Assembly: GCA_027025555.1 (NCBI GenBank)
Contig: JALVQN010000217.1
Location: 1-60,857, forward strand
DNA: 60,857 bases
Source: Desulfobacterales bacterium
GTDB lineage: Bacteria; Desulfobacterota; Desulfobacteria; Desulfobacterales; UBA2156
Reading direction: 5' to 3'
The position numbers and the translations under genes were made by a program. How positions within the stretch are numbered: position 1 is the stretch's first letter; the number at the start of each line of letters is the position of its first letter. Shown here one piece after another: positions 1 to 60,857 of this stretch. The notes under the pieces are model-generated. The model had not been told where the DNA came from. It ran no database searches and saw nothing but the letters and a program-made list of their open reading frames with translations.

Positions 1-110
1 AAAGGTCAAAACACGGCTCCGGCCACCTGAACGCAACCCCAAAACCGGAACGAACGGCTCATCCCCTCATGTCCCAAACATGAATCGCTCAGATTAGGAA
101 TGCAAAAAAC

Positions 111-1379
111 GTGCAATTCTACCGCTGTCGATTTGTCTGCAATCAGGCCTATAAAGGGGGTGCCATTGCTTTTATGGCCGGAGGCTCCGAACCGTCCCTG
201 TTAGAGACTGAAGAATGCCTCCTGGATGAAAATACCGCGCACCAGGCGGGCGGAGGAATATACTGCACGGGCTCAATGGGAAACCTCATCCTCCAAAGAA
301 CCACCGTGTCGGGTAACAGAGCTTCGACTGTGGGAGGCGGCATTTTTTCGAGTGACTTTTCCTCTGTGTCTCTCCACACTTCCACCTTCTACCACAATCA
401 CGCCTCCGCGGGTGCGGAAATAAGGGCCCTCGATACGTCTGTGGCTTTGAATTACGTCACCCTGGTCGCTGCCGACCCTTTGAATGCATCCAATCCTTCT
501 CTTTTTTTTGGAGGATCCTGGAGCTCCCTTCATCTGTATGACACCATCCTTTGGGGAAATTGCCAGGATGTGGTGCTGTCTGGCACCTCTAAAAAGAACA
601 TGGGAGATCCATTGCGTACCTGCGGCCTGGGAAATTTTGATATCCTTGTGGATACGGATCCCTTGCTGCGGCCCCTGGCTAACTACGGCGGACCCACGCC
701 GACGGCCCCTCCGGCGTATGGCAGCGTGGCCATCGACCCGCCTTGGAATCTGACCAATTGCCCCTGGCCGGACCAGAGAGGCGTGGACCGGCCCCAGGAC
801 GGCAACGGGGACGGGGTGGCCAAATGTGACATCGGCGCGGTGGAGGTGCGCCCCCTGGACCTCAGGCCCTGGTGGCTGAGCCATCACGCAAAGATAGAGC
901 TCATCAACTTTTCTGAAAGCGCCTGCGACCATTTCAAAAACGGTGTGATCACCCAGATCCACGTGGAATTGTATGTCCTGGATGAAAGCCGGGACACGCC
1001 CTGGTTCTGGGATGAATTCGACTTCGACGGTCCCATCGGGCCCGGGGAATCGGACACGTTTTCCTTTGATTGGCCCATGCATAAGGAAGAGCCCGGCGCG
1101 AATGCCCGGCTGTTTTGGACCCTGACACTGACCCTTGAGGTCCCGGGGGAGACCGCCACAGAGGCCGTCAGGGGCTATCGTCCCACGCCCCCACCCACGC
1201 CCCAGAATCCTCAACGCTTTACCCTGTGGGCCTTTGATACGGACACCCCCCGGTTCCGGGAACAGCCGCCTCAGGTACCGGTGGACGTGGATGAAAACCA
1301 TCGCCGGGCAACATTTTTTCTCTTCGGACCCGGGTGCCCGGAGTCGCCGGTGGGCAGGGCCTGTTTCCATGTGAGATAA
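111..1379 (+). CDS. right-handed beta-helix / choice-of-anchor Q type protein, probably 5'-truncated
   Basis: Repeated GG(A/G)I...N.A..GGGI motifs and a 'DQRGVDRPQDGNGDGVAKCDIGAVE' C-terminal motif typical of the choice-of-anchor Q family. GTG start, no signal peptide, in-frame TGA at 81-83. Confidence 0.6.
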   Translation: MQFYRCRFVCNQAYKGGAIAFMAGGSEPSLLETEECLLDENTAHQAGGGIYCTGSMGNLILQRTTVSGNRASTVGGGIFSSDFSSVSLHTSTFYHNHASAGAEIRALDTSVALNYVTLVAADPLNASNPSLFFGGSWSSLHLYDTILWGNCQDVVLSGTSKKNMGDPLRTCGLGNFDILVDTDPLLRPLANYGGPTPTAPPAYGSVAIDPPWNLTNCPWPDQRGVDRPQDGNGDGVAKCDIGAVEVRPLDLRPWWLSHHAKIELINFSESACDHFKNGVITQIHVELYVLDESRDTPWFWDEFDFDGPIGPGESDTFSFDWPMHKEEPGANARLFWTLTLTLEVPGETATEAVRGYRPTPPPTPQNPQRFTLWAFDTDTPRFREQPPQVPVDVDENHRRATFFLFGPGCPESPVGRACFHVR

Positions 1380-1468
1380 AAGGGGCCTTCGGGTGGATAT
1401 AAGAAGCCCGCCCCCGCCACCGAGGATCAGGAAACGCCCTGCTTAAAAAGAAAAGAGGTAAGGTGTAA

Positions 1469-2359
1469 ATGGAAACTTATCTCTGGATGCCGGGAATCGG
1501 ACTGGCGGCCCTGATCGCCACCTGGCGCTGGTGGTTTCTGGAGTTGATGGTTCCAAAGACCCTGGGGCGATGGCTCCTCGCCACCTGTTATCTTGTCCCG
1601 GTGGGGGCCCTTTTTTTCCTGGGCATTGGCGTGGACCTGAAAAAAACACCCTCTCCGGCAGGCGTGGCCTTCATTGCGGCCTTTTTGCTCGGCGTGTGGT
1701 TTCTGACGGGACTGCCCATGGCCATGTTCAAGCCCTTTGGCGCCATCGAAAGCCGAAAGGTGCGGCGGGCCTATGCAAAAAGGCACGGCCTTTCTTTTGA
1801 GGAAAGGCGAATCGACACCCACCTGCTTCCCGGTGTCACAGGTCTTTTCAGCCGCCGGCTGCGCAACGTGCTTGCGGTTGCCGGCAACGCCTATATCGCC
1901 ACGACGCTGCGATCCGTCACGGACCGGGACCGGGAGACGACCCTTTGCCGGGGCTTCGACTTCATCGCCGTGCAGGGGCTGCCCCTTAAAGGCCTGGGGA
2001 TCGTCGTCCATGAACGGCGCGAGTACCCGCCGGAAAAAGGGGAGATTCAATGGAGATTCAAGGGGGAAGTCTTCCGCATGCCCTTGGCTGAAGCCCTTGG
2101 GGTGATGAAAACCGGCGGCCGAAGCGTTCGCGGCGGCAACCAGGGTCCCCGGGAGGTCGTCGATGCCGTTCTGGAGACCGCAGCCGGCGGATCCATGGCA
2201 ATCTTGTCCCTTTTGAAGCGCTTGTACCTTTTCAACGGACGCATCACCCTGGAGCTGGAGTACCTCGACACGGAACAGAAGCTTTCCCAAGGGGTTCGCT
2301 GCGCCAAGAGGCTCGCCGCTTGGCATCCGCCGCCATCCCTTTTCGGCGAAGATTCTTAA
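1469..2359 (+). CDS. hypothetical protein with N-terminal transmembrane segments
   Basis: 296 aa ORF with RBS-like aagaggtaagg upstream and hydrophobic N-terminal helices; family not recognised. Confidence 0.6.
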   Translation: METYLWMPGIGLAALIATWRWWFLELMVPKTLGRWLLATCYLVPVGALFFLGIGVDLKKTPSPAGVAFIAAFLLGVWFLTGLPMAMFKPFGAIESRKVRRAYAKRHGLSFEERRIDTHLLPGVTGLFSRRLRNVLAVAGNAYIATTLRSVTDRDRETTLCRGFDFIAVQGLPLKGLGIVVHERREYPPEKGEIQWRFKGEVFRMPLAEALGVMKTGGRSVRGGNQGPREVVDAVLETAAGGSMAILSLLKRLYLFNGRITLELEYLDTEQKLSQGVRCAKRLAAWHPPPSLFGEDS

Positions 2360-2402
2360 AGGCCGCGGCGCACGGCGGCAGACAAGCTGTCGGGTTTGCG
2401 GA

Positions 2403-3938
2403 TTATTCGACGCTGGCCCTTTCGATGCGCACATACCAGCGCCGCTTTTCCTTTTTACTTTTCACCCGAACGGGGGTGGGGACGGTGATGAAATCCCCGG
2501 CCTTGATCTTTTGGGAGACTTTGAACCGGAGTTTGTCTTTAAAGTTTCTGGACAAAACGAGGGAAAGGTTGGAAACCGTCACCGTGGTGGCATTTTTGAT
2601 GAACACGTGAAGGCGTCCGCCGCGTTCCTTCAGGTAGCACGTGAGATACCGGCCCGGGTGCCGGGGCAGGTCCAGGCGGTGGAGCATCCGCATGGCGGCC
2701 TTTCCGGATTCGGACCGGGCGTTGGCCGCTTTTCTAAAAAGCGCCACGGCCTTTTTTTTGTCTCCTTCGCGCAAGGCGATTTGTCCCAGGAAAAAATGGG
2801 CGTCGGAGGTGGGATACAGGTCGATGCTTTTGTTGAAGTCCCGACGGGCCAGGGCGTAATGCCCCATGGCGGCGTGGAGCCGCCCCCGTTCCAGGGGATG
2901 CCGGAAAAAGGTGGGATCCCTCCGGATGGCCTCGTTGAAGGCGGCCAGGGCGGCCCTTCGATCTCCCCCGAGGGAAAGGGCCGATCCCAAAAGGCCGTAA
3001 AAGAGCGCTTCTTCCGGTTCTATGGCAAGGGCCCTGCGGGCCAGGGCGCGGGCTTTATGGGCCTTGCCTTTTTTCAAGGCCGCAAGCCCCTTGTCGTACA
3101 TGGCGTAAGCGGCCTTGGTTTTCAACAGTTTTGCGATTTTTTCCCGATAGCGCCGGACCCCGCGCTCCCGGCGGCCGCCGGCGAGCTTGGCCGCTGTTTC
3201 CCTGTTTTTTTCAAGACGCTCGGCAGTGGGGGGGTGGGTGGAGAGCAGCCCCTCGAGCCAGCTTTTCTTTTTCTTTTTGGCCATCTCCAGGAACTTTTCC
3301 TGGAGGCTCACGGCGGCTTCAGGATCGTATCCGGCCCGGTTCAGGTATAAGATGGAATAATAATCGGCTTCCAACTCGTCTTCCCGGGAATAGGCCTGCT
3401 TGATCAGTGTTGTCCCCACCACCGCGGATCCCACGGCCAGCACCGAGAAATCACTCCCGCCGGCGGCGATGGCGGCTGCGGTGACCAGGCCTTGAAACAC
3501 CAGGTTTCTTTGGGCGCTCTTGGCGCCGTGGCGTGCGGCGGCGTGGACGATTTCATGGGCCAGCACGGCGGCCAGCTCGGCTTCACTGTCCAATTCCACG
3601 AGCAATCCCCGGGTGATGGCGATCTTGCCGCCGGGAAGGGCCCAGGCATTGGGTGTGGAGTTGTTCAGGATCACAAATTCATAGGCAAGCACCCGATCGC
3701 TGATGCGGGCGATCCGGTTTCCCACCTGCCGGACGTAGCGGCTCAAGTCCGGATCCAGGAGATAATCGCCGCCGGACATCTGACGGGAAGGCCGGTATTG
3801 CTTTTCCCCGATATCCTTTTCCATGGATTCGGACAAAAGCACCAGTTCCTTTTTGTGCGTGACCGGGTTGGCGGCGCATCCGTAAAGGCCCAGCAGCGCC
3901 AAAAGCAGGGCAATCAGACGGATGGGTTTTGTTTGCAT
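2403..3938 (-). CDS. M48 family metalloprotease with C-terminal TPR repeats (BepA/YfgC-like), lipoprotein signal
   Basis: HEIVHAAARHG (HExxH) motif, lipobox LYGCAAN, TPR-like repeats. Confidence 0.88.
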   Translation of the reverse strand: MQTKPIRLIALLLALLGLYGCAANPVTHKKELVLLSESMEKDIGEKQYRPSRQMSGGDYLLDPDLSRYVRQVGNRIARISDRVLAYEFVILNNSTPNAWALPGGKIAITRGLLVELDSEAELAAVLAHEIVHAAARHGAKSAQRNLVFQGLVTAAAIAAGGSDFSVLAVGSAVVGTTLIKQAYSREDELEADYYSILYLNRAGYDPEAAVSLQEKFLEMAKKKKKSWLEGLLSTHPPTAERLEKNRETAAKLAGGRRERGVRRYREKIAKLLKTKAAYAMYDKGLAALKKGKAHKARALARRALAIEPEEALFYGLLGSALSLGGDRRAALAAFNEAIRRDPTFFRHPLERGRLHAAMGHYALARRDFNKSIDLYPTSDAHFFLGQIALREGDKKKAVALFRKAANARSESGKAAMRMLHRLDLPRHPGRYLTCYLKERGGRLHVFIKNATTVTVSNLSLVLSRNFKDKLRFKVSQKIKAGDFITVPTPVRVKSKKEKRRWYVRIERASVE

Positions 3939-3967
3939 GGATCGGTCGAGGGCTTTTACGGGACGAT

Positions 3968-4435
3968 TCAGTCCCCCATCTTGGCCATATAGTCGTCGTA
4001 AAGGGTTTCCAGGGTGAGCTTGTGTTTGGCCTCTTCCTGGCAGAGGATCTTGAAGACCTTCTTGGCGGCCTCGGTTTCCGCCTGCCCGAGGAGGTCGTTG
4101 TACAGGGCCAATGCCTTTTCCTCCCGCTTCATGGCCAGCATGAGGATTTCATGGTAGCCCATGTCCTCGTGGTATTCGGTGTCCACCACATAATTGCTTC
4201 GTTTGATATCCGGAATCCATTTGAACCGATAGGACTCCACCATGGAGTCGGCCTGGCCGGTCTTGATTTTGGTCAAAAGCTCCACGTGCTTTTTTTCCTG
4301 CTCCACGAAATCGGCAAACATCTCCCTGGAACCGGGCAGGGACTCTTTTTGGGAAAGATCGCGGTAAAAGGCAACGGCTTCTTTCTCCCTTTCAATGGCA
4401 AAATCGAGGATTTCTTCCACACTGTTAAACTTCAT
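3968..4435 (-). CDS. ferritin-like / rubrerythrin-type diiron protein
   Basis: Paired E...ExxH ferritin-like helices (EREKEAVAFYRDL, EQEKKHVELL, EEKALALYNDL, EEAKHKLTLE). Start taken at MKFNSVEEIL with upstream aaaggaaaag. Confidence 0.85.
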   Translation of the reverse strand: MKFNSVEEILDFAIEREKEAVAFYRDLSQKESLPGSREMFADFVEQEKKHVELLTKIKTGQADSMVESYRFKWIPDIKRSNYVVDTEYHEDMGYHEILMLAMKREEKALALYNDLLGQAETEAAKKVFKILCQEEAKHKLTLETLYDDYMAKMGD

Positions 4436-4507
4436 GGGCTTTTCCTTTCTTTCGTATGGGATGATCGGCATGAGCCATTGATTCTCTGTAAAAAGTATCG
4501 TTTCAGA

Positions 4508-4561
4508 TGTCAAGATTTGTCCATGAAAAACGCTTGACACGAAATGAAAATTTATGTCAAG
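4508..4561. promoter_or_regulatory. three copies of TGTCAAG (two direct, one inverted) between the divergent ferritin-like and hdrC genes
   Basis: TGTCAAG at 4508-4514, CTTGACA at 4533-4539, TGTCAAG at 4555-4561. Confidence 0.45.
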
Positions 4562-4616
4562 GTACCCTCTTCGCCTTTTTGCGGCAACCCCAAATCCGCC
4601 GACCAAGGAGTGTGTG

Positions 4617-5231
4617 ATGACAGTGCCCGTTCACGAATACGACCCCCAAGAGGCCCGCTCCCTCATCGAGGAGGTGAGTGAACGTTCCGGGCAGAACCTC
4701 TTGGCATGCTATCAGTGCCGCAGATGCGCCGCCGGATGCCCCGTGGCCGAAGAGACCGAATATGTGACCCCGGACCGGCTGATCCGGAGGATCGCCCTGG
4801 GGGACCGGGAAGGGGCCCTGACGAACGAACTGGTATGGCGCTGTGTTTCCTGTTACACCTGCGGCACCCGGTGCCCCAACGACATCCAGACGGCCCGGAT
4901 CACCGAAACGTTGAAGAAAATGGCCAAGGAAGCCCATCTGGAACCCTTGAGGCCCAGGATCGCCGCCTTTCACAGCGCCTTCATGGCATCCGGCGTCCGG
5001 TGGGGCCGGGTGAACGAGATGGAATTCATGGGGATCTATGAGACGAAAACCGCGTTGGAGTCTCTCAAACGCATGGATCTCAAGGCCGTTGCCGAGGAAC
5101 TGAAGGCCCAGGTCGATTTCGGCCTGGCCATGTTCAAGCATAAACGGATGCACATGGGTCTCCAGATGGCCAAGGGGCGCAAGGAGATCCACCGCCTGAA
5201 AAAGAAGGCGGAGCAAAGAAGAGGGAAATAA
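4617..5231 (+). CDS. hdrC: heterodisulfide reductase subunit C-like (HdrC)
   Basis: CYQCRRCAAGCPVA and CVSCYTCGTRCPND 4Fe-4S motifs; operon with hdrB/hdrA. Confidence 0.9.
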   Translation: MTVPVHEYDPQEARSLIEEVSERSGQNLLACYQCRRCAAGCPVAEETEYVTPDRLIRRIALGDREGALTNELVWRCVSCYTCGTRCPNDIQTARITETLKKMAKEAHLEPLRPRIAAFHSAFMASGVRWGRVNEMEFMGIYETKTALESLKRMDLKAVAEELKAQVDFGLAMFKHKRMHMGLQMAKGRKEIHRLKKKAEQRRGK

Positions 5232-6115
5232 TGGATATCGCCTATTATCCCGGTTGTTCCCTGAAAGCCTCTTCCGCCCTGTACGATGTGCAAAGCCGGC
5301 GGGTTTTCGAGGCACTGGGAGTTCATTTGAAGGAGATTGAGGACTGGAACTGCTGCGGCGCCACTTCCGCGGGCAAGGTGGACGATTTCCTGGCCGTGGC
5401 CATGCCGGCGCGCAACCTCGGCATCGCCGAGGCCACGGGATTGAGCGAAATGGTCATTCCCTGTTCGGCGTGTTATTCCAGGACCCTGGTGGCCCAGGCC
5501 CAGTTGGAAAAGGATGCGGACTTGAAGGAGGCCGTCAATGAAGCGCTTGCCGCGAAGGTGACAGGCGGCATCAAGGTTTCTTCCATTTTGGAGGTCCTCC
5601 TTGCCGTGGTGGCCTCGGGGGATATGAAGCAAAAGATCCAAAAGGACAAGAAGATCCTCAAGGCCCTGAAGCCCGCCTGTTATTACGGCTGCCTGCAGAC
5701 CCGATTTCCTTGCGCGGTGCCGGTGCCCGACGACGTGGAGAATCCCCAGGGCATGGAAAAGGTGCTCCGGGCCATCGGGATCCAGGCCATGGACTGGAGC
5801 TACAAAACGGATTGCTGCGGCGCTTCCTCGGCGGTGACGGATGAAGAGGCTGCCGACGCCCTCATGGCCCGGATCGTGAAAGACGCCGTGGCCCGGGGCG
5901 CCCACTGCCTGGTGGTCACATGCCCCATGTGCCAGTTGAACCTGGATGCCCAGCAGGATCGGTTCGGCCCCAAATACGGCATCCAAAAGCGGCTCCCGGT
6001 CTTTTTCATCACCGAAATTTTGGGCCTGGCCATGGGGATGAGCGTGGAGGAACTTCAAATCGACCGCCACCTGACGGACGGCACCCAGTTATTAAAGGAG
6101 TTGGAATGGATATGA
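5231..6115 (+). CDS. hdrB: heterodisulfide reductase subunit B-like (HdrB), two CCG domains
   Basis: YYPGCSLKASS, WNCCGATSAG, TDCCGASSAVT, TCPMCQLNLD; overlaps the hdrC stop. Confidence 0.92.
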   Translation: MDIAYYPGCSLKASSALYDVQSRRVFEALGVHLKEIEDWNCCGATSAGKVDDFLAVAMPARNLGIAEATGLSEMVIPCSACYSRTLVAQAQLEKDADLKEAVNEALAAKVTGGIKVSSILEVLLAVVASGDMKQKIQKDKKILKALKPACYYGCLQTRFPCAVPVPDDVENPQGMEKVLRAIGIQAMDWSYKTDCCGASSAVTDEEAADALMARIVKDAVARGAHCLVVTCPMCQLNLDAQQDRFGPKYGIQKRLPVFFITEILGLAMGMSVEELQIDRHLTDGTQLLKELEWI

Positions 6116-9100
6116 GCCCAGATACCCCCGACCAGACGACAAAGCGCGGATCGGTGTTGATCGTGGGCGGCGGCATCGGCGGGATGCAGGCCGGCCTCGA
6201 TCTGGCGGACAGCGGCTTCAAGGTCCACATGGTCCAGAGGGACTCTTCCATCGGCGGGACCATGGTCATGCTGGACAAAACCTTCCCCACCGGGGACTGT
6301 TCCATGTGCATGATCTCCCCCAAGATGGTGGATTTGGGCCGGCACATGAACGTGGACATTCATACCCTGGCCACGGTGACCGGGGTGGAAGGGGTGCCCG
6401 GGGACTTCACGGTGAAGATCCGGCAGGAAGCCCGGTATGTGGATCCGGAACTGTGCACCGGGTGCGGCATCTGTGAAGAGAAATGCCCCAAGAAGGTCAC
6501 CAGTGAATACGAGCAGGGATTGACGGTGCGAAAAGCCATCTTTTCCCTATTTCCCCAGGCCCTGCCCAACACCCGGGTGATCGACCGGGACAACTGCATC
6601 TATTTTAAAAAGGGCAAATGCCGGGCCTGTGAAAAGTTCTGTCCCTCCAAGGCCATCCGATTCGAGGATACCCCGAAGGAATTCGAGATTCGGGTGGGCG
6701 CCATCATCCTGGGTCCTGGCCTGGACCGGTACAACCCCCGGGTACGCCAGGAGTTGGGTTTTGAAAGGTGGCCCAATGTGGTGACCTCCATCCAGTTCGA
6801 ACGGATCCTGTCGGCTTCCGGGCCTTACAAGGGGGAGGTGAAGCGACCCGGTGACGGAAAGCATCCCAAACGGGTGGCCTGGATCCAGTGTGTGGGATCC
6901 AGGGACTCTCACAACGCCAACCCCTGGTGCTCTTCTGTCTGCTGCATGTATGCCACCAAGCAGGCCATCATTGCCAAGGAACACGACAGCCGGATCGAGC
7001 CCACCATTTTCTATATGGAGATGCGGGCCTTCGGCAAAGACTTTGACAAGTATGTGAGCCGGGCCAAGGAGGAATTCGGGGTCACCTACCGCCGGGCCAT
7101 GGTCTCGGCGGTGCGCGAGGAGCCCGGCACCGGAAACCTCCTGTTGCGCTATGCCCGGGAGGACGGCATCCTGAAGGACGAGTCCTTCGATCTGGTGGTT
7201 TTGTCCATCGGGTTCCAGCCCCATGCCGATGCCCGCGACTTTGCCGAGATCTTCGGCATCGAACCGAATGCTTACGGCTTTGCCAAAACCACCCAGTTCA
7301 ATCCGGTGGAAACCTCCAGGCCCGGTGTTTATGTCACCGGGATCTACCAGGGGCCCAAGGACATCCCGGAGACCGTCATGCAGGGGAGCGCCGTGGCCGG
7401 ACGGGCCATGGCCCTGCTGGGGGAGGCCCGGGGCACCGAGGTTGCCGAGAAAACACTCCCGCCGGAAAAAGACGTCAAAGACGAGGAACCGCGCATCGGA
7501 CTCTTTGTATGCCACTGCGGCATCAATATCTCCCAAACCGTGGATGTCAAGAAGGTGGCCCAGGAAGGGGCCTCGCTGCCCAACGTGGTCCATTCCGAGG
7601 ATTTGCTCTATGCCTGCGCCCAGGACAGCCAGGAGAAGATCAAGACCCTCGTCAAGGAAAAGAACCTGAACCGGGTGGTGGTGGCTTCCTGCACCCCCCG
7701 CACCCATGAACCCCTCTTCCAGGAGACCATCCGGGATGCCGGGCTCAACAAGTACCTCTTCGAGCTGGCCGACATCCGGGAGCAGTGCTCCTGGTGTCAC
7801 ATGGGGCAGCGGGAGGTGGCCACGGAAAAGGCCATGGATATCGTCAAGATGAATGTGGCAAAAGCCAAGCGATTGGAGCCGGTGGCCTCCGGCTCGGTGG
7901 GCGTCACGCCGGCGGCCCTGATCATCGGCGGCGGGATCGCCGGGATGGTCACGGCCCTGTCCCTGGCGGATCAGGGGTATCACGCCCATATCGTCGAAAA
8001 GGAAGCCCGGCTGGGCGGGCTTTTGAAGGACCTCCATCGCACGCTGGACCAAAGCGATGTCCAAGCCTATTTGAAAGAAACCGTTGCCAAGGTCGACGCC
8101 CATCCCCACGTGACGGCCCATACAGGCACCCAAGTCCAAAAGACCGATGGATTTGTGGGCAATTTCAAGACCCTCCTGACCAACGGCGAAACCCTCGAGC
8201 ACGGCGCCATCGTGATCGCCACCGGTGGCGTGGAATATGAGCCCAGCGAATATCTTTTCGGCCAAAACGACAGGGTGATGACCCAACGGACGCTTGAAAA
8301 GCGCCTGGCCGCGGGCGGCCCCGGAATCGGGGGGCGGTATGTCATGATCCAGTGCGTGGGATCCCGGGAAGAACCTTACAATTACTGTTCCAGGGTCTGC
8401 TGCCAGGATGCCATCAAAAACGCCATCGCCATCAAGGAAAAGGCGCCGGAGGCCCAGGTCACCATCTTGTACCGGGATATCCGTACCTACGGGCTTCGGG
8501 AAGACTACTACAAGAAAGCCCGCGACCTGGGGGTCCTCTTCGTCCTTTACAAGGAGGACCGGAAACCGGTGGTGGAAGAAACCGGTGACGGACTCAGGGT
8601 GAGGGCCTTTGACTATCTGCTGGGAAAGGAGATCGCCTTCAGGGCCGACCATGTGGTGCTTTCGACGGGCTTGAGGCCCCATCCCACCGCGGCCAAGGTT
8701 GGAGAAATGTATAAATTGACACGGAATCCGGAAGGGTACTTCCTGGAGGCCCATGTCAAGCTGAGGCCGGTGGATTTTCCCAGTGAGGGCATTTTTGTCA
8801 CCGGCCTGGCACACGCCCCCAAGAATCTCGATGAAACCATCAGCCAGGCCCTGGCGGCGGCAGGCCGCGCGGGGGTGCTCTTGTCCCATGAACGGCTGGC
8901 GGTTTCCGGGATCATTTCCAAGCATGACCGTGATCTTTGCATGTCCTGTCTCACCTGTTTCCGGGTCTGTCCCTTCGGCTCCCCGTTCATCGATGAAGAC
9001 GGCAAGGTCAGTCATAACGAGGTAAAATGCGTGGGTTGCGGGATCTGTGCATCCGTCTGCCCCATGAAGGCATTTCAGGTCAACAACTTCAGGGACGACC

Positions 9101-9144
9101 AGATCGTGGCGATGATCGACGCCCTGACCGAAAGCGCGTCCTAA
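6106..9144 (+). CDS. hdrA: tandem-fused HdrA (two FAD/Rossmann modules, multiple 4Fe-4S motifs)
   Basis: Two GGGI.G FAD motifs (VLIVGGGIGGMQAGL and ALIIGGGIAGMVTAL); CTGCGICEEKCP, CRACEKFCP, CMSCLTCFRVCP, CVGCGICASVCP. Start 6106 (or 6112, ATGA overlap with hdrB). Confidence 0.92.
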   Translation: MDMSPDTPDQTTKRGSVLIVGGGIGGMQAGLDLADSGFKVHMVQRDSSIGGTMVMLDKTFPTGDCSMCMISPKMVDLGRHMNVDIHTLATVTGVEGVPGDFTVKIRQEARYVDPELCTGCGICEEKCPKKVTSEYEQGLTVRKAIFSLFPQALPNTRVIDRDNCIYFKKGKCRACEKFCPSKAIRFEDTPKEFEIRVGAIILGPGLDRYNPRVRQELGFERWPNVVTSIQFERILSASGPYKGEVKRPGDGKHPKRVAWIQCVGSRDSHNANPWCSSVCCMYATKQAIIAKEHDSRIEPTIFYMEMRAFGKDFDKYVSRAKEEFGVTYRRAMVSAVREEPGTGNLLLRYAREDGILKDESFDLVVLSIGFQPHADARDFAEIFGIEPNAYGFAKTTQFNPVETSRPGVYVTGIYQGPKDIPETVMQGSAVAGRAMALLGEARGTEVAEKTLPPEKDVKDEEPRIGLFVCHCGINISQTVDVKKVAQEGASLPNVVHSEDLLYACAQDSQEKIKTLVKEKNLNRVVVASCTPRTHEPLFQETIRDAGLNKYLFELADIREQCSWCHMGQREVATEKAMDIVKMNVAKAKRLEPVASGSVGVTPAALIIGGGIAGMVTALSLADQGYHAHIVEKEARLGGLLKDLHRTLDQSDVQAYLKETVAKVDAHPHVTAHTGTQVQKTDGFVGNFKTLLTNGETLEHGAIVIATGGVEYEPSEYLFGQNDRVMTQRTLEKRLAAGGPGIGGRYVMIQCVGSREEPYNYCSRVCCQDAIKNAIAIKEKAPEAQVTILYRDIRTYGLREDYYKKARDLGVLFVLYKEDRKPVVEETGDGLRVRAFDYLLGKEIAFRADHVVLSTGLRPHPTAAKVGEMYKLTRNPEGYFLEAHVKLRPVDFPSEGIFVTGLAHAPKNLDETISQALAAAGRAGVLLSHERLAVSGIISKHDRDLCMSCLTCFRVCPFGSPFIDEDGKVSHNEVKCVGCGICASVCPMKAFQVNNFRDDQIVAMIDALTESAS

Positions 9145-9157
9145 GGAGGAACCACGG

Positions 9158-9658
9158 ATGGGAAATCAAGCAGAAGCGGCCGCCCTGGACGAGGCCCCGA
9201 AAATAGAAAAAGAGGCCGACATTCCGGAAGGGTGGGAACCCAATATCATTGCTTTTGCATGCCATTATTGCGCCTTTGCCGCCGCCGACCTGGCCGGCGT
9301 CATGCGGCTGTCTTACCCTCCCAACGTGAAGGTGATCCGTCTTCCCTGCACGGGAAAGCTGGACGAATACTATGTTCTGAGGGCCTTTGTCCGGGGGGTG
9401 GACGGCGTGTTCGTGGCGGGCTGACTGGAAGGTCAGTGCCATTTCCTGGAAGGAAATCTCAACGCCAAGAAGAAAGTCGCCCGTCTCAAGCATCTTTTGG
9501 CCGAAGTGGGCATCGACCCCCGGAGGGTGGAGATGTTCAATCTTTCCGCCGCCATGGGTCCCCGATGGGCCGAGATCTGTACCACCTTCACCCAGACCAT
9601 AAAGGAGCTGGGGCCCTCCCCGGTAGGGTTGGCCGGTCGCAGGCCCAAAGAAGGATAA
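9158..9658 (+). CDS. mvhD: MvhD-type iron-sulfur subunit, predicted selenoprotein (UGA at 9422-9424 read as Sec)
   Basis: Reading through TGA gives ...VRGVDGVFVAG-U-LEGQCHFLEGNLNAKKKVARLKHLLAEVGIDPRRVEMFNLSAAMGPRWAEICTTFTQTIKELG..., collinear with MvhD, where this position is the Cys of a GCxxGxCH motif. Confidence 0.9.
9441..9457 (+). promoter_or_regulatory. putative bacterial SECIS hairpin
   Basis: ATTTCCT-GGA-AGGAAAT: perfect 7-bp stem, loop GGA (G at loop positions 1-2), loop begins 24 nt after the UGA. Confidence 0.75.
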
Positions 9659-9668
9659 CGGAGGAGCT

Positions 9669-10352
9669 ATGATCGTTGCAAAGAGAAAACCCATCGAAGA
9701 AATCAAAGAGATGGTCAAAGGGTATCAGAAGGTCCTGAATGTGGGGTGCGGCACATGCGTGTCCGTCTGCCTGGTGGGAGGCGAAAAGGAGGTCAACATC
9801 CTCAATGCCGAACTCGAAATGGCTCGGAAGATGGAAGACAACCCCATTGAGATGGGCGCTGCCAGCGTGGAACGCCAGTGCGACCGGGAATTTTTGGCCG
9901 AACTGGACGACAAGGTGGGGGAATACGAGGCCCTCATGTCCATGGCCTGCGGGGTGGGCATCCAGTTTCTGGCGGAGCGCTTTCCGGACAAGCCGGTGCT
10001 GCCGGCGGTGGATACCACGGGACTGGCCGTGAACCAGGATGTGGGATGGTACGAAGAACGGTGCCGCTCCTGCGGCAGTTGCGTTTTGGGATGGACCGGG
10101 GGCATCTGCCCGGTGACCCTGTGCGCCAAGGGGCTTTATAACGGCCCCTGCGGCGGGACCAACAACGGAAGCTGTGAGATCGATCCCGAGCAGCCGTGCG
10201 CCTGGTTCAAGATTTACGAGCGGCTGGCCGGGCAGGGACGCTTGGACTTGATCAAGGAATTTCATCCGGCCAACGCGTGGCAGGATCAGGTCCCGCGGAC
10301 CCTGATTCAACCGGGATACGAAAAGGCGGAGGCGACCGGTCAAAAGACCTAA
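9669..10352 (+). CDS. metV: MetV, zinc/Fe-S partner of methylenetetrahydrofolate reductase
   Basis: Cys-rich 227 aa protein (CGTCVSVCLVGG, CRSCGSCVLGWTGGICPVTLCAKGLYNGPCGGTNNGSCE) immediately upstream of metF. Confidence 0.88.
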   Translation: MIVAKRKPIEEIKEMVKGYQKVLNVGCGTCVSVCLVGGEKEVNILNAELEMARKMEDNPIEMGAASVERQCDREFLAELDDKVGEYEALMSMACGVGIQFLAERFPDKPVLPAVDTTGLAVNQDVGWYEERCRSCGSCVLGWTGGICPVTLCAKGLYNGPCGGTNNGSCEIDPEQPCAWFKIYERLAGQGRLDLIKEFHPANAWQDQVPRTLIQPGYEKAEATGQKT

Positions 10353-10426
10353 GAGGCGGAATCCATGGGGTGCCGAGGCATGAAGGGTCGCATCGTTGAA
10401 ACGAAACTTTTCGGGGAAAGGCGAAA

Positions 10427-11353
10427 ATGAAATCAGGAAGCAACTTGGAAAAGGTTCTGAAGAAAGGACATTTTGCATTTACCGGCGAGTTGGGTCCCCC
10501 CAGGGGCGCCAACGCCGAAGAAGTTCGGAAAAAGGCCGCCTTTTTGAAGGGGAACGTGGACTCGGTCAATATTACGGACAACCAGACCGCCATGGTCCGC
10601 ATGTCCAGCTGGGCTTCCTGCCTCCTGTTGATCCAGGAAGGCCTCGAACCCAATTACCAGATGGTGTGCCGGGACCGGAACCGTCTGGCCATGCAATCCG
10701 ATATCCTGGGCGCCTACGCCCTGGGGATTCGCAACATCCTTTGTCTTTCCGGCGACCATTGCAAGTTCGGGGATCATCCCCAGGCCAAGGGGGTCTTCGA
10801 TATCGATTCCATGCAACTGATCGCCATGGTCAAGAAGATGCGTGACGAAGGGCAGTTCCTCAGCGGTGGCGAACTGGATGAAGCCCCCAAGATGTTCATC
10901 GGTGCGGCGGCCAATCCCTTTGCCGATCCCTTTGAGTGGCGGGTGTACCGGCTGGCCAAAAAAGTCTCGGCGGGTGTGGATTTCATCCAGACCCAGTGTA
11001 TTTACAACATGGAAAAATTCAGACAATACATGAAACAGGCCAATGACATGGGGCTCACGGAGAAGGTCTTCATCCTGGCGGGCGTCACCCCCATGAAAAG
11101 CGTGGGCATGGCCAAGTACATGAAAAATAAAGTCCCGGGGATGGATGTCCCGGACGAGATCATCAAACGTCTCCAGGGCGTGGAAAAGAAGAAGCAGGCC
11201 GAAGAGGGGATCAAGATCGCCGTGGAGCAGATCGAGGAATTCAAGGAGATGAAAGGGGTCGCCGGCGTGCATCTCATGGCCATCGAATGGGAGCACAAGG
11301 TCCCCCAGATTGCCGAGATGGCCAAAGTCCTTCCCCGCCCCAAGCTGGAGTGA
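10427..11353 (+). CDS. metF: methylenetetrahydrofolate reductase
   Basis: GELGPPRGAN, NITDNQTAMVRMSSW, CLSGDH, GVDFIQTQCIY motifs of MetF. Confidence 0.93.
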   Translation: MKSGSNLEKVLKKGHFAFTGELGPPRGANAEEVRKKAAFLKGNVDSVNITDNQTAMVRMSSWASCLLLIQEGLEPNYQMVCRDRNRLAMQSDILGAYALGIRNILCLSGDHCKFGDHPQAKGVFDIDSMQLIAMVKKMRDEGQFLSGGELDEAPKMFIGAAANPFADPFEWRVYRLAKKVSAGVDFIQTQCIYNMEKFRQYMKQANDMGLTEKVFILAGVTPMKSVGMAKYMKNKVPGMDVPDEIIKRLQGVEKKKQAEEGIKIAVEQIEEFKEMKGVAGVHLMAIEWEHKVPQIAEMAKVLPRPKLE

Positions 11354-11414
11354 CAAGGATGCGGCCGCGGCAAACCCGGGCCCTTTCCGGGCGCGGCCGA
11401 TGCCCTGGATGTTG

Positions 11415-11453
11415 ACGGCCTGATTCCCGGTGGGGGATCGGGCCGTTTTTTTT
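11415..11453 (+). terminator. Rho-independent terminator of the hdr-met operon
   Basis: acggcctgattccc-ggtg-ggggatcgggccgt followed by TTTTTTTT. Confidence 0.85.
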
Positions 11454-11525
11454 GCCCTTTACAACCCTTCCCGTTCAACCCCTTTTTCCCCTCAGCGCAT
11501 TATTTCCTTGACAGGCGCCTCGCGA

Positions 11526-11574
11526 TATGAAACAAATCCTTCATAAATTTATTTTATGAAATAAATTCCTCATA
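11526..11574 (+). promoter_or_regulatory. two tandem palindromic operator-like elements upstream of the RpiR-family regulator
   Basis: TATGAAACAAATCCTTCATA (11526-11545) and TATGAAATAAATTCCTCATA (11555-11574): 17/20 identical, each an inverted repeat, 29-bp period; just before the ATG at 11580. Confidence 0.65.
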
Positions 11575-11579
11575 TTCCA

Positions 11580-12500
11580 ATGAATACCCACGACATCTTC
11601 CAACAGATTTCGGCGAACTATGAAAGGCTTCCGCCCAGTCAAAAAAAGGTTGCCGAATATATCTTCCATCACCTGAATCAAGCCATCCTGCTCAATGCCA
11701 ACCAGGTGGCCCTCAAGGCCAAGGTTTCTGAGGCCACGGTCATCCGCTTTTTCAATGGCCTCGGCTTCTCCGGGTTTGCGGAGTTTAAGCGGGTCCTCGG
11801 CCGGAAGATCATGGCCGATCATTCCACTTCCTCCCGGTTGATCGAATCGGCCAAGACCCTGGAGGGCCGCGATTCCCTTTTTTCAGACATTTTGCTGGAA
11901 GACATTGAAAAGATCAAAGCACTGGCGTCTCGGATTCCGGATAAGACCTTCAACACGGCGGTGGAGAAACTCTGCTCGGCCAGGAGGCTCTACGTCCTGG
12001 GATTGCGATCCAGCCATGCCCTGGCCTTTTACCTGGCCTTCGACCTTCGCTTTTTCCTGGATTCCGTTCGGTTGATCCAGCCGGGGGTGGGGGATATCCC
12101 CGAGCAACTGCGGGACATGGGCCCCCCCGATGTCCTGGTCGTCATCAGTTTCAAAAGACACACCCGAACCACGGTGGAGCTTACCGAAAGGATAAAACCG
12201 AAAGGGCCCTTCATCATTGCCATCACCAACAGCGCGCTTTCTCCCACCGCCCAGTTGAGCGATATGGCGCTGATCGCCGAAACAAAGATACCGGCCCATT
12301 TCGAATCCTATACGGCCCCCATGAGCCTGATCAATGCGCTTATCACGGCCATTGCCCTGCGGAAAAAGGACCAGGCCATCCCCGTGCTGAAGCGCCTGGA
12401 AGAGGAATTTTCAAGATTCAACACCTTCGTCAAACAGGGCCCGGACGCGTTTGACCGAGCGCCCTTGAAACAGGGGGATTTCTTGCAGGAGGAAAAATGA
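11580..12500 (+). CDS. MurR/RpiR family transcriptional regulator (HTH + SIS domain)
   Basis: N-terminal HTH (VALKAKVSEATVIRFFNGLGFSGFAEFK) and C-terminal SIS domain. Confidence 0.92.
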   Translation: MNTHDIFQQISANYERLPPSQKKVAEYIFHHLNQAILLNANQVALKAKVSEATVIRFFNGLGFSGFAEFKRVLGRKIMADHSTSSRLIESAKTLEGRDSLFSDILLEDIEKIKALASRIPDKTFNTAVEKLCSARRLYVLGLRSSHALAFYLAFDLRFFLDSVRLIQPGVGDIPEQLRDMGPPDVLVVISFKRHTRTTVELTERIKPKGPFIIAITNSALSPTAQLSDMALIAETKIPAHFESYTAPMSLINALITAIALRKKDQAIPVLKRLEEEFSRFNTFVKQGPDAFDRAPLKQGDFLQEEK

Positions 12501-13261
12501 CCTTCGAATGTATTGTCTATGAAAAGGAAGACGGTGTTGCCACCATCAAGTTGAACCGACCCCGGGTCCTCAATGCCATGAACCGGCAGCTGTGGCTCGA
12601 CTTCCAGGAAGCCCTGGCCGATGCAAAGAGGGACGCGGCCGTCAAGGTCGTGATCGTCACGGGGGAGGGACGGGCGTTTTCCACCGGTGCCGACTTGAAG
12701 GATTCAAAGGGGCGGAGCCTGCGCGATTACCGGGCCTACCTGGAGGCGTTGCAGGAAACCTCCCGGACCATCATCCGCTTCGAAAAACCCACCATTGCGG
12801 CCATCAACGGCTATGCCCTGGGGTCGGGGTATGAACTGGCCCTGGCCTGCGACATCCGCATTGCGGCTGAAGAAGCCAAGATCGGCTCTCCCGAAGCCAA
12901 GGTGACGTCCTCGGTGACCGGCGGCGCCATGCGCCTGGTCCAGGATTTAATCGGACCGGGAAAGGCCCGGGAACTCCTCTTCACCGCAGAGTACATCGAT
13001 GGCCGGGAGGCTGAACGAATCGGGCTGGTCAACAAGGCCGTGCCCCTGGACCGGCTCATGGAGGAGGCGCGAACCATGGCGGCGAAAATCGCCCGAAACT
13101 CGGCCTTTTCCATTAAACTGATCAAAAAAGGCCTCCTGATGGCCAAAGACAATGTGAGCATGGAGGCACTCATGGATTTTGAGGTGGAAGCCTGTCTGGC
13201 CTGTGTGTCCACCCAGGAGCGGGAGAAATCCTTGGAGGCCTTTGCGGAAAGGAAGCGATAG
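12497..13261 (+). CDS. enoyl-CoA hydratase/isomerase family protein
   Basis: Crotonase fold motifs (KLNRPRVLNAMNRQL, GEGRAFSTGADLKD, AAINGYALGSGYELALACDIRIA). Confidence 0.93.
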   Translation: MTFECIVYEKEDGVATIKLNRPRVLNAMNRQLWLDFQEALADAKRDAAVKVVIVTGEGRAFSTGADLKDSKGRSLRDYRAYLEALQETSRTIIRFEKPTIAAINGYALGSGYELALACDIRIAAEEAKIGSPEAKVTSSVTGGAMRLVQDLIGPGKARELLFTAEYIDGREAERIGLVNKAVPLDRLMEEARTMAAKIARNSAFSIKLIKKGLLMAKDNVSMEALMDFEVEACLACVSTQEREKSLEAFAERKR

Positions 13262-13269
13262 GAGGAAGC

Positions 13270-15411
13270 ATGTCCCTTGAAAGGGTGTTGAATGCCGGGT
13301 CGGTGGCCATTGTGGGGGCCTCGAAAAACGAAACCAAGCGGGGGTATCAGGCCATTCGTACCCTGCTTTCGGAAAACTACGCCGGGAAAATCTTCCCCGT
13401 CAATCCCAAGGAAAAAAGCATCTTGGGGTTGATGTGCTATCCAAAAGTGTCGGAGATTCCAGACCCGGTGGATCTGGCCCTGATCACCACACCGGCAAAG
13501 ACGCTGCCGGCCATTTTGGAAGATTGCGGGGCCAAAGGGGTGAAGGGGGCCGTGATCATCGCCGGCGGCTTCCAAGAGCTGGGAAAGGAGGGTAAAAAAC
13601 TCCAGGACACGGTGGTGGCAACGGCGAAAAAGTATGCCATCCGGCTCATCGGCCCCAACACTTCCGGGATGATGAACCTGAAAATAAACCTGAATCTCGT
13701 GGGCATGCGGGACGTGCCCAAGGGGGATATCGCCCTGCTGACCCAGAGCGGCAACATGGCCCTGACCATGATCACCGAGGCGAAGAACAACAGCAAGAGG
13801 GGATTTTCCTACTACGTGGGCGTGGGGAACGAAGCGGACATCCATTTCCACGAGTATCTGGCCCATTTCCGGGCGGATCCCGACACACGCGCCGTATTGA
13901 TGTACGTGGAGGGCATGCGGGACGGCCGCGCCTTTTTGGCCGAAGCCCGGCGAACCACGCGGGAAAAACCCATCGTCCTGTTGAAAAGCGGGCGGTCCGA
14001 CACGGGCCGGCGTTCGGCAGGCTCCCACACCGGGGCCCTGGCCGGAATGCCGGAAGTGGCGAAAGGGGCCTATACCCGGGCGGGGGTCATCGTTTTGGAA
14101 CACAGCGACGAGCTGTTTCCCGTGACCGAAACCGTATCGAGCCTGCCGCCCATCACCAACAATGCCGTGGCGATTTTAGCCGATGGGGGCGGGCATGCCA
14201 CCATCGCTTCCGATTTGTTGACGGATATGGGCATAAAGATTCCCATTCTCCACGACCAAACCCAAAAGAAGTTGAGAGAGATCCTGCCCTTTGCCGCCTC
14301 CGTGCCGAACCCCGTGGACGTGGCCGGGGGCGGCGACGCCGATCCTTCCATCTTTGCCGAATGCGCCAGGATCATCCTGGAAGATCCGGCTGTTGGAGGA
14401 CTCTTGATGGTGGGGCTTTTCGGAGGCTACGGGATCCGGTTCGCCGAAAGCCTGGCGGCCATCGAAGAAGCGGCCGCCCGCAACATGGGACAACTGGTGC
14501 AAGCGGTCAAAAAGCCCATGGTGGTGCACAGCCTTTTCAATTCGGCCAAGCCTCCCGCCCTCGACATCCTCAAGTCCCGGGGGATCACGGTCTACGATTC
14601 CCTCGATATTGCTTGTAAAAGCATCAGCGCCCTGGCGCAATACGGGGCCTACTTGAATTCGCCCCCCCAAGAAGGAGGGCTCGTGTTTCAGTGGGGGGCC
14701 AAAGCCACACCTGAGGGGAAAAAGATCCTGGAGACCGCCCGGGCCCAGGGCCGATGGGCGCTTTTGGAACACGAGGCCATGGCGTTGTTGGGCGCCCACG
14801 GGTTGCCCGTTTTTCCGGCCCCGCCCTCCCAATCCGCCGAAGAAGCCGTGGCAGCGGCGGAGAAAATAGACGGCCCGGTGGTCATGAAGATTGTTTCTCC
14901 GGACATCCTGCACAAGAGCGACGCCGGAGGGGTTCGATTGAATTTGTCCACGGCCGGGGAAATCCGGCAGGCCTTTGAAGAAATCCGCGCCAATGCAAAA
15001 AAGTTTAATCCAAAGGCCGAAATCCGTGGCATAAGCGTGGCGCCCATGGCCGAGCCGGGCGTCGAGATCATTGTGGGGACCAAGGACGACGATCAGTTCG
15101 GACCCATCATCATGTTCGGGCTGGGGGGGGTCCTGGTGGAGATCTTCAAGGATGTCACCTTCCGGGTTTTGCCGCTGACCCCCCTGGGGGCCCAGGGGAT
15201 GATACGCGAGTTCAAGGCAAGGGCCATCCTGGATGGCGTACGCGGCAATCCGCCGGTGGACAAGGAAGCCATTAAGGCCTTGTTGCTGAAGGTCTCCGAA
15301 GTCATCGAATCGTATCCGGAAATCGCAGAAATGGATCTCAACCCGGTCATGGTCTATGAAAAGGGATTGCACATCGTGGATGCCCGGATCCTACTGCAGG
15401 AAGCGTCTTGA
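13270..15411 (+). CDS. ADP-forming acetate/acyl-CoA synthetase, fused alpha-beta (CoA-binding + ATP-grasp)
   Basis: CoA-binding N-terminus (VAIVGASKNETKRGYQAIRTL), catalytic-His region (GSHTGALAG), ATP-grasp C-terminus (HKSDAGGVRLNL, MDLNPVMVYEKG). Confidence 0.92.
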   Translation: MSLERVLNAGSVAIVGASKNETKRGYQAIRTLLSENYAGKIFPVNPKEKSILGLMCYPKVSEIPDPVDLALITTPAKTLPAILEDCGAKGVKGAVIIAGGFQELGKEGKKLQDTVVATAKKYAIRLIGPNTSGMMNLKINLNLVGMRDVPKGDIALLTQSGNMALTMITEAKNNSKRGFSYYVGVGNEADIHFHEYLAHFRADPDTRAVLMYVEGMRDGRAFLAEARRTTREKPIVLLKSGRSDTGRRSAGSHTGALAGMPEVAKGAYTRAGVIVLEHSDELFPVTETVSSLPPITNNAVAILADGGGHATIASDLLTDMGIKIPILHDQTQKKLREILPFAASVPNPVDVAGGGDADPSIFAECARIILEDPAVGGLLMVGLFGGYGIRFAESLAAIEEAAARNMGQLVQAVKKPMVVHSLFNSAKPPALDILKSRGITVYDSLDIACKSISALAQYGAYLNSPPQEGGLVFQWGAKATPEGKKILETARAQGRWALLEHEAMALLGAHGLPVFPAPPSQSAEEAVAAAEKIDGPVVMKIVSPDILHKSDAGGVRLNLSTAGEIRQAFEEIRANAKKFNPKAEIRGISVAPMAEPGVEIIVGTKDDDQFGPIIMFGLGGVLVEIFKDVTFRVLPLTPLGAQGMIREFKARAILDGVRGNPPVDKEAIKALLLKVSEVIESYPEIAEMDLNPVMVYEKGLHIVDARILLQEAS

Positions 15412-15579
15412 TAAAAAGGGTTGCCCCGTAAGCTGGGATTTGATAAAAATCTTGGGCCTGTATCCTTGTGATTACTAAAAGGTTTCGCGGTACATCAACA
15501 GAAAGGAGGTGTTCATTTCCCGCCGTTTTTTTCCACCGGAATTTTTTTCCAACCCCATCCCTCATGGAAAGGAGGTCAC

Positions 15580-16560
15580 ATGAAAAAAGGATTTGTTTTA
15601 TCCATTGCGCTGGTTTTCGGTTTGGGAATCCTCATGGGTGCCGGGCCGGCGCCGGTCAAGGCGGAACAGAAGTTCGTCACCATCGGAACCGGGGGGGTAA
15701 CCGGTGTCTACTACCCCACAGGCGGTGCCATTTGTCGATTGGTCAATAAAACCCGGAAGGTCCACGGCATCCGTTGCTCCGTGGAGAGCACCGGAGGGTC
15801 CATTTACAACCTGAACGCCATTGCCGCCGGAGAACTGGACATGGGTGTGGCCCAGTCCGACTGGCAGTACCACGCCTATCACGGCACCAGCAAGTTCAAA
15901 GACAAGGGGCCCAACAAGGACCTGAGATCGGTCTTTTCCATTCACCCCGAGCCGTTCACCGTTGTGGCGCGAAAAGATTCGGGCATCAAAAAGTTCCAGG
16001 ACCTCAAGGGCAAACGGGTCAACATCGGCAACCCGGGGTCCGGACAGCGGGGCACCATGGAAGTGGTCATGAAAGCCTTTGGATGGACCAAAGCCGATTT
16101 CAAACTCGCCTCGGAGCTCAAATCCGCCGAGCAGTCCAAGGCCCTTTGCGACAACAAGATCGATGCCATGGTCTTCACCGTGGGGCATCCCAGCGGATCC
16201 ATCAAAGAGGCCACCACGTCGTGCGACTCCGTGATCGTTGAAGTCTCCGGCCCGGAAATCGACGCACTGGTCAAGAAGCATCCCTACTACCGATACGCGG
16301 TGATTCCCGGCGGGATGTACCGGGGGACGGATCATGACGTGAAGACCTTCGGCGTGGGCGCCACTTTCGTGACTTCCGCAAAAGTTCCTGAAGAGATCAT
16401 TTACTATGTGGTCAAGGCGGTCTTTGACAACTTCGATGAGTTCAAGAAGCTGCATCCGGCCTTCAAGGTTCTGAAAAAAGAAGAAATGATCAAAGACGGC
16501 CTTTCTGCACCGCTGCACAGGGGCGCCGTCAAATACTACAAAGAAGCCGGGTTGATGTAA
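15580..16560 (+). CDS. TAXI family TRAP transporter solute-binding subunit
   Basis: Signal peptide then [39 protein letters not shown]; strong RBS aaaggaggtcac. Confidence 0.94.
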
Positions 16561-16567
16561 GAAAAAA

Positions 16568-16620
16568 GGATACCGGGGGTGCGCCGGCGCCATCGAGCGC
16601 ACTCCCGGATCCCGTTTTTT
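16568..16620 (+). terminator. Rho-independent terminator/attenuator after the first TAXI gene
   Basis: GATaCCGGGgGTGCGC...GCGCACtCCCGGaTC hairpin followed by TTTTTT. Confidence 0.75.
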
Positions 16621-16866
16621 GACGCTTCCCGGCAAAAAAAGAGGCGTTTGATCCGTTTCAATCCTACGCTCTGCCTTACGCCTCTCCGCTTTGCTGAAAA
16701 GGACGCATCCGCTCAAGGCAAAATAGCTTTTTCCCCGGAAAGGAGTTGCGCCCGCGATGACGGGTTGGAAGGGAGGCCTTTTGGGGATGAAACGGATCGT
16801 TAGACCAGACCCTGCAACATGCGAGCATAGGACCCCTGGCATCATTATCATCAAAGGATCAATGCC

Positions 16867-19452
16867 ATGACCGAATCGAAAAGCAGCCTGAAATCCGAAG
16901 AAGAACTCCAGGAGATGATCGCCGAGACGGAGTCGGGCGCCCGAAACCCCACGGGTGCGATTTCAAAAAACGTGCTCTTTTTTGTACCGTTGGCCTGGAC
17001 CCTCTTTCAGCTCTGGTACGCCTCCCCCTTGCCTTTTGTCTTTAATTTCGCCGTATTCAACTCCACCGAGGCCCGGGCGATCCATCTTGCGTTTGCCATC
17101 TTCCTGGCTTTTACCGCCTACCCCACGTTCAAATCCTCCCCTCGAAGCTACATCCCTTTCCAGGACTGGGCCGTGGCCCTCATCGGCGCCTTTTGTTCCG
17201 CCTATCTTTTGATTTTTTACGAGGCCCTCTCCGCGCGTCCCGGAAACCCGACCCCCCTTGACTTAATTGTTGCGGTTGTGGGCCTGCTCGTGCTCCTGGA
17301 GGCCACGCGCCGCGCCCTGGGACCCCCCCTGATGGTGGTGGCCGGCGTCTTTATCATTTACACCTTTGCCGGGCCTTACATGCCGGATGTCATCGCCCAC
17401 AAGGGCGCCAGCCTCAACAAGGGAATGTCTCATTACTGGCTGTCCACCGAGGGGGTCTTCGGTGTGGCCCTGGGGGTTTCCACGGAGATGGTTTTCATGT
17501 TCGTCCTCTTCGGGGCGTTGCTGGAGGCCGCCGGTGCCGGCAACTACTTTATCCGGGTTGCTTTTGCGGGTCTCGGTCATCTGCGCGGCGGCCCGGCAAA
17601 GGCCGCCGTGGTCTCCTCCGGATTGACCGGGCTTGTTTCCGGGTCTTCCATCGCCAACGTGGTCACCACGGGCACCTTCACCATCCCGCTCATGAAGAAA
17701 GTGGGGTTTCCGCCTGAAAAAGCGGGTGCCGTGGAGGTGGCCTGCTCCACCAACGGCCAGTTGATGCCGCCCGTGATGGGGGCGGCGGCCTTTTTGATGG
17801 TGGAGTACGTGGGGATCTCCTACATCGAGGTGATCAAGCACGCTTTTCTGCCGGCTGTCATTTCCTACGTGGCCCTGGTGTACATCGTCCACCTGGAGGC
17901 GCTGAAGATGGGGCTTGAGGGTATGGAGAAGCGGCACACCAAGCCGCTGCCCAAAAGGCTCCTCGGGTTCGTCATGACCTTTCTTTTTTTGATCATCATG
18001 GGCGGGGCCACCTATTACGGCATCGGCTGGATCAAGACCGTGGCCGGCGGGGCCGCCATATACATTGTGAGCGTCCTGCTGGTGGCCGCTTACTTGCTCC
18101 TTCTTGCCTTTGCCTGCAGGGTGCCGGAGCTGGATACCAGCCATGAAATCAAGGAGCTCCCGGAAATGGGGCCCACCGCCCAGTCCGGATATTATTTCCT
18201 GCTGCCCGTGGTCGTCTTGATGTGGTGCTTGACGGTGGAGCGCCTTTCGCCCTCCCTTTCCGCTTTTTGGGCCACGGTCCTGCTGATTTTCATCGTCATT
18301 ACCCAGAGGCCCCTGAAGGGGTTTTTCCGCAAGGCCAAAGGGGAGATGTATTCGGTGAGACGGGGCTTTGAAGACCTGATCTCAGGCATGGTGGCCGGTG
18401 CCAGGAACATGATCGGCATCGGCGTGGCCACTTCCGCCGCCGGCATCGTGGTGGGCACCGTGACGCTCACCGGCATCGGTCTGGTGATGACCGAATTCGT
18501 GGAGTTCATCTCGGGCGGGAACCTGGTGTTGATTCTCCTTTTTACCGCCGTCATCAGCCTGATTTTGGGCATGGGCCTGCCCACCACGGCCAATTACATC
18601 GTGGTCTCCACCCTCATGGCCCCCGTCATCGTCAGTCTGGGCGCCAAAGCCGGTCTGATCGTGCCCCTGATCGCGGTCCACCTCTTTGTCTTTTTCTTCG
18701 GCATCCTGGCCGACGACACCCCACCGGTGGGCTTGGCGGCCTTTGCCGCGGCCGGAATCTCCGGAGGGGATCCCATCAAGACGGGCATCCAGGGGTTCGG
18801 CTACGACATTCGAACCGCGATCTTGCCGTTTATCTTCATTTTCAACAACGAACTGCTGCTCATCGGCGTGGGCACCTGGTATCACCTCCTCCTGGTGATC
18901 GCTTCCGCCGTGGTGGCCATGATGTTGTTCGGTGCGGCCACACAGGGGTATTTCTTGACGAAGAACCGGATCTGGGAGACCGCTGCCCTGTTGCTTGTGG
19001 CCTTCACCCTCTTGCGGCCCGGGTTTTGGTGGGACATGATTTACCCCCCCTTGCAGGAGGAGCCGGCGGCGAAGCTGGAAGAAATGGTGGCGGCCATGGA
19101 GCCCGGTTCCCAGTTGATCATCGAGGTCAAAGGGGAGGACATGAAAGGCAAGAAGTACACCAAGGCCGTGATGTTGAAGGTGGGCAGTGAAAAGACCGGG
19201 GCGGAAAGGCTGGCCGCCATCGGGATTGAGACGCGCCGTGAAAACGGGAAGATCCTGGTGGACAACGTGGTCTTTTCCAGCCCGGCGGAGAAAGCCGGCA
19301 TCGACTTTGATCAGGAGATCCTCAATATCAAAGTACCGAGCCAGCGACCGCCGAAGCAGTTGATGTTCATTCCGGCCGCCCTTCTCGGGGCCCTGGTCTG
19401 GTATGTCCAGCGCAACAGGCGCCAACGCCTGAAGACGGCGCCGGCTGCTTGA
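16867..19452 (+). CDS. fused TRAP transporter permease (DctQM-type) with C-terminal DUF3394/PDZ-like region
   Basis: 861 aa multi-TM protein; GGPAKAAVVSSGLTGLVSGSSIANVVTTGTFTIPLMKK and GMGLPTTANYIVVSTLMAP motifs. Confidence 0.93.
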   Translation: MTESKSSLKSEEELQEMIAETESGARNPTGAISKNVLFFVPLAWTLFQLWYASPLPFVFNFAVFNSTEARAIHLAFAIFLAFTAYPTFKSSPRSYIPFQDWAVALIGAFCSAYLLIFYEALSARPGNPTPLDLIVAVVGLLVLLEATRRALGPPLMVVAGVFIIYTFAGPYMPDVIAHKGASLNKGMSHYWLSTEGVFGVALGVSTEMVFMFVLFGALLEAAGAGNYFIRVAFAGLGHLRGGPAKAAVVSSGLTGLVSGSSIANVVTTGTFTIPLMKKVGFPPEKAGAVEVACSTNGQLMPPVMGAAAFLMVEYVGISYIEVIKHAFLPAVISYVALVYIVHLEALKMGLEGMEKRHTKPLPKRLLGFVMTFLFLIIMGGATYYGIGWIKTVAGGAAIYIVSVLLVAAYLLLLAFACRVPELDTSHEIKELPEMGPTAQSGYYFLLPVVVLMWCLTVERLSPSLSAFWATVLLIFIVITQRPLKGFFRKAKGEMYSVRRGFEDLISGMVAGARNMIGIGVATSAAGIVVGTVTLTGIGLVMTEFVEFISGGNLVLILLFTAVISLILGMGLPTTANYIVVSTLMAPVIVSLGAKAGLIVPLIAVHLFVFFFGILADDTPPVGLAAFAAAGISGGDPIKTGIQGFGYDIRTAILPFIFIFNNELLLIGVGTWYHLLLVIASAVVAMMLFGAATQGYFLTKNRIWETAALLLVAFTLLRPGFWWDMIYPPLQEEPAAKLEEMVAAMEPGSQLIIEVKGEDMKGKKYTKAVMLKVGSEKTGAERLAAIGIETRRENGKILVDNVVFSSPAEKAGIDFDQEILNIKVPSQRPPKQLMFIPAALLGALVWYVQRNRRQRLKTAPAA

Positions 19453-19527
19453 CACTTCCAATACAGATATCGGCAAAACGGATCAAACGGATGAAAGGGA
19501 TTTCCACGAGGCCCTCAGGAGCATCTC

Positions 19528-19962
19528 ATGTTTAAAAAGATTCTTGTGCCCGTTGACATTGACTACCCGAAAACAGCAGCAGCCGTGTATCAAAAGGCCG
19601 CTGCCCTGGCTCAGATGAGCAATGCCGAAATCAGACTCCTCAGCGTGATGCCGGATTTCGGCATGCCCATTGTGGCGTCTTTTATTACGGAAGAAGTTCG
19701 GAAAGAGGCCCTGAAGCGATGCGAAACCTCCCTTCGGGCATTCATCAAAGACACGTGTGACCCATCCGTTTCTTATACCATCAGGACGGGAAAAAATTGG
19801 GAGCAGATCCTCAAAGCGGCCGATCGGTGGGGCGCGGACCTGATCGTGGTCTATCATAATCGACAGCGCGAGGTGAACGAGGTCTTCAGTCGTTCCTGCG
19901 CCCAGAGGGTGACCGATCATGCCTCATGTTCTGTTTTGAGGTTGCGCAATATCGAAGCCTGA
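19528..19962 (+). CDS. universal stress protein (UspA family)
   Basis: MFKKILVPVDIDYPKTAAAV start and C-terminal adenosine-loop-like end; TRAP-associated. Confidence 0.88.
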   Translation: MFKKILVPVDIDYPKTAAAVYQKAAALAQMSNAEIRLLSVMPDFGMPIVASFITEEVRKEALKRCETSLRAFIKDTCDPSVSYTIRTGKNWEQILKAADRWGADLIVVYHNRQREVNEVFSRSCAQRVTDHASCSVLRLRNIEA

Positions 19963-20088
19963 ACTTCAGCGCCCCGCCAGGAAAGGGGTGCAAGCGGAAG
20001 GACGGTGCCGCCCGCCCGCCTTTCAAAGGGATGGAAAGAGCGTGCGATGTTTTCAACGAAAAGGCTTTCTAAATTGAAGGAGGAAACC

Positions 20089-21081
20089 ATGTCTGCCCGG
20101 ATACAGGGAGGAAGCATCCGTTTTTTCCGGTTTTTCCGCATGCTATGCCTGGCCGTGCTCGTGCTTTTGGGCGTGGCGTCCACCGGTGCAAGTGCCCTGG
20201 AGATCCTTTTTGGAACCGGCAAAAGCGGCACGTTTTCGCATTTTGTGGGGCGGGGCGTTTCCAGGATCATCAATCAGCAATCCCGGGATTTGGTCTGCAA
20301 AGTGGTACCTGCCTCGGATGCCGTTTACGCCCTGACCAACCTCCGCAGCGGATCATTGGATATTGCGCTCATCGATTCGCGCATGCTCTATGATGCGTTT
20401 CATCAAGGGGGCGCTTTCCGGTTTATGGATATCGGCTACAAAAACCTGAGAAGCCTTCTTCCTTTGTATGAAATGCCGTGGGCTCTGGTTGTGCGAAAGG
20501 ATGCAAAGATCGAGTCGTTGCGCGATTTGAAGGGGAAACGGATCAACATGGGGGCCCCGGCGTCACCGGAACGGATGGCCATGGAGGCCCTTTTTGAAGC
20601 GAAAAGCTGGACCCGGAAGGATTTTGGCCTCGTCGTGGAACTCCCTCCTTCCCAAGCCCAGGACACCCTGGCGTTCTGTCAGGGTGCGGTTCAGGCGATG
20701 GGGCTTCTCCAGGTCCATCCCAATGCATCCGTCAAAAAGCTGTTGCAGCGTTGCGATGCCGCTCTCATCGGGATCCCCCCCCAAGACATTGAAAAGGTGG
20801 TGACCCGGCATCCGGCTTTTTCACAAATGGAGATTGCCGGAAATACCTATCCTTTCCAGGCGGAAAGGATTCAAACCTTCGGAACACGGGGCATCCTGGT
20901 GACCTCTGAAGACCTGGATGAAGACGTCGTTTACCAAATCCTGAAGATCCTTTCCGGCAACGCGAAACGCCTGCAAGGGGTGCATCCCGCCCTTTCTCCG
21001 GCATCCCCCCAGGACATCCGGCAAAATTCCCTGGGCATCCCTTTCCATCCGGGGGTGGCCAAATACCTCTCGGAGCATTGA
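20089..21081 (+). CDS. second TAXI family TRAP transporter solute-binding subunit
   Basis: Signal peptide; ALEILFGTGKSGTFSHFVGRGVSRIIN; SD aaggaggaaacc before ATG 20089. Confidence 0.85.
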   Translation: MSARIQGGSIRFFRFFRMLCLAVLVLLGVASTGASALEILFGTGKSGTFSHFVGRGVSRIINQQSRDLVCKVVPASDAVYALTNLRSGSLDIALIDSRMLYDAFHQGGAFRFMDIGYKNLRSLLPLYEMPWALVVRKDAKIESLRDLKGKRINMGAPASPERMAMEALFEAKSWTRKDFGLVVELPPSQAQDTLAFCQGAVQAMGLLQVHPNASVKKLLQRCDAALIGIPPQDIEKVVTRHPAFSQMEIAGNTYPFQAERIQTFGTRGILVTSEDLDEDVVYQILKILSGNAKRLQGVHPALSPASPQDIRQNSLGIPFHPGVAKYLSEH

Positions 21082-21094
21082 ATCGGAAAGATCC

Positions 21095-21319
21095 ATGGAA
21101 AAAGCACAGAAACGGATCCTCGACCTGGAAGGAGTGAACGCCCTCAACGCGAAAGGCTGTCCGGCCTGCGGCAAGAAATTTTCCCTGGGGGATACCGTGG
21201 TGCTGGCCTGCGGCGCATGGGAAGGTCCCCCCCGATATATCCACGAAAGTGAAGCGGTCTATGACCCCAAAAGCCGCACTTACGTGGAGCGGCGCTGTTA
21301 TGAGGCCTCCTTAACGTGA
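21095..21319 (+). CDS. small conserved-looking hypothetical protein with CPACGKKF zinc-knuckle-like motif
   Basis: 74 aa ORF, Cys pairs; overlaps the 3' end of amrS by 9 bp (convergent). Confidence 0.55.
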   Translation: MEKAQKRILDLEGVNALNAKGCPACGKKFSLGDTVVLACGAWEGPPRYIHESEAVYDPKSRTYVERRCYEASLT

Positions 21320-22351
21320 GGGGCTGTTTTGGGATGTTTCCCACACCCCTTCGATGACGGTTTGGCATTGGGGACACCGGCCGGCATCAAGAACGTTTCT
21401 TTCGACCCTGAAACCCCATCGGTCGATCAGCAGCATCTTGCAGGTCGGGCAAAAAGTCTTTTCACCGTCTTGGCCCGGGACATTGCCCAGATAAACGTAT
21501 TTCAACCCCGCCTCCTGGCCGATACGGCGGGCGGTCGTGAGACTTTGGATCGGGGTGACGGGCCGGTCCGTCAACCGGTACGTGGGATGAAACCGGCTGA
21601 CGTGCCACGGCGTTTCCGGGCCCAGGGAGTCGACTAGAAAAGCGGTCAAGTCCTTTAATTGGCCGGGATCGTCGTTGAGCCCCGGGATCAACAGGGTGGT
21701 CACTTCCACAAAGATTCCCAGGGATTTCATGTGGACCAGGGACGCTTTCACCGGTTCCAGCCTGGCGCCGCATTGCTTTTTGTAGAAACCATCACGGAAC
21801 GCCTTGAGATCCACGTTGGCTGCATCCAGATAGGGATGGATTTTGTCCAGTGCGTCCCGGGTCATGTATCCGTTGGTCACAAAGACGTTTTTCAGGCCCC
21901 TGGCATGGGCGCGGCGGGCCGTGTCAAGGGCGAATTCGAAGTAAACGGTGGGTTCCGTATACGTATAAGAGATGCTGGCACAGTGGTGGCGCAGGGCGGC
22001 TTCCACAACGGCCTCGGGCGTGGCATCCTCCCCCAGGATCCGGCCGTCCCCCTTTGCGGGCAGTTGGGAGATGTCCGCATTCTGGCAGAAATCACACCGG
22101 AAGTTGCAGCCGACGGTGGCGATGGAATAAGAAAGACTTTGGGGTAGAAAATGAAAAAGCGGTTTTTTTTCTATGGGATCCACGTGCCGGGCAATCAGCT
22201 TGCCGTAAACCAGGGTCTCCAGCACACCGGATCGGTTTTCCCGGACGGCGCAGATTCCACGGCGCCCTTCCGGGATGAGGCAGCGATGGCTGCAAAGAAG
22301 GCATCGCACCGATGCCGGGTCTTTCGCTTTTTCGTATAAAATCGCTTCCAT
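21311..22351 (-). CDS. amrS: AmmeMemoRadiSam system radical SAM enzyme
   Basis: GCNFRCDFCQN radical-SAM CxxxCxxC, CLLCSHRCLIPEGRRGICAVREN N-terminus. Confidence 0.92.
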   Translation of the reverse strand: MEAILYEKAKDPASVRCLLCSHRCLIPEGRRGICAVRENRSGVLETLVYGKLIARHVDPIEKKPLFHFLPQSLSYSIATVGCNFRCDFCQNADISQLPAKGDGRILGEDATPEAVVEAALRHHCASISYTYTEPTVYFEFALDTARRAHARGLKNVFVTNGYMTRDALDKIHPYLDAANVDLKAFRDGFYKKQCGARLEPVKASLVHMKSLGIFVEVTTLLIPGLNDDPGQLKDLTAFLVDSLGPETPWHVSRFHPTYRLTDRPVTPIQSLTTARRIGQEAGLKYVYLGNVPGQDGEKTFCPTCKMLLIDRWGFRVERNVLDAGRCPQCQTVIEGVWETSQNSPSR

Positions 22352-22354
22352 GGC

Positions 22355-23101
22355 TCATCCTGCCAGCGGTGTAACGGAATGCTTGGGCCCGTATTCCAGA
22401 GGCAGGAGGCGGGTTGTGAAACGGGGCGTCAGGCTCACGGCAACGGCTGCAAATGCGCCGAAGGGACATCGCTGCATGACCCGGGAGGCCTCAATTTTCC
22501 CGGTGATCCGACTCCCCAAGACCGGAAAGCGGCATGCCGTCCGCCAGGAAACAGGGACTTCCCCCAGCAGGGAAAAGGTCATCCGCTTGATTTCCCACAC
22601 GCTGAAAAAACGGGCCCGGTTGTAGATGCTGGGGCTGAACATGCCTTTGATACGCCGTTTTACCCCCTTAAGGGCGTAACGATTCAAAATCCCCAGGATC
22701 ACACGGTCCTTGGCCACCCGAAACGCTTCTTCAAGGGCCTTTTGGGGATGATCCACAAATTCCAAGGTGGTGATCAGCGAGGCGTAATGGAAGGCATTGT
22801 CCTCAAAGGGAAGATCTTCGGCGATGCCCCGATGGAGATCCACCCGGTTTCCCAGCCTGTTGCGGGCCGCATCCAGCATGTAGGGCGAGGGATCGAGGCC
22901 CGTGACAAGGAGCTTTGCCTTTAAGAAGGCCGACAGGTGGAATCCGATACCGCAGCCGATGTCAAGGAGTCTTTCCCCGGAAAAGGGCCGGAGTAAATCA
23001 AGGAGAAGCTGCGTTTGGTGCTCCAGCGTGGCCCGATTTTTTGGATCTGAAAGCCAATCCTCATACGCCCGCGTATCCTTGAAGTCAAAGACATACCCCA
23101 T
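22355..23101 (-). CDS. class I SAM-dependent methyltransferase
   Basis: LLDIGCGIGFHLSAFL motif I, VTGLDPSPYML. Confidence 0.9.
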   Translation of the reverse strand: MGYVFDFKDTRAYEDWLSDPKNRATLEHQTQLLLDLLRPFSGERLLDIGCGIGFHLSAFLKAKLLVTGLDPSPYMLDAARNRLGNRVDLHRGIAEDLPFEDNAFHYASLITTLEFVDHPQKALEEAFRVAKDRVILGILNRYALKGVKRRIKGMFSPSIYNRARFFSVWEIKRMTFSLLGEVPVSWRTACRFPVLGSRITGKIEASRVMQRCPFGAFAAVAVSLTPRFTTRLLPLEYGPKHSVTPLAG

Positions 23102-23366
23102 ATTTCATGTTTAAGGAAAAGAGCCGCTTTTTTCAATAAGAAAAAGGCAGTTTCCCGTGCCGGAGGAAACCGGTCGGTTCCAGCCCTGCGGTTTTTAATT
23201 GACAAGCAAAGGGGCTGATCCGCTAAGATGCACCACCGGTTTCAAGAACCGACCCGGCGATCTTTCCCGCTGCAGGGAGAAGGGATCGCCGGCCCGACCC
23301 ATTTTCGGCAATGGCGGGGCGCCCATGCACATGCCGAAGCGGCCTTGAAGGAAGAAGCGGTTTTTC

Positions 23367-25595
23367 ATGAAAAAAGGAAGAGGATCCGGCCCTGGAAAGG
23401 GGTGCCAGAGGCGGCATCGCGCCTGTTTTAAGAAGCCCCCGTTTTCAGGGATCCCCCTTTTTCCCGGCGTCTTTTTATTTTGCCTTTCCCATTTTCTGGG
23501 GATGCAGGGGTGCGCGCCCGTGGCCCGCCGGGCCGTTCTCAAGCTCAGGGACCCCGACCCTGAAGTCCGGATGGCCGCAGCCCAGACCTTGGGAAAAACC
23601 CGGGATCCCCGGTGGATGGCCGCCCTGAAGGCATTGTTGACGGATCCGGATCCGGAGGTGGTTCAAAGCGGGATCGCGGCCCTGGAAAAAATCGGGGATC
23701 CGCAAGCCGTGGGATCCTTGATTTCCCTGTTGAATCATAGGGATCCCGGTGTACGGTATTTGGCGGAAAAGGCCCTTCTGGGATTCGGACCCGAGGCGGT
23801 TTCCCCCCTGATCGCTTCTCTCGCCCATCCCGATGTCCACATTCAAGAAGCCTCTGCCCGGATCCTCGGAAAAATCAAGGACCCTTCGGCGGTCTTTCCC
23901 TTGATTGCGGCCTTTCAGGCGCCTTTTGCGGATCGGGTCCGGATCGCCGCAGCCGTTGCCCTGGGGGACTTGGGAGACGCGCGGGCTGTGGCGCCCCTCA
24001 TGGAGGCCCTTTATGAAAAAACGTCTCCGGCGTTGCATGAGGTTCCCCGCGCCCTGGCGAAACTCGGCGCTTGCGCTGTTTCCCCCCTGATTCAGGCCCT
24101 GGGGGACGCCGATGGTCAGGTGTCCCGAATGGCCATGGCCGCATTGGGAGAAATCGGAGATGCGCGTGCCATCCCACCGTTGATCGGGCGGCTCAAAAGT
24201 GATGCCCCTTTCATGAGCCGCGCAGCCGCCGATGCCCTTGTGGAAATCGGAGAAGCCTCGGTGTTGCCCCTTATGTCCGTGGCCTCGGAAAAAGGAAAGG
24301 CGCGACAGAGAGCCCTTGATACCCTGATCCGAATCGGCGCAGACGGCGTGGCCCCTTTGCTTGAAGGACTCCAGTCCGATCCTGCCCGGTACGAAGCCGT
24401 GGCGCTGGCGGTTTTGCCTGAAATAGGGACGCCGGCGGCCGAGGCTGTGGCAGCCCTTTGGAAAGCGCCGGATTCTTCTGGAAACGATTTATGGGGGAGG
24501 CTCCTTTTGGCCATGGGCCCGCCGGCCGTGCCGTTTTTGGTGGAAGCCTTAAAGGGCCGGGACCTGCACCTTGCCCTCCAAGGCGCCAGGATCCTCGGGA
24601 AGATGGGCGATGAAAGGGGGGTTGCGCCCTTGATGGAGGCCCTGGCATCCGACGAGCCGGTCCTGCAGGCCGTTTCCGCCAAGGCCCTGGCGGATATGGG
24701 CGAGCCCGCCGTTTCCGCCTTGGTTTCCGTCCTGGCCGACCCGGAGTTTTCAGCCCAGGGCATGGTCCGGGCCGTTTTAAAAGAAATGGGTGCCCCTGCG
24801 GCGGAGCCCTTGATCCGGGTGCTGAACAGCGATGATGCCTTGTTGGTGAAAAGGGCGGCGGCGATTCTGGTGGAAATGGAATCGGCGGCCGTGCCGGCCT
24901 TGATCCGGCACCTGTCGGATCCCGACCTTGCCGTGCAGCGCCACTGCGCCGAGATCCTTGTTGAAATCGGAGCGCCCGCCGTGTCTTATGTGACCGAGAT
25001 CGTGGACAGGGCGGATCCGGGGCGCCTCTGGCTTGCGGTGAAAATTCTCGGAGAAATGGGCGACCCCAGGGCGGTGGAGGCTTTGACGGCCGTAAGTGAC
25101 CATCCGGACCCGAAGGTCCGATACTTTGTCGTGGAGGCTCTGGGAAGGCTCAGAGATCCGGCGGCGATTCCCGTCTTGGTGGCTGCCCTGAAAGATCCGA
25201 GAATGAAATTTCATGCAGCAGCGGCGCTTGCCGGACTGGGGTGGCGACCAAAGACTCCCTCTGAAAGGCTCTATTTTACATCGGCCTCAAAAGACGGCGG
25301 GATCTCCGCCTCCCAAAAAGCGGCGTTCCGGGCCCGGTTATGGTCTGATCTGGAAAAAAAGCCTTTTCCCGAAAAGGCCTGTGCCTTTCATGCACTTTTG
25401 AATCTTTTCGGGGAACCGGTCGCTTCTGAATTGGCCCGATTCTTGGAAAGGCAAGGCTCTTTGAAAATGGCAAGGCTTTTCATCGAATCAGGCCTCGGCC
25501 CCCTTGTGGAATCGGGCCTTGATTGGCTCGCACGCAACATCCCCCAAGCCTTTTATGACGATCCCGAGGCCTGGTTGAGGCCCCTTGCCCCTTGA
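23367..25595 (+). CDS. large HEAT-repeat protein (PBS-lyase-type repeats), possible exported N-terminus
   Basis: About 15 repeats of '...AVxxLIxxLxDPDxxVRxxAAxALGxIGDxRAV...'; hydrophobic stretch before MQGCAP. Confidence 0.82.
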   Translation: MKKGRGSGPGKGCQRRHRACFKKPPFSGIPLFPGVFLFCLSHFLGMQGCAPVARRAVLKLRDPDPEVRMAAAQTLGKTRDPRWMAALKALLTDPDPEVVQSGIAALEKIGDPQAVGSLISLLNHRDPGVRYLAEKALLGFGPEAVSPLIASLAHPDVHIQEASARILGKIKDPSAVFPLIAAFQAPFADRVRIAAAVALGDLGDARAVAPLMEALYEKTSPALHEVPRALAKLGACAVSPLIQALGDADGQVSRMAMAALGEIGDARAIPPLIGRLKSDAPFMSRAAADALVEIGEASVLPLMSVASEKGKARQRALDTLIRIGADGVAPLLEGLQSDPARYEAVALAVLPEIGTPAAEAVAALWKAPDSSGNDLWGRLLLAMGPPAVPFLVEALKGRDLHLALQGARILGKMGDERGVAPLMEALASDEPVLQAVSAKALADMGEPAVSALVSVLADPEFSAQGMVRAVLKEMGAPAAEPLIRVLNSDDALLVKRAAAILVEMESAAVPALIRHLSDPDLAVQRHCAEILVEIGAPAVSYVTEIVDRADPGRLWLAVKILGEMGDPRAVEALTAVSDHPDPKVRYFVVEALGRLRDPAAIPVLVAALKDPRMKFHAAAALAGLGWRPKTPSERLYFTSASKDGGISASQKAAFRARLWSDLEKKPFPEKACAFHALLNLFGEPVASELARFLERQGSLKMARLFIESGLGPLVESGLDWLARNIPQAFYDDPEAWLRPLAP

Positions 25596-25602
25596 TGCGG
25601 GA

Positions 25603-28600
25603 TTAGACCTTCTTGAACCGGGCGACGATCTGCTCGCCGATCTTTTCCGCCGACCTTCCAAAGAGTTCTTCCAGGGCCACACCGTCCAGATAGGCGTCTT
25701 CCCAGGTCAGGCTGTTTTCCTGGACAATATTTTTGATTCGCTCATATTTGCCGCCCAGGGCCTTGATCTTGTCCGGCAGCGGTACCGCCTTTTTGAAAGA
25801 GACATCCAAAAGAAGGAGGTATTCCATGAAGTTCGGGCGATCCCCGGTCCCGGAAATGATGGGAATGATCAGGATGTTGCGATTGTCTTTCCGCCCCTTG
25901 CCGATGTAGACATTGCCTTCCCGGACGATGATGTGCTTGGTCCCTTTGAGGGTGCGGTCTTTTTCCACCCGGGAAGGAATCGCCGTGGAAGTGCCTTTTT
26001 TGCTGATCAACTCGATGGTGGTGCCATCCGTGGGCTCGCCCAAGATGTTCAGCCCGTGAACGCGGTACAGGGTCGAGCCCTTGATTTGTTCAATGACCGC
26101 GTGCAGATTTTTCAATACCAGAACGTTTCTGTTGGTGATCTGAGAGATGTTGAAGCCTTGGGAGAAGAGAGCCTCGAAGAGGATGCCCTCCACCTTTTCG
26201 GGGATCCGGCTGGTCCCCACGGTCACGGTTTTGGCTTGATGCTTGATGGCATCCACGGGCCGGGCCATCTGATTGATGGACTCGCCGAGGTGATGGAACA
26301 AGGCGCGCAGCATGTTGGAGGGCGTGCCCTTGACCCCGAAGTCGAGTTCAAAGTCTGTCACCGGGAGCCTTCCGGAGAGGTATTTCAGTAAAAGGGGAAG
26401 GTCCGAGGCGGTATCGAACCCGATGATGCTGGGAAGACGGTGCTGGGCTTTCTTCTTGCGGAAGGTTTGGTAAAAAGAAGCAATCTTTTCCCTGAAACCC
26501 TTCTCCAGGACCAGTTCGTAGACGTCGAGCCCCTTTGCCAGGTGCGTGTCGATGGTCTCTTGGAGTGTCTTTCGGAAGTCAAAAAAGAATCGGGAGCCTT
26601 CGTGGATGGCCAAGGCAGCGTAATAGCCCCAGATGTGTCCCACCAGGGTGTTCAACAGGGGGGAAAGGTGCTGTCCCACTGTGGGCACGTGGAAGACATC
26701 AGCGGCGTACGGGCCGAACCGATGATCCCCTTCGTCGGCGATCACGATGGGCGTCGCCTTGTGGGCATGGAAGATGGCCGTGTCCTTGACGATGTCGCCG
26801 ATGACCGTGCTTTTGGTGCCGGCGGCGCATACGATGATCAGGGGCTCGGAAGAAAGGTCGATGTGTTTTTTATCTTCCACGTAGTCTGAGGAGATGGTCT
26901 TGTAGCACAATTCGCTCAATTTGATCCGGATCTCGTCCGCGGCGATCTTGTTGGGGCCGCTTCCCACCGCGGCCCAATAGGTTTTGGAAGGGGCCAGGCG
27001 CCTGGCCGAAGCAGCGATTTTGTCCTGCATTGAAAGAATGGCTTCCATGTGCTCCGGGAGCTGGAGCAGGGCCTGGATTTCCCTGGAAACAAAGGCCGCA
27101 TCCCGCCGCTTTTTCAATACCGCGATATGCAACCCCAAGAGGGCCCCGGCCACGATCTGGGAATAGAAGGCCTTGGTGGAGGCCACGGACATCTCAATGT
27201 CCCGGCCGCTGCTGGTGTAAAGGACGCCGTCCGTCTTGAAGGTGATATCCGAATCCCTTCGGTTCACAATGGCCAGGGTGTGGGCGCCCCTTTCCCGGAC
27301 CATATCCACGGTCCTGTTGGTATCGGTGGTGGTCCCGGATTGGGTGATGGCCACCACCAGGGTATCGGCCATGTCGGTCTTTCCGGCGTCTTCTTCAAGG
27401 CCGAAGCCGCTCAACTCGGAGGCCTTCAGCGCGCTGACCTGGAACCCGGAGCCGTTTAAGTAGAAATTCAGGATTTCGGCGCAGGCGCAGGCGGCGACCC
27501 CGGCCGTGCCCTGGCCGATGAAAAAGATCCGCCGGATTCGGTCCTCGATGAAGGCCTGGTGCAAGGAGGGGGGGAAGGCCTTTTCTTCCAATCTTACGCC
27601 GTAACGCCGGTGATCCCCGCCTTCTTTTTGGTACCATCGATTCCGGAGGGTGTATTTCACCGATCGCGGGGATTCGGAGATTTCCTTTAAAAAGTAATGG
27701 GGAAAGCCCTGGCGGTCGATGTCCCGTGACGTGATGGCGGTGGTTTTGATGTCGCTTTCCTGGAGGGCCACGGGAGAACCGTCATAGCCCATGGCTTCAA
27801 TGCCGGAAAGCCCGCCGTTTCCGGACTGGTGGAGGATGAAGATCTGCCCCTGGGGTTTCCCGTTTTTCCCGGATTGTCCGTTTTCACCTTCTATTTTGAC
27901 ATAATGGGGGGTTTCCTCCACGAATCCGTACACCTCGGAGGTGGGAATATAGTGATCCGGCGCGATTCCCACGAAGAGGGCCTGTCCGCTTCCTTTCTGG
28001 GCCAGGAAGAGCTTTCCCGGCGCCAGATCCGTGTGCATGGCGATGGCGTGGGACCCTTCAAAGTCGTTGACGGCCCTTCGGAACGCTTCTGGGACGTCGA
28101 ATCCCTCCTTGAGGTACTTTTCAATCTGAAGCGGGATGATTTTGGTGTCCGTGGTGACGTCGGGATGGATGCGGATACCCCTTTCGTCGAATCGCTGTTT
28201 CAACTCCAGGTAATTGTCGATGTCCCCGTTTAAGCAGACGTGAATGATGCCCGATGGCCTCTGGCGCCGGGCATCGCGGCAATCATTGTCCACGGGATGA
28301 CAGTTGGCCTCCGTGATCGCCCCCACGGAAGCCCAACGGGTGTGGGACAGGATGCTGTAGTGTCGGACAAGGCCATGGATCAGGGTAAAGAGGATGGGAT
28401 CGTTTCGGATTTCATCCCTCAAAAAGCGCACGTTGTCTCCCAGGCTCCCGATTTCAGAGGCGATCTTGTAGGTCAATGTCACACAGAAAAGGGGCGTGTG
28501 GGTTTCATCCAGGGTTTCACGGCAATCGATGCACCCGTTTGCCAGGTATTCTTTTTCCTGACGCTTTAAAAACGCCTCTTTCAATCCCCGGGCATCCAGG

Positions 28601-29361
28601 GTTTTCGAGAAATCCGAAAAGACCGGTTTTTCGAGAAGGATCATGATGGAGATGCCCGCGGAATCCCGGCCCCGGACTTCGAGTCGGTCGATGCTGTTGA
28701 GCACGGCATTGATCTTCTTAGCCACGAGGATGGCATGAAAGGGGCACTCCTTTTCTTTGTTGTTTAACAGGGTCTTCACCTTGGCCACGTTTTCGCCCAC
28801 CTCTGAAAGCAGAGACCAGGAGACATCTTTCAAAGCTTCAATCGTCTCCACGGCATATTCCACGGCCGCGGGTTTCAAAGTGCCCATATTCCCGGCGAGC
28901 CAGGCGTCTTCGGATGCCGCAAAGTCGGCGATCTTGCGGCCAAGGGCCGTCACCTGCCGGTGCAGCCGGGGGTCCCTGAGGATGGAACAAAAAGGCGCGT
29001 CTTGTTTCAGGGTTCCGACTGCCTTGGTCAGTTGCTTCCGCAGGTTCTCGGCATCACGGCGCGGGGCCGCCTTTTGAACCTGGGTGGAAAGCGGATGGGA
29101 CCGGATGCGGGCAAAGAGATTTTCCATGGCCTTGATATCCGGGTCGCTTTCGGCTTTCCTTTTGGGGACAAAGGACACGATGCCCGAAATGCCGCAACAC
29201 AGGCGGTTTGGATCCACGGGAAAAAAGACAAGGGCATTGCCGGGCACCCGGGACACGTTTTTTGCGAAAAAGATGCGTATCTCAAAAGAGCCTTCAAGCC
29301 ACCCGGCCAGGCAACGCATCACGGTCCGTGCCTTTTTTTCAAAAAAATGCAAAATCTTCAT
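25603..29361 (-). CDS. giant GlmS-like protein: glutamine amidotransferase class-II domain + two SIS domains + long C-terminal extension
   Basis: CCGISGIVSFV, GRDSAGISIM, SHTRWASVG, CLNGDIDNYLELK (GATase-II); TQSGTTTDTNRTVD (SIS). Start uncertain: 29361 ATG is the nearest Met after the kdnB stop. Confidence 0.8.
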   Translation of the reverse strand: MKILHFFEKKARTVMRCLAGWLEGSFEIRIFFAKNVSRVPGNALVFFPVDPNRLCCGISGIVSFVPKRKAESDPDIKAMENLFARIRSHPLSTQVQKAAPRRDAENLRKQLTKAVGTLKQDAPFCSILRDPRLHRQVTALGRKIADFAASEDAWLAGNMGTLKPAAVEYAVETIEALKDVSWSLLSEVGENVAKVKTLLNNKEKECPFHAILVAKKINAVLNSIDRLEVRGRDSAGISIMILLEKPVFSDFSKTLDARGLKEAFLKRQEKEYLANGCIDCRETLDETHTPLFCVTLTYKIASEIGSLGDNVRFLRDEIRNDPILFTLIHGLVRHYSILSHTRWASVGAITEANCHPVDNDCRDARRQRPSGIIHVCLNGDIDNYLELKQRFDERGIRIHPDVTTDTKIIPLQIEKYLKEGFDVPEAFRRAVNDFEGSHAIAMHTDLAPGKLFLAQKGSGQALFVGIAPDHYIPTSEVYGFVEETPHYVKIEGENGQSGKNGKPQGQIFILHQSGNGGLSGIEAMGYDGSPVALQESDIKTTAITSRDIDRQGFPHYFLKEISESPRSVKYTLRNRWYQKEGGDHRRYGVRLEEKAFPPSLHQAFIEDRIRRIFFIGQGTAGVAACACAEILNFYLNGSGFQVSALKASELSGFGLEEDAGKTDMADTLVVAITQSGTTTDTNRTVDMVRERGAHTLAIVNRRDSDITFKTDGVLYTSSGRDIEMSVASTKAFYSQIVAGALLGLHIAVLKKRRDAAFVSREIQALLQLPEHMEAILSMQDKIAASARRLAPSKTYWAAVGSGPNKIAADEIRIKLSELCYKTISSDYVEDKKHIDLSSEPLIIVCAAGTKSTVIGDIVKDTAIFHAHKATPIVIADEGDHRFGPYAADVFHVPTVGQHLSPLLNTLVGHIWGYYAALAIHEGSRFFFDFRKTLQETIDTHLAKGLDVYELVLEKGFREKIASFYQTFRKKKAQHRLPSIIGFDTASDLPLLLKYLSGRLPVTDFELDFGVKGTPSNMLRALFHHLGESINQMARPVDAIKHQAKTVTVGTSRIPEKVEGILFEALFSQGFNISQITNRNVLVLKNLHAVIEQIKGSTLYRVHGLNILGEPTDGTTIELISKKGTSTAIPSRVEKDRTLKGTKHIIVREGNVYIGKGRKDNRNILIIPIISGTGDRPNFMEYLLLLDVSFKKAVPLPDKIKALGGKYERIKNIVQENSLTWEDAYLDGVALEELFGRSAEKIGEQIVARFKKV

Positions 29362-29369
29362 TGTTGAAT

Positions 29370-30437
29370 TCACATGCGCAAATAGAGGTCTTTGATCCGA
29401 TCCCGGGTCATGATCCTTTTCCAGTCTTTTCCCAGGGCATTTTCCCAAAGTGGATCCAGCGTCAAGGAGACATCCACCATCTTTTCCAGCTTTTCATCCT
29501 CGATTCCCGCGACTTGACCCTTTGGCAGGGCAATCCCGTTTGTGTCCATCATTTGCCTGAATTGGCGGACCCCTTCGGGATAGAATTCTTCCAGCTGATT
29601 GAAAACGATGGAGTTGCCGATGCCGTGATGGATGCCCAGGATGAAAGAAAGGCCGTAGGAAAGGGCATGGCACACCCCCACCTGGGAATAGACGATGCTC
29701 ATCCCCCCGAAGTAAGAGGCCATCATCAGCTTTTCATCGGCGTCGGAGGCGGCCTGTAAAAAGACTTCCAGACACAGGTCCAGGGCCTTTTCGCCGAAGG
29801 CCCTGCTGAACGCATTCAGGTACGTTCCGGACAGGGACTCCACGCAATGGATGAAACAATCCATGCCCGTGTAAAACCGCTGGTCCGCGGGCGCCGATGC
29901 CGTCAGGTCCGGGTCGAGGAGAATCTGGTCGAATACGGTGTGGTCCGAGTTGATGCCCAGTTTCCTCTCCGGCCCGATCAGGACGGTTGTCCGGGACACT
30001 TCGGCGCCGGTTCCCGAAAGGGTGGGGACGCCCACATGATAGACGGCAGGCCTTTGAATGAGGTCCCAGCCTTGATAATCGGATGCCGAACCCGGGTTGG
30101 TCAGCATCAATGAGACCGCTTTCGCCAGGTCCATGGTGCTTCCCCCCCCGATGCCGACCACGGCGGTGGGAAGCCTTTTTGAAAACCGTCGCACCCTTGC
30201 GGTCAAATCGTCCACGTGGGCGGTGGTGGGTTCTTCATCCACGTTGACCCAGAGCATAAGGTCCGTTTCTTTTTGGGGGATCCGGCGCGCCAAAGGAGTG
30301 TCCTTGAAGACATCATCCACCAAAAAGGCCATGAATGCCCCGTTTTCCCTGCGTGCCTCCTGGAGGACATCCTCCAACCGATTGAAGCTCCCCCGGCCGA
30401 AGGCGATCCGGGGCACGGTTTTAAAGTTGCGAAACAT
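29370..30437 (-). CDS. kdnB: iron-containing alcohol dehydrogenase, likely 3-deoxy-D-manno-octulosonate 8-oxidase (KdnB)
   Basis: Fe-ADH fold (GIGGGSTMDLAKAVS, GVCHALSYGLSFILGIHHGIGNSIVF); MFRNFKTVPRIAFGRGSFNRL start; adjacent to KdnA-like aminotransferase. Confidence 0.8.
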   Translation of the reverse strand: MFRNFKTVPRIAFGRGSFNRLEDVLQEARRENGAFMAFLVDDVFKDTPLARRIPQKETDLMLWVNVDEEPTTAHVDDLTARVRRFSKRLPTAVVGIGGGSTMDLAKAVSLMLTNPGSASDYQGWDLIQRPAVYHVGVPTLSGTGAEVSRTTVLIGPERKLGINSDHTVFDQILLDPDLTASAPADQRFYTGMDCFIHCVESLSGTYLNAFSRAFGEKALDLCLEVFLQAASDADEKLMMASYFGGMSIVYSQVGVCHALSYGLSFILGIHHGIGNSIVFNQLEEFYPEGVRQFRQMMDTNGIALPKGQVAGIEDEKLEKMVDVSLTLDPLWENALGKDWKRIMTRDRIKDLYLRM

Positions 30438-30541
30438 GCGTTTTTATTCCTTTCCTTCTCGATTCGAGCTGAGATGCAGCATCCTTTTCAAATTCTCTTC
30501 CCGGTGCCGGGCGGAATCTCCTTGGAGCAAGACGTGTGGGC

Positions 30542-31738
30542 TTAAACCTGGGAAAAGACTTCGGCCATCAGATCCATTCTCTTTTTAAGATCGTCATCCG
30601 ACCAGGAGAGTTTGATCAGCATGGATATGGTCCGGCCCATGATGCGGTCCGATTGGGGGAGGCGGAGCCCTTGGTAGTCCGGACGGGGGGCCGACAGCAT
30701 GATGGGGAGTCTTGCCGGGGATCGGAGCCCCTTGAGGTGATCCCACTGACGGTGGTAATGCCAATTGTTGTCATACCAATAAAAGCAGCTGTCCACGCCT
30801 TTTCTGCTCAGTGCCGCGGCGGTTGTTCGGGCGCTGGTTTCATCCGGAAGAAAAAAGGAGAAGAAGGTGGCTGAATCACCGGCCTCGTCCGGGATCCGCC
30901 TGGGGGTGATTTTGGGAAAGGCCCGAAGCATGTCCATGAGCTTGCCCTTGTGGGCACGCTGGGTCTTTAGAAAGGCATCCAGCTTTCTCAACTGGGCCAG
31001 ACCCACGGCGGCGTTGAGCTCACTGATACGAAAGTTGGTTCCCATGATCGGATGCCCCTCGAGGCCCCGGTCGCCGCCCCTATGATCGTGGCCGTGGTCG
31101 GCATACCTTGCCGCGGTCAGATACCGGTTTTCATCGTCGCAGACCACGGCGCCGCCTTCACCGCAGGTGAGGGTTTTCACCGGATCGAAGGAGAAACACC
31201 CCATGTGACCGAAGGTCCCCAGGGCCTTGCCATGAAATGTGGCGCCCATGGCCTGGCAAGCGTCTTCGATGAGAATCACCTCATGTTCCCGACACAGGGC
31301 TGCGATCTCGTCGATTCGGGCCATGGCCCCACACATGTGGACCACGAGAACCGCCTTGGTGCGGGGGGAAAGGACGTGCTTCAGGGCATCCGGATCCATG
31401 CAGAGGGTTTCATCAATTTCGGTAAAAACCGGGATCGCCCCTGCAAGCAGGACCGCCTCGATGGTGGCCACGAAGGTAAAAGGCGGGACGATGACCTCAT
31501 CCCCTGCACCGATGCCGCAAGCCGCCAGGGCAATGCTGAGGGCGGCGGTACCGCTGGAACACAGATGGCAATATTGAACCCCCAAACGGGCGGAGAGCGC
31601 CTTCTCGAACTCGAGGGCTTTCCAGCGCCCCTTTCTGGCTGCATCGAATCCGTATCGAAACAAGACACCGGTCTCAAGAACCTCCTGGACTTCTTTTCGT
31701 TCTGCATCGTCGAATCGTTCAAATCCGGGCATGTCCAA
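30542..31738 (-). CDS. kdnA: DegT/DnrJ/EryC1/StrS aminotransferase, likely 8-amino-3,8-dideoxy-Kdo transaminase (KdnA)
   Basis: MPGFERFDDAERKEVQEVLETGVLFRYGFD start, EDACQAMGATFHGKALGTFGHMGCFSFDPVKTLTCGEGG PLP-Lys region, YADHGHDHRGGDRG. Confidence 0.82.
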   Translation of the reverse strand: MDMPGFERFDDAERKEVQEVLETGVLFRYGFDAARKGRWKALEFEKALSARLGVQYCHLCSSGTAALSIALAACGIGAGDEVIVPPFTFVATIEAVLLAGAIPVFTEIDETLCMDPDALKHVLSPRTKAVLVVHMCGAMARIDEIAALCREHEVILIEDACQAMGATFHGKALGTFGHMGCFSFDPVKTLTCGEGGAVVCDDENRYLTAARYADHGHDHRGGDRGLEGHPIMGTNFRISELNAAVGLAQLRKLDAFLKTQRAHKGKLMDMLRAFPKITPRRIPDEAGDSATFFSFFLPDETSARTTAAALSRKGVDSCFYWYDNNWHYHRQWDHLKGLRSPARLPIMLSAPRPDYQGLRLPQSDRIMGRTISMLIKLSWSDDDLKKRMDLMAEVFSQV

Positions 31739-31788
31739 TCTCCTTGCAATCTTCCATGAAGGATCCGGGGGATCCCCGTCTCCGGGCT

Positions 31789-33213
31789 TCAGGAGCGCCG
31801 TTTTTCTCCCCCGGCCACCGATTTTCCCTCGAAGTAGGCCTTAAAGTACGCCTTGATGGCCAGCCGGGCATAGGACCCGGCCCTTGGTCCGAGTTTTTCA
31901 CCGTGAACCACCAAAACGGAAACGGCCACATTCTTGATGCCTTTTTTTTCTTTGGCAAATCCAATGAACCAGTCATATTTGGAGGTGTGCTCCCGGTTGG
32001 AGATGGAGCCGGTTTTCCCCCCGATGATCAGTTTTGAGAGCACTTTGTCGCGTCGGTATCCCCTGAAAGCTCTCCGCAAGGTGCCGGAGCGGACCGTGGC
32101 CTGCATGAGATCCGAAAGTACGGAAACCGTCCTTGGAGAAAGCACCCGGCGGATGGGAAAGGCGCGCCTGCGGTACACCTTTTCATGGGATTCGTTGGTG
32201 ATGGCGTCGATGAAGATCGGTGCCATGAACCGCCCGCCGTTGGCGATAACCGAGGCAATGAGAGCCCCATGGAGGGGGGACAGGGTCGTCTCTCGGTTGA
32301 AACCGCTGGCGATCTCCGCCAGATGATACGGTTTATCGGAGACAAAAAGGCGGCTTCGGGAGCGGCCCAGCACGCATTGAATGCCTTCACCGAACCCGAA
32401 TGCCCGGGCGTACTTTTCGATCTGGGACATGCTCAGATAGTGGACCCCCAACTTTCCGAATACGGGATTGATGGACTGGGCGAATGAATCCCGAAGGGTG
32501 ATGCGGCGCGTGTATTTGTTCCTTTTGTTTTTCAGCTGGGACTTGTACAGGGTATGCTTCCGGCCGTTGTAGTAAAGGGGTGTTGACGGTGTAAATCCGT
32601 GTTTTTCCACCACCGCAGAGACGGTAACGATTTTAAAGAGGCTCGCCGCCGGAAAGTCCCTCAGCCAAAGCGGGATATCCCCGCCGGGGTGCCCATCGTA
32701 TCCCGCCAGGGCCAGGACGCGGCCGGTGAAAGGATCCATGAGGACGACGGCGATCTGCTTGGAATACCTCCGGTCCAATTGGGCGTTCAAATACGCTTGC
32801 AGGGAAGCATCCAGCGTGGTTTTCACGAAATAGCGCTTCCCGTCTTTGTAAATGGGCCATTCGACTTTCGTTTCTTGGAGAAAAAGCGAAGGGTCCACCA
32901 ACGCCGTCCATGGGTTTTGGATGTCCGTCGGTTCCGCTCCTTGACTTTTCGGGGAGGGACTCGGGCTTGGAGGGTCAAAGGCCGTCGGCATGGGCCGGGG
33001 AGGATTTGCCGGAAAACTCCAGGACCCATCGCGCCCCACGGAAAATCCGTAAATGGAGGCGATCAGGATCAAAAGGGGCAGCGCGATGCAAAAGACTCTC
33101 CGGGACCATGTTTTGCGGGTTTTCTTCCGTTTTAACACCGCCTGATATTCCTGCCAGGTGCGTCGGGGCGCCTGCGATAAAAAGCGTTTTTCTTCAGAAG
33201 AATCGGGCTTCAT
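31789..33213 (-). CDS. penicillin-binding protein, transpeptidase domain, single-pass membrane
   Basis: ASLFKIVT (SxxK), SINPVFGKLG, KTGSIS (KTG); N-terminal TM anchor. Confidence 0.87.
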   Translation of the reverse strand: MKPDSSEEKRFLSQAPRRTWQEYQAVLKRKKTRKTWSRRVFCIALPLLILIASIYGFSVGRDGSWSFPANPPRPMPTAFDPPSPSPSPKSQGAEPTDIQNPWTALVDPSLFLQETKVEWPIYKDGKRYFVKTTLDASLQAYLNAQLDRRYSKQIAVVLMDPFTGRVLALAGYDGHPGGDIPLWLRDFPAASLFKIVTVSAVVEKHGFTPSTPLYYNGRKHTLYKSQLKNKRNKYTRRITLRDSFAQSINPVFGKLGVHYLSMSQIEKYARAFGFGEGIQCVLGRSRSRLFVSDKPYHLAEIASGFNRETTLSPLHGALIASVIANGGRFMAPIFIDAITNESHEKVYRRRAFPIRRVLSPRTVSVLSDLMQATVRSGTLRRAFRGYRRDKVLSKLIIGGKTGSISNREHTSKYDWFIGFAKEKKGIKNVAVSVLVVHGEKLGPRAGSYARLAIKAYFKAYFEGKSVAGGEKRRS

Positions 33214-33265
33214 GGATTTGAGTATCCGTTTTTGATGACCAGAAGGCCATGGTCGATGATCCACT

Positions 33266-35191
33266 TCAGGTTACGGAGGTTCCGGGTTTTACAGGTTGAT
33301 CCACGGTGAGCACCACGGGCTTTCCGCCGTCCACGGCGGCAAGCAGCATCCCTTGGGAAAGGACCCCCATGATTTTGGCCGGTTTCAAATTGGCTGCCAG
33401 GACGATCTGTTTCCCGGTAAGGTCTTGCGGTCGGTAATGTTGGGCGATGCCCGCCACAACGGTCCGTTTTTCTCCCATGTCCACCTCCAGTGCCAGCACC
33501 TTTTTGGCGCCGGGAATGGCTTCGGCCTTCAAAATGGTGGCGATGCGAAGGTCCAGTTTCTGGAGGATTTCCAGATCGATTTCGGGCTTGACGGGCTTCA
33601 AGGCTTCCCCATGAGGGGCGGCTTCGGCGCTTTCCGCCCGGGTTTTCTTCCATTCGATTCTCGGAAAAAGGGAGATCACCTTGGGAAGCGGGGTCCCGGG
33701 CCGGATCCTGCTGAAGGACCCCAGCCCATCCAGTTCAAAAAAGCGTTCACGGGGGTCCAGTCCCAGATGCTTCTGCATGGTTCGGGCCGTGTCGGGCATG
33801 ACCGGATAGATCAGGGCCGAGACGATGGCGAGCCCTTCCATGAGGTTGGAGAGGACGGCGGCAAGGAGATCGCGCTGGGAGGGCTCCTTTGCCAGCATCC
33901 ATGGGGCCGTGACATCGATATATTTGTTCATCTGGTTGATGAATTCCCACACCGACTCCAGGGCCTTCCGGAAGGCAAAGGATGCCATGGCTTGTTCGAA
34001 TTCAGAGATCGTTTCCCGGGCCGCTTTTTCAAGGTGGAATCCGGCTTTGTCCCTGGCCCCAGGAGCGGTTTCCGGGACGCGTCCCTTGAAGTATTTGTGG
34101 GTCATGGTGAGCGTTCTCGAAAAGAGGTTGCCCAGGTCGTTGGCCAGATCGGAATTGATGCGCGCCACCAGGGCTTCTTCGGAAAAGCTGGCATCGAGTC
34201 CGAAGACCATTTCGCGCATCAAAAAGTAGCGGCAGGCATCCAGGCCGTAAGACTGGATGAGCACCAGGGGATCCACCACGTTCTTCAGGCTTTTGGACAT
34301 TTTACTCTTGTCCACGTTCCAGTATCCATGGACATTGAGATGCTGATAGACCGGAATCCCGGCCGCCTTGAGCATGGTGGGCCAATAGATGCCGTGCGGC
34401 TTCAGGATATCCTTGGCAACGATGTGCTGGGCATGGGGCCAGAATTTCAAGAAGCGTTCGCCGGTTGGATATCCCAGGGCGGAGACATAGTTTAAAAGGG
34501 CATCGAACCACACATAGGTCACGAACCGGTCGTCAAAGGGCAGGGGGATGCCCCATTCCAACCGGGACTTGGGACGGGAGATGCAGAGATCTTCCAGGGG
34601 GTCTTTCAGGAACGCCAAGACCTCGTTCCGGTACCGGGACGGCCGGATAAAATCGGGGTGGGATTGAACATGGTCGATGAGCCATTCCTGGTACTTGCTC
34701 ATTTTGAAAAAATAGTTGGCTTCCTTGATCCTTTCGGGTTCTGTTTCATGATCGGGGCATTTCCCGTCTTCCAGTTCGTGTTCGGTATAAAAGCGTTCAC
34801 ACCCGAAACAGTAGAGCCCCTCGTATTCACTGAAGTAAATATCCCCGCGGTCGTAGATCTTTTGAAGGACATGCTTCACCACGGCCATGTGCCGGGGTTC
34901 CGTGGTCCGGATGAAATCGTTGTTGCGGACGTTGAGTCTGGGCAAAAGATCCCTGAAAAGGCCGCTGATCCTGTCCACATAGGTCCTGGGATTTTCTCCT
35001 TCTGCCTTGGCGGCCTGGACGACTTTGTCGCCGTGTTCATCCGTTCCGGTGAGCAGAAAGGTCTCTTGCCGCTTCATCTGATGGAACCGGCATAAGACGT
35101 CTGCCACAAGGCTGGTATAGGCATGTCCCAGATGGGGCCGGGCATTCACATAATAGATGGGCGTGGTGATGTAAAAGGGGTTGCGTGTCAA
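33266..35191 (-). CDS. metG: methionyl-tRNA synthetase with C-terminal tRNA-binding domain; TTG start
   Basis: ITTPIYYVNARPHLGHAYT, KMSKSLKNVVDP, C-terminal EMAP-like domain. TTG at 35191 overlaps the ricT stop, with aaagga upstream. Confidence 0.95.
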   Translation of the reverse strand: MTRNPFYITTPIYYVNARPHLGHAYTSLVADVLCRFHQMKRQETFLLTGTDEHGDKVVQAAKAEGENPRTYVDRISGLFRDLLPRLNVRNNDFIRTTEPRHMAVVKHVLQKIYDRGDIYFSEYEGLYCFGCERFYTEHELEDGKCPDHETEPERIKEANYFFKMSKYQEWLIDHVQSHPDFIRPSRYRNEVLAFLKDPLEDLCISRPKSRLEWGIPLPFDDRFVTYVWFDALLNYVSALGYPTGERFLKFWPHAQHIVAKDILKPHGIYWPTMLKAAGIPVYQHLNVHGYWNVDKSKMSKSLKNVVDPLVLIQSYGLDACRYFLMREMVFGLDASFSEEALVARINSDLANDLGNLFSRTLTMTHKYFKGRVPETAPGARDKAGFHLEKAARETISEFEQAMASFAFRKALESVWEFINQMNKYIDVTAPWMLAKEPSQRDLLAAVLSNLMEGLAIVSALIYPVMPDTARTMQKHLGLDPRERFFELDGLGSFSRIRPGTPLPKVISLFPRIEWKKTRAESAEAAPHGEALKPVKPEIDLEILQKLDLRIATILKAEAIPGAKKVLALEVDMGEKRTVVAGIAQHYRPQDLTGKQIVLAANLKPAKIMGVLSQGMLLAAVDGGKPVVLTVDQPVKPGTSVT

Positions 35192-36006
35192 TTTGTCTTT
35201 TCCTTTGTGGGGGGTTCCTGAATTTCGTCTTTTTGGATTTCGACTTCCTGGCCGTCCTCCAGGCGGATGAGCAGGCGGTCGCAAATCACGTTGTGGCGCA
35301 GGACTTTTCCCTTACCGCGATGGGTCTTCACCATCCGACCGGGGGGCGGGAAGGTTTTTTTTAATTCCAGATAGGTGTCGTTCTCATAGGTCAGGCAACA
35401 CATCAATCGGCCGCATTGCCCTGAGATCTTGGTGGGGTTCAAGGAGAGCCCCTGTTCTTTGGCCATCCGAATGGAAATCGGTTCGAACTTTTCGATGAAG
35501 GTAGAGCAGCACAGGGGCCTTCCGCAACGACCGATCCCGCCGCACATCTTGGCCTGGTTGCGTATGCCGACCTGCCGCATTTCCACCCGGATGCCCAGTT
35601 CTTTCACCAGCATTTTCACCAGCTGGCGAAAATCGACACGGCCTTCGGCAGTAAAGAAAAAGGTCAGTTTATTGCCGTCAAAAGTACTCTCCACAGAAAA
35701 CAGGTGCATTGAAAGACCCAGCTTCCGGATACATTCCAGGCAAAAGGCATGGGCCCGTTTTTCCATTTCCCGGTTTCGCTCCACCTGACGGAAATCGTTT
35801 TCCACGGCCAACCGGTAGACCTTCTTCAGGGGCCTCTCCAAGGTCTTCTCATCACAAAGGAAAGGGGCCACCACCACGGTTCCCAACTCGAACCCCTGTT
35901 CCGTTTCCACGATCACGGCATCGCCCTTTTTCAGGACGAAGGCGCCGCAATCGAAGTGATAGATTTTTCCGGCGGGCTTAAACCGGATTCCGACGACTTT
36001 TTTCAT
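35188..36006 (-). CDS. ricT: PSP1/RicT (YaaT) family protein
   Basis: MCGGIGRCGRPLCCSTFIEKFEPISIRMAKEQGLSLNPTKISGQCGRLMCCLTYE. Confidence 0.93.
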   Translation of the reverse strand: MKKVVGIRFKPAGKIYHFDCGAFVLKKGDAVIVETEQGFELGTVVVAPFLCDEKTLERPLKKVYRLAVENDFRQVERNREMEKRAHAFCLECIRKLGLSMHLFSVESTFDGNKLTFFFTAEGRVDFRQLVKMLVKELGIRVEMRQVGIRNQAKMCGGIGRCGRPLCCSTFIEKFEPISIRMAKEQGLSLNPTKISGQCGRLMCCLTYENDTYLELKKTFPPPGRMVKTHRGKGKVLRHNVICDRLLIRLEDGQEVEIQKDEIQEPPTKEKTN

Positions 36007-37066
36007 GATAGGCTTTTCGAAGACAAATCATCATGGTTTCCAATGCCAGGCGGGGGTTCACATGGGCCTCAAGATCCCGTTGAGCCTTCTGAATCACCTC
36101 CATTTGGGTTAACAGGGTATCCAGTGAGAGGTGCCGGGAAACCTGCTGCATGTCCTGGAGCAGATCCCTGTTGAAGACGGCGTTGGATCCCTTCTTCAGT
36201 ACCACAAGATCCCGGAGGTAGGCCTGAAGAATCTCCAGGATCTCAAAGAGGTGTTCCTTTTCGGCCGCCAGGCGTTCGGCAAAGCGCAGACACCAAAGCA
36301 GTGAACCGGAGGCCAACGTTTCCGGGGAATCCAGACCGGAGGCGGAAATGAGGCGCTTTCTTTGATTCAACCAGCTTGCATCTTCAGATGCCAGACCTGC
36401 CATGGCCACGGCCTTGGGCAGGCTGCCGTGGGCCATCCGGGCCAGGACGGCCGCCTCGTCCTTTGAGAAGCCGCAGGTCTTTTGTAAAGTGGTGCGGATG
36501 CGGCTTTCAGGAAGGGGATGAAAGAAGATGACATGGCAACGGGACACGATGGTGGGGAGCAGGTCCGATCGCTGGGAGGCCGTGAGGATCCAGACGGTCC
36601 GGGAGGGGGGTTCCTCAAGTACTTTCAGGAGGCAATTGGCCGCTTCCTGGGTCATCCGGGGGGCATCCACAATCACGGCCATCCGCCTTTTTGCCTCAAA
36701 GGGTCGCAGGGACAGTTGATGGCAGAGACTCCGGATGCGATCGATCTTGATGACCGAACGAGCGGATTCCACCACATGGATGTCCGGATGATTTCCGGTG
36801 AGAATTTTTCGGCAGGGCAGGCACCGGCCGCAGGGGACGGTGCCGAAGAGGGCCTCCCTTGGGACCGTGTTCCCTTCCCTTGGGGCGCTTTTGCAGTTAC
36901 AGGCCATGGCAAAGGCCCGCGCCGCCTCTTTTTTCCCCACGCCTTCCATGCCGGTAAAGAGAAGGGCATGGGGGAGACGGCCGGTTTCAAGGAAAGCGCC
37001 GAGCAGGCGCCGTGCATGCGTCTGGTCTTTTACGATGTCGAGACCCGTTTCCAAAGAAGGCGTCAC
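35978..37066 (-). CDS. holB: DNA polymerase III subunit delta'
   Basis: HALLFTGMEGVGKKEAARAFA, CGRCLPCRKI..GNHPDIHVV, EEPPSRTVWILTA. Confidence 0.93.
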   Translation of the reverse strand: MTPSLETGLDIVKDQTHARRLLGAFLETGRLPHALLFTGMEGVGKKEAARAFAMACNCKSAPREGNTVPREALFGTVPCGRCLPCRKILTGNHPDIHVVESARSVIKIDRIRSLCHQLSLRPFEAKRRMAVIVDAPRMTQEAANCLLKVLEEPPSRTVWILTASQRSDLLPTIVSRCHVIFFHPLPESRIRTTLQKTCGFSKDEAAVLARMAHGSLPKAVAMAGLASEDASWLNQRKRLISASGLDSPETLASGSLLWCLRFAERLAAEKEHLFEILEILQAYLRDLVVLKKGSNAVFNRDLLQDMQQVSRHLSLDTLLTQMEVIQKAQRDLEAHVNPRLALETMMICLRKAYHEKSRRNPV

Positions 37067-37141
37067 AGGACTCCCTTTTCCAGGATTTGGTTTCTAAAGC
37101 TTGAAGGTCACTTTAAATAAAAAAGACTCCTAAGACAAGAG

Positions 37142-37669
37142 TTACCCGCCGAAATGGGGGATCTTCTCCACATCGTCTTCTTCCACATCCACGGCGGCAT
37201 ATTGCCCCAGGGCCTCAATGTTGACGACAACGCGGCCCTGGCGCCGATATCGCACGAAAACCCCCGTCACGCCTGTGAAAGGCCCCCGCACCACCATCAC
37301 CCGGTCCCCTTTTTTAAAACGGTTCCCTGTGGAGACAGGTTGGTCGGTGTTGACCATGATTTGCAAAGAGGTCACGGTTTCCTCCGGAACCGGGACCGGC
37401 CCGAGTTTGTTGCCGATGAGCCGTACCGCGCCCACGGTCTTGACGATCTCCAGGTGCTCGTAAGGGTTCAAATCGGTCTTTACAAAGACATAGCCTGGAA
37501 ACAGGGGGACACGAATGACGCGTCTTCGATCCCGACGCCTGCTTTGGACCTGAATTTTGGGGAGAAAGACTTCCAGGGATTTTTTGGACAGGCCCTCCCG
37601 CACCACGTTTTCAAAACGGCTCTTGGTATGGAGCACATACCATTTCCGGACGAGCACATCGCTTTTCAT
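37142..37669 (-). CDS. NusG-like specialised transcription antiterminator (UpxY/LoaP/RfaH type)
   Basis: KWYVLHTKSRFENVVREGL NGN domain, FPGYVFVKTDL, KGDRVMVVRGPFTGVTGVFV KOW motif. Confidence 0.87.
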   Translation of the reverse strand: MKSDVLVRKWYVLHTKSRFENVVREGLSKKSLEVFLPKIQVQSRRRDRRRVIRVPLFPGYVFVKTDLNPYEHLEIVKTVGAVRLIGNKLGPVPVPEETVTSLQIMVNTDQPVSTGNRFKKGDRVMVVRGPFTGVTGVFVRYRRQGRVVVNIEALGQYAAVDVEEDDVEKIPHFGG

Positions 37670-38256
37670 GTAAGGGCATGCTCCTTTGGGTGCAGCCATG
37701 CGTAAAGGACCTGCATGATCATGTGGGCGGTAATAAAATGGAGATCCTCCACTTTTTGCATGTCCTCCATGCGGACCACCAGGGGCACGTGTACCATCCG
37801 GGCCAGCTTTCCTCCGGAAAAACCGCACAATCCGGCTGTTTTCCCGCCGTTCTCATTGGCAAAGGAGACGGCCTTCAGCACGTTTTCGGAATTTCCACTC
37901 GCCGAGATGCCGATGACCACGTCCCCTTTGATGAAAAAGTTCTTCATCTGTTCCACAAAGATGCTGGCATAGGACAGGTCGTTGGCGTAGGCCAGGAGGC
38001 TGGGGAGGTTGTCGTTGAGACAGATGACCTTGAACTTCTTGTCCCGGTCCAGGCAGCATCCTTTGTTGATATCACAGGCCAGGTGAGAGGCCGTTGCCCC
38101 GCTTCCGCCGTTTCCCATGACGAAAATACGGCGCCCTTCATCATAGGCATAGAAGAAAAGCTGCACCAATTTATCGAATTGGTCCTTGTCAAAGCCGGCG
38201 ATGGCCTTGGAAAGGTCGGTCAGGTAGCGGCTGGCGAATGTCTTGGAATCGATCAT
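37666..38256 (-). CDS. gmhA: SIS-domain phosphoheptose isomerase-like protein
   Basis: FVMGNGGSGATASHLACDINKG, GISASGNSENVLKAV. Confidence 0.82.
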   Translation of the reverse strand: MIDSKTFASRYLTDLSKAIAGFDKDQFDKLVQLFFYAYDEGRRIFVMGNGGSGATASHLACDINKGCCLDRDKKFKVICLNDNLPSLLAYANDLSYASIFVEQMKNFFIKGDVVIGISASGNSENVLKAVSFANENGGKTAGLCGFSGGKLARMVHVPLVVRMEDMQKVEDLHFITAHMIMQVLYAWLHPKEHALT

Positions 38257-38268
38257 ATGGACCTCGTT

Positions 38269-39408
38269 TCAGGTTTTCATCTCTCGAATGACATGCATCT
38301 GTTTCATCTGCTGCTGCGCAAGGGTTAAGGCGTCTGCCTGCACCTTTTTTCGGGTGATGTACGCCCAGTAAGCCTCAATGCTGTCTTTCACGGTGCGCCG
38401 GGGCGACCACCCCAGGGCTTGAAGCCGGGAGGTGTCCGAAACGATGTGCCGGGTGTCCCCGAAACGGTAACACCCCGGAATCCGGGGTTCGATGTCCTTG
38501 TTCAGGGTTTTCTGCATTTCACGGTAAAAGTCGAGGACGGTCCAGGGAACCCCCCCTCCCACGTTGAAAACACACCCGTTGGCCGCATCGCTTTCCAGAA
38601 CCAGGAGGTTGGCCTCCACCACGTCCTGGATATTGATAAAATCCCGGACCTGCTGGCCGTCTTCAAAGATCACCGGGCCGGTGTCAAAGAGCAGGGAGAG
38701 GGCGAAGATCCGCATGGCCCCGGAATAGGCGTTGAAGAAGGATTGGCGCTCTCCCTGGACGATGGAATAGCGCAGGACCACGGTGGGGATGCCGTACCGG
38801 TTTCCCAGGTTCAAGGCGATCTGCTCCTGGGAATGCTTGGACAGGGCATAGGGATTGCAGGGATGGACCACGGATTCATCGGAGGGGACCCATTGAAGGA
38901 TCCTGTGGCAGACCGGGCATCGATGGTCCCATGCGCCCTTTAGAAGCTGGGCTTCCGGCCGGATGGCGGGATAGATGAAATGATCTCCGCCCGGGAAGCA
39001 GTCGGGACAGTAGTGGCGGCCTTCCCCCATGACCGCCTGGCTTGCCGCCACGATGATCTTTTTGATCTTGCCGGTCATCTGCTTTTCGACAAGGACTTCA
39101 TAAAGAAGCGCCGTGGATACGGCGTTGACATGGAAGAAGGTTGAAAAGTCGGTCATGTAGTCCTGGTAGGCGGCAAAGTGGTAGACCACATCCATGCCTT
39201 TGAGAGCTTCCTCCCAGGTCCCTTTTTCCCGGACATCGGCCTGCATCCATTGGGCCTTGACATTGAAGTGGTCCGGTCGCCCATGGGGATGCACCCTCTT
39301 GGAGAGGTTGTCCAAAACCCGTACCCGATGTCCTTGTCGGATGAGGGCATCCACGGTATGAGAGCCGATGAAACCGGCGCCGCCAGTGACCAGGATCCGA
39401 TACCCCAT
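38269..39408 (-). CDS. NAD-dependent epimerase/dehydratase (SDR) with inserted CxxC...CxxC zinc-ribbon-like loop
   Basis: ILVTGGAGFIGSHTVDAL; YALSK active site; CPDC...CPVC insertion. Confidence 0.9.
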   Translation of the reverse strand: MGYRILVTGGAGFIGSHTVDALIRQGHRVRVLDNLSKRVHPHGRPDHFNVKAQWMQADVREKGTWEEALKGMDVVYHFAAYQDYMTDFSTFFHVNAVSTALLYEVLVEKQMTGKIKKIIVAASQAVMGEGRHYCPDCFPGGDHFIYPAIRPEAQLLKGAWDHRCPVCHRILQWVPSDESVVHPCNPYALSKHSQEQIALNLGNRYGIPTVVLRYSIVQGERQSFFNAYSGAMRIFALSLLFDTGPVIFEDGQQVRDFINIQDVVEANLLVLESDAANGCVFNVGGGVPWTVLDFYREMQKTLNKDIEPRIPGCYRFGDTRHIVSDTSRLQALGWSPRRTVKDSIEAYWAYITRKKVQADALTLAQQQMKQMHVIREMKT

Positions 39409-39472
39409 GCTTACTGTTCTCCCGGAGTGTGTGGTGCCGCCCGTTGAAACAGGGCTTGATCCGCACCCGTTT

Positions 39473-40468
39473 TCATTTGCTCGAATAGGAACGGTCGTCG
39501 AAGATGACCTTGGATCCGCTTTCTTCCAGCATGAATGGAAGCTCCCTGTAGGGTCTCATGGCTTCCATGATTTGTTCCTGCCTTTCCCTGGATGCGATCA
39601 ACAGAAGAAAACCGCCGCCGCCGGCCCCGGCAATCTTTGTCCCCAGCGCCCCGGCTTTCTTGGCCGTTTGGATCATTTTTTCGATGGAATCGTTGGTAAT
39701 GGCTTCGGCCATCCGCTGTTTGAGGCGCCAATTTTCATCGAGGAGCCGCCCGCACTCCGTGATGTCCCCCGCGCACAGGGCTTCCCGGAAGGGATCCACA
39801 AGATCCGTCATTTGGATCATGGTTTCAAAGGCGGCTTTTTCAGAAACGTTTTTCTGCTGTGCGGCAAGGATCGTATCGGCCTTTCGGGTGATGCCGGTGT
39901 AGTAAAGAAGCAAAGACGCGGAAAATTTTCTTTTTGCGGCCGGATCCACGGAGATGGGGACCCGCGTGGTGGTGCCGTCTTCATGAAAAATGAACTGGTT
40001 GAGGCCGCCGTATGCGGCGGCATATTGATCCTGTTTGCCGATGGGTTTATTGAGAATGTCGATTTCGATCCGGCAGGCCGTTTCGGCCAGATGTTTTGCG
40101 GTGACAAGGATGTTCCGGTAGGCATAGAGGGCGTGCAACAGGGCGACGGTGATGGCGCTTGAACTCCCGAGCCCCGAACCGCTGGAGGGCACATCCGCCA
40201 AGGTGGTGATCTCGATGCCTTTTTCCACACCGGTGATCTTCATGGCCTCCCGCACCAGATCGTGTCGGATTTCAGAGACACGGTCCACGCACTCCTTTTT
40301 GGAGTAGTTGATATAAATCATGTCGTCGAAGCGTTCTTTGACGATGGCATAGACAAACTTATCGATGGCCGAGCAGATGACTCTGCCGGGCCGTGCGGCA
40401 TAGAAAGCCTTCATGTCGGATCCGCCGCCGGTAAAGCTCAACCGAAGCGGTGTCTTGACGATCACCAT
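39473..40468 (-). CDS. hddA: GHMP kinase, likely D-glycero-D-manno-heptose 7-phosphate kinase
   Basis: MVIVKTPLRLSFTGGGSD, PSSGSGLGSSSAITVALLHAL, KIAGAGGGGFLLL; next to gmhA-like SIS gene. Confidence 0.85.
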   Translation of the reverse strand: MVIVKTPLRLSFTGGGSDMKAFYAARPGRVICSAIDKFVYAIVKERFDDMIYINYSKKECVDRVSEIRHDLVREAMKITGVEKGIEITTLADVPSSGSGLGSSSAITVALLHALYAYRNILVTAKHLAETACRIEIDILNKPIGKQDQYAAAYGGLNQFIFHEDGTTTRVPISVDPAAKRKFSASLLLYYTGITRKADTILAAQQKNVSEKAAFETMIQMTDLVDPFREALCAGDITECGRLLDENWRLKQRMAEAITNDSIEKMIQTAKKAGALGTKIAGAGGGGFLLLIASRERQEQIMEAMRPYRELPFMLEESGSKVIFDDRSYSSK

Positions 40469-40505
40469 ATCTGCATCCTTGCGCTGTTTGGATGGGCCCG
40501 AGGGT

Positions 40506-42851
40506 TCATGGGGCTTCTTGTTTATCCTCCCCCAAGCTGCCCCCGAAACCCCCCAGACCGAAAAGATGGAGCATCACGGAATAGGTGCGATCTTCGAATT
40601 CGTCCATGTATCGAAAATCGATGGACCAGCACTGGGCCGTATAGATCACGCCGACGCCGCTTTTGATGTCCTCCTTGTCATAGAGGTTGCGCTCGTATTC
40701 CGTAAAGAGCAGCACTTGCGGCATCACGTGGACGGAAAGCCGGACGTAGATGGATTCCTTCCCGTCCGATTTTCCTTCGGCCGAATCCCGTTGATACCGG
40801 TATTCCGCAAAGAGCCTGTCTCCCCGGAAATCCCGCACCCTGCATTTGCCATTATACGACATCCAGTCGTCTTCGTAAACCGACCATTGGGCATTCGCTT
40901 CAAGGGAGAGGATTTCTTTCGGGCGGATTTCCAGGCGCCCCTTGATGTTGGAAAAGGGCTGTTTTTCTTCCTTGTCCTTGTCGGTGGCCTCATAGATGTC
41001 GTAGCTTTGACTGAGGGTGAAGCGCGCGAACTCCCGGTAGGTATACGGTGAGATTTCCCCGTTCGGGCTTTTCCCGGGGGACCTCGAAGTGAAGGTGTTT
41101 GTAATCGAGTAAGTGACTTGATTGATTCTTTTGATCCGGTCGACACCGTCAAAGTGTGGGAATTGATCCTGTTTTTTTTCGGGAAGATAGCGATAGCTTA
41201 CCCTTGGAAGGATGCTGTGTTTGATTTTATCGACGCCCTTTATGCCGACTGTGTAAATGCGATAGAATTCCGTGTTGAGTTTCAGGCCCGTATCATAGAG
41301 ATCCCTGAGATGGGTGCTGTCTCTTTCCTCATCGTTAGTTGCAAACTGGTCGATACTCCAGTAGGTTTCCCGGATCCCGAAAAAGGGTTCCAGATTCAGA
41401 TAGTTTTTGAGTTTTATGGGAAGAAAAAGCTTTGGATAGAAATCCACACGGTGGCCCCGGAGTTCGTCTTTTCTATAGAACCGAACATACTCGGAAGAGA
41501 GGTCGTAATAAAGCGGGGTACCCAGAAACCGTCCCTTTGAAATGTCGTATTCCACAAAGGGAAGGCGATGCAGGGTTGTGTCCAAATCGTCCGGGTCGCT
41601 GTGCCTTTTGAAGATGACGTTGTCGTACCATCGGGCTTCGATGTTCAGGTTGCTTCGGTTCCAACTCCGATTCAGATTCAGGCGGTTCAACCGGGTGGTG
41701 TCCGTGTAGTCATCCACGCCTCTGCCGAAGACGTTTTCGAAATACCGGTCGGTCTCGTCGAACCCATTGTAGCCGCTTTTGAATTCCACCAGATAATCCT
41801 GATCCGAGACAATGTCCAGATCGAGTTTGGCGAAAAAGTCCCAGGGAAGTGCCTGGTCGTGTTTCATCCGGAACCAGTACCGGTCCCGGTTGGGCCTTAA
41901 ATACCGGTCGTCCGGATATCCCCATCGGTCACTGGCGTCGTCGCGTCCGTCGTCCACCTGACGGTCTTTTAGAAAATCCCCCATGAGGGTCCCTTTAGAA
42001 TCGGGACTCAAGACGAATCGGTATTCAAAACCGACCTTTTCCCCCCGTCGATCCATGTGGTCCAGGTAGAAGGTGGCATCCGAACTCTCGTTGATGGCCC
42101 AGAAATAGGGTTGTTCATACTGCGTTCCCCGCCGGTCCGAGACCCCCAGCCGGGGCGGAAGGAATCCGGACTGGCGCTTGGTCTTGGCGGGAAAGATGAA
42201 GTAGGGGGTATAAAGGACCGGGACCTTTTTCAGCCAGAGTGTGCTGTGGGAGGCCACGCCGTATCCATCCAGCGTGACGGAAACGTTGTGTGCCGTAATT
42301 TTCCAGGCCGGATTTTCCCCGTCACAGGTGGAGAGACTGGCGGATCGGATGCGGTAGGTCTTTTTCCCGGTCTTTTGGATTTTATCCCCCCGGATGTGGA
42401 AATGGCTTTGCTTTAGAAATACCTTGCCGTGATAGGCGGTTCCGGTTTCCTCCTTCAGGTTTACCCGGATACGATCGCCGGTGAGGATGTCCTCCCCGGC
42501 GGTCAAGACCGCGTGTCCGATGGCCACGGCCTGGCCGGTTTTATGGTTGAGCTGAACAAAATCGGCGGAAATCCGGGTATCCTCCTTGAAAATGACGACA
42601 TTTCCGGCGGCCACGTAATGGTCTGCTTTTTGATCGTAAAAGAGGGAATCGGCGCTGATCTGCCAGAAAGATGCCGTGTCTGCAGCGCCGGATGGGAAGG
42701 CTTTTCCCAAAGGACTTGCGGCCTGGGCCAACCAGGCGTCGGCCGCCCCGAAACAGGCGAAAAGGGCGACGAAAAGAAAGGGCTTCGCTAGAATCCCCAA
42801 CGACCCGGAAAGGCATCTGGAAAAAAAATGATGGAGGTCTTTTGCGGGCAT
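40506..42851 (-). CDS. lptD: LPS assembly outer membrane protein LptD
   Basis: OstA-like N-terminus (GNVVIFKEDTRISADFVQLNHKTGQAVAIGHAVLTAGEDILTGDRI) and large aromatic-rich beta-barrel region; start MPAKDLHHFF. Confidence 0.92.
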   Translation of the reverse strand: MPAKDLHHFFSRCLSGSLGILAKPFLFVALFACFGAADAWLAQAASPLGKAFPSGAADTASFWQISADSLFYDQKADHYVAAGNVVIFKEDTRISADFVQLNHKTGQAVAIGHAVLTAGEDILTGDRIRVNLKEETGTAYHGKVFLKQSHFHIRGDKIQKTGKKTYRIRSASLSTCDGENPAWKITAHNVSVTLDGYGVASHSTLWLKKVPVLYTPYFIFPAKTKRQSGFLPPRLGVSDRRGTQYEQPYFWAINESSDATFYLDHMDRRGEKVGFEYRFVLSPDSKGTLMGDFLKDRQVDDGRDDASDRWGYPDDRYLRPNRDRYWFRMKHDQALPWDFFAKLDLDIVSDQDYLVEFKSGYNGFDETDRYFENVFGRGVDDYTDTTRLNRLNLNRSWNRSNLNIEARWYDNVIFKRHSDPDDLDTTLHRLPFVEYDISKGRFLGTPLYYDLSSEYVRFYRKDELRGHRVDFYPKLFLPIKLKNYLNLEPFFGIRETYWSIDQFATNDEERDSTHLRDLYDTGLKLNTEFYRIYTVGIKGVDKIKHSILPRVSYRYLPEKKQDQFPHFDGVDRIKRINQVTYSITNTFTSRSPGKSPNGEISPYTYREFARFTLSQSYDIYEATDKDKEEKQPFSNIKGRLEIRPKEILSLEANAQWSVYEDDWMSYNGKCRVRDFRGDRLFAEYRYQRDSAEGKSDGKESIYVRLSVHVMPQVLLFTEYERNLYDKEDIKSGVGVIYTAQCWSIDFRYMDEFEDRTYSVMLHLFGLGGFGGSLGEDKQEAP

Positions 42852-42936
42852 AGGCAATCGCTTGGACGACTTTGGGCGGATCCAGGCGCTTCCCAAAATC
42901 TTACCGGAGGCCGCGGCGCATCGGTGGATAAGTTTC

Positions 42937-42965
42937 TTGAACACCCATAAGGTTTTATGTATAAA
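42937..42965 (+). promoter_or_regulatory. sigma70-type promoter for surE
   Basis: TTGAAC-17 nt-TATAAA. Confidence 0.6.
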
Positions 42966-43094
42966 TCCGACTCGTCGCCAAAAGTCAACATGAAGTTGAT
43001 CGCACCTGTTCAGCCGCAAAGGCGCCTCTGTGGGGTGCTCAAGAGACACGCAGTGCGCTTTTGGGTAAGGACACAACAGACGGGACCCAAGTCC

Positions 43095-43871
43095 ATGAAT
43101 ATCCTCTTGACCAATGACGACGGGATCCATGCACCGGGCATCCAGGCCCTTTATCGCCGTTTTGCGGTCCAGCATGCCGTGACCCTTGTTGCCCCGGACC
43201 GCCAGCGCAGTGCCGTGGGCCATTCCATCACGTTGCACAAGCCGATTCGATGTGATCGGGTGCCCCTTGACGGAGGCGGCCGGGGATACGCCGTAAGCGG
43301 TACCCCGGCCGACTGCGTCAAGCTGGCGGTCCACGAGCTCATGGAGGGCGTGCCGGACCTGGTCCTTTCCGGGATCAACCCCGGGGCAAATGTCGGTTTT
43401 AATGTGAACTATTCGGGAACGGTCTGTGCCGCCAAGGAGGCGGGGTATTACGGCATTCCCGCCATTGCGGTGTCCCACTTGGGGGCCGAAAGCCGGTTCC
43501 TTGAGGATGCCGCGGCATTTGTGGAGCGGGTGGCGGCGAGGATGTTCGGATCTCCCCTGCCCAAAGGATGCATTTTGAATCTCAATATCCCCGATGGCCC
43601 TTTTGAAAAAATTCCCGGGGTTCGGATCACCCGGCTGGAGACTTCCGTCTTTGAGGAGCGCTTCGAACGCCGGGTGGATCCCAGGAACCGGATCTATTAC
43701 TGGCAAGGGTGTGAACGCCACCGGGCCTTCAGCGGACCGGACACGGACGCGGCGGTCCTGAACAGCGGTTTCATCTCCCTCACCCCCCTTCGATGGGATC
43801 ATACGGAACTCCGGGTCCTGGAGGACATGAAGAGGTGGGCCTTGAACCCCCTGGGTGGCCATGGAAGATAA
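43095..43871 (+). CDS. surE: 5'/3'-nucleotidase SurE
   Basis: MNILLTNDDGIHAPGIQAL, GTPADCVKLAV, SGINPGANVGFNVNYSGTV. Confidence 0.95.
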   Translation: MNILLTNDDGIHAPGIQALYRRFAVQHAVTLVAPDRQRSAVGHSITLHKPIRCDRVPLDGGGRGYAVSGTPADCVKLAVHELMEGVPDLVLSGINPGANVGFNVNYSGTVCAAKEAGYYGIPAIAVSHLGAESRFLEDAAAFVERVAARMFGSPLPKGCILNLNIPDGPFEKIPGVRITRLETSVFEERFERRVDPRNRIYYWQGCERHRAFSGPDTDAAVLNSGFISLTPLRWDHTELRVLEDMKRWALNPLGGHGR

Positions 43872-44826
43872 GCGCTTCATGAAGCACCGGTTTGCAGTGG
43901 ACCTGAAGATCGGGGAGACCGTCGACGATGTCTTTTCGGTCTCCGAGAAGTCTTTGGGGAAGAAGAGGGACGGTGAGAGTTATCTCACCATGGTTCTGGG
44001 AGACCGATCCGGCAGCATCCGGGCCGTCATGTGGGAAGGTGCGGATCGCACCGCTTCTAAGATCCGGGACAGCGCATTCGTCCGGGTGAAGGGGTCGGTT
44101 TCGGAATATCAGGGACGACTCCAGGTGGTGGTGAAGGAGGCCATCCCTTTCCCGGAGAGCGAGATCGATCCGGAAGCCTTTCTTCCCAAGACCCCCCGGA
44201 ACATTGAAAGGATGTTTGCGCGCCTGGTGGAGATCGCCGACACCTTTCAAGACACCCCTTTGAAACGGCTCTTGACGGCTTTTTTCAGCGATGCGGACCT
44301 GATGGCCAAATTCAAGAGGGCGCCTGCGGCAAAGCGGATGCATCACGCCTATGTGGGGGGACTCTTGGAACATACGCTTTCCATGACCCTTCTCGCTGCC
44401 GCCGTTGCCGGGCACTACAGCGGTATCGATCGCGATCTCCTCTTGGCAGGCGCCGTTTTACATGATATCGGTAAAACCGAAGAATTTGTCTATCACCATG
44501 TGATCGACTATTCCAGCCGGGGCCGCCTGTTGGGGCACATCGTCATCGGCATGGAGATGATCGAGGCGAAGATACAGACGGTCAAGGGCTTTCCGGAGGA
44601 ACGGGCGGTTTTGTTGAAACATCTGGTGCTCAGCCATCATGGCAGCCGGGAATACGGGTCTCCGGAAGTCCCCAAAACCGTGGAGGCGGTGTTGCTTCAT
44701 TACATCGATGAAATCGATTCCAAGGTAAACGGCATTCGGGACTTCATCGAAGCGGAGGCGCCTGGTGAGGAATGGACGTCCTTTCACAGAATCCTGGGGC
44801 GGCAATTTTACCGGAAAAAGAGCTGA
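43861..44826 (+). CDS. OB-fold + HD-domain 3'-5' exoribonuclease (YhaM-like)
   Basis: N-terminal OB-like region; MHHAYVGGLLEHTLSM, LAGAVLHDIGKTEE, LSHHG; overlaps the surE end by 11 nt. Confidence 0.87.
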   Translation: MEDKRFMKHRFAVDLKIGETVDDVFSVSEKSLGKKRDGESYLTMVLGDRSGSIRAVMWEGADRTASKIRDSAFVRVKGSVSEYQGRLQVVVKEAIPFPESEIDPEAFLPKTPRNIERMFARLVEIADTFQDTPLKRLLTAFFSDADLMAKFKRAPAAKRMHHAYVGGLLEHTLSMTLLAAAVAGHYSGIDRDLLLAGAVLHDIGKTEEFVYHHVIDYSSRGRLLGHIVIGMEMIEAKIQTVKGFPEERAVLLKHLVLSHHGSREYGSPEVPKTVEAVLLHYIDEIDSKVNGIRDFIEAEAPGEEWTSFHRILGRQFYRKKS

Positions 44827-44921
44827 AATGGAACAAAGGCCCGGCCCTCCCGGCATCCAGGCCGTCGTCTGAAACCGGTTTTCCCCTGACCCCCCCGACA
44901 CCAAAGGCATCCGGCTAAAAC

Positions 44922-45581
44922 ATGTTCATTACCTTTGAAGGCATCGAAGGCTCCGGAAAAACAACCCAGATCGAGCGGGCGGCGGCCCATATCCGGGCCT
45001 CGGGTCGTCCATGTGTCGTGACACGGGAACCCGGCGGAACGGAAATCGGTTTAAAAATCCGGGAGATCTTGCTGGATCGCAAACACACCGGGCTGGATGC
45101 GGATGCGGAACTGATGCTCTATATGGCGGATCGCATCCAGCATGTCAAAACGGTCATCCTTCCGGCTTTGGATCGAAAAAAGATCGTTTTGTGCGACCGG
45201 TTCCTGGATGCCACCCTCGCCTATCAGGGATATGGGAGGGGGCTGGACATTTCTTTCATCCGGAAGCTGCACCGGACGACCGTCGGCGGTATTGAACCGG
45301 ACCTGACGCTCCTTTTGGATTTGCCGGTGGAAAAAGGACTGGGCCGAGCTTGGGAAAGGATTAAAAAAGCGGAAAACGCCGGCGGGGAAAGCCGCTTTGA
45401 GGAAGAATCCCTGGTGTTCCATGAACGGGTCAGGAAGGGATACCTGGCGTTGGCCCGGGCCAACGTCGGCCGGATCCGGGTCATCGATGCGGCAAAGGAT
45501 ATGGAAACGATCCACCGGGAAGTGATTCAAATCGTATCTGCCGCGCTCGGGGTTGAGAAAAAGGTTCCGGCGCGGTTCTAG
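44922..45581 (+). CDS. tmk: dTMP kinase
   Basis: MFITFEGIEGSGKTTQIERA, TREPGGTEIGLKIREILL, DRFLDATLAYQGYGRG. Confidence 0.95.
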   Translation: MFITFEGIEGSGKTTQIERAAAHIRASGRPCVVTREPGGTEIGLKIREILLDRKHTGLDADAELMLYMADRIQHVKTVILPALDRKKIVLCDRFLDATLAYQGYGRGLDISFIRKLHRTTVGGIEPDLTLLLDLPVEKGLGRAWERIKKAENAGGESRFEEESLVFHERVRKGYLALARANVGRIRVIDAAKDMETIHREVIQIVSAALGVEKKVPARF

Positions 45582-45662
45582 ACGCTGTTTTACAACCCTT
45601 TGGAGACGGAAGTGTCGGAACCGGACCAAATCCCCGGGACCGGGTGAAGGAGTCGCAAACGG

Positions 45663-47942
45663 ATGAATCGATCGATTCTGGATGCCATTGGCAACACGCC
45701 CCTTGTGGAGATTCGGAAGTTGAATCCCAATTCCAGGGTGAAGATTTTTGCAAAACTGGAATCCTTCAACCCCGGCGGCTCGGTGAAGGACCGACCCGCC
45801 CTTTACATGATCGAAGCCGGAGAACGCAGCGGCCTCCTGACGCCTGAAAAGACCGTGATTGAAGCCACCAGCGGCAATACGGGGATCGGTTTGGCCCTGG
45901 TATGTTCGGTGAAAGGGTACCGGCTCCTGTTGATCATGTCGGAGGCGGTGAGTGAGGAGCGGAGGAAGATCCTGAAGGCCCGGGGAGCAGAGATCCACTT
46001 GACGCCGGGCCACCTGGGCACGGACGGTGCCATAGAGGAGGCCTATCGATTGTCCCGGGAAAACCCGGGCCGGTATTTCATGCCGGATCAGTTCAACAAT
46101 GAAGCCAACTGGCAGGCCCATTACCACAGTACCGCCCGGGAAATCTGGGAACAGACCCGCGGCCGGGTCACCGCTGTCGTGGCGACCCTCGGGACCTCCG
46201 GGACCCTCATGGGTGTATCGAGGCGGATGAAGCAATACAATCCAGCCGTCCGGATCATCGGCGTGGAACCCTACCTGGGACACAAAATCCAGGGGCTTAA
46301 AAACATGAAAGAGGCTTACCGGCCTGAAATCTTCGACAAGGGCCGTTTGGACATCAAGATCAACATCGAAGACGAGGAAGCCTTCGAAATGGCCCGCCGG
46401 CTGGCCAAGGAGGAGGGGATCTTTGCAGGCATGAGCAGCGGTGCGGCCATGGCCATCGCCTGCAAGGAAGCCGCGCTCATGAAAGAGGGGGTCATGGTGG
46501 TGATTCTCCCGGACGGCGGGGAACGGTACCTCAGCACCACGCTCTTTGCAGTGAAAGAGAAGGTGGACTTGAGGCTTTTCAACAGCATGACCCGGAGAAA
46601 AGAGACATTCAAGCCCCTGGTGCCCGGAACCGCCACGGTGTATACCTGCGGTCCCACCGCCCATGACCGAATGGAGGTCGGAGAATGCCGTCGGTTCGTT
46701 TTTTCCGACCTGCTCTGCCGGTATCTCCGATATCGAGGCTATGCGGTCCATCATGTGGTGAACATCACCGATTACGATGATAAGACATTGGCAGGATCGG
46801 AATCCGCCAATCTCTCCCTGTCCCAATTCACCGATAAGTATGTGAAATGGTTTCAAAAGGACCTGGAATCCCTGGGCGTCCAACCGGCCGACCGCATTCC
46901 CCGCACAAGCAGGAACCTCCAAGAGATGGTCCAGATCACCCGTGACCTCAAGAAGGCCGGCTATGCCTATGAGAAGTTAAAATCGGTCTATTTCGATATC
47001 TCCCGGATTCCCGATTACGGAAAGTTGTCCGGAATCGATCTCGATAAGATCAAGCTCGGGGCCACCGTGGATCTTGAAGACTATGAAAAGGAGAATCCCC
47101 GGGATTTCACCCTTCTGAAACGCTCGAAGCTTTCCGAACTCAAGCGCGGCATCTTCGTTAAAACCGAATGGGGCAACGTCCGGCCCTCTTGGCACCTTCA
47201 GTGTGCGGCCACGGCCATGAAATTCATGGGGGAGCGCTACGACATCCATGCCAGCTGCCGGGAGTTCATTTTCCCCCACCATGAAAACCATATCGCCATT
47301 GCCGTGGCGTTAAAAGGACACCCCATGGCCCACTACTGGATCCACTGTGAACAGGTCCTGTTGGATGGCAATCGAAAGGCAACAACAAAGGGGGGAATGC
47401 GCCTCGAGACGCTCTTCGAGGAGGGATTCTCGGGTCGTGAAATCCGGTACTGGCTCCTTTCCAACCACTACCGAAAGCCCCTGGTGTTTGTGCGAAAACG
47501 CCTGGAAGAAGCCAGGCGCGCCTTAAAGCGGATCGATGCGTGTATCCTTTCCCTTAAGCGCCTTCGGGGCGGAACGCCCAATCCTGAAACCGATCAGCTG
47601 GTTTATGATATCAAAAATGGATTCACCTCGGCCATGGATGAGGATCTGAATACCCCCGGCGCCTTGGCCTCCCTCTTTGATAAAATCCGGAAGATCAACA
47701 TCGGCATCAAAGAAAAAAGCATCGATGCCACGGGCGCGGAAAAGATCCTGCGTACGTTTCAGGATATTGACGGTGTTTTGAACCTGTTTCGTTTCCCGGG
47801 GCCTACCCAGGACCCGGAAATCCTCGAGCTTATCCGGCAAAGGGAGGCGGCCCGACAGGCGAAAGACTGGGACACGGCGGACCGTATCCGGGACCGGCTT
47901 CGGTCCATGGGGGTTGAGGTGCGGGACACTCCAATCCGCTGA
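45663..47942 (+). CDS. fusion protein: PLP cysteine synthase (CysK/CysM-like) + cysteinyl-tRNA synthetase-like domain with degenerate HIGH and KMSKS motifs
   Basis: Residues ~1-300: NTPLVEIRKLN, FNPGGSVKDRPA, TSGNTGIGLA, GTSGTLMGV. Residues ~303-759 collinear with CysRS (LRLFNSMTRRKETFKP, YTCGPT, NITDYDDKT, WHLQCAATAMKFMGERYDIHAS, FPHHEN), but HIGH->MEVGE and KMSKS->KATTK. Confidence 0.93.
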   Translation: MNRSILDAIGNTPLVEIRKLNPNSRVKIFAKLESFNPGGSVKDRPALYMIEAGERSGLLTPEKTVIEATSGNTGIGLALVCSVKGYRLLLIMSEAVSEERRKILKARGAEIHLTPGHLGTDGAIEEAYRLSRENPGRYFMPDQFNNEANWQAHYHSTAREIWEQTRGRVTAVVATLGTSGTLMGVSRRMKQYNPAVRIIGVEPYLGHKIQGLKNMKEAYRPEIFDKGRLDIKINIEDEEAFEMARRLAKEEGIFAGMSSGAAMAIACKEAALMKEGVMVVILPDGGERYLSTTLFAVKEKVDLRLFNSMTRRKETFKPLVPGTATVYTCGPTAHDRMEVGECRRFVFSDLLCRYLRYRGYAVHHVVNITDYDDKTLAGSESANLSLSQFTDKYVKWFQKDLESLGVQPADRIPRTSRNLQEMVQITRDLKKAGYAYEKLKSVYFDISRIPDYGKLSGIDLDKIKLGATVDLEDYEKENPRDFTLLKRSKLSELKRGIFVKTEWGNVRPSWHLQCAATAMKFMGERYDIHASCREFIFPHHENHIAIAVALKGHPMAHYWIHCEQVLLDGNRKATTKGGMRLETLFEEGFSGREIRYWLLSNHYRKPLVFVRKRLEEARRALKRIDACILSLKRLRGGTPNPETDQLVYDIKNGFTSAMDEDLNTPGALASLFDKIRKINIGIKEKSIDATGAEKILRTFQDIDGVLNLFRFPGPTQDPEILELIRQREAARQAKDWDTADRIRDRLRSMGVEVRDTPIR

Positions 47943-47967
47943 AAAACGGTTTGCCGCCCCCTGACAC

Positions 47968-48993
47968 ATGGCACAGGAACAAAGAAGAAAGAGGCGTTTT
48001 GGCATGGAAGCGATATATTTCCCCCATACCGTGATTCCGGAACCTGTTTTGGCCAACCTTGAACATTTGGTCGATTCGGTGGAGGTTCTTCAGCCGTGCC
48101 GCCGCGAGGTTCCTGAATTCATGGCCGCATACGCGGCAAAGGGATTTTTATCCATATATACAGTGATGGCGGACCATAAGGCGCGACTGGAAGCAGCCCT
48201 TCAGGGCTTTGAAGCCTTTGCACAGACGGCCGGACCCGGGGGCGATCTGGTGACCCGATTTGTTGCCCTGAGCAAGGGCTCCCCTGCCCCCGACGATGAA
48301 AGGGTGGCCTCCCAGATCGTCTCCGCCATGAAAAGAGGCCGTGCCGGAACAAGACGCCCGCCGGAAGATCCGGCCTTCGAAGCGGCCCTTTTCCTTTTCA
48401 TGGCCCAAACCTACGACCTCCGCAACATGGAGGTTCAGAAGGATTTGAAGTCCGCTGGCGACACCCAAAAAAAGCTCTTTCAAAGCCTCACGGGGGAGGT
48501 CCCCATGGACGAGAAGACCGACTTTCCCGGCCATGACGCCCCGGACGATTACATGCCCAGGCAACGGCTCGCGGCCTGGTCCAATTTGTTCTTCAACAGG
48601 CGTGCCCTTCAAGGCATGGATAAAGGCCCTGTCTGGATGACGCACAGCCGGCCGGTGGTGGAACACCTCCTGGAAGAGGCGCCGTTTTCCGTGCAGACGG
48701 TGCATCTTGAGGCGACCCCGGGCGCCCCGGTTCCGGAAGGGAGACAGGATCCCTGGAAAGCCGCCTTCCAGGAAGCCCTGTCAAGGGCATGGGAAGATCC
48801 CGGCTTTTGCCTTGACGATCCCCTTGTGGAAGCGTCGATTCCCTTTGGAGGCCCCGCACCCTTTGCGGCCACCGTCCATGCCGTTCACCAGGCCCCTGCG
48901 GCCCTTTTTGGGCGCCGGCTCGACGGTTCCCTCATCCCCGAAGGCCAAGAGGCCTTGGACGGCAAAACATTGTTGGTTTGCTTGGATCCATAA
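47968..48993 (+). CDS. hypothetical protein
   Basis: 341 aa ORF 26 nt downstream of the fusion gene, same strand; no recognised family. Confidence 0.65.
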   Translation: MAQEQRRKRRFGMEAIYFPHTVIPEPVLANLEHLVDSVEVLQPCRREVPEFMAAYAAKGFLSIYTVMADHKARLEAALQGFEAFAQTAGPGGDLVTRFVALSKGSPAPDDERVASQIVSAMKRGRAGTRRPPEDPAFEAALFLFMAQTYDLRNMEVQKDLKSAGDTQKKLFQSLTGEVPMDEKTDFPGHDAPDDYMPRQRLAAWSNLFFNRRALQGMDKGPVWMTHSRPVVEHLLEEAPFSVQTVHLEATPGAPVPEGRQDPWKAAFQEALSRAWEDPGFCLDDPLVEASIPFGGPAPFAATVHAVHQAPAALFGRRLDGSLIPEGQEALDGKTLLVCLDP

Positions 48994-49038
48994 GGTCCGG
49001 CGGCTTTGAAAGAAATCCAAAAAAAACGAATATAGGGC

Positions 49039-49065
49039 TTGACTCGGAGTGGGGATTGGTATAAG
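49039..49065 (+). promoter_or_regulatory. possible sigma70 promoter for the ferredoxin gene
   Basis: TTGACT-15 nt-TATAAG; short spacer. Confidence 0.4.
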
Positions 49066-49140
49066 TGGCTTGCCTTAATCTGAAACCCACAGATCCCTTA
49101 CCCGGGTCTTTAGGAATTTTAAGAAAGGAGGCGTTTTAAA

Positions 49141-49329
49141 ATGGGATACGACGTGACTGTTGACCAGGATAAGTGTGAAGGCTGCGGCGAATGCGTGGAG
49201 GTCTGCCCGGTGGAAGTCTATGAACTGGTGGACGATAAATCGGTTCCGGTGAATGCCGAAGAGTGCCTGGGCTGTGAGAGCTGCGTGGAAGTCTGCGAGC
49301 CTGGTGCCATCACCGTCGAGGAGACATAA
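49141..49329 (+). CDS. 2[4Fe-4S] ferredoxin-like protein
   Basis: CEGCGECVEVCPVE and CLGCESCVEVCEPG; RBS aaaggaggcg. Confidence 0.95.
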   Translation: MGYDVTVDQDKCEGCGECVEVCPVEVYELVDDKSVPVNAEECLGCESCVEVCEPGAITVEET

Positions 49330-49468
49330 CCCGTACGGTGTTCAATCCCCCTGGTCCTGGAGAGGGCCGGGGGGATAAAGCGTTCCGGATACCTCCGGAT
49401 TTTCTCGGGGGATATCCCGTTTCCCCGTCCCGCCCCATTCCCCGCATGGATGGCCTGAAAGGGATGCC

Positions 49469-50041
49469 ATGCCCCCTTTCCCTTTATCGCGTAAGCTGTT
49501 TTGGATGAAGCAGGGGTATGCCTTCATTTTTCAGACACGCTTTGGATATTCTGCGGTCTTGTACCGGGAAAGTCCCTTCGCCGTTTTCAGGACCTTCCTT
49601 CCACGGCAGACGCTTTCCGGTCTCATGGAGGCCCTGGACGCTTCCGGCGGCCCGTTTCGGGAGGGCGCCCATGCGCATGCACGCACGCTGTCCCGGTCCA
49701 TCGTCGATTATTTCAAGGGCCTGATCCCTGAAATGGAGTGGCCGCCATGGTCCTGGTTGGATCTTGCCGGACTGACCCCGCTCCAGCGGTCTGTGCTCCG
49801 GGAAACCGCAAAGATACCCTATGGTAAACAAAGGAGCTACCGGGACATCGCCTGCGCCATCGGTCGGCCGAGGGCCTGCCGGTTCGTGGGATCCACCCTG
49901 GCCAAAAATCCCTTCCCGCTCCTGATTCCCTGTCACCGGGTCATCCGGAGTGACGGCACCCCGGGTCAATTCGGGGGCGGAACCCCCCTCAAACAGGCCC
50001 TCCTTGATCTGGAGGCAAGAAACCCGAGGTGTCGGGCTTGA
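49469..50041 (+). CDS. ogt: methylated-DNA-[protein]-cysteine S-methyltransferase
   Basis: IPYGKQRSYRDIACAIGRPRACRFVGSTLAKNPFPLLIPCHRVIRSDG (PCHRV active site). Confidence 0.93.
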   Translation: MPPFPLSRKLFWMKQGYAFIFQTRFGYSAVLYRESPFAVFRTFLPRQTLSGLMEALDASGGPFREGAHAHARTLSRSIVDYFKGLIPEMEWPPWSWLDLAGLTPLQRSVLRETAKIPYGKQRSYRDIACAIGRPRACRFVGSTLAKNPFPLLIPCHRVIRSDGTPGQFGGGTPLKQALLDLEARNPRCRA

Positions 50042-51038
50042 AGTGGTCCCATCCCGAGGGGAAAACCGGCAAAATGCGGCCCGAAGCGTCGGTGATCTCC
50101 AGCTTTTTAGACGGTGTGATCCGCCCGATGGCAAAAAGGGGGCGATGAAAGGTTTTTTCGAAGGCGGCCAGGACGCGCTTTTCCGCTTCGGGCGGTACGG
50201 TCATTAAAAGGACATAGTCCTCGCCGCCGGAAAGCGCGTAATCCAGCGGGTCCCCGGAAAACCGCGCGCAGAAGCTTTTGAGTGCCGGAGAGACGGGGAT
50301 TTTCGTTGCATCGAGAAGGGCCCCGACATTGCTTGATCTCAGGATATGACCCAGGTCTGAACTCAGGCCGTCGCTGACATCGATGGCGGCGTGAACGGCC
50401 CCCAGCGTTGCCAGAAACCGGCCTTCTTCTACATGGGGCCGCGGTTTCAGGTGGGCGTTGAGCAGTTTCTCGAGTGCCGGCGTATCGGGCGGGATGTCCT
50501 CCAGGATGAGATGCAGTCCGGCACGGCTGTCCCCCAGAAAGCCCGTGGAGAAAATCACATCACCGATTTGTGCGGTGTGGCGGAAAAGGATTTCCTCGGC
50601 CGGCATGGTGCCCAGGACCATGATGTTGAGGATGAGATCGGTTTTCGATGCCGTGGTATCCCCGCCCAGAATGTTGACCCGATGCCGGGCGGCAAGATGC
50701 TTCATCCCCGCGTAGAGCCCGTCCAGATAGTCGAGGGTGCAGTCTTCCGGAATTGCGATGCTGATAAAGGCTTCCCTGGGCTCTCCGCCCATGGCGGCGA
50801 TGTCACTCAAGTTCACGGCCAGGGCCTTGTATCCCAGGTTGAATGCCGAGGTGGCCTTTTTCAGGAAATGGACCCGTTCCACCAGCAAGTCGGTGGTGAC
50901 GAGGGTCGCCCTGTGGGGAGGGACATGGAAGACAGCCGCATCGTCTCCGATGCCTTTGAGGACCGCGTCCTTTCGCACAAGGCACCCTCTCCGGACCCGG
51001 TCGATCCATGCGAACTCACCGATGTCCTTCAGTTTCAA
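49989..51038 (-). CDS. thiL: thiamine-monophosphate kinase
   Basis: GIGDDAAVFHVP, NLSDIAAMGGEPREAFISIAIP, IDVSDGLSSDLGHIL. Confidence 0.94.
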   Translation of the reverse strand: MKLKDIGEFAWIDRVRRGCLVRKDAVLKGIGDDAAVFHVPPHRATLVTTDLLVERVHFLKKATSAFNLGYKALAVNLSDIAAMGGEPREAFISIAIPEDCTLDYLDGLYAGMKHLAARHRVNILGGDTTASKTDLILNIMVLGTMPAEEILFRHTAQIGDVIFSTGFLGDSRAGLHLILEDIPPDTPALEKLLNAHLKPRPHVEEGRFLATLGAVHAAIDVSDGLSSDLGHILRSSNVGALLDATKIPVSPALKSFCARFSGDPLDYALSGGEDYVLLMTVPPEAEKRVLAAFEKTFHRPLFAIGRITPSKKLEITDASGRILPVFPSGWDHFKPDTSGFLPPDQGGPV

Positions 51039-51685
51039 CGCGCCCGGGCCTTCTGGATGAGAAGGGTCAGGTGACGGGCCGCCTCCATGGGATCCTTTGC
51101 ACAGACGATGGCCGATACCACGGCCACGCCGTCGGCCCCGTTTCGGAGGACCGCTTCGACATTTTCAGCATTCACCCCGCCGATGGCCACCAGGGGGGTG
51201 GACACCCTTTTGCGGATTTCTCTGAGCCCTTCCAAGCCGAGGGGAGGCGCCGTGTCGGTTTTCGTGGGCGTCGAAAAGACGGGGCTGACGCTGATGTAAT
51301 CCGCCCCTTGGGCCTCGGCTGCCATGGCATCCTCGATGGATTCCGCCGATATGCCGATGATCATGGAATTTCCAACGATGCGGCGGGCCTGGGGCAGCGG
51401 CATGTCCGTCTGTCCCAGGTGCAACCCGTCGGCATGCACCGCCATGGCCACATCCAACCGGTCGTTGATGATGAGAGGCACACGGGCTTGTTTCAGAAAG
51501 TCCCGTACGGAGAGGGCCTCGTCGAGGAATTTGCGGGTGGATCCTTTCTTTTCTCGAAGCTGAACGCAGGTGACCCCTCCCTTTACCGCGGCCTCCACGA
51601 TCCGGCGGGTGCTTTTCCCCCTTGCAAGGCCCCTGTCCGTCACCAGATAGAGGGAATAGTCCACGCTTTTTTGGGTTCGGTTCAT
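51035..51685 (-). CDS. thiE: thiamine-phosphate synthase
   Basis: LYLVTDRGL, CVQLREKKGSTRKFLDEA, GLHLGQTDMP, PLVAIGGVNAENV. Confidence 0.94.
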   Translation of the reverse strand: MNRTQKSVDYSLYLVTDRGLARGKSTRRIVEAAVKGGVTCVQLREKKGSTRKFLDEALSVRDFLKQARVPLIINDRLDVAMAVHADGLHLGQTDMPLPQARRIVGNSMIIGISAESIEDAMAAEAQGADYISVSPVFSTPTKTDTAPPLGLEGLREIRKRVSTPLVAIGGVNAENVEAVLRNGADGVAVVSAIVCAKDPMEAARHLTLLIQKARAR

Positions 51686-52509
51686 CGGGTTTCGGTGATG
51701 TTGCATCCGGATTCGAGTTGTTCGGGTGAAATCTCGTACAGGGCGTCCAAGAGCGCCACCATGAGACTCCCGGGTGCCTTGGCCTTCTCGGCGGCATATT
51801 CTCCGGCCAGGCCGAAATAGGCCAGGGCCGTCGCCGCCGCGCTGAAGGGATCCGGATCCACGGCCAAAAAAGCCCCGATGAGGGCCGTGGCGGCGCACCC
51901 GGTTCCTGTGACACGACCCATGAGAAAATGGCCGTTTGCGACTTGCGCGCGGCGCTGTCCGTCAGTGACCAGGTCCACGGATCCGGTGATGGCCAGGGTG
52001 GTGTTCCACTCACGGGCAAGGGATTCGGCTGTATCCGCCGCCGTCTCCACCGAGTGGACGGCGTCGACGCCCTTGGTTTTCGAGTCCGCGTTTTGCAGGG
52101 ACAATATTTCAGAGGCGTTTCCGCGCAACACACGGATGGGGGTTTGGTCCAGGATCTGTTTGGCCGAGCGGGTGCGCAAGGCGGTGGCGCCCGCACCCAC
52201 GGGATCCAGGATCACGGGAACATGCAGCGTGGCCGCCCGTCTTGACGCCCGGATCATGGAATCCACCCAGTCATCGGTCAGTGTGCCGATGTTCAGGACC
52301 AGCGCCCCGGCCGCGGCGACCATCTCTTCCACCTCGTTTGGCGCGTGGGCCATCACCGGCGAGGCCCCGGCGCATAAGAGGGCGTTGGCCGTGAAATTCA
52401 TGACCACATAGTTGGTGATGTTATGGATCAGCGGTTTCTTTTCCCTCAGTTGTTGAAGGTTGACCGCGGCCTGTCGGGGGAGCAGTGTCATCATCGCCTC
52501 TCTTGTCAA
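51682..52509 (-). CDS. thiM: hydroxyethylthiazole kinase
   Basis: PLIHNITNYVVMNFTANALLCAGASPVMA, DPVGAGATALRT, TGTGCAATALIGAF. Confidence 0.94.
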   Translation of the reverse strand: MTREAMMTLLPRQAAVNLQQLREKKPLIHNITNYVVMNFTANALLCAGASPVMAHAPNEVEEMVAAAGALVLNIGTLTDDWVDSMIRASRRAATLHVPVILDPVGAGATALRTRSAKQILDQTPIRVLRGNASEILSLQNADSKTKGVDAVHSVETAADTAESLAREWNTTLAITGSVDLVTDGQRRAQVANGHFLMGRVTGTGCAATALIGAFLAVDPDPFSAAATALAYFGLAGEYAAEKAKAPGSLMVALLDALYEISPEQLESGCNITETR

Positions 52510-52527
52510 ATGGCCCTAAAGACTTCA

Positions 52528-52559
52528 AAGGGGCTGTTTTCCGGCAAAAACAGCCCCTT
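52528..52559 (-). terminator. strong hairpin between TPP riboswitch and thiM (expression platform candidate)
   Basis: 13-bp perfect stem AAGGGGCTGTTTT/AAAACAGCCCCTT, 6-nt loop; no clean U-tract on the minus strand. Confidence 0.55.
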
Positions 52560-52576
52560 ATGATTCCTGAACGCCT

Positions 52577-52660
52577 CCACCGAATCATTTCCCTACGCTG
52601 GAATTACCCAGATCAGGTTCAAAGGGTCCCTTCTCAGGCCTGTTTTGCCGCCCCTGGTGG
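52577..52660 (-). ncRNA. TPP (THI-element) riboswitch
   Basis: Minus strand reads CCACCAGGGGCGG...CCTGAGAAGGGACCCTTTGAACCTGATCTGGGTAATTCCAGCGTAGGGAAATGATTCGGTGG, the canonical THI-box core. Confidence 0.95.
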
Positions 52661-52802
52661 ATTTTCAGGCAGATTACCGGAAATAAAAGACTTTGTCAAG
52701 GCGGTTGAGGCGCGGACCCGGGGTACCGTTTATAGGGTATTTTTTTCGGGACCCTGGATAATCATTGTAAGAAAACGAAAGCTATGGTATTGTTTTGAAG
52801 TT

Positions 52803-53135
52803 ATGAAACAATATGTTGTGGATGAACTCCGTCGGCAGGAACGGGAAAAGATCAAGAGCCATCTTGAACAACACTATGGCCGGGGGAGCGTTGAAGGGAT
52901 TTACTGGATCCCCCTTGATCCCCATATATTCACCCCTGTTCAGTCCCGGCACCGGGCCTGTCAACCGTTTTATTTTGCCCTGGAAGTGCTCAAGGACCGG
53001 CTCGTGTGTGAACTGCTGATTCGCACCCGGCACCGGGTGCGCTGTGACTGCATGGGATATGCCACCGAAAACCAGCGAAACTGGTTGATCCGGCTCGTTG
53101 ACGGATTCTTGGATGGGCTTGGAATCCGGGTTTAG
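52803..53135 (+). CDS. hypothetical protein (110 aa)
   Basis: ATG at 52803; conserved-looking charged protein MKQYVVDELRRQEREKIKSHLEQHYG. Confidence 0.6.
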   Translation: MKQYVVDELRRQEREKIKSHLEQHYGRGSVEGIYWIPLDPHIFTPVQSRHRACQPFYFALEVLKDRLVCELLIRTRHRVRCDCMGYATENQRNWLIRLVDGFLDGLGIRV

Positions 53136-53164
53136 CCGAGGGGAAAAAGGAGGACTGCGGTGTT

Positions 53165-53914
53165 GTGAAACGGGGTGGGGACATGATTCGAACCTTGGGG
53201 CTTTGTGCGGCCATTGTCCTTTTGACCGCGTTTTTGGGCATCATCGCCCTGACCGTGTCCCTGTTCGGGAGCCCGGAAAGGACCATTCACAGGATCGCCC
53301 AGATATGGGGCGCCCTGATTCTTTCAATGGGGCGGATCCGGGTTCAGGTGAAGGGACTTTCCCGTATTGATCCCAATCGAAGCTATATCTTCATGGCCAA
53401 TCACCAGAGCAATTTCGACATCCCGGTGCTCCTTGCCCACCTCAAGGTTCAATTCCGGTGGCTGGCAAAGGCCGAGCTTTTCAAGATCCCCATTTTCGGC
53501 CGGGCCATGCGGAAAGCGGGTTACATCAGTATCGACCGGTCGGATCGCAAGAGTGCCTTTTTGAGCCTGAAAAAAGCGGCCGAAACCATCCGGCGCGGCA
53601 CTTCAGTCCTCATTTTTCCCGAGGGGACCCGGAGTTTGGATGGGCGGATACGCCCTTTCAAGAAGGGCGGTTTCGTATTGGCCACAGAAGCCGGGGTCCC
53701 CGTCGTTCCGGTGGTTTTACGGGGGACGTGGTCCATTATGGCCAAGGACGGATGGACAATCCGGCCGGGGGATGTCACCCTCCAGGTGCTTCGCCCGGTC
53801 CCCACACGCGATTTTAACCGGAAGGCCAAAGATCTTTTGCTGAAAAAGATCCGGCATATCATGAAAAACGCCTTCGAATCGGATTTGGGGGGGAATGCAG
53901 CATGCTCAAACTGA
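53165..53914 (+). CDS. plsC: 1-acyl-sn-glycerol-3-phosphate acyltransferase
   Basis: NHQSNFDIPVLLAHL (HxxxxD), FPEGTRSLDGRIRPFKKGGFVLA, GVPVVPVVLRG. Confidence 0.94.
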   Translation: MKRGGDMIRTLGLCAAIVLLTAFLGIIALTVSLFGSPERTIHRIAQIWGALILSMGRIRVQVKGLSRIDPNRSYIFMANHQSNFDIPVLLAHLKVQFRWLAKAELFKIPIFGRAMRKAGYISIDRSDRKSAFLSLKKAAETIRRGTSVLIFPEGTRSLDGRIRPFKKGGFVLATEAGVPVVPVVLRGTWSIMAKDGWTIRPGDVTLQVLRPVPTRDFNRKAKDLLLKKIRHIMKNAFESDLGGNAACSN

Positions 53915-55551
53915 TTCCCCTGGGCGGCCTGGGAGAAATCGGCTTGAACATGATGGCCGTCCAGTACAACGAGACCCTTTTCGTCATCGATGCGGGTCTC
54001 ATGTTTCCCGAAGAGTACATGCTCGGAGTCGATTTCGTGATTCCCGACATGAGCTATCTGAAAAAGGCGGGACCTAAGGTCTCCGGCATCGTCCTCACCC
54101 ATGCCCATGAGGATCATATCGGCGCCCTTCCTTATCTCCTGAGGGACATCAATGTCCCTGTTTTTGGCACGGCCTTTACATTGGGCATCGCAAGGCATAA
54201 GCTCGAGGAGTATGGAATCCTGCCTTCCAGCAAGCTGCATGAAGTCTCTCCTGGAGAGCATCTCAAGATCGGAAAGCTCGAGCTCGAGTTTATCCGGGTG
54301 GGGCATAGCGTGGTGGATGGCGTGGGTGTGGCGATTCGGACACCTTATGGTCTGATCGTGCACACGGGGGATTTCAAGATCAACCACGCGGCGAGCGGGG
54401 GAATGACCACCGATGTGAATCGTTTCGCACGGTGCGGGGAAGATGGGGTGTTGGCCCTTTTATCCGATTCCACCAACGTGGAAAAGGAAGGGTATACCGC
54501 ATCCGCCGAAGAAATCGGCGAAGCCTTGTACCGGGCCACGGCCGGCCACAAGGGACGCGTGATCATCTCCCTTTTTGCCTCCAATATCGTCCGGATCGGA
54601 AAGATTGTCGACATCGCCAAATCCCAGGGGAGAAAGGTTGTTCTGGACGGAAAGAGCATCGAAACCAGTGTGAATATCGCAAAATCCTTGGGTCTGATGG
54701 ATATTCCTGAAAAGCTGCAGATCGACATCAATCGGGTCGGCGACTTTCCAGATGAAGAGATTCTCATGATCACCACCGGGAGCCAGGGAGAGCCCATGTC
54801 TTCTCTGGCGCGCATGGCCACCAGAACCCATAAAAGGGTGAGCATCCGGAAGGGGGATTTGGTGATCCTTTCCTCCAAGTTCATTCCTGGAAATGAAAAG
54901 GCCATCGGCAAGATCATCAACAAGCTTTACCGGCTGGGCGCCGATGTCATTTACGAGAAAATTTCCGACATCCATGCCAGCGGTCATGCATTCAAAGAAG
55001 AGCTGAAGCTGATGATGACCCTCACCCGGCCCAAATATTTCGTTCCGATACACGGGGAGTACCGGCACCTTGTCTTGCATGCCCATTTGGCTGAAAAAAT
55101 CGGGATACCCAAAGAGCGTATTCTCCTTGCGGAAAACGGGCAGGTCATAGAATTCGACCAAAAGGGAGGAAGAATTCGGGACCGGGTCTACACGGGGCGC
55201 ATCCTGATAGACGGGAAGGGAATCGGCGATGTGGGGAGAAGTGTCCTCAAGGAGCGCCGCCTTTTGTCGGAAGACGGTCTGGTCGTCGTAAACATGGCCT
55301 TTGATGAGGAGACGGGGATTGTCACCTACGGTCCGGAAGTGGTTTCCCGGGGGTTCATTTTTGAAACGGAATCCGGGCATCTGCTGGAAGACGCCAAATG
55401 CGTCATTTTGGAAATCGTGGAGGAGGTGCCTCCTGAAACGCCGAATCGGATCGAGAAGATCCGCACGAAACTCCGGACCGCCCTCAGGCAGTACTTTTAT
55501 TTTGCGATTCAGCGGCGTCCGGTGATCCTTCCGTTTATCGTTGAGGTATGA
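53902..55551 (+). CDS. rnj: ribonuclease J
   Basis: Metallo-beta-lactamase HAHEDHIGALPYLL, GHSVVDGVGVAIRTPYGLIVHTGDFK, HASGHAFKEELKLMMTLTRPKYFVPIHGEYRHL. Confidence 0.95.
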   Translation: MLKLIPLGGLGEIGLNMMAVQYNETLFVIDAGLMFPEEYMLGVDFVIPDMSYLKKAGPKVSGIVLTHAHEDHIGALPYLLRDINVPVFGTAFTLGIARHKLEEYGILPSSKLHEVSPGEHLKIGKLELEFIRVGHSVVDGVGVAIRTPYGLIVHTGDFKINHAASGGMTTDVNRFARCGEDGVLALLSDSTNVEKEGYTASAEEIGEALYRATAGHKGRVIISLFASNIVRIGKIVDIAKSQGRKVVLDGKSIETSVNIAKSLGLMDIPEKLQIDINRVGDFPDEEILMITTGSQGEPMSSLARMATRTHKRVSIRKGDLVILSSKFIPGNEKAIGKIINKLYRLGADVIYEKISDIHASGHAFKEELKLMMTLTRPKYFVPIHGEYRHLVLHAHLAEKIGIPKERILLAENGQVIEFDQKGGRIRDRVYTGRILIDGKGIGDVGRSVLKERRLLSEDGLVVVNMAFDEETGIVTYGPEVVSRGFIFETESGHLLEDAKCVILEIVEEVPPETPNRIEKIRTKLRTALRQYFYFAIQRRPVILPFIVEV

Positions 55552-55674
55552 TGGCCGGCCTGATAAAGGGACGGGAGATTCAGGGAAAAGAGAACGCTTG
55601 GAAGGTCCGGAAAAGCGGGAATCCACACTGCCCGCCCTTCATGGGATGATCGCGATGGAATCTGACGAGCGCCT

Positions 55675-57822
55675 ATGAGCATGCGAAAAGAGATTGTCGG
55701 CATCATTCTGTTTTTTCTGGTGGTTTTGACCCTGGTCAGCCTCTTGTCGTACAGCCCGCTGGATCCCTCCATTCACACCGCTGCAAGCGGCAGAAAAGTC
55801 CATAACCTCTTTGGGCTCTTCGGGGCCCACTTGGCCGGATTCCTGGTGGGACTCTTCGGTGTCGGGGCCTTTTGGATTCCGGTGCTTTTACTCCTTTGTA
55901 GCATTCACTTTTTTGGAGATCACCCTAAAAGCGCCATTATAACGACCCTGGCGGGCGGTATTCTTCTCATCATTACGACCGGAAGCCTTCTGGCCTTCAA
56001 ACACAAGACAGTCCGGATTCTGGGACAGGGATTTTCTTCAGGGGGCATGATCGGATTGCCCATAAAATCCTTCTTGACCGCCTATGCCAATACCGCGGGC
56101 GGGGTGATCACGCTGATGGTCCTGTGGGTCATCGGATTCGTCCTGGCCACCCGGTTTTCCCTGGTCGCCGCCTTCAAGCTCTTTTCGCGCGGCATGCGCG
56201 CTTTGATCCAGCGTGTGGCAGCCTTTATGATTAAATATAAGGAGCGGAAGGAAAAGGTCCGGAAGAGAAAAAGCCTGCCCCGGCAAGATCTTGGGAAAGC
56301 GTCCATCACCATCAAGGCCCCCAAACCAAAGCCCAGCCAAACGGTTCCCGTTCCCAAGCAGGCTGTTTTCGATTTCGTGATCAAGGATTCCGGTTTCCAA
56401 AAACCAGGCGGCGACCTGTTGATTGATCCCGACCACCGGCCTGTTCAGGTGGACGGTGAAAACCTGAAGATGCAGTCCAAGCTCTTGGAGAAGAAGCTGT
56501 CTGACTTCGGCGTGGACGGACGTGTCGTATCCGTGGCGCCCGGACCGGTCATCACCACCTTTGAATACGAACCCGCTCCCGGGGTGAAGATCAGCAAGAT
56601 TGCAAGCCTTTCCGATGACCTCTCCCTGGCCCTGCGTGCCCTGAGCGTTCGGATTGTCGCACCGATCCCCGGAAAGTCGGTGATTGGCATCGAGATACCC
56701 AACGCTGTGCGAGAACTGGTCCGGTTCAAGGAAGTCATCACTTCAATCGCCTTTGAAAAGTCCAAATCCAAACTGAGCATCTGTCTCGGGAAGGATATCG
56801 TGGGGGAGCCGGTGGTGGCGGACCTGACCCAGATGCCCCACCTGCTCATTGCCGGCGCCACCGGTACCGGCAAAAGCGTGGCGCTGAACGGGATGATCTG
56901 CAGCATTCTTTACAAGGCATCTCCTGACGAGGCGAAACTGATTCTGATTGATCCGAAAAGGATCGAACTTTCCCTGTACAATGGCATTCCCCACCTCATC
57001 GCCCCCGTGGTGACCGATGTGAAGGAGGCCAACAACGCCCTCTTCTGGGCCGTCCGTGAAATGGAGCGGCGATACGTGCTCCTTTCTGAAAAAAAGACGA
57101 GGAACATCCGCCAATACAACCAGGCGATCAAAAAGGAAGCCAAACAGAAAAAGGAAGAGACTCCCGAGACGCTTCCGTACATCGTGGTGGTTATCGACGA
57201 ACTTTCAGACCTCATGATGGTGTCCTCCCGGGATGTGGAGTTTGCCTTGATGCGCCTGGCCCAGATGGCCCGGGCCGCCGGGATCCATCTCATCATCGCC
57301 ACCCAGCGGCCGTCGGTGGATGTGCTCACCGGGGTGATCAAGGCCAATTTTCCCGCGCGACTCACGTTTCAGGTCTCATCCAAGACGGACTCCCGTACCA
57401 TCATTGACACCAATGGCGCCGAGTCCCTTTTGGGAAACGGAGACATGCTTTTTATGCCTCCGGGGACGGCCAGGCTCCAGCGCATCCACGGGGCCTATCT
57501 GGCCGAGGAGGAACTCGTCCGGATCGTGGAGTTTTTGAAAAAACAAAAGCCGCCCCAGTATTTGGAGGAGGTCACCCGGCCACCCAAGGAGGAACGGGAA
57601 GAGGGCGGCTCGGAAGAATACGATGCACGCTATGATGATGCGGTGGCCCTGGTCACAAAGATGGGTCAAGCCTCCATCTCCATGATCCAGCGCCACCTGC
57701 GCGTCGGATACAACCGTGCCGCCCGGATCATCGAGACCATGGAAAGAGAAGGCATCGTCGGGCCTTCCGACGGGGTGAAGCCCAGAGAGGTCCTCGTCCG
57801 GAGTTACGACACCGATGCATAG
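55675..57822 (+). CDS. ftsK: DNA translocase FtsK/SpoIIIE
   Basis: 4-TM N-terminus, AGATGTGKSVALNGMICSILY Walker A, IATQRPSVDVLTGVIKANFPARLTFQVSSKTDSRTIIDTNGAE, C-terminal winged helix. Confidence 0.96.
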   Translation: MSMRKEIVGIILFFLVVLTLVSLLSYSPLDPSIHTAASGRKVHNLFGLFGAHLAGFLVGLFGVGAFWIPVLLLLCSIHFFGDHPKSAIITTLAGGILLIITTGSLLAFKHKTVRILGQGFSSGGMIGLPIKSFLTAYANTAGGVITLMVLWVIGFVLATRFSLVAAFKLFSRGMRALIQRVAAFMIKYKERKEKVRKRKSLPRQDLGKASITIKAPKPKPSQTVPVPKQAVFDFVIKDSGFQKPGGDLLIDPDHRPVQVDGENLKMQSKLLEKKLSDFGVDGRVVSVAPGPVITTFEYEPAPGVKISKIASLSDDLSLALRALSVRIVAPIPGKSVIGIEIPNAVRELVRFKEVITSIAFEKSKSKLSICLGKDIVGEPVVADLTQMPHLLIAGATGTGKSVALNGMICSILYKASPDEAKLILIDPKRIELSLYNGIPHLIAPVVTDVKEANNALFWAVREMERRYVLLSEKKTRNIRQYNQAIKKEAKQKKEETPETLPYIVVVIDELSDLMMVSSRDVEFALMRLAQMARAAGIHLIIATQRPSVDVLTGVIKANFPARLTFQVSSKTDSRTIIDTNGAESLLGNGDMLFMPPGTARLQRIHGAYLAEEELVRIVEFLKKQKPPQYLEEVTRPPKEEREEGGSEEYDARYDDAVALVTKMGQASISMIQRHLRVGYNRAARIIETMEREGIVGPSDGVKPREVLVRSYDTDA

Positions 57823-57881
57823 GCCCCCTTTTTCCCGCCCTTTCGTGGAGACCGAAAGGGGGAAAGGTCCCGTTTAAGCCC

Positions 57882-58676
57882 GTGGGAAATGGCATCACCA
57901 TGAAAGACCTGCGCCGATTTGCCGAGGCCTTTGTGTCTGAAGAATCGGAGCAATCGGGAAGGCCGGCATGGTGGAACGCACCGCTTTTGGCCGCTGCTCC
58001 GTCGGATTCAAGATTTGACGCATTGCCCAAGATCGCGGCGGCCGATCATTTCCTGCCCCGGGATCTGCTGCCCACCGTGAAATCCGTGATCGTCTTTTTT
58101 ATCCCGTTTAAAAAGGCCCTGGTCATGGAGAATGCAACCGGCGATCGCCCCTGCCGCAACTGGGGGGCGGCGTATGTGCAGACCAACAATCTCATCGAGC
58201 GTTTGAGCCGGGGCCTGGCGGATCTTTTATCTGAAAGTGGATTTGCATGCGCCCTGACGCCCGCCACCCATAACTTTGATGAAGTCCGGTTGATGGCCCG
58301 GTGGTCCCACAAACACCTGGCCCATCTGGTCAACCTGGGGCGATTCGGCACCCATCATATGATGATTACGCCGTCCGGTTGCGCCGGTCGCCTGGGAAGT
58401 CTTGTCAGCGAAATGGACTTGGGGGATCACCCGTTGATTGAAACCGATCAAGCGTGTCTGTCCAAAGCCGGCCATGAATGTGGCCGGTGCATCCAGGCTT
58501 GCCCGGTGGCGGCGTTACAACCAAAGGCCTTTGACCGGAAGCGTTGCTGGAATCGGCTCAAGGACAACCGTCACACCCTTGTCTGTCTGGCCGATCTCCC
58601 GGAAACCACCCACGTCTGCGGCAAGTGCGCAGCCTCGATGCCCTGCAGCTTCATAAACCCCGTGGCGGAGATTTGA
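57882..58676 (+). CDS. 4Fe-4S protein related to epoxyqueuosine reductase (QueG-like)
   Basis: CGRCIQACPVAALQPKAFDRKRCW and CGKCAASMPCSF; short relative to QueG. Confidence 0.75.
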   Translation: MGNGITMKDLRRFAEAFVSEESEQSGRPAWWNAPLLAAAPSDSRFDALPKIAAADHFLPRDLLPTVKSVIVFFIPFKKALVMENATGDRPCRNWGAAYVQTNNLIERLSRGLADLLSESGFACALTPATHNFDEVRLMARWSHKHLAHLVNLGRFGTHHMMITPSGCAGRLGSLVSEMDLGDHPLIETDQACLSKAGHECGRCIQACPVAALQPKAFDRKRCWNRLKDNRHTLVCLADLPETTHVCGKCAASMPCSFINPVAEI

Positions 58677-58800
58677 TTGGGGGATGTTTTTTCCGAACCG
58701 TCTTGCGGGTTGTTTGTAAAACTTTTACAGGGGGTTCTTTTTTTGCTTGTATCTTATCCGCCTTTCCCGTAGTCTGAATCCCTTAAGGCGGGTGTTCAAA

Positions 58801-58841
58801 CCGCTTCCGGTAACAGCGTACCGGAGGCGGAACATTTTTTT
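58801..58841 (+). terminator. Rho-independent terminator-like hairpin
   Basis: CCGCtTCCGGTA-acagcg-TACCGGAgGCGG then TTTTTTT. Confidence 0.75.
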
Positions 58842-58877
58842 AAGGACCCTGAAGAGCGATTCTAAAAAGGAGTATCC

Positions 58878-60023
58878 ATGACGTTGCCGGTACTTCAGTT
58901 CGGTGATTTGATCAGCCCCGTGCCGATTATTCAAGGCGGCATGGGGGTGGGTATCTCCATGTCGGGGTTGGCCTCCGCCGTGGCCAATGAAGGCGCCGTG
59001 GGGGTCATCTCTGCGGCCATGGCCGGTATTGACGAACCCGATATCCGGGAAAACCCCGTTGGAGCCAACTGTCGATCTGTCAAACGTGAAATTCGAGCCG
59101 CCCGTAAACTGACCCGGGGTGTCCTGGGGGTTAACATCATGGTGGCCCTTACCCATTACGCGGAATTGGTGCAAACAGCCATCAAAGAGGGCATCGACAT
59201 CATATTTGCCGGTGCCGGCCTTCCGTTGGATCTTCCCAAATACCGGGCACCCAGCGGGAAGACAAAACTGGTTCCCATCATTTCCTCGGCCCGCGCCGCC
59301 ATGGTGATCTGCAAGAAATGGATTTCGAAATTCAATTGCCTGCCTGATGGATTCGTGGTGGAAGGCCCCAAGGCGGGCGGGCACCTGGGGTTTAAGGCCG
59401 ATCAGCTTGAAGATCCCAGATTTTCGTTGGAAAACCTCGTCAAAGAGGTCGTTTCCGCTGTAAAACCCTTTGAGATCAAATATAAAAGGCCCATTCCGGT
59501 GATTGCTGCAGGCGGCATATACACCGGTGAAGACATTCGGAGGTTCATCCAGCTGAAAGCGGCCGGGGTGCAAATGGGGACGCGTTTTGTGGCCACCCAT
59601 GAATGTGATGCCGATCCGGCCTTCAAACAGGCCTTTGTCAAGGCGAAAAAAGAGGATCTGGTGGTGATTAAAAGCCCTGTGGGGATGCCTGGGAGGGCGC
59701 TGCGCAACAGTTTTATCGATTCGGTGAACGCTGGAACGAAGAAACCCTTCCGCTGCGTTTACCACTGCATCAAACCCTGTCGACCAGATCGCAGCCCTTA
59801 CTGTATCGCAACGGCACTGGCGGCGGCAAAGAAAGGGTTGCTGAAAAAAGGATTTGCCTTTGCAGGCGTCAATGCCTATCGCATTGATAAGATTATTTCC
59901 GTAAAACAACTCATCGACTCTTTAAAAGCCGAATATACGGCGGCCTGCCGCCGACGGAACAAGACCCCTCGGGACCTGGCGACCCCGTTGGCGCCTCCGG
60001 TCCAGCATCCGGTTTGTTTTTAA
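58878..60023 (+). CDS. NAD(P)H-dependent flavin oxidoreductase / nitronate monooxygenase family
   Basis: IIQGGMGVGISMSGLASAVANEGAVGVISA, VEGPKAGGHLGFK, IPVIAAGGIYTGEDI, GVQMGTRFVATHEC. Confidence 0.93.
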   Translation: MTLPVLQFGDLISPVPIIQGGMGVGISMSGLASAVANEGAVGVISAAMAGIDEPDIRENPVGANCRSVKREIRAARKLTRGVLGVNIMVALTHYAELVQTAIKEGIDIIFAGAGLPLDLPKYRAPSGKTKLVPIISSARAAMVICKKWISKFNCLPDGFVVEGPKAGGHLGFKADQLEDPRFSLENLVKEVVSAVKPFEIKYKRPIPVIAAGGIYTGEDIRRFIQLKAAGVQMGTRFVATHECDADPAFKQAFVKAKKEDLVVIKSPVGMPGRALRNSFIDSVNAGTKKPFRCVYHCIKPCRPDRSPYCIATALAAAKKGLLKKGFAFAGVNAYRIDKIISVKQLIDSLKAEYTAACRRRNKTPRDLATPLAPPVQHPVCF

Positions 60024-60290
60024 TTTCTCTGAAAAGCACCAACGGGAAAGGTTCAAGGGCGCTACACTTGCCCCTTAACCATTGTCTACTGTCTGACAAG
60101 CAGTTTAATCACTTGCTGATAGAAACTTGGTGGAAAAATATAGAAGCTGTTTTAACGCTTCCTTTTCAAATGTACGACGTGCCCGCCGTTTTGGTTTGAA
60201 CCCCAAGCCGAGAGCGCATTCCCCGTTGCTTGCGGCGGGGGATCTTCAAGGATTGACAGCCCGGGCCTTGGAAATAAAAGTGCCGGGTGG

Positions 60291-60779
60291 ATGATGAGCA
60301 ACATAGAGAAATACAAACCTGCCGTCAGGAAGGAGATCCTCATATTGTTTGCAGGCCTTGTGTGGATCGGTGTCGGCGTCATGCTTTTAATGCTGGCCTT
60401 TTCATGGTTGTCGAGGACTTATTCTCCTGACGTTTTTTTGTTTTCAGGCATCGGGACGGTCTTCGCATTGCTGATTCACCACTTTGGGTTCTTGAGGATT
60501 GTCAACAGTAATTTGAAGAGAATCCTTTCGATGACGGGGAAGCGATGTTTGTTTTCCTTTTTCCCTTTCAAGAGTTATTTTCTCATTGGAATTATGGTGG
60601 CCATGGGCATGATGCTGAGGCATTCGGCGGTTCCCAAGCGCTATTTGGCCATATTGTACATCGCCATCGGACTGGCGCTCCTGTTATCGAGCATCCGATA
60701 TATCAGATGCTTTGTGAAAACAGGGAGAGGCGGGCAAATGCAGGGTGACGGCCGCCGTCCCAGCGCCAATGGGCCTTAA
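60291..60779 (+). CDS. hypothetical integral membrane protein
   Basis: 162 aa ORF with four hydrophobic segments. Confidence 0.6.
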   Translation: MMSNIEKYKPAVRKEILILFAGLVWIGVGVMLLMLAFSWLSRTYSPDVFLFSGIGTVFALLIHHFGFLRIVNSNLKRILSMTGKRCLFSFFPFKSYFLIGIMVAMGMMLRHSAVPKRYLAILYIAIGLALLLSSIRYIRCFVKTGRGGQMQGDGRRPSANGP

Positions 60780-60792
60780 GGACGGCGGTGTC

Positions 60793-60857
60793 CTAAACCA
60801 CCTCTTTTCGGATCAACTCCTGGATTTCTTCTTCTTTAAAGGCGGGCTCCTTTAAAA
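60793..60857 (-). CDS. 3' end of a minus-strand CDS running off the window (...LKEPAFKEEEIQELIRKEVV*)
   Basis: Open frame from the window edge to TAG (CTA at 60793-60795). Confidence 0.45.
   Translation of the reverse strand, partial: LKEPAFKEEEIQELIRKEVV

Follow-up and report, generated by a model that had tools for sequence, protein, structure and literature searches.

This study asked what a cysteine synthase does with a CysRS-like domain that has lost its ATP-binding motifs. The question is raised by a gene on a 60,857 nucleotide contig of a Desulfobacterales bacterium, referred to here as the window. A first-pass annotation, made from the sequence alone, had described one 759-codon frame joining a cysteine synthase to a CysRS-like domain, and the frame, the coordinates and the fusion were all confirmed (Table 1).

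The fusion protein, P0001, was matched by the Pfam profiles PALP (residues 5-284), tRNA-synt_1e (316-618), DALR_2 (654-709) and CysS_C (717-756). The CysRS architecture is complete and includes the anticodon-binding domain (ABD), which the first-pass annotation did not mention. The NCBIfam cysS profile scored 338.1 bits, just below its cutoff of 340. The AlphaFold model of P0001 has a mean pLDDT of 86.5 and aligned to the E. coli CysRS-tRNACys complex (chain 1u0b_B) with a TM-score of 0.81 across 475 columns, which bears out the claim that the CysRS fold was kept. An assembly artefact, the alternative named at the outset, was dismissed along with a pseudogene, as full-length fusions recur in many genomes, including named isolates, and are under purifying selection.

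Table 1. Coordinates in the window of the fusion gene, its domains and motifs, and the adjoining gene.
Feature	Coordinates	Strand	Basis
CysM-CysRS-like fusion (P0001)	45663..47942	+	Single open frame, 759 aa plus stop; profile domains; AlphaFold
CysM-type cysteine synthase domain, residues 1-296	45663..46550	+	PALP and cysKM matches; model
Flexible interdomain linker, residues 291-299	46533..46559	+	pLDDT below 50
CysRS-like domain, residues 301-757	46563..47933	+	Pfam, alignment, structure match; nearest archaeal HIGN type in tree
Cys329, first zinc ligand (E. coli C28)	46647..46649	+	Kept in 100/123 fusions
Degenerate HIGH box EVGE, residues 338-341	46674..46685	+	Alignment to canonical CysRS
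Cys514, second zinc ligand (E. coli C209)	47202..47204	+	Kept in 99/123 fusions
His539-His543 (HHENH), third and fourth zinc ligands, Glu to His	47277..47291	+	H234 in 123/123, E238 in 79/123
Degenerate KMSKS loop, residues 571-577	47373..47393	+	Alignment; predicted disordered, pLDDT below 50
Anticodon-binding domain, residues 716-756	47808..47930	+	CysS_C match; R727, R731, W736, D740 = E. coli R423, R427, W432, D436
Orphan gene, 341 aa, co-oriented, downstream of fusion	47968..48993	+	Conserved adjacency

Conservation was examined in an alignment of 123 fusions and 23 unfused canonical CysRS proteins. In the cysteine synthase half, where PALP and cysKM matches span residues 5-295 and the model matched CysM (2bhs) with a TM-score of 0.94, the PLP lysine Lys42, the SGNTG motif (70-74), G177/T178/G180/T181 and S258 were each found in 122-123 of the 123 fusions. 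An intact PLP cysteine synthase had been proposed, and these catalytic residues are essentially invariant; judged by them, the CysM half is intact.

The HIGH box, the KMSKS motif and the GG of the HGGG loop have all been lost together in P0001. The HIGH box aligns as first annotated (MEVGE). KMSKS had been matched to KATTK; loss of the motif stands, and the register was off by one residue, the true match being R571-T575 (RKATT). The KIIK of canonical CysRS reads KTLA, and the KMSK lysines are gone. Across the fusions the KMSKS-equivalent loop is variable, and it is disordered in the AlphaFold model. None of the 123 fusions combined HxG[HN] with KxSK. Loss of the aminoacylation motifs, which the first-pass annotation proposed following through homologues, is a family trait. 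Near-intact members exist (L115, with HLGN/KMSRS, and L147, L148 and L149), so not all 123 fusions can be called dead. KMSKS loss alone is not proof of inactivity, since E. coli KMSK lysine mutants supported cell-free translation (PMC5660078), and what argues for inactivity is that HIGH, KMSKS and the GG loop have been lost jointly. The CysRS catalytic-core residues R42, D48, D69, H206, D222, F232-H234, E236 and N237 were kept at near 100% in the fusions.

The zinc site was more variable than first supposed. Replacement of the fourth ligand, Glu, by His is correct for P0001 (residue 543) and a few near relatives, but 79/123 fusions retain Glu. The set C, C, H, E occurs in 74/123 fusions, while P0001 has C, C, H, H. 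Both zinc cysteines are kept in 98/123 fusions and both are lost in 22/123, mostly in one lineage, a Syntrophobacteraceae-like clade in the tree. Because all 22 retain every ABD residue examined, zinc-based cysteine binding is not the universal function of the family, which weakens the earlier idea that a cysteine-binding zinc may persist.

R423, R427 and D436 of E. coli CysRS contact G34 of tRNACys in the complex, as stated in PMC12684709, which cites Hauenstein 2004 for it. The equivalent residues are kept in 122, 120 and 122 of the 123 fusions (98-99%), and the position equivalent to 432 is aromatic in all aligned fusions. The C-terminal W458 tail is absent in about half of the fusions, P0001 among them. 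Binding of tRNACys had been suggested before; with the anticodon-reading residues nearly invariant, it appears better supported by sequence than first thought. The canonical residue was kept on average in 27.5% of cases at ten ATP-site positions (HIGH, KMSKS and the GG of the HGGG loop), in 98.6% at seven ABD positions with no variation in canonical CysRS, and in 62% at other canonical-invariant positions. Column permutation, which ignores kinship among the fusions, gave P values of 0.003 and 0.0003 for these contrasts. Codon comparisons show that the fusion is under purifying selection: pairwise dN/dS was mostly 0.02-0.11 for the CysRS catalytic region, ranged over 0.1-0.39 for the ABD and reached 0.64 at most for the KMSKS loop. 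Taken as a whole, the ABD changes more quickly than the catalytic core, and folding could be the reason why its conserved residues are kept.

Full-length fusions were found in 44/57 related genomes; 5 gave partial matches, most of which ran off a contig end or were spread over several contigs, and the remaining 8 had none. In a wider Desulfobacterota sample, using a threshold of E<=1e-110, the fusion was present in 156/395 genomes and 99/245 genera. Isolates with the fusion include Desulfobacter latus AcRS2, Desulfobacter vibrioformis DSM 8776, Desulfoferrobacter suflitae DRH4 and Desulforhabdus sp. TSK. A separate canonical CysRS was identified in 34/34 fusion genomes tested and 4/4 isolates (38/38). 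The second, canonical cysS that the first-pass annotation advised looking for is present in the window's own assembly (C174). The fusion is thus ruled out as the sole CysRS of the cell. The same genome encodes a CysK (C188), adjoining a cysE-like gene. One tRNACys was found in it, with anticodon GCA, so no dedicated odd tRNA was seen; a second tRNACys was sought in this genome and none was detected. No tRNA genes were found within the window, and SepRS gave only a sub-threshold match in the genome (23 of 380 bits).

Upstream of the fusion lie yhaM and tmk, with lptD divergent. A biosynthetic gene cluster or defence context was ruled out, as the same neighbours occur in relatives and there was no PADLOC match. 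The downstream gene is probably an operon partner, following the fusion in 42/67 loci and often overlapping its stop codon by one base (-1 overlap). In Desulfobacterales this orphan family is translationally coupled to the fusion. The orphan protein had no Pfam, NCBIfam, significant PDB sequence or fold match, and the gene was not seen beside more distant fusions (L062, L063, L066-L078, L081). No T-box or other RNA control reached the Rfam gathering score near the fusion gene. Elsewhere in the window a TPP riboswitch scored above it (52573-52665, minus strand).

The trees placed the fused CysRS-like domains in one group apart from all unfused CysRS proteins, with support of 100/99 in the first tree and 100 in the second, which was a quick search. 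This grouping is consistent with a single fusion event. Nearest to the fused domains was not the hosts' own CysRS but the HIGN-type CysRS of a DPANN archaeal phylum, HIGN being the normal form of the HIGH box in archaeal-type CysRS. In two archaeal genomes (L093/L220 and L221) an archaeal-type CysRS gene adjoins an unfused cysM. At L093 this gene is the only CysRS found and has an intact KMSKS motif, and genes for homocysteine biosynthesis and for a NIL-ferredoxin are among its neighbours; the L093 CysM and CysS are 64% and 42% identical to the respective fusion halves. Unfused cysM-cysS pairs were seen only in these two archaeal genomes, and the stand-alone CysM relatives from Nitrospirota and Desulfobacterota had no CysRS gene next to them. 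The simplest account is that an ancestral cysM-cysS operon became fused and then lost aminoacylation, an account in which direction and root are inferred and the archaeal contig, from a metagenome-assembled genome (MAG), could be misbinned.

Stand-alone CysM proteins of this kind were also noted elsewhere. One of the same subfamily (L218:1037-5328) is clustered with NifU, a NifS-like gene, NIL-ferredoxin and FdhD. Those of Nitrospirota (L094-L104) share the H[KR]IQGLKNM loop with the fusion CysM, and the six that were aligned have a conserved C-terminal C-A-x-CPP tail.

What, then, does the domain do? We consider the chances about even that it is a non-aminoacylating module that still recognises tRNACys and, being covalently attached, couples it to cysteine synthase, with sensing of the charging state or tethering as its most likely role. 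A tRNACys-binding pseudo-synthetase would be the most economical explanation, as cysteine synthase chemistry and the anticodon-recognition residues are retained while ATP-dependent activation is lost. The presence of the ABD counts in favour, as no such domain exists in paralogues of CysRS that make no use of the anticodon (MshC and the L174 and L175 proteins described below). The CysRS-like domain would bind tRNACys through the GCA anticodon and would be unable to charge it. Bound tRNACys, most simply the uncharged form that would accumulate when cysteine is short, would stimulate or localise synthesis by the CysM half, and cysteine production would thereby follow translation demand. In most members the zinc site may also detect cysteine, either free or as the cysteinyl end of Cys-tRNA; the site is missing from one main lineage and is dispensable. 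The coupling probably serves to keep synthesis in step with tRNACys charging; tethering alone is a lesser possibility. The AlphaFold model, with its disordered linker, gave no evidence of a fixed interface to transmit allostery between the halves.

It is possible, if rather doubtful, that the enzyme is gated by or dependent on tRNACys, so that charged or uncharged tRNACys on the dead synthetase directly controls β-replacement or carries the substrate for it. If so, cysteine synthesis and tRNACys would be linked here independently in origin of SepRS/SepCysS. A tRNA would then directly meter, at the protein level, a bacterial enzyme that makes its amino acid, with no need of T-boxes or attenuators, and the family would offer a natural gradient of synthetases, some near-intact and others fully degenerate, along which charging decays and anticodon recognition stays. 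Desulfobacterota, many of them sulfate reducers, carry the family widely; it is present in isolates and yields specific predictions for purified proteins.

Several other roles were weighed. The domain might be a feedback sensor in which cysteine at the zinc site inhibits or tunes CysM and tRNA is irrelevant. HisZ, a HisRS paralogue without adenylation activity that mediates histidine feedback (PMC9437257), is a precedent, and 98 fusions have both zinc cysteines; however, the 22 that lack them keep the fusion and all ABD residues, and cysteine sensing has no need of anticodon-reading residues, which makes this role unlikely. Co-localisation without sensing, in which the domain tethers CysM to tRNACys or canonical CysRS for local cysteine delivery, seems no more probable. 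It would suit the disordered linker and the conserved tRNA-reading residues, and low free cysteine in sulfide-rich cells would make it plausibly beneficial, but the strong constraint on the catalytic core (residues near 100%) suggests more than a tether. It is improbable that the CysRS-like domain shows an activated seryl-tRNACys to the CysM site for conversion to Cys-tRNACys. The juxtaposition of tRNACys-recognition residues with an intact β-replacement enzyme would allow this, and SepRS/SepCysS shows that the overall logic exists (PMC5424206). Against it, the genome has no SepRS above threshold and does encode canonical CysRS and a cysE-cysK pair, no supplier of activated seryl-tRNACys is known, and nothing in the model points to a channel linking the halves.

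A second active CysRS, with aminoacylation surviving the altered motifs, is hardly probable. The few near-intact fusions are early-branching, HIGN is normal in the archaeal type, and the E. coli enzyme still supported cell-free translation with K-to-A changes in its KMSK motif (PMC5660078). Yet P0001 lost all three ATP-site elements together, the HxG[HN] plus KxSK combination is missing throughout, the KMSKS-equivalent loop is disordered and variable, and every fusion genome checked has a separate canonical CysRS. The first-pass annotation had also raised a repurposed ligase in low-molecular-weight thiol chemistry. A cysteine ligase of the MshC kind would have the CysRS fold to draw on, as well as the cysteine pocket that most members keep, but MshC is ATP-dependent (PMC9437257) and has no ABD, whereas the fusion has a decayed ATP site, a retained ABD and housekeeping neighbours (tmk, yhaM, lptD) with no thiol pathway; we regard this idea as very improbable. 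Least probable of all is a CysRS-type cysteine persulfide synthase (CPERS). CysRS proteins do have PLP-dependent persulfide activity, but the lysines it requires (KIIK and KMSK; PMC5660078) are mostly lost here, as the P0001 sequence shows.

Our preferred reading, a tRNACys-recognising module coupled to cysteine synthase, was compared with known systems. No published description of a CysM-CysRS fusion was found in the open-access literature, with most subscription journals and preprints outside the scope of the search. Each half shares fold and domain order with its canonical counterpart (CysRS 1u0b and 8qhp; CysM 2bhs), from which the fusion differs in joining the two and in the lost synthetase ATP motifs. 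SepRS/SepCysS also links cysteine formation to tRNACys, but uses other enzyme families and requires SepRS. Cupin-MetRS fusions, known from comparative genomics, likewise unite a class I synthetase paralogue with the domain of a metabolic enzyme and exist in addition to a conventional synthetase, but are of the MetRS type, with a proposed peptide-bond chemistry (PMC2922099).

Among CysRS paralogues, MshC, the mycothiol cysteine ligase, shares the cysteine pocket; its match to the CysRS-like query domain was limited to residues 2-370, and the MshC profile scored 163 bits on P0001 against a cutoff of 485. CysRS* of Desulfobacterales (Mukai et al. 2017) is a second CysRS in the same bacterial group; as described in the review PMC9437257, it has no ABD and charges a SelC-like tRNA, whereas the fusion domain has an ABD, has lost the ATP motifs and lies in a window without a tRNA gene. 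Some Desulfobacterota carry a third CysRS-like gene with KMSKS intact, a divergent zinc region (WNIQD and RHHDYN in L174) and no ABD (L174:2535-3785 and L175:3350-4597), and third PF01406 matches also occur in genomes G449 and G450. The L174 and L175 genes are possibly CysRS*-like; no tRNA gene was found beside either. The fusion shows the reverse of the pattern in these genes and in MshC, which keep KMSKS or ATP chemistry and have no ABD.

A parallel is HisZ, where a synthetase paralogue that lacks adenylation activity is attached to an enzyme of its own amino acid's pathway. P0001 has likewise lost its activation motifs and is fused to an enzyme of its own pathway, and so belongs, as HisZ does, with synthetase paralogues recruited to amino acid biosynthesis (PMC9437257). 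HisZ differs in being a separate class II regulatory subunit of ATP phosphoribosyltransferase, the first enzyme of its pathway, while the fusion has a class I domain covalently joined to the last enzyme and keeps the ABD. By its residues, the fusion appears unlike every example compared here in having kept anticodon recognition while activation was lost.
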